This document shows positions 1 to 20,157 of a stretch of DNA of 20,157 bases, piece after piece. Numbering within the stretch: position 1 is the first letter of the stretch; every line of letters starts with the position of its first letter. A model generated the notes under the pieces. That model did not search any database. It was not told the origin of the DNA and saw only the letters and a list, made by a program, of their open reading frames with translations. This DNA comes from a virus. The translations under genes were made by a program, and so were the position numbers. Where the stretch lies: positions 1-20,157 of the IMG/VR virus record IMGVR_UViG_3300044995_000129; one strand, written 5' to 3'.

Positions 1-1341
1 AATAAAGAGAAAGAATATGATGAAAATGACGAACGTATTATTGATACTGTGCAACGTATTCTTGCAAATAAGAATTTGAATGGAATTATTATCTCTTCAG
101 ATGCGTCGCATTACGGAATTGTAAATGAGAACTACCGTTTATATACCATTGAATCTGGTAAAAAGGCATATCAGACATTCTACAAACCAGTAGCAAAACC
201 TATGCTGAAGATGCATGATCCCTGGAGCGATCCTCCTGGACGCGTATACGATGCAATGGTTATTGAAGGTTCTTTCCGAACAAATGGTCAGACGGCAATA
301 GGACTTCTGAAGACTGGTTCTTTTATCACCGACCCGAATACTATTGAAAGAATCAAAGATGGTCGTTATGTTACATTATCGACTGGTTTTTCTGCTAGTT
401 CTAAACGATGCAGTATTTGTGGATTTGACTGGTATCAATATGAGTTAAACCCAGAAAAATATCGAGCCGAGAGAGGAGAGATGTGTGAACATCAAGACGG
501 GAAAATATACAATAAGAAACTATCATATCTTGAAGTTGACGTCGCTCGTTATAATGAACTCTCCATAGTGGAGGGACCGGCCCACGATTCTGCCGTTATC
601 AAAGCTTACACTGAGACCATTATGAAAGACTTTGCAGGCACTGAATCGCAAAGAAACATCATCGATTATGATTTTGTAAAAAGACATCTCATAGATGTTT
701 CATGCAACGACACTTCCGGTTTATATTATACTGTAGATGATAGTATGTACAAAAGTCGTTATGTACAGGGAATAACACTAAAAGAAAACGTAAGAGATAG
801 TACAGAATTACAAAAACAACAATCAAATGAAGATAAGAATTCTCAGTCTGGAGCCAAACGAATGGAAAAGGAACTTGAAGATTATCTGAAGGGTCTAGCT
901 GCTAAGATTGATGAAACGCAGAAGGCTATTCTGGAGATATCTCGACATTCTGGCAATACTGACTCCCAATCATCGAAAACTCAGAACAACATGACTGATG
1001 TAGAAGCTGAAACTATAGCGATTGAAAAGGTAACCAGTATTGTAAAAGACTATGTCGAAAGCGCAACTGCCAGAATCATTGAAGCATTAAAATCAAAAGA
1101 AAATGTTGGAGAAACCGACGTTGCTCAGCAGAAAACTTCTGATAATGGTAAAAATACGGCAGATGTTGGTACTCAAACGGACAATGATATGATCGATACT
1201 ATCAAAGTGCATACCGTATTGTCGAATATTGAGTCTGCACTGAAAGATATCAGTCAGCGTCTGTCCACCAAAGCAGATGCTTCAACTGATCAAACTCAAA
1301 ATGGACCTGTATATCGTCCAAAGAATCGCTTTCATCGTTGA
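1..1341 (+). CDS. Prohead maturation protease with C-terminal scaffold-like region (5' partial)
   Basis: The frame is open from base 1, so the true start lies upstream; the first in-frame GTG at 49 is probably internal. Numbered from base 1, the protein shows a prohead (S78-like) serine protease pattern: His72 in KMHDPW, Ser127 in TLSTGFS, and an ELSIVEGPA motif beginning at Glu186. The His-to-Ser spacing of 55 residues suits this family. These enzymes cleave scaffold and capsid proteins inside the prohead before DNA packaging. A C-x2-C (137/140) and C-x-H (162/164) pair may form a zinc site beside the active centre. From about residue 265 onward the protein is polar, Gln/Asp/Lys-rich and predicted helical, as expected of a scaffold. 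The position upstream of capsid genes supports the call. The family assignment is confident; the catalytic residues are inferred from motifs. Confidence 0.85.
   Translation, partial: NKEKEYDENDERIIDTVQRILANKNLNGIIISSDASHYGIVNENYRLYTIESGKKAYQTFYKPVAKPMLKMHDPWSDPPGRVYDAMVIEGSFRTNGQTAIGLLKTGSFITDPNTIERIKDGRYVTLSTGFSASSKRCSICGFDWYQYELNPEKYRAERGEMCEHQDGKIYNKKLSYLEVDVARYNELSIVEGPAHDSAVIKAYTETIMKDFAGTESQRNIIDYDFVKRHLIDVSCNDTSGLYYTVDDSMYKSRYVQGITLKENVRDSTELQKQQSNEDKNSQSGAKRMEKELEDYLKGLAAKIDETQKAILEISRHSGNTDSQSSKTQNNMTDVEAETIAIEKVTSIVKDYVESATARIIEALKSKENVGETDVAQQKTSDNGKNTADVGTQTDNDMIDTIKVHTVLSNIESALKDISQRLSTKADASTDQTQNGPVYRPKNRFHR
850..853 (+). promoter_or_regulatory. Internal ribosome binding site in protease gene
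   Basis: GGAG stands 8 bases before the in-frame ATG at 862. Spacing and strength match the sites used by real genes in this window, for example GGAG before the gene starting at 16261. It is evidence for a nested scaffold product. Confidence 0.4.
862..1341 (+). CDS. Possible nested scaffold protein from internal start
   Basis: An in-frame ATG at 862 is preceded by GGAG (850-853) with an 8-base spacer. Translation from here would give a 159-residue product made only of the C-terminal helical, charged part of the protease gene, beginning MEKELEDYLKGL. This is the arrangement known from phage lambda, where the Nu3 scaffold is translated from inside the protease gene C. No separate scaffold gene is visible between the protease and capsid genes, so a nested scaffold would fill that role. 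The site and spacing are seen directly; its use is inference. The alternative is that the scaffold is supplied only as the protease tail, or by another gene upstream of the window. Confidence 0.4.
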   Translation: MEKELEDYLKGLAAKIDETQKAILEISRHSGNTDSQSSKTQNNMTDVEAETIAIEKVTSIVKDYVESATARIIEALKSKENVGETDVAQQKTSDNGKNTADVGTQTDNDMIDTIKVHTVLSNIESALKDISQRLSTKADASTDQTQNGPVYRPKNRFHR

Positions 1342-1383
1342 AGTGATGAGGTACTTGTAAGAATCTATAACAGGAGTAAGTGA

Positions 1384-2478
1384 ATGAATACAAATTTCAT
1401 GGATCTCGATGGGTCGAATGGAAGTTACCAGAACGAACAACTTCGTGAGGCCCCTGCCCATTTTTCATACCTCGATGGTATGGAATCTGTTTTTGAACAG
1501 AACTGGGGACAGTATGGAGCGTTCCGTCCACATCGCTATCTTCCCGTAAGATACATTGGTAAACAGGATTATGAAGGCTATGTGATGCATCACGGCCAGA
1601 TTGTGTCTATGATCAATCAGAAGACAGGAGCTGGTGGATGGAATAGCGAAGCTGGTATTACCACCAACGGAACGAAAGGTGAGTTCAAAACCGGTCCCGG
1701 TCTTAACGGAGCTCCACTAACACATGACATACGTGGTCCGTATGGCTATGACCGCACCCTCGATGGTGTACTTATTCCGACAAACGGAACGACCAGCGCT
1801 GTAGTAGATACAGTTACTGCTGCTGATTTTCAACTGAAATCGGTTCTACCCACCGGTCTACCTGTCAATCAGTCAGACGTCAACACTACACCGATGATCA
1901 CCAGAGCGAGCCTTCCTCCTATTGGAGTCGTTCCCCAGATTCTTCGTGAGACAGAAGGTCAAAACCTTTCTTATCGTCCGAAAATCGAAGCAATCTCTCC
2001 GATTGTGAAAGGCGTACTTCATATTCCGTATATTATTATGGGGGCCAATAGGGTTAATGCTCCTAACTATACGGATGTCGGTTATGCTGCTATTGCAGAT
2101 CGTCATCAGTTTATGCTGGTTGCAGATGCGAACAGGCTAAAACCTCTCTTCCAGCCATTTGTTGATGGCTACGGTCACCTGATTATTCCGACACAGGCTG
2201 ATGAAACAAACTATGCACACCGATTTGGATACATCTTCTCATTTACAAATGATGTATTCAATCCGTTGATGGCGTATAACGACGCGTTCCCCCTGGTGCA
2301 ATCTCAGGGAACAACCACTACAGGTGGTTTGACGATGCGTCTGTTTAAACTCATTGAATCTATTCGTCTAGCCAGAGGCCAGACGGCGAAGATCAGTGAT
2401 ATTGTTGGTGATGTGCAATCGGGATATTATGGAATGGTTAAGATTCCATTCAGCACACTACCCATTAATTATCCCTGA
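1384..2478 (+). CDS. Putative capsid-associated structural protein (decoration or auxiliary head protein)
   Basis: A 364-residue protein with a strong ribosome site, AGGAG at 1372-1376, 7 bases before the ATG. No signal peptide, membrane segment or enzyme motif is visible. The sequence is rich in Gly, Pro, Thr and Asn with short beta-prone stretches. The early section (about residues 54-80, containing EGYVMHHGQIVSMI) resembles the small beta-barrel pattern of phage head decoration proteins, in which a short strand pair is followed by 'Gly-x-hydrophobic-hydrophobic'. It sits between the protease/scaffold gene and the major capsid gene, the place occupied by decoration protein D in lambda-like gene orders. 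At 364 residues it is far longer than lambda D, so it may be a multidomain vertex, outer-capsid or minor capsid protein. A head role is inferred mostly from context. Confidence 0.5.
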   Translation: MNTNFMDLDGSNGSYQNEQLREAPAHFSYLDGMESVFEQNWGQYGAFRPHRYLPVRYIGKQDYEGYVMHHGQIVSMINQKTGAGGWNSEAGITTNGTKGEFKTGPGLNGAPLTHDIRGPYGYDRTLDGVLIPTNGTTSAVVDTVTAADFQLKSVLPTGLPVNQSDVNTTPMITRASLPPIGVVPQILRETEGQNLSYRPKIEAISPIVKGVLHIPYIIMGANRVNAPNYTDVGYAAIADRHQFMLVADANRLKPLFQPFVDGYGHLIIPTQADETNYAHRFGYIFSFTNDVFNPLMAYNDAFPLVQSQGTTTTGGLTMRLFKLIESIRLARGQTAKISDIVGDVQSGYYGMVKIPFSTLPINYP

Positions 2479-2484
2479 TTAATA

Positions 2485-2512
2485 ATATCCGGGGTTAACT
2501 CCCCGGATTATT
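2485..2512 (+). terminator. GC-rich hairpin between capsid-associated and major capsid genes
   Basis: An inverted repeat with ATCCGGGG (2487-2494), loop TTAACT and CCCCGGAT (2501-2508) gives an 8-bp stem followed by the T-rich ATTATTTG. The flanking A/T bases can extend the stem past a 2-base bulge. It could be a weak intrinsic terminator or an mRNA 3'-end protector. The capsid gene starts 26 bases beyond it with its own ribosome site. Confidence 0.55.
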
Positions 2513-2538
2513 TGAAATAAATTGAAGAGGAATAAGAA

Positions 2539-3987
2539 ATGAACTTTAGAGAAACGTTACTGAGCCAGACAACATTCGCCAATGCAGTAGCTGACTGTAT
2601 TGAACGAAATCGTACAGCTATCGAACAGAGACTGAGTGCCGAACAGTCTGACGAGGATAGAGCTGCTGCAATGGAACGGATCATCGAAGAGACGACCACA
2701 GGAATGATGAGTGATGTTAAACATCTCAGTGATCTCATGATTAATGGTCGTGCTCCACTTGGACGTAAAACCCCAAAAATCAATGATGAATTGAAGGACT
2801 TTCTTTCGCATCGCGATTTCCCGCAGATCCTCGGTCCTGCTATTGAAATCGTCATGCGTCATTATTCGCGGGTGCCTACGCCAATTAGCGATATGATCTT
2901 TCCTATCATTCCATATGATGGAATGGCTCGCCAGATCAATATCAAAAGCATCGGTGTTATTGAGCCGGAAGAAGTTGGCGATGGTGAACCTTATCCAGAA
3001 GTCGGAAACTCGATCATGGATCGTGCATGGCGGATGGAGCTTGGAATCAAGAAATACGGTCTGAAAGTAGCCTATGAGCAAGAGCTTATGAACAGTGACA
3101 ACTGGGGTCTGCTCGGTCTCATCTATGGTCAGATCTATGATGGTTTCAAGATTAACCGTGAGCGTCGATGCATTCGAGTTCTCAACAATATGGGAACAAC
3201 TATTATCAACAACAAAACACCATCAGCTGGTGTCGAACAACGTCACACAAGCGCTCGTGGTATTGATGGTTCTTTCAATGGAGCACTTGGTCTTGATGAT
3301 GTTATGGCTGGTTTTACGTACGGGTATATGCGAGGCTATAACTACAGCATTCTGTTGATTCACCCGTTTGCCTGGAGAATGTTTATCTCCAATCCAGAAC
3401 TGAGTGAAGTATTTGCCAAGACCGCAGCTCCTATGCCGATGGGTTCAGGTGCACCCGGATTCGAAGGTCCGTTTGGTGAAATGTTTGGTTACAAACTTTC
3501 TCACCTTGGTGGACAGAATCCGGCCGGAGGTCAGTATGCGGCTAACGGTGCTGTCGATCCAATTCTTGGAAAACTCGGTATTGGACTTGGAACAGACACC
3601 CTTACTCCGTATTACAGCACATTCTATCTAAGCCCGAATGGTCTGTTCCCCGGATCCATGCGTGTGATTCTTTCTCCGCACGTGCCCTTTGTACAGGACA
3701 ACACGACGAAGAAATATATCACAAACGTCTATATGATTGATCCGACGAAAACAGGTATCATTCTTGGTGATCCTGGTCCTGTTACCGAAGAATGGAGCGA
3801 TAAAGAGCGCGAAATCAACTATACTAAGTTCCGTATGCGAGATGCAATTGCTATGACTCATCAGGGACGCGGTGTAGCAGTATTCCGTAACATCGTAATC
3901 GATCGCTCCTATGTATTCAACAATGTCAACAATGTATCGCTCCCGCCGATGGGAACCGGTCCTATTACTGGAATTGTCTTCCCGTAA
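2539..3987 (+). CDS. Major capsid protein, HK97-fold type
   Basis: A 482-residue protein preceded by GAGGA (2527-2531), 7 bases before the ATG. The N-terminal ~90 residues are helical and charged, like the arm or delta region of large-phage capsid proteins. From about residue 100 the pattern is that of HK97-type coat proteins: a hydrophobic stretch IFPIIPYDG, then an acidic loop around VIEPEEVGDGEPYPE, then a helix with LKVAYEQELMNSDNWG, and later SILLIHPFAWRMFI (a P-domain beta/helix element). It ends with a beta-rich section around VFRNIVIDRSYVF. It forms the icosahedral shell and is probably processed by the protease encoded upstream, though I cannot point to the cleavage site. I find no ATA isoleucine codon by eye, consistent with high expression. 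A hairpin precedes the gene and a terminator follows it. Confidence 0.88.
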   Translation: MNFRETLLSQTTFANAVADCIERNRTAIEQRLSAEQSDEDRAAAMERIIEETTTGMMSDVKHLSDLMINGRAPLGRKTPKINDELKDFLSHRDFPQILGPAIEIVMRHYSRVPTPISDMIFPIIPYDGMARQINIKSIGVIEPEEVGDGEPYPEVGNSIMDRAWRMELGIKKYGLKVAYEQELMNSDNWGLLGLIYGQIYDGFKINRERRCIRVLNNMGTTIINNKTPSAGVEQRHTSARGIDGSFNGALGLDDVMAGFTYGYMRGYNYSILLIHPFAWRMFISNPELSEVFAKTAAPMPMGSGAPGFEGPFGEMFGYKLSHLGGQNPAGGQYAANGAVDPILGKLGIGLGTDTLTPYYSTFYLSPNGLFPGSMRVILSPHVPFVQDNTTKKYITNVYMIDPTKTGIILGDPGPVTEEWSDKEREINYTKFRMRDAIAMTHQGRGVAVFRNIVIDRSYVFNNVNNVSLPPMGTGPITGIVFP

Positions 3988-4017
3988 TGGTGAATGGTTG
4001 AATACATTTCAAACTAA

Positions 4018-4044
4018 AGGGAGCCAGAAATGGCTCCCTCTTTT
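4018..4044 (+). terminator. Rho-independent terminator after major capsid gene
   Basis: GGGAGCCA (4019-4026), a GAAA tetraloop (4027-4030) and TGGCTCCC (4031-4038) form a perfect 8-bp stem. An outer A-T pair extends it to 9 bp, and TCTTTT follows. It lies 31 bases after the capsid stop codon and is a classical intrinsic terminator. Confidence 0.9.
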
Positions 4045-4047
4045 GCA

Positions 4048-4077
4048 TTGACAGACAGAATATAATAATGGTATTGT
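4048..4077 (+). promoter_or_regulatory. Candidate promoter before connector operon
   Basis: A perfect TTGACA lies at 4048-4053. The perfect TATAAT at 4061-4066 is only 7 bases away, too close to pair with it. At the usual distance the best -10 is TATTGT (4072-4077; 18-base spacer), which would start the RNA close to the ATG at 4084. The location just after a strong terminator makes a promoter sensible. The exact pairing is unresolved, and a phage-specific late promoter built on TATAATA is also possible. Confidence 0.4.
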
Positions 4078-4083
4078 AGCGAA

Positions 4084-4785
4084 ATGAAGAGATTTAAAGT
4101 TAAGATAAGCCTGACTCCTAATGGCCGAGGTATATTCATTGATGAGAAGCATGGAATAGATCTTTCTGTGCTTGAGGATAGAGTTACCCAAGAAGTTACA
4201 GTAACAGACTCTGATATCGCGGCTATTCTGTTCTCAAATATCGAATCAGGGAATATCTCGGTAGATGAGGACGCGTATAATAAAATTAAAGCTGTTGTTA
4301 CACAGACAGAACAGATTGTAGCCGATGAGTTGAAAATAGTTGCCCCGAAATCTCAGAAACTTCCAGAAACATTTACACTGACACTATCTGAACGAGAGAT
4401 TATGTGGGGACATGACAGTTGCCCGTTTGTTTTAAACCGAATGGAAGGTAAAGTTCGGACTGAAGAACTCTCCCGGTCCAGTCTTACAAATAAGGCAATA
4501 AATGCCATTGTTGCTGGAATCAACAGTGGTCGTCTGTATTTAAACGTCGAATCAGACCTTAGTGAAACCGCAACAGCGGTTGATCTTAATGAAGATGCTG
4601 TTGAGGTAAAACAACACCATAAATATCTTCTCGGTATTCTCGACAGTCCACTTTCTCAGCTAAAAACAATAATCTCCGATGCGTCTAAGAGTCTCGATCT
4701 TCGATTGATTCTTTCGATTGAACGCAATACGAGAAATCGAGAAGAATACATCAAAGTACTTCGCGAGGCTATAGGTCTGGACTGA
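4084..4785 (+). CDS. Unknown structural protein, first gene of connector cluster
   Basis: I do not recognise this 233-residue soluble protein. The only usable start is the ATG at 4084, because an in-frame stop stands at 4066. No Shine-Dalgarno is visible before it, which is unusual in this window. The protein appears to contain two related segments, roughly residues 8-63 and 97-158. Each begins with a beta-type LT motif and ends with a helix followed by I-x-S-G and a hydrophobic strand (ESGNIS, NSGRLY). The C-terminal 60 residues are helical and charged (KYLLGILDSPLSQLKTII). There is no membrane segment or catalytic motif. It follows the major capsid gene and is 4 bases from the next gene, so a head-completion or neck role is likely from context only. 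Confidence 0.6.
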   Translation: MKRFKVKISLTPNGRGIFIDEKHGIDLSVLEDRVTQEVTVTDSDIAAILFSNIESGNISVDEDAYNKIKAVVTQTEQIVADELKIVAPKSQKLPETFTLTLSEREIMWGHDSCPFVLNRMEGKVRTEELSRSSLTNKAINAIVAGINSGRLYLNVESDLSETATAVDLNEDAVEVKQHHKYLLGILDSPLSQLKTIISDASKSLDLRLILSIERNTRNREEYIKVLREAIGLD

Positions 4786-4789
4786 AACT

Positions 4790-6196
4790 ATGTCGTTAGA
4801 GGTAGTATCAGTTTCACATACGGGCACATCTCAAACAAGTGTGCCCGTTAACTCTCATTTTATTATAACATTTAACAAACCAATCAGAGAAAGCGACTAT
4901 TATCCGGACCCAGGATCTAAATTCAAACTATTTAAGATTCCTGAAAATACACAAGTAGGTTTAAAAGCTGGCATAGTTCCTGGGACACCACATGTAATAT
5001 ACATAAAACCACTCATAAATCTTCAAGAGAATGCCACATTTCAACTCGTCATTATCGGTAGAAGTAATGGTATACGTTCAACTGATAATGATTTCCTGGT
5101 CAGTAACCACATCACTCAATTCACTACAAATGCAGATGCACCATTCCAATCAGTTACTATAGAAAATGGTGTAGTTACAATAAACGAACCACCGCCCCCA
5201 AGACCAATAACTCCAGAAGTACCTGAAGAACCAACTTACGTAGATCGAAATAATCTCGCCACTACAGAAGAAACACTATCTGATTTCTATTATGATGATG
5301 AAGTCGGCGGAAATATAAACAGAGTAAGAATTATAGCATCCACGCCTAAGAATTATTCAATATGGAATCAGAACATTGAGCGTATCCGAACAAGATGGGA
5401 TCGTAATATCGCACTCATAGAAACCGGTGAAGTCTCGGTTCGAAAGCTTTCACTACCATTTGAAACCGGTATAGGGCCTGAACTGAACATCCCAATACAT
5501 CGTATTGATGTAAATGGTAACATTATAGACGTCTATATTAACGAAACCGGAACAAATGGTAATTTCCCCTCAACTAATAAAGAATATATTCTTTCCTTCC
5601 CAGAAGGATCTGTCGTAGACATACGTAACACGCTTATTTATAATACAGATGAAACCATAAGATTTACCGGACAGATGTGGCCAATGTTTGCTACGCCAGA
5701 TCAGGTAATCTCGCGACTTGCTGCATTCGATCCAGCACTCGCGGATAGTCTCGATAAATATGAAATAGCTAAAATGATTCATCAACTTTCAATATATGTC
5801 TCGTCAGAATTACAAGGTCGTGAGTTGACTCCTGATCTGTTATTCTGGGTAGCACAATATATAATATGTAGAATCGCATATGAGCTTGCTATAGGACCGC
5901 TTGGAATTGTAAAAACAATGACCAATAGAACAATACTCGGTCAATCCGCAAGTTTCAAAGTTGTTGGGGATAAATCAATTGACAATCCTCTGAAGGAATG
6001 TATGACCAAGGCTGCAATCGAACTTGATATACTGAAGTCTTCTGTTGCTGCAAATATTACTGTGAAGAGCAGTGGCACCGTAAACTATCCGGGTAGAGAT
6101 TACCAACACGCCGCTGGATACGAAATAGAAGCGAAAAAAGCAATGGGATATCTTGGGGTTATCGAAGCGCTCATGCTGGAGAAAGATAATGTATAA
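4790..6196 (+). CDS. Virion structural protein with Ig-like (Big_5-type) N-terminal domain
   Basis: A 468-residue protein. Residues 1 to about 115 look like a bacterial Ig-like Big_5-type beta sandwich: 'S-V-S-H-T-G-T-S' followed by a strand with FIITFNKPI and ending FTTNA. A proline-rich linker follows at about 133-150 (EPPPPRPITPEVPEEP). The remainder mixes beta and helical segments, with long helices near residues 320-370 (ELTPDLLFWVAQYIICRIAYEL starts that area) and a helical C-terminus. No signal peptide or enzyme motif is visible. Ig-like domains are common on phage capsid, neck and tail surfaces, where they add weak binding to carbohydrates or cells. The gene lies 4 bases after its neighbour and overlaps the next by 8 bases, so it is co-translated with connector genes. 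The exact role is unknown; a neck or collar component is a reasonable guess. Confidence 0.6.
   Translation: MSLEVVSVSHTGTSQTSVPVNSHFIITFNKPIRESDYYPDPGSKFKLFKIPENTQVGLKAGIVPGTPHVIYIKPLINLQENATFQLVIIGRSNGIRSTDNDFLVSNHITQFTTNADAPFQSVTIENGVVTINEPPPPRPITPEVPEEPTYVDRNNLATTEETLSDFYYDDEVGGNINRVRIIASTPKNYSIWNQNIERIRTRWDRNIALIETGEVSVRKLSLPFETGIGPELNIPIHRIDVNGNIIDVYINETGTNGNFPSTNKEYILSFPEGSVVDIRNTLIYNTDETIRFTGQMWPMFATPDQVISRLAAFDPALADSLDKYEIAKMIHQLSIYVSSELQGRELTPDLLFWVAQYIICRIAYELAIGPLGIVKTMTNRTILGQSASFKVVGDKSIDNPLKECMTKAAIELDILKSSVAANITVKSSGTVNYPGRDYQHAAGYEIEAKKAMGYLGVIEALMLEKDNV
6178..6181 (+). promoter_or_regulatory. Ribosome binding site fixing the start at 6189
   Basis: GGAG inside the end of the preceding gene lies 7 bases before ATG 6189. 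It favours that ATG over an upstream in-frame TTG at 6153, which would cause a longer overlap and has no comparable site. Confidence 0.75.
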
Positions 6197-6698
6197 CAGT
6201 CGCGATTGGATTGACATGCGAAGAAATACTTCGGTGATAATAGACGGTGATTCTGAATTTATTGGCCAGGGTCAGTGGGTTGCTTATCGCTATTTTCTTC
6301 GTGGCAATATAAGTAATAACTACAGTTATCTGGATGATGTTTCCATAGATGGTGAGAAATTCAAATACATAGAATTGATATTTCGTATGTTTTTGTGGCC
6401 ACGTGGTTGGGTAAATTCACCAGACTACAGGGAATCACCAATTGGTTTTGCATCTGATTTCGACTATACTGGAGTTATGAAATTCAATTCTCTTGGCAGG
6501 CGGAGAAAAGATAATGCGGTTAGAATGCCAATGAATGGCGACGTTGTATATACACTCAGTAATGGACAGACTAAAGTGCGGCCTGAAACTCCAATATATC
6601 TTAGAAGATATCGAGTTAAATCAGTAACACCGGCAAGTGGTGACTATGGCCGACCAGAAGCATGGTACCTTGGTCTTGATCTCGATCCTACTAAATAA
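6189..6698 (+). CDS. Putative head-completion / neck protein
   Basis: A 169-residue protein starting MYNSRDWIDM, chosen because GGAG sits 7 bases upstream; it overlaps the preceding stop codon by 8 bases, implying translational coupling. The C-terminal half reads like a small beta-barrel: NGDVVYTLSNG, then PIYLRRYRVKSVTPASGDYGRPE and a Trp-Tyr-Leu-Gly strand. That pattern is reminiscent of phage head-closure or stopper proteins, which plug the portal after packaging. The N-terminal half is aromatic-rich (FRMFLWPRGW). There is no membrane segment or catalytic signature. The position between capsid and sheath genes supports a neck role. The family assignment is tentative. Confidence 0.55.
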   Translation: MYNSRDWIDMRRNTSVIIDGDSEFIGQGQWVAYRYFLRGNISNNYSYLDDVSIDGEKFKYIELIFRMFLWPRGWVNSPDYRESPIGFASDFDYTGVMKFNSLGRRRKDNAVRMPMNGDVVYTLSNGQTKVRPETPIYLRRYRVKSVTPASGDYGRPEAWYLGLDLDPTK

Positions 6699-6701
6699 TA
6701 A

Positions 6702-7520
6702 ATGTCTAACACAAATACCACGCTATTCTTCATGGTCGAAAATGAGACGATTGAGGAAGCACTCGAACGTCTCGGAAAAGAAACCGGAGCACGTAAAGGT
6801 TACGGGCGGCCAATAGAGCTTATACTCAGAGATTTATCTTTTTACATCGAACAAAACTGGAAAACTCTGGTCCCGCCAGAGTTTAAAAGAAGATGGCTCA
6901 AAACTCTCGAAAACTCTCAACTACTCGAAGAGATACCAGACCTCGGTCCTGACGAATGGAATGAAACAACGTCAGCGGATAATTACAGTGCAAAGACTAC
7001 CGATTCACCAACGAATAGAAGACGAACCGGAATAAGATATCACATACATCGGCAGGAAAGTGGAGGGATGGGGCCGAAAATGTTTGAAGGTCCGAAGGAA
7101 TTGTTTCCACGACGTCGATTTGATCTTATTCGCCCACCCCAAATTCAAAATGGAGAACAGGTCAAACAAGTTTATACAGTAATGGCAAAAACCGTAGAAA
7201 GCATTGTATATTTCAGGATATATGCAAGGACAACGCCAGAACGTGATTTCTTTTACAAAGCGACAGAATATATCTTTTATACAAATAGAAAAATGGTAGC
7301 TGAGTTTGGCTTACAGAGATTGATTCCTCTCGGTATGGCCGAAGAGCAAATATATAACAATAAATTGAAAATGCATCAGAAAACTTTAGCCGTTTATACT
7401 CGTCATGAAGAATATTTCATAAGCGGGCCTACCCCGATTATTAGCGATGTGGAGTACAATTGGGACGATATACATGTTTATGTAGATAGTAGCAACTGGA
7501 AAATTGATGGGATCGAGTAA
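6702..7520 (+). CDS. Putative tail terminator / sheath-stabiliser-like neck protein
   Basis: A 272-residue protein starting 3 bases after the preceding stop, with no clear Shine-Dalgarno, so probably translated by coupling. The N-terminus is helical (TIEEALERLGKETG). The middle is basic (NRRRTGIRYHIHR). A long beta/helix section at about residues 155-215 (VYTVMAKTVESIVYFRIYAR, then a helix with FFYKATEYIFYTNRKMVAEFG) recalls tail-terminator or tail-completion proteins, which cap the tube and sheath and join them to the head. It lies directly upstream of the sheath gene and its length is close to that of T4 gp15, which performs this task; that similarity in place and size is suggestive, not proof. 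No enzyme motif is visible. Confidence 0.5.
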   Translation: MSNTNTTLFFMVENETIEEALERLGKETGARKGYGRPIELILRDLSFYIEQNWKTLVPPEFKRRWLKTLENSQLLEEIPDLGPDEWNETTSADNYSAKTTDSPTNRRRTGIRYHIHRQESGGMGPKMFEGPKELFPRRRFDLIRPPQIQNGEQVKQVYTVMAKTVESIVYFRIYARTTPERDFFYKATEYIFYTNRKMVAEFGLQRLIPLGMAEEQIYNNKLKMHQKTLAVYTRHEEYFISGPTPIISDVEYNWDDIHVYVDSSNWKIDGIE

Positions 7521-7560
7521 CGAAAACATCGTTTATATTCCGCAATCAAATCTACTATAT

Positions 7561-7567
7561 GGAGGGG
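7561..7567 (+). promoter_or_regulatory. Strong ribosome binding site of the tail sheath gene
   Basis: GGAGGGG lies just before ATG 7571 (5 bases after the GGAGG core). It shows that 7571, not the in-frame ATG at 7559 that overlaps the site itself, is the true start. It is the strongest such site in the window, as expected for a high-copy protein. Confidence 0.85.
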
Positions 7568-7570
7568 CAA

Positions 7571-10093
7571 ATGTCTCTTGAAGATTTTAACGGAGTTCGC
7601 TCTAATCTGATTGACGAACTGAACCAGGTAGTCCCGGCGGCAGGAACGGCAGAAGCTGTTGCCATCTTTGGAACAGCCCGTAAAGGTGATATTAATCAGC
7701 TTGTCTTACTGCAAGACGATACGATTGAAAGTATATTCGGAACAGTTCCGAGAGATGCATCGTTTGATACGAATCTACCAAGAGCCTACTACGAAATATC
7801 TCGATGCACAACTAACGGTCTTCTTGCTTATGGCTGTCGCGTTGGTGATGCTCGTGTTGCCACACTCAAACAATACGAATCACAGGCATCTTATACCGGC
7901 ACCGGACAGTTTGAAATAGATCGTATTGCCTCTGGAGACTATGCGTATCAGAGAGATCCAATCACTGATAGTCTGACTTATTCGCTCATTCACGAAGCGC
8001 GTGAACCGGGAAGTGAACCAAACGCAGGACGGGTAGTTGTAAAAGACAATCAAGGTATCCCGTATACTCTGACCTATTTTCTTCCGGATGGAACCAGCAG
8101 AACCTTCGCACTTGATCCGTTCGGTAGAATCCCGAATGCTCTTCGTAATGTTCGAGAAGTAGCTAATGCTCTGAATAATGACCCGAACTGGTCTAAAATG
8201 TATATCACGCGTTATCCGGTTATTCGTAGAACGGATATCCCGGTTACGGTAATGGAAAATAGCAATGGAATCCGCTATATCGAGATTGATTCGAGTGGTA
8301 ATGATTCGAAAGGTGATAAACTCGAAACGATTGAGCAAATTGCCCAGATAGTTAACAATAACTCTGAAACAATTCCTTTCGGTGTGACATCATATCGCCT
8401 TACGAATCGTCCAATTAAGGATACTGACGCAACCACCAGAACCATTGATCGGTTCGTACGACACAATAAGAATGAACTTGTTCTACGAGTCGATGCGTCC
8501 CTGGTAGGTGGGGATACTTATGTCGGCGGGCTTTCTATTGTATCCGCGTCAATGAAATGGGATCGAAACCTTTCAACCCTTTTCACCACCGATCCTTCGA
8601 GTGAGTATTACAATAATGCTCGTCTCTTTGTCCGAAGAGCTGGCTCATCTACCAAAACAGAAGTCCCGAAAGTAAACACAAATAATCAACCCATCTGGAC
8701 TATTGATGCCGATGGGCAGATTACAATTACGCTGTCAAACTGGACAGGTAATACCCAGTTCCTGATGGGTGATGAATATACGATTGATCTTCACTATGGA
8801 GCTGTGTATGTCGAGTCTGAAACCCGTTCAGGTCTCGATTCTGGAAACGAATTCTCGTATTTCATCAAAGGTTATGAAATCATCTTCGGTGCTGCAACGA
8901 CTGTAGAAGTTACTGCGGTATATCGAACGAGAAAAGTATTCATGCCTTCCGATATCAACCTGCTTGATAGGGAAAATATCGTCATCCAGTTTGTGAATCC
9001 CGAAAATCGTCCACCTGTGGGTTCTACTGTTCTGGTAACATATACCCACCTTCCGGAACTTCCCGCCTCGTCTGGTGCAATTCTACAAAGACCCAGCGGA
9101 GCTACAGTTGTGCAGCCGACCGGTTTCTCTGGTGGAGACGATGGACGTCTGATCAGCAAAATGAGGTACAAAGAGCTCGTGCTCGAGGCGATGTCTCTTC
9201 TCGAACTCTATCCATTCCGTCAGATATTCGTTGCCGGCGCATATATTGACGATGTAGAAGTAGGTTTCGATGATGAAACAGGAGAAGAGACGCTAATTCC
9301 AGTCAACTGGGCGCCTGATCTTATTGCTAAACTCAGTCGTCGCTCGAATCTGGTTAAAGAGTGCATCATGGATCTTCCGGTTAGACCGCCGTCAGAAACA
9401 ACTCCAGAGGCGATCAATCGGTGGCTTGATTCTCTCATTACCCTTGATGATTCTGTTCCGGGTCGTCCTGCAAATATGATTGAAGGCGCCAAAGGTCCGG
9501 GCTCATTCCGACTTTGTGCTCCTGCTGGTGCACCGGTGTTTCTTATTCCAAAGGTTAACGGTTCCACAAGATACATTGGTAATCCGGCTGCAGTGACTAC
9601 CGCAATGCGCCAGGAACTTCCGATTGAAAGGAGCATGATCAATATGCCTCTTCCTCCGGCTGTTCTCGATCTGGCAGTGCGTCCTTTCAATGCTGAGATC
9701 ATTGGCAATATCAACCAGCGTGGATGGACTTTTATGACTGTTGACAGTCGTAACAACAGGATTATTGCCGATGCACCAACTCTCGGTATGACAGGTTCAA
9801 TGTTCCAGCGTCAGTTTGTTCTTACAGCTACTATTGCTATGGTTGAGATAGCAAGAGCAACCGCGGAGAGATTTATCGGTCTTCGTCGATCGGAGGGTAA
9901 CCTCATAGCGATGAAGAATAAGATTCAGAAGAACCTGAACTATCTTGTTCCTTCTGTATTCAGCCAGATTGAAGTGGCCATTGTGGATGTACCAAATGGC
10001 GCAATCACTGGTAGTACAAGGATCAAACTGACTGCAATTACGAGTGTTGAAATCCGTCGTGTAGATATCGAAACTCGGATCAGTCTTGCGTGA
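7571..10093 (+). CDS. Contractile tail sheath protein
   Basis: An 840-residue protein starting MSLEDFNGVRSN. Residues 30-80 carry the sheath-type N-terminal pattern: a strand AVAIFGTARKGDINQ, then a segment on subunit boundaries (DDTIESIFG). The last ~150 residues are the conserved sheath C-terminus, with VLDLAVRPFNAEIIGNIN, a strand GWTFMTVDSRNNRII, an arginine-rich helical section IEIARATAERFIGLRRSEGN-like, and a final beta element ending RISLA. Such proteins polymerise around the tube and contract during infection. T4 gp18 has about 660 residues, so this one is long; the extra material lies in the middle (roughly residues 100-530) and probably forms surface domains. It is followed by a hairpin and then the tube gene, the standard order. 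Confidence 0.92.
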   Translation: MSLEDFNGVRSNLIDELNQVVPAAGTAEAVAIFGTARKGDINQLVLLQDDTIESIFGTVPRDASFDTNLPRAYYEISRCTTNGLLAYGCRVGDARVATLKQYESQASYTGTGQFEIDRIASGDYAYQRDPITDSLTYSLIHEAREPGSEPNAGRVVVKDNQGIPYTLTYFLPDGTSRTFALDPFGRIPNALRNVREVANALNNDPNWSKMYITRYPVIRRTDIPVTVMENSNGIRYIEIDSSGNDSKGDKLETIEQIAQIVNNNSETIPFGVTSYRLTNRPIKDTDATTRTIDRFVRHNKNELVLRVDASLVGGDTYVGGLSIVSASMKWDRNLSTLFTTDPSSEYYNNARLFVRRAGSSTKTEVPKVNTNNQPIWTIDADGQITITLSNWTGNTQFLMGDEYTIDLHYGAVYVESETRSGLDSGNEFSYFIKGYEIIFGAATTVEVTAVYRTRKVFMPSDINLLDRENIVIQFVNPENRPPVGSTVLVTYTHLPELPASSGAILQRPSGATVVQPTGFSGGDDGRLISKMRYKELVLEAMSLLELYPFRQIFVAGAYIDDVEVGFDDETGEETLIPVNWAPDLIAKLSRRSNLVKECIMDLPVRPPSETTPEAINRWLDSLITLDDSVPGRPANMIEGAKGPGSFRLCAPAGAPVFLIPKVNGSTRYIGNPAAVTTAMRQELPIERSMINMPLPPAVLDLAVRPFNAEIIGNINQRGWTFMTVDSRNNRIIADAPTLGMTGSMFQRQFVLTATIAMVEIARATAERFIGLRRSEGNLIAMKNKIQKNLNYLVPSVFSQIEVAIVDVPNGAITGSTRIKLTAITSVEIRRVDIETRISLA

Positions 10094-10099
10094 ATAACC

Positions 10100-10125
10100 G
10101 CCCGGATAACTCCAGTTATCCGGGC
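10100..10125 (+). other. Perfect hairpin between sheath and tube genes
   Basis: GCCCGGATAACT (10100-10111) and AGTTATCCGGGC (10114-10125) are perfect reverse complements, 12 bp separated by 2 bases; in RNA the innermost pairs would open to form the loop. There is no T-run after it, so it is not a typical terminator. It more likely stabilises the sheath mRNA 3' end or marks a processing site between two high-copy genes. Confidence 0.7.
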
Positions 10126-10153
10126 ATCTGAATACCCTTGAGGAGAAAATACA

Positions 10154-11014
10154 ATGAGTTTAGGTTCAATTTTCACGAAAACATATACGACTTACTCTGG
10201 CGTAGATGTTAGTGCCATTTTCGATAATATCGAACTGGCAACGCTTGCTGGTATCGCTATCTCTGTAACCAGAGAGAAAGCCCCCGTTTATACATTCGGT
10301 TCGGCAAACCCACGATCTATCTCCAGAGGTAAACGTGGTTGTGCTGGATCTCTGATGTTTACACTATTTGATCGTGATGCCTTCTACAGTCTGTATCTCG
10401 ACGAAAACCACTATTACTATGCGCATGCTGATGAGATCAACTGGTTGACTAACCCCATCAATGTTGCTGAATACGCTGGTATGTTCTATGAACAATTCAG
10501 CGGTTCAGATAACGCCGCAGTAACCCAGGGCGGTCAGCTCTCTGGTCTCGGACGAAATCCAGACGGAACTTTCAGCTATGTCGATACGACCCAGGGGCCT
10601 CCGGTTGCAGGTGTACCGGTTGCTCTTCGAGGTGGAACCACAAATTCACCTATCGCACAGAACCGAATGGTCGGAGCTCGAACTGTTCGCCGGGCAGCTA
10701 TGTATGCTGACCAGGTTATGCCTTTTGACGTTACACTCATTGCTCAGAACGAGTACGGCCATGCTTCGGCTTCTGGAGTTGTTGGTGTTGAAATTATTAA
10801 CGAAGGTGGTGGTATTTCGATGGATGATATCACAAACGAACAGCAAATGACATATATCGCCATTTATCGCCTACCATGGTATTCACTCAATAATGGTGTC
10901 CAGAAAGAATCTATCTATGGTGGCGTAACGTCGCTCATAGAATCGAACAGCGCTAATGGTCTGTGGACAACGTACACAAATCAACAAAGAGCTGAAGTAA
11001 GAGGACAGCCGTAA
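10154..11014 (+). CDS. Tail tube protein
   Basis: A 286-residue protein with AGGAG (10141-10145), 8 bases before the ATG. The N-terminal section, Tyr14-Ser-Gly16 through Pro44 to Gly59 and Gly65, follows the tube-fold pattern of large myophages: YSGVDVS, then a strand, REKAPVYTFG, and RGKRGCAGSLMFTLFD. The C-terminal half has MPFDVTLIAQNEYG and a GVEIINEGGGISMDDI motif, also typical of these tube proteins. A Gly/Thr-rich section (about 115-175) is probably an inserted loop or domain. Stacked hexameric rings of the protein form the DNA channel inside the sheath. Position right after the sheath gene is the standard arrangement. It is closely similar in its first 80 residues to the product of the last gene in the window. 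Confidence 0.85.
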   Translation: MSLGSIFTKTYTTYSGVDVSAIFDNIELATLAGIAISVTREKAPVYTFGSANPRSISRGKRGCAGSLMFTLFDRDAFYSLYLDENHYYYAHADEINWLTNPINVAEYAGMFYEQFSGSDNAAVTQGGQLSGLGRNPDGTFSYVDTTQGPPVAGVPVALRGGTTNSPIAQNRMVGARTVRRAAMYADQVMPFDVTLIAQNEYGHASASGVVGVEIINEGGGISMDDITNEQQMTYIAIYRLPWYSLNNGVQKESIYGGVTSLIESNSANGLWTTYTNQQRAEVRGQP

Positions 11015-11024
11015 ATATTGAACC

Positions 11025-11058
11025 AGGAGAGGCCATATGTATATATGGCCTCTCTTTT
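11025..11058 (+). terminator. Rho-independent terminator after tail tube gene
   Basis: AGAGGCCATAT (11028-11038), loop GTAT and ATATGGCCTCT (11043-11053) form a perfect stem of at least 11 bp, extended by G-C, G-T and A-T pairs outward, and the sequence ends in CTTTT. It begins 10 bases after the tube stop codon and is a strong intrinsic terminator. Confidence 0.9.
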
Positions 11059-11075
11059 GACCCAGGATCGTCATT

Positions 11076-12074
11076 ATGCACGAAATACATTCTCATAACC
11101 TTACTACTATATCGGACAGACTTCGTCTTGGTAAGTATGGATCTGGCTTTCGGTCTCCTGGCGGGCGATTAAACCCATCATCTACCCGTATTGGAGCAGA
11201 AACAGTAAATGATGATGATCTTATTGCCCTGAAGTACAATGATACTCTGGCATCAATACAGATTGCCCCATCTGGTGGATTTACATCAGAAATTACCGGT
11301 CTCACCACGCAAGAACGTCTGCGAAATAGAAAAAGAGCTACAAACCGAGAAGAAGTAGAAACTGATTTTGTTAGAAAATCTGGCTATCTTGACGAAATAA
11401 TAACCGGACTCAAAACATTCGGAGCAGATATCAGAACGATCTCAAATGGTTTCGGGATCGGAATGTATATACCAACAGTACTGGTTAATCAATCAACACC
11501 GGGGACTCAAGGTCTTGTTGGAATAGTGTCGGATCCAACTGGAATACCTTTTGTGGCTGTCAATGACATTGTAATATACAACAATGGTAAGTGGGTAAAG
11601 ATTGCATCTAATGACGGCATCATCGTAATTCCAAATGGTCCCGGTCTGCGACTCGGTAATCTACTGAACGGAGTAATGTATTATCGTATTAACGGGCAAC
11701 TTGTAGAAATACTCGGACCAAGTGCTCGTTTTAAGTCTATCGATATAGTCTGGAATAATATCCTCACTGAAAGTGATGTGGTAATAATACCTGCTGGATA
11801 TCTGGTCAGAGATATATCCGTTGAAACTTTCATACCTTTTACAGCGGCCAACGACGCGACTGTTGTTTTGAAAGTATATGATGGAACAACCACTGTAGAG
11901 AATGTTACAATACCAGGATATCACTTTATTGCAGACTTTGTTCTACAATTTATTCTAAACCATACTTTCTCAAATGATGGTAGAATAACGATACAACTTA
12001 TAAATAACAGCGGAGCTACCCCCGTAACCTCCGGACAGATCACTCTTCGAACCACATATCAGGGATCAATTTAA
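11076..12074 (+). CDS. Unknown beta-rich tail or baseplate protein
   Basis: A 332-residue protein with AGGA (11064-11067), 8 bases before the ATG. I do not recognise the family. The N-terminal ~45 residues are basic and glycine-rich (LRLGKYGSGFRSPGG), followed by a charged helical stretch (LTTQERLRNRKRATNREEVE). Residues ~130-205 are beta-rich with repeated Gly turns (VNDIVIYNNGKWVKI), like a small barrel or SH3-type domain. The C-terminal ~110 residues alternate hydrophobic and polar positions (VVLKVYDGTTTVENVTIPG to QITLRTTYQGSI) and look like a beta sandwich, a fold often used in fibre-attachment or carbohydrate-binding parts. The place after the tube terminator and before the peptidase suggests a baseplate or fibre-adaptor role. 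Function is not established. Confidence 0.6.
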   Translation: MHEIHSHNLTTISDRLRLGKYGSGFRSPGGRLNPSSTRIGAETVNDDDLIALKYNDTLASIQIAPSGGFTSEITGLTTQERLRNRKRATNREEVETDFVRKSGYLDEIITGLKTFGADIRTISNGFGIGMYIPTVLVNQSTPGTQGLVGIVSDPTGIPFVAVNDIVIYNNGKWVKIASNDGIIVIPNGPGLRLGNLLNGVMYYRINGQLVEILGPSARFKSIDIVWNNILTESDVVIIPAGYLVRDISVETFIPFTAANDATVVLKVYDGTTTVENVTIPGYHFIADFVLQFILNHTFSNDGRITIQLINNSGATPVTSGQITLRTTYQGSI

Positions 12075-12085
12075 GTACTTGACTG

Positions 12086-12178
12086 CCTTACTGAGTTGCG
12101 ATCTTAATAAACCACATAATTCTTTGTCAGATGATAATGGAAAAGAATTATGGTTTAATAAGCCGTGACTTAGTGAGG
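12086..12178 (+). promoter_or_regulatory. Long structured leader sequestering the peptidase gene's ribosome site
   Basis: This 93-base inverted repeat can form 35 base pairs: 12086-12100 with 12164-12178 (15 pairs, including four G-U), 12103-12106 with 12159-12162 (4), 12108-12114 with 12151-12157 (7) and 12117-12125 with 12142-12150 (9). The interruptions are small, and a 16-base loop spans 12126-12141. The ribosome site GAGG (12175-12178) of the next gene lies in the base of the stem, paired with CCTT (12086-12089). No T-run follows, so it is not an intrinsic terminator. It resembles no riboswitch or tRNA I know. Likely meanings are a translational switch, an RNase III-type processing site, or a small structured RNA. 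Confidence 0.6.
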
Positions 12179-12186
12179 ATTCGAAA

Positions 12187-12843
12187 ATGTCTACAGTAAA
12201 ACAAACTCCAATCGTGTATCTGGAACACGTCAGAAACACACAACGAGATAATTATGATTGGGGCGGTAAACTACCAAGCTGGGCTCAATGTTTTTATGCA
12301 TCAGCAGTAGTTGCGCTTTCAACCTTGATTAAAATACCGCAGGATAAAGTTCAGGAATATGAACTAGAATATGTGGATGATACAGAAGTTCTTGTAGGTA
12401 AAAAAGGTATAGCTGAACGACTTATTATGAAATTCCCATGGCTAACTGGTAGAAGCGGACAATGGTTTATCGTGCATCAGAATGCTATCTACGAACGTCT
12501 TATCAACGCTGGCGTTGCATTCAAAGATGTAATAATGTACGATGGTAGTGGTTTGTGGTCTGCTAAAACAGGAAAGAAAACCGTGGTCAACAAAACATGG
12601 GAAGAAGTTGTAGATAATCCATTGATGAATGGAAGCTTTATTCTGACAACAGGCAAGTTTCCGCCAACAAACGGGCACATTGTTCCAATCATCGGTATGA
12701 CACAAGACAACTACATCGTCGAAGACCCATATGGTAACGCGCTCACAGAATACAAAGATACTGATGGTCATGACGTACAATACAGTAAAGAATTCATGAA
12801 GAAATACTGTAAAGGCCCGATCGTTATCTATGTTGAATTCTAA
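12187..12843 (+). CDS. C39-like (papain-fold) cysteine peptidase
   Basis: A 218-residue protein whose ribosome site GAGG (12175-12178) lies 8 bases before the ATG, inside a long hairpin. The sequence shows the peptidase C39-like signature in order: Gln34-Cys35 in SWAQCFYAS at the start of a helix (oxyanion Gln and nucleophile), His164 in NGHIVPIIG, and Asp180 in IVEDPYGNAL. That gives the Cys-His-Asp triad of papain-fold enzymes; the strand-turn-DPYG element is very typical of this family. There is no signal peptide, membrane segment, wall-binding repeat or ABC-transporter part, so it is not a bacteriocin exporter. Within a tail operon it may cleave a tail protein or cut peptide bonds in the host wall during entry. 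The fold call is good; the substrate is unknown. Confidence 0.75.
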   Translation: MSTVKQTPIVYLEHVRNTQRDNYDWGGKLPSWAQCFYASAVVALSTLIKIPQDKVQEYELEYVDDTEVLVGKKGIAERLIMKFPWLTGRSGQWFIVHQNAIYERLINAGVAFKDVIMYDGSGLWSAKTGKKTVVNKTWEEVVDNPLMNGSFILTTGKFPPTNGHIVPIIGMTQDNYIVEDPYGNALTEYKDTDGHDVQYSKEFMKKYCKGPIVIYVEF

Positions 12844-12866
12844 GAAATTAACTCTGGATACAGTTT

Positions 12867-15800
12867 ATGGCATATCGTGGATTTCATGAATTATTAACTC
12901 AACTGAATACCTTATCTTCACCAAATCTTAGAACAGGTGAACCACTGAATATATTGTTCAAGATAGGTGCCGACGAAGTCATCGTGAGATCCTCGGTGTT
13001 ACTTCACCCTGAAGTTGCCATTACACGTAACAAGAAAAACCTGGAAATGTTAAAACTCATGCTCCCCTTTACCGGGGAGCGTATAATTTATCGCGAAATA
13101 GAACCAGGAGATCATCGCACAGTTCCATTATTATTCCCGCCTTATACTACCGAAGTTGATATTATTAAGCCAGAACTGGCGCTCGATAAAACACAATATA
13201 AGAAGCCACCAATGCCGGAACTGCAGAGTTCGATAATGAGTGGTGATCAACTATTGAAGATAATAAAACAGGCTCTAAGTCCTCCCAAAATTGTTCCAAT
13301 TTTTGCAATTTTATTTAAGAACGGACAACCATTTCCCACTAAAAAAGCAATAGCTCCCACTAATAGTGGTTTAACAGATGATGTTAATGATATTCTGTAT
13401 TCTGGAGAATTCACTTTCGAAATTAGAAACGGTATTGCTGATCTCAAATCAATATCACAACCAGACGACCGGGCTATTTATATTGTAAAACGCGGCAATG
13501 CTAACTGGTCCTCAATTAAAGCCGATACTAAGAAAGCAATTATACGAAGTATTCTGAACGTATTTAAGGAAGTCTGGGAAAGAATATATAAACCTAAAGA
13601 TGAAAAAGACCTTAACGAACTTTTAAAGAACTATCCGGAAACGATCCTGAATATCGTAACAAGAGCAATTGCAGAACAGCTTGATTCTCATTTTTATTCA
13701 TTTGGTTCGGTATCGACCGCCCCGTATATATATTCTGGTTCTGGTTTTACGAAAGACAATCTTCTGAGATTTCTGCCCGGCGGAGGAGGACAGAACTTTC
13801 AGGATAACCTGCCTTCAAAGGCAGACGATCTCAATCCTTTCTTACAGTATAATAGATATATTTATGGCCTTATCGTTCTCTCTAACGTTCTGAACGATGA
13901 GGAAACTACAGATGAAGTATCAAACCGAGCTATTGCTACCGGTATTCTTGAGGAACAGGGTTTTGCTGAAGACGAAAGACTCAAGAATTATTTATTGTCG
14001 ATTGTCGATAACTACCTCTCTGGCATTATCGCCAGAATGAAGAATGACATGGCTCAGCCGAATGCTCCAGCTAAAAGAACAAGAAATTTGTCTACAAATG
14101 AAACTAAAGAACCCATTGACCGCGTCCGTCCCTCACTGGATAGACACGCACTTGTTGGCTTTGAAATAGATCCTGATAATTTTAGATTTCCTGATATTTC
14201 CTTACCGTGTAAATACGTTTCCGGTCTGAACGAAACTGAAACACCAGAATCATACAGAACTGCGTATATCCTGTCAAGACAACCAGTAACCAGAAATATA
14301 GGATTGGTAGTTGATAGAGACAATATTCGAACTTTCTATCACAAACTTCTTGAGTCAGATAAAAGCACAACAGAAATTGAGTTTGGAACTCTAACGAGTT
14401 CTACTATTCAAAACCTTAGATACTCGCAAGCTATATTTCTTGGTGGTGTATTCCAGAATCGTTTCGACTATGAAAATTCAACAGTATATCCGACATTGAC
14501 ATTATCAGATGGAACAGTAATTACTCCAGAAGAACTCGCTGCAATAATGAAATCAAATGTCTTTATTGGTGACTGTATTGAAGATAAAGATACAAGACAA
14601 CCTGTAGTTATAATTCTTTCAGGCTTTAAAAGTATCTTCTTCGCAAGACGGCTGATGGAGTTATCTCCAGAAGGCCTGTTCATTGCTGCGACCGTAGATA
14701 CTGTTAACTCAACTAACGAAAATGACATTCAGCAGATGCTATCGTACATAGGAGATGCGGCTAGAATAGACGAAATTGAAGGAATAATCCTTGCAGCTCT
14801 CAATCAAACTGATATAAATAATGCAATCAAAGAAGAAATAAGTAAGAGAATCGTCGAAAAGATACTCAAAGAATTAAACATGAATGAAGACCGGCCGTAT
14901 CGTTCGATAATGATTCAATCTATAAATAAATACCTTGATGGCGCAATAAGAAGAAACAATATATTCGATGATTTATTTAATGCACTGCAAAACAATCAAT
15001 ATGCCGATCTTATCAACAATTTTACCCTCGACAAGTTTATCACAATAATGTTACAATATGGTTCTGCTGATATAATGGATAATTACATCTCCGGGCAACC
15101 GGATGATCGTATTATCGACGCAGCAATCGAACTAGGTATAGGATTTAATAATCTCTTTGGAAAGAATACCGCTCAACCTAATATCATAACACAACAGGGA
15201 CCAGGAACCAGTGCTATACTTAACGATGGTTTTCCAGAGGGTGAAAATATTGAAAATGGTATCCTTTCAATAGTAAGTTTACATGAATTAAAAGTATCAT
15301 ATTATTTGCTGAAACCAGATTCCGAACTGGATTTTCGAAATATCAATAACTCGAATATTCGTAATTCATTATTCCTGAAAGAATGGAAAGAGATATTTAG
15401 AACAATACCATTACGGACTATATGTGAAACCCTTTTCACTGGCAAGGCCGCTAAATTATCCTCTTTTCTGAAGGAAAATTATGGCGTACATAGACTGGCG
15501 GCTAGTTTAATAAACAAACAATATAATATATCTTCTTCAGCAGCTATAGCGTATCCCGCTCAATTTCTCAATGATGCTGGTCTCGAAGAGGAGTTTGTAG
15601 ATGCGGCCAGAGAATATATTAAAGAAGCAACAAGACTCGAATCAATACTTACCTGGAATTTCGAAGATGGTAATCCAGATAGAATAGCAACCGGATTTGA
15701 TGGACTTTACAGTCTCATGATTCAGTATATCCCTTCGGATGACATAAAGAAAATCCAGAACAATACATTTACTTACACTCGCCAGTGGTTTACAGATACG

Positions 15801-16259
15801 ATAATGGAGAGAGGAATAGATACAAAGATAAGGACCGAGATTAAGAAGATGAAATTCAAGGAAAAAGCCTTTATCTGGGCAACTGCAGATTCTCCAATCA
15901 CCAAAACTCATATGTACAAAGAAGGGCGTAATAAATATCAAAAAAGCTACGGAATGATGGAACTGTTGGGTATACTGGAAGATGAAAATATAGAACTGTT
16001 TGGTAAAGGTGCTACCGCTGAAGGAATACAGTTACATTCGAGTTCTAAATTCCATGCAAGTAGAAGTCCTGACAATGATACTACAGAAGACTATAGATGT
16101 AATATTGGATATGTCTGGATTACTTCAGAACAGACAACGGCTCTTGCAGAGAAAAACACCACTGATTTTGAAAAGTTAGTTCGTGCTATGTTTTCTTTTA
16201 TGGACTATTTGTGTTTCTATTGTGCGCGACAGGAATTAAACGAAACGTGGAGAACTTAG
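12867..16259 (+). CDS. Large tail/baseplate protein of unknown function
   Basis: An 1130-residue soluble protein; the ATG at 12867 is preceded by a weak TGGA 8 bases upstream. I do not recognise a family. The first ~130 residues are mixed alpha/beta; a Gly-rich turn (FLPGGGGQNF) lies near residue 310. A Lys/Arg/Asn/Thr-rich linker lies near 410, and later parts are largely helical with many Asn and Ile. No signal peptide, membrane span, long coiled coil or catalytic signature was found. It lacks the repetitive helical hydrophobic layout of most tape-measure proteins, so I do not call it that, though size and position leave it open. It uses ATA codons often, unlike the capsid gene. It runs to within one base of the next gene, so the two are probably co-translated. 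A tail or baseplate role is inferred from context. Confidence 0.6.
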   Translation: MAYRGFHELLTQLNTLSSPNLRTGEPLNILFKIGADEVIVRSSVLLHPEVAITRNKKNLEMLKLMLPFTGERIIYREIEPGDHRTVPLLFPPYTTEVDIIKPELALDKTQYKKPPMPELQSSIMSGDQLLKIIKQALSPPKIVPIFAILFKNGQPFPTKKAIAPTNSGLTDDVNDILYSGEFTFEIRNGIADLKSISQPDDRAIYIVKRGNANWSSIKADTKKAIIRSILNVFKEVWERIYKPKDEKDLNELLKNYPETILNIVTRAIAEQLDSHFYSFGSVSTAPYIYSGSGFTKDNLLRFLPGGGGQNFQDNLPSKADDLNPFLQYNRYIYGLIVLSNVLNDEETTDEVSNRAIATGILEEQGFAEDERLKNYLLSIVDNYLSGIIARMKNDMAQPNAPAKRTRNLSTNETKEPIDRVRPSLDRHALVGFEIDPDNFRFPDISLPCKYVSGLNETETPESYRTAYILSRQPVTRNIGLVVDRDNIRTFYHKLLESDKSTTEIEFGTLTSSTIQNLRYSQAIFLGGVFQNRFDYENSTVYPTLTLSDGTVITPEELAAIMKSNVFIGDCIEDKDTRQPVVIILSGFKSIFFARRLMELSPEGLFIAATVDTVNSTNENDIQQMLSYIGDAARIDEIEGIILAALNQTDINNAIKEEISKRIVEKILKELNMNEDRPYRSIMIQSINKYLDGAIRRNNIFDDLFNALQNNQYADLINNFTLDKFITIMLQYGSADIMDNYISGQPDDRIIDAAIELGIGFNNLFGKNTAQPNIITQQGPGTSAILNDGFPEGENIENGILSIVSLHELKVSYYLLKPDSELDFRNINNSNIRNSLFLKEWKEIFRTIPLRTICETLFTGKAAKLSSFLKENYGVHRLAASLINKQYNISSSAAIAYPAQFLNDAGLEEEFVDAAREYIKEATRLESILTWNFEDGNPDRIATGFDGLYSLMIQYIPSDDIKKIQNNTFTYTRQWFTDTIMERGIDTKIRTEIKKMKFKEKAFIWATADSPITKTHMYKEGRNKYQKSYGMMELLGILEDENIELFGKGATAEGIQLHSSSKFHASRSPDNDTTEDYRCNIGYVWITSEQTTALAEKNTTDFEKLVRAMFSFMDYLCFYCARQELNETWRT
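13059..13082 (+). other. Hairpin inside the 1130-residue protein gene
   Basis: GCTCCCC (13061-13067), loop TTTACC and GGGGAGC (13074-13080) form 7 G/C-rich pairs, extended by one G-U and one A-T pair. It lies about 190 bases into the gene and is followed by A/T-rich sequence without a clean T-run. It could pause polymerase or ribosomes near the start of a very long gene, or be chance. Confidence 0.4.
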
Positions 16260-16260
16260 A

Positions 16261-18831
16261 ATGGCAGGATGGGTAGACACTCTTGGAAACGATGTAAACG
16301 GACTTACAAAGATAAAACTACGTCGTCGTAAACTACAACCCGATAATATTCTACTTCATCTGCCAGTATTGAGTGGACGGATATTCGGTTCTTTTCTATC
16401 TTTAAATCGGAGCATCGGGAGTCCGATACTGGACAGATCGGTCATGTTAATAGATGTCGATCTGGCTAATGGAAAGAAAGACAAACCATCTGGATATATT
16501 ATATCTCAGAAAGCTATTTCAATTGACAATTTTAATGCGCCGATCGAAATACCATATAGTAGAACTTTTGTAAACAAGGAGGAACACTTATTTCTATCTC
16601 CAGTAACAAAAGACTGGAAAATGAGAACTTACTTTGCGAGTGGAGATATCAACCATGATCTACCTTTTTATAATCCTGATGTTGATGGTCTATTATCAAG
16701 CTTCCGTAGCGAAAAAGAAACAGCATTAAATCTTTATAACTTTCTGAATGGATATCAACTGGATGATATGCCAGAAGATTCCATTCTAAATATCAGACCA
16801 CCATTTTCTACCGGTTCAGAAATAACCACAGGACATCTGAATCGTTCCGGATTCTTTCGTCCTATTAAATATCCAGCTGAAGAATTATCGGGTATTGAAC
16901 TAATCAAAACAGTTGCAGCAATAAAGTTACTCCTTCTGTACAGAAAGGTAAGAAACAAATATTTGAGATCCGAAGGGTTTATTGATCCGGCTATTGAAAA
17001 CCCGGATGAAGTCCTCACCGACCTTTCGATGCTTGATATTTCTTCAACAAAAGCAACAATATTCAGAACCCCGGATATGGTTCAGATTGGAGTTAGCTAC
17101 GGCCAGCCAGTCATAGATATTTACACAAACAGAGGCATGAATACGGCCACTAACGATAAAGATAGTATTATGTATCTCCGTAAATTAGTCAGTATGTATA
17201 GAGGTCTGTATAATTATCTATCGAAGATAAGCCCTACACAGTATAATCAATTTCATATCTCACCTTTCAAAGCCGAACAACTGATTCCGCATCGGTGGTG
17301 GCATTATCCATTCTTCCTGTTACCTATGGATTACACAAATAACGATATTGATTCACTATATCGCAATAACCAACTTCACAGAAAGCAATTTACTAATAAA
17401 GCATTATTCCTGATACCACATGATACAGTAAATGAACCCGGCCAACTTGTAGATTCCAAATTAGTTTCCGATGAGTGGAACGGAAGCAATATGGCATTTT
17501 CTGTTTTCGATGGCCATCTTTATTATTCGAAGAAAGTATCAGATACAATAACAGACAATTTATCAATAGTCGGCGCAAAACACCCACCAAAACCTATTAT
17601 CGATATCTACGTTATTTGTAGTGAAAGTGTTAACGATACAGAAACTTTTCATCTCTTAAATAATGGTCAAATATACGAAACAGAAAACTATTCATATCGA
17701 GTTGTTATAACTGAAAGAAATAACTGGTCCAGATGGAATAGCGGAGCAAACTTAATAACGCCATACCCAGAAGTAGATCGTAGACTTGGTATTATAGACA
17801 CAATCCTCGGTATGATTAAAATATACGGTGGACAGTATACATCAGCCAGCGTAACAATAGAAACATTGAAAAGACACAGTAATCCTGTTGATTTGCTGAA
17901 CTCAAATTCATTCATCAAAAGAATTGATGGCTCGGTAGAAAGCAATATTCCCTTTGTGACTACTCTTGAACTAATAGGATATAAAAGCAGCAATATTACA
18001 GATAAAGAAATAGAAAGTGGTAATACTGATGTGATTGTAATTCCACTTCGCTCTATCACTCCAACAGACGATGCTTTCACGAATACTCTTAAGAATGAAA
18101 GAGTTAGACTGAATCATATATCTACGTATTCTACTACTGTATCATTTATTTCCCCTGACAATAGAAACACTATGTTCGTATCTAAACCAGGGTGGCTAAA
18201 TCTTTCTAATTCATGTAAGTTAGAAACGTGTTTAGATACTATCAAAGCATTTATTGATAAATACAGAGGATCTTTCCCTCGTTTAACCGGAAATACCACG
18301 GCATATGCAATTTCTACATCAACCTATATATTTAACGAACCCGAATGGTTTAAAGAAACACCAGATGGAACAATTGAATCACACCAGTATAGTAAAGAAT
18401 TTGTTGAACTTAACAGGTTAAGCCCGATAAAACATCTTGTTTATGGTATGCGATACAGCGGACGCAAAGACGCTGAAGATGTTGAATTCTATCCCGTATC
18501 ATTACACGAACTCTCCAGAAAAGATACTACAGATGAAGATCCGAAATGGATAGAAAACATATCTACTTATTCTGAGTATCTTCGAGGTATTGCCGGAGAA
18601 ACAGCTGTTGATCAGTTATATCCAGAAGATATATCTCTGATAAACAAAGAAAACTATAAAAAGCTTCTGGCTATATCAAAAAGTGATAATTCTACAATAG
18701 ATCAAACCACCGATGTCGAAACACTGAAGATAACCAGGAAAGTTAATTATGACAGAATAAGGCGCGCCATTAATAACCTGCGTATTGGCGTAGCAGCTAC
18801 CTATGTTTTTAGATATAACAATGTGAGTTAA
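16261..18831 (+). CDS. Large tail/baseplate protein of unknown function
   Basis: An 856-residue protein starting one base after the preceding stop; GGAG at 16249-16252, within the upstream gene, stands 8 bases before the ATG. The N-terminus has a basic segment (KIKLRRRKLQPDN) followed by hydrophobic strands (ILLHLPVLSGRIFGSFL), too polar in context for a sure membrane span. The rest is mixed alpha/beta with many Tyr, Asn and Ser, for example QLIPHRWWHYPFFLLP near residue 345. I see no enzyme motif, signal peptide or coiled coil. ATA isoleucine codons are frequent. The tight coupling to the 1130-residue gene upstream and the tube-like gene downstream suggests the three products form one assembly, probably baseplate or tail-tip. 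No specific function is proposed. Confidence 0.6.
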   Translation: MAGWVDTLGNDVNGLTKIKLRRRKLQPDNILLHLPVLSGRIFGSFLSLNRSIGSPILDRSVMLIDVDLANGKKDKPSGYIISQKAISIDNFNAPIEIPYSRTFVNKEEHLFLSPVTKDWKMRTYFASGDINHDLPFYNPDVDGLLSSFRSEKETALNLYNFLNGYQLDDMPEDSILNIRPPFSTGSEITTGHLNRSGFFRPIKYPAEELSGIELIKTVAAIKLLLLYRKVRNKYLRSEGFIDPAIENPDEVLTDLSMLDISSTKATIFRTPDMVQIGVSYGQPVIDIYTNRGMNTATNDKDSIMYLRKLVSMYRGLYNYLSKISPTQYNQFHISPFKAEQLIPHRWWHYPFFLLPMDYTNNDIDSLYRNNQLHRKQFTNKALFLIPHDTVNEPGQLVDSKLVSDEWNGSNMAFSVFDGHLYYSKKVSDTITDNLSIVGAKHPPKPIIDIYVICSESVNDTETFHLLNNGQIYETENYSYRVVITERNNWSRWNSGANLITPYPEVDRRLGIIDTILGMIKIYGGQYTSASVTIETLKRHSNPVDLLNSNSFIKRIDGSVESNIPFVTTLELIGYKSSNITDKEIESGNTDVIVIPLRSITPTDDAFTNTLKNERVRLNHISTYSTTVSFISPDNRNTMFVSKPGWLNLSNSCKLETCLDTIKAFIDKYRGSFPRLTGNTTAYAISTSTYIFNEPEWFKETPDGTIESHQYSKEFVELNRLSPIKHLVYGMRYSGRKDAEDVEFYPVSLHELSRKDTTDEDPKWIENISTYSEYLRGIAGETAVDQLYPEDISLINKENYKKLLAISKSDNSTIDQTTDVETLKITRKVNYDRIRRAINNLRIGVAATYVFRYNNVS

Positions 18832-18833
18832 AT

Positions 18834-20157
18834 ATGGGAACAATAGATACAAAACAAACTCCAGGCGCCGTAGTCGAGGCAATTACCAACTCCTCAACCA
18901 GTCAATATGAGACTAATTACTATACTGGCTCACAGGTATCTCTCTTTATTGGACCTATATGGGTTGAAGATCTTGTAGCTATAAACTATGAAATGGCGAA
19001 TTCCAAATCTCCGGTATGGGGTTGGAATGAAATGTATACTGATATGACCCTGGAAGGTAACTTTCTTGTTCAGGGGACTCTTACTGTTCATTATAAAGAA
19101 ACAGATTATCTGGGACGACTTATAAATCAACTCAGAGATATGCTCGCTAAAGTTGATAGTAAAGATGATATAGACTCAATCATCAACAATCGTAAGAGCC
19201 GTTTTGCGACAAGAATAGAATCTCGACTGATCGAACAACAGGTATCGCCGGAAGAGATAGCAGCAATTATGCGAGATGCATCTCTACGCTATGATGTAAT
19301 AGTCAATGAACTCGTGAACCAGAATTCTAACTATTTTAATTATGATCTTTCTATTGTTGCTGGTAATTACAGACAGGGTTCTGATGATATTGCTATAAAG
19401 ATATTTGAAAGATTTGTCCTTAAAGATGAGATAAGTCAGACTTCTCCAGACGGTGGAACTCTGTATACAACATATCGATGGTGGGCACGTAGATCAAGAT
19501 CAATCAAGCGAAACCCAGGTCTAAAAACAACCAGAGAACCAGGTATCATCGATGTCAGAAGAATGGTAGATGATATTCTGGATAGACTTACTTCAAGCTA
19601 TATTTCCGATAACCTGAAGTATATAAGTGAAACACTCAAAAACGATAGCGAAAAGAAATATAATAATGATATATTTAAGTTCGCAACGTCGTCAACATAT
19701 GCGAAGAACAAAAGGAGATCGATTATCGATATACCTTATATTGAATTTATCAATGCAACTGAAGAAACCGGCCCTGCCGGTGTGCCGTCTGCCGAAGAAG
19801 GAATCATATTTGGAATAGAAAAAGCCGGAGAAATAGGATTAACCGGTATTCCTTCTATGGGAACCAATTCCTATGGAGATTCAATGCTACTGAATCATAT
19901 TATAGCAAGATTTGAATGCCCGGAACGATATCTGATCAGCAGTGCCGGAATAACCGGACAACCGATATATGAATTCAAGAAAAATACCACCACTGGCCTG
20001 ATAGCCAGTGAATCAGAGATGCTCGTCGATGACGGTAAAGTTGTCAGGGTCCCGATTACCATAGACAATGGTCGTGGGCAGGCTGTTCATATCGATCACG
20101 AACTCACAGAAGCTACAGGTTTTGATCTCGTCGGGGAAATTACTCCAAGTTCTGAAG
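18834..20157 (+). CDS. Tail structural protein with tail-tube-like N-terminal domain (3' partial)
   Basis: The frame is open from ATG 18834, two bases after the preceding stop, to the window edge, giving at least 441 residues. No strong Shine-Dalgarno is visible, so translational coupling is likely. Residues 30-96 (starting YTGSQVS) align without gaps to residues 14-80 of the tail tube protein: Tyr, Gly, Val-Ser, Pro-Val, and two Gly residues (75 and 81 here, 59 and 65 there) all fall at a constant offset of 16. This section matches a domain seen in tail and baseplate proteins of large myophages (…LVQGTLTVHYKETDYL). After it come charged helices (about 100-150) and mixed alpha/beta sequence. 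A likely role is a tube-starter, tail-completion or baseplate-hub component. The C-terminus lies outside the window. Confidence 0.65.
   Translation, partial: MGTIDTKQTPGAVVEAITNSSTSQYETNYYTGSQVSLFIGPIWVEDLVAINYEMANSKSPVWGWNEMYTDMTLEGNFLVQGTLTVHYKETDYLGRLINQLRDMLAKVDSKDDIDSIINNRKSRFATRIESRLIEQQVSPEEIAAIMRDASLRYDVIVNELVNQNSNYFNYDLSIVAGNYRQGSDDIAIKIFERFVLKDEISQTSPDGGTLYTTYRWWARRSRSIKRNPGLKTTREPGIIDVRRMVDDILDRLTSSYISDNLKYISETLKNDSEKKYNNDIFKFATSSTYAKNKRRSIIDIPYIEFINATEETGPAGVPSAEEGIIFGIEKAGEIGLTGIPSMGTNSYGDSMLLNHIIARFECPERYLISSAGITGQPIYEFKKNTTTGLIASESEMLVDDGKVVRVPITIDNGRGQAVHIDHELTEATGFDLVGEITPSSE

Follow-up and report, generated by a model that had tools for sequence, protein, structure and literature searches.

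Hairpins that mask ribosome sites on long transcripts have been described for the phage T4 genes e, soc, 49 and I-TevI (PMC3014915, PMC2988022), and that of gene e is reported to reduce lysozyme synthesis 100-fold on such transcripts (PMC3014915). The kindred T4-type elements that sequester a ribosome-binding site (RBS) comprise those of e, soc, 49, 25, I-TevI, I-TevII, I-TevIII and segB, together with that of mobE in Aeh1; several of the genes controlled in this way encode enzymes, and the product of T4 e attacks peptidoglycan. The T4 switch depends on a late promoter situated within the hairpin. Long intergenic duplexes of the T7 type, in turn, are hairpins at which polycistronic phage mRNAs are processed by RNase III.

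The DNA analyzed here (‘the window’) is a whole virus record of 20,157 bases, and includes a + strand block of head and tail genes encoding capsid-like proteins, a tail sheath and a tail tube. The hairpin that we describe lies between the following two genes, both identified as open reading frames:

11076–12074, + strand: gene X (332 amino acids; stop codon TAA at 12072–12074), for which family searches gave no match above the cut-off
12187–12843, + strand: C39-like cysteine peptidase gene (218 amino acids; ATG at 12187), whose product is 44% identical to a relative in contig L004

The peptidase itself matched only a short endolysin stretch above the cut-off (phrog_10051, E = 7e-7 over 46 amino acids), and a PDB profile search with it gave nothing convincing. 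Its L004 relative, encoded at 11703–12344, passes Pfam Peptidase_C39_2, and the two proteins share Cys35, His164 and Asp180, as would be expected of a papain-like triad. The L004 peptidase gene is located directly behind a gene that, judged from its sequence, resembles a lytic transglycosylase, which suggests a wall-degrading role for the peptidase. A structure prediction from the two sequences (mean pLDDT 42.8) was too poor for use.

The gap between the X stop codon and the peptidase ATG measures 112 nt and no gap in the window is longer, as the original prediction had stated. MFE folding, which takes no account of ribosomes or proteins, predicted a single stem-loop on the + strand at 12086–12178, with 38 pairs arranged in five blocks. 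The stem is AU-rich and begins 11 nt downstream of the X stop codon. Its parts are:

12086–12100/12164–12178, + strand: 15-pair lower block
12086–12100, + strand: 5′ arm of the lower 15-bp block, the anti-Shine-Dalgarno side (CCUUAC...)
12164–12178, + strand: 3′ arm of the lower 15-bp block, terminating in the Shine-Dalgarno (SD) sequence
12175–12178, + strand: GAGG, the SD sequence of the peptidase gene, fully paired in the MFE fold
12103–12106/12159–12162, + strand: 4-pair block
12108–12114/12151–12157, + strand: 7-pair block
12117–12125/12142–12150, + strand: 9-pair block
12127–12129/12138–12140, + strand: 3-pair apical block
12130–12137, + strand: apical loop of 8 nt

The fold reproduces exactly the four blocks of 15, 4, 7 and 9 pairs that had been proposed from the sequence, and adds the three apical pairs.

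The 126 nt at 12075–12200, for which a comparison with shuffled sequence had been proposed, folded to −42.6 kcal/mol against a shuffle mean of −20.36 (sd 3.34; z = −6.66), with none of 200 dinucleotide shuffles folding as well. We also scanned the whole window with a helix score (+1 for each pair, −2 for each mismatch or gap). The top score in the entire window, 27, fell at the hairpin; among 150 shuffled windows, the highest score per window averaged 18.9 (sd 1.8) and never rose above 24. Judged by free energy alone, the hairpin stands out less: in 50 shuffled 20-kb strands the most stable single hairpin averages −35.2, and one strand holds a comparable one (−41.8 vs −41.7), the surplus over shuffled strands being smaller because the stem is AU-rich. 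That one equal among whole-window shuffles, together with an L004 locus that does not conserve the hairpin, could be taken to indicate a chance structure without function; we consider this very improbable, given a helix score above all 150 shuffled windows and a position in the longest gap, precisely over the SD sequence. The hairpin is a real and well-placed RNA hairpin.

The helices contain five non-Watson-Crick oppositions, all of them G-U when read on the + strand and none A-C. Were they products of strand-neutral decay of a DNA palindrome, G-U would be equally likely on either strand, so that five out of five would be expected about 1 time in 32. The same hairpin folds to −39.4 on the + strand vs −27.2 on the − strand. 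Since the − strand still beats its own shuffles (z = −6.6), this pattern favors an mRNA element without proving one, and the hairpin pairs best as + strand RNA. Scored with Watson-Crick pairs only, the palindrome reaches 14, inside the shuffle range (mean 11.5, maximum 15). A repeat search of the window matched only the hairpin's own other arm, while a search of viral contigs for the exact pattern of the 5′ arm and a distant blastn search of phages and plasmids returned short chance matches only. With the palindrome within chance and no further copies found in the window, phages, plasmids or viral contigs, we rejected an inverted repeat of a mobile element, and the ends of a small mobile insertion, which the original prediction had allowed for, are disfavored. 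A decayed form of such a repeat, or another palindrome acting at the DNA level, would be in keeping with the folding of the − strand and with the variable junction behind the tube gene, where the genes that follow differ between L003 and L004; the Watson-Crick score, the missing copies and departures from pairing that are G-U only, and so point to + strand RNA, make it the least credible of the explanations considered here.

Two known classes of RNA element were also rejected. An intrinsic terminator would require a U-run, and none follows the stem (the downstream sequence is AUUCGAAAAUG); the hairpin is likewise absent from the terminator listing. For a riboswitch or other Rfam family, no covariance model matched the hairpin at gathering score, in agreement with the earlier view that no known riboswitch is present, and the sole weak match was to a microRNA model on the opposite strand (E = 0.68). 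The further suggestion that this might be an undescribed RNA element holds in that no Rfam family fits it, but not in kind, since the masking of an RBS by a hairpin is well documented for phage mRNAs (PMC3014915, PMC2988022).

As had been predicted, GAGG lies inside the bottom of the stem: it supplies the final four paired positions on the 3′ side and closes the lower stem, and 8 nt separate it from the ATG. In the predicted structure the SD sequence is paired in a stable helix, as in RBS-sequestering leader hairpins in the broad sense. The cost of opening the ribosome footprint, 18.7 kcal/mol, is the highest among 13 window genes, with that of gene p4790 (18.0) close to it. The gaps at 2479–2538, 3988–4083, 10094–10153 and 11015–11075 hold short hairpins that leave the SD sequence outside. 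These three features (an SD sequence within the stem, its opening cost and the sparing of the SD sequence by the other four gap hairpins) support the proposal that this one is placed to control translation of the peptidase. The four short hairpins are compact and perfect (2487–2508, 4018–4039, 10100–10125 and 11027–11054), follow gene 1384 and the capsid-like, sheath and tube genes, and are backed by a T-run in only some cases. At 12069–12162 of contig L038, another kind of fold buries the AAGGAG of the next gene at 18.4 kcal/mol, the deepest burial among the scanned gaps; burial of an SD sequence is therefore not by itself unique to the window hairpin.

The leader of T4 gene e served as a positive control and folded into a hairpin that has AGGAGG on its 3′ side. 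The window hairpin is like the T4-type elements in that its 3′ arm contains the SD sequence, at ~8 nt from AUG, and in that a stable stem forms on long transcripts arriving from upstream. Its 38 pairs compare with ~16 for T4 e in the same program, making the stem about twice as long. We consider it probable, though by no means certain, that the hairpin is a cis-acting mRNA repressor of C39-like peptidase translation on read-through transcripts. Such transcripts would cover the sheath, tube and X genes and continue into that of the peptidase, and the 5′ arm would pair with the ribosome-binding site and exclude 30S subunits; peptidase output would then be low or late relative to that of the abundant structural proteins encoded nearby. 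We infer repression in the cell, which is the best-supported step of this mechanism, and also the manner of its relief, for which the candidates would be a transcript start inside the hairpin (as in T4 gene e), a cut by RNase III, or no relief at all (down-tuning only). Counting against masking, a ribosome terminating on X halts right at the base of the stem.

With respect to the first of these candidates, an RNA that begins at 12112, within the 5′ arm, or at 12158 shows no folding beyond that of shuffles, and no strong stem contains its SD sequence. By computation, the SD sequence is free on transcripts starting from 12112 onward, as on the shorter transcript of the T4 gene e type. One promoter-like sequence lies in the hairpin:

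12124–12151, + strand: weak sigma-70-like match TTGTCA-N16-AATTAT (9-of-12), within chance, from which transcription would start at ~12158

The sigma-70-like scan gave nothing in the hairpin beyond what chance would produce, with 51 matches observed in the window vs 58 expected, although the phage's own promoter types may differ. The T4 late-promoter motif TATAAATA, which may not be this phage's, does not occur in the gap and is at chance level in the window. In contrast to the T4-type elements, the window hairpin yielded no late promoter, and since the genes around it are themselves structural (late), a need for early/late timing does not readily account for it. Elsewhere in the window, the sequence TTGACA-N18-TATTGT at 4048–4084, with TG ahead of the second hexamer, ends 6 nt before an ATG at 4084 that has no clear SD sequence; the gene starting there possibly has its own promoter and a leaderless start.

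Cleavage of the duplex by RNase III, which the original prediction had also allowed for and with which the hairpin is compatible, is the chief alternative to masking, or an addition to it. The window hairpin resembles the T7-type processing hairpins in its long duplex, broken by small internal loops and set between genes that are transcribed together, and differs from them in that its SD sequence lies within the duplex. As an RNase III processing site, or as a 3′-end stabilizer of the upstream structural-gene transcript, it would allow a cut to split the peptidase message from the X message, and burial of the SD sequence would be secondary or relieved by that cut. The ~35 nearly continuous pairs exceed the duplex length that RNase III needs. 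Compact hairpins also lie in four of the window's gaps farther upstream, behind genes whose products are required in abundance, and in many relatives one directly follows the tube gene. Those in the upstream gaps are, however, shorter and do not hold the SD sequence, and we regard this explanation as possible but somewhat unlikely.

Phage mRNAs also carry operators for autoregulation, as with gp43 and gp32 of T4. The stem-loop could be such an operator, its closed form being stabilized by a phage protein, and its overlap with the ribosome site, defined 8-nt loop and internal loops would suit that role. The window contains no second copy, conservation provides no support for a binding site, and the stem is stable enough without protein; we therefore judge an operator to be improbable.

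Relatives were sought in viral and genome contigs with the peptidase, X, tube and sheath proteins or profiles. Only two contigs, L003 and L004, encode close sheath and tube relatives, and none were found in bacterial genome contigs. No homologue of X was found in either record. The junction behind the tube gene is variable: by eye, L003 has endonuclease/phosphoesterase-type genes there (9355–11578), and L004 has SpoIIE-like phosphatase and lytic transglycosylase genes (8929–11700). The L003 record contains no peptidase match, leaving L004 as the sole relative that keeps the gene, in a different gene context. There 2 nt separate the peptidase gene from the one before it, with neither gap nor hairpin and an unremarkable leader (z = 0.46); on comparison of the two loci, the hairpin is thus not a conserved companion of the peptidase gene at that distance. 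The original prediction had named a relative keeping the gene without the pairing as evidence that would count against it. L004 is such a relative, but it is distant, rearranged and single.

Across 176 intergenic gaps in tube-family loci, the window hairpin has the longest stem. Four loci (L046, L047, L048 and L056), from phages that share only the tail-tube family with the window phage (~32% identity), carry a hairpin of 29–30 pairs whose 3′ arm includes GAGG, and the TTG start codon of an RNA-ligase gene (identified by TIGR02306 and RNA_ligase matches) follows this GAGG at a distance of 8 nt. This hairpin (11164–11238 in L047; z = −5.5), an independent parallel that speaks for masking, lies behind structural genes in a structural operon. 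It is like that of the window in following a structural gene and in pairing GAGG within its 3′ arm at the same spacing from an enzyme gene, and unlike it in having unrelated sequence and preceding a different gene. The loci fall into two variants (L046/L056 and L047/L048), and because the stem is identical in all four, no covariation is gained from them. It is conceivable, though we hold it to be unlikely, that tube-family phages repeatedly evolve SD-burying duplexes of ~25–38 bp before enzyme genes of structural operons (peptidase, RNA ligase), as switches that would be RNase III-dependent or otherwise regulated and not dependent on a T4-type promoter shift.

By analogy with the described systems, the window hairpin is most likely a fresh instance of a familiar control element, the RBS-masking leader hairpin, and the finding overturns nothing known. 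If true, leader-hairpin masking as known from T4-like phages would reach a distant, uncultured group, and the arrangement suggests a means by which a phage might hold a possible cell-wall- or protein-cutting enzyme low within a bulk structural operon.
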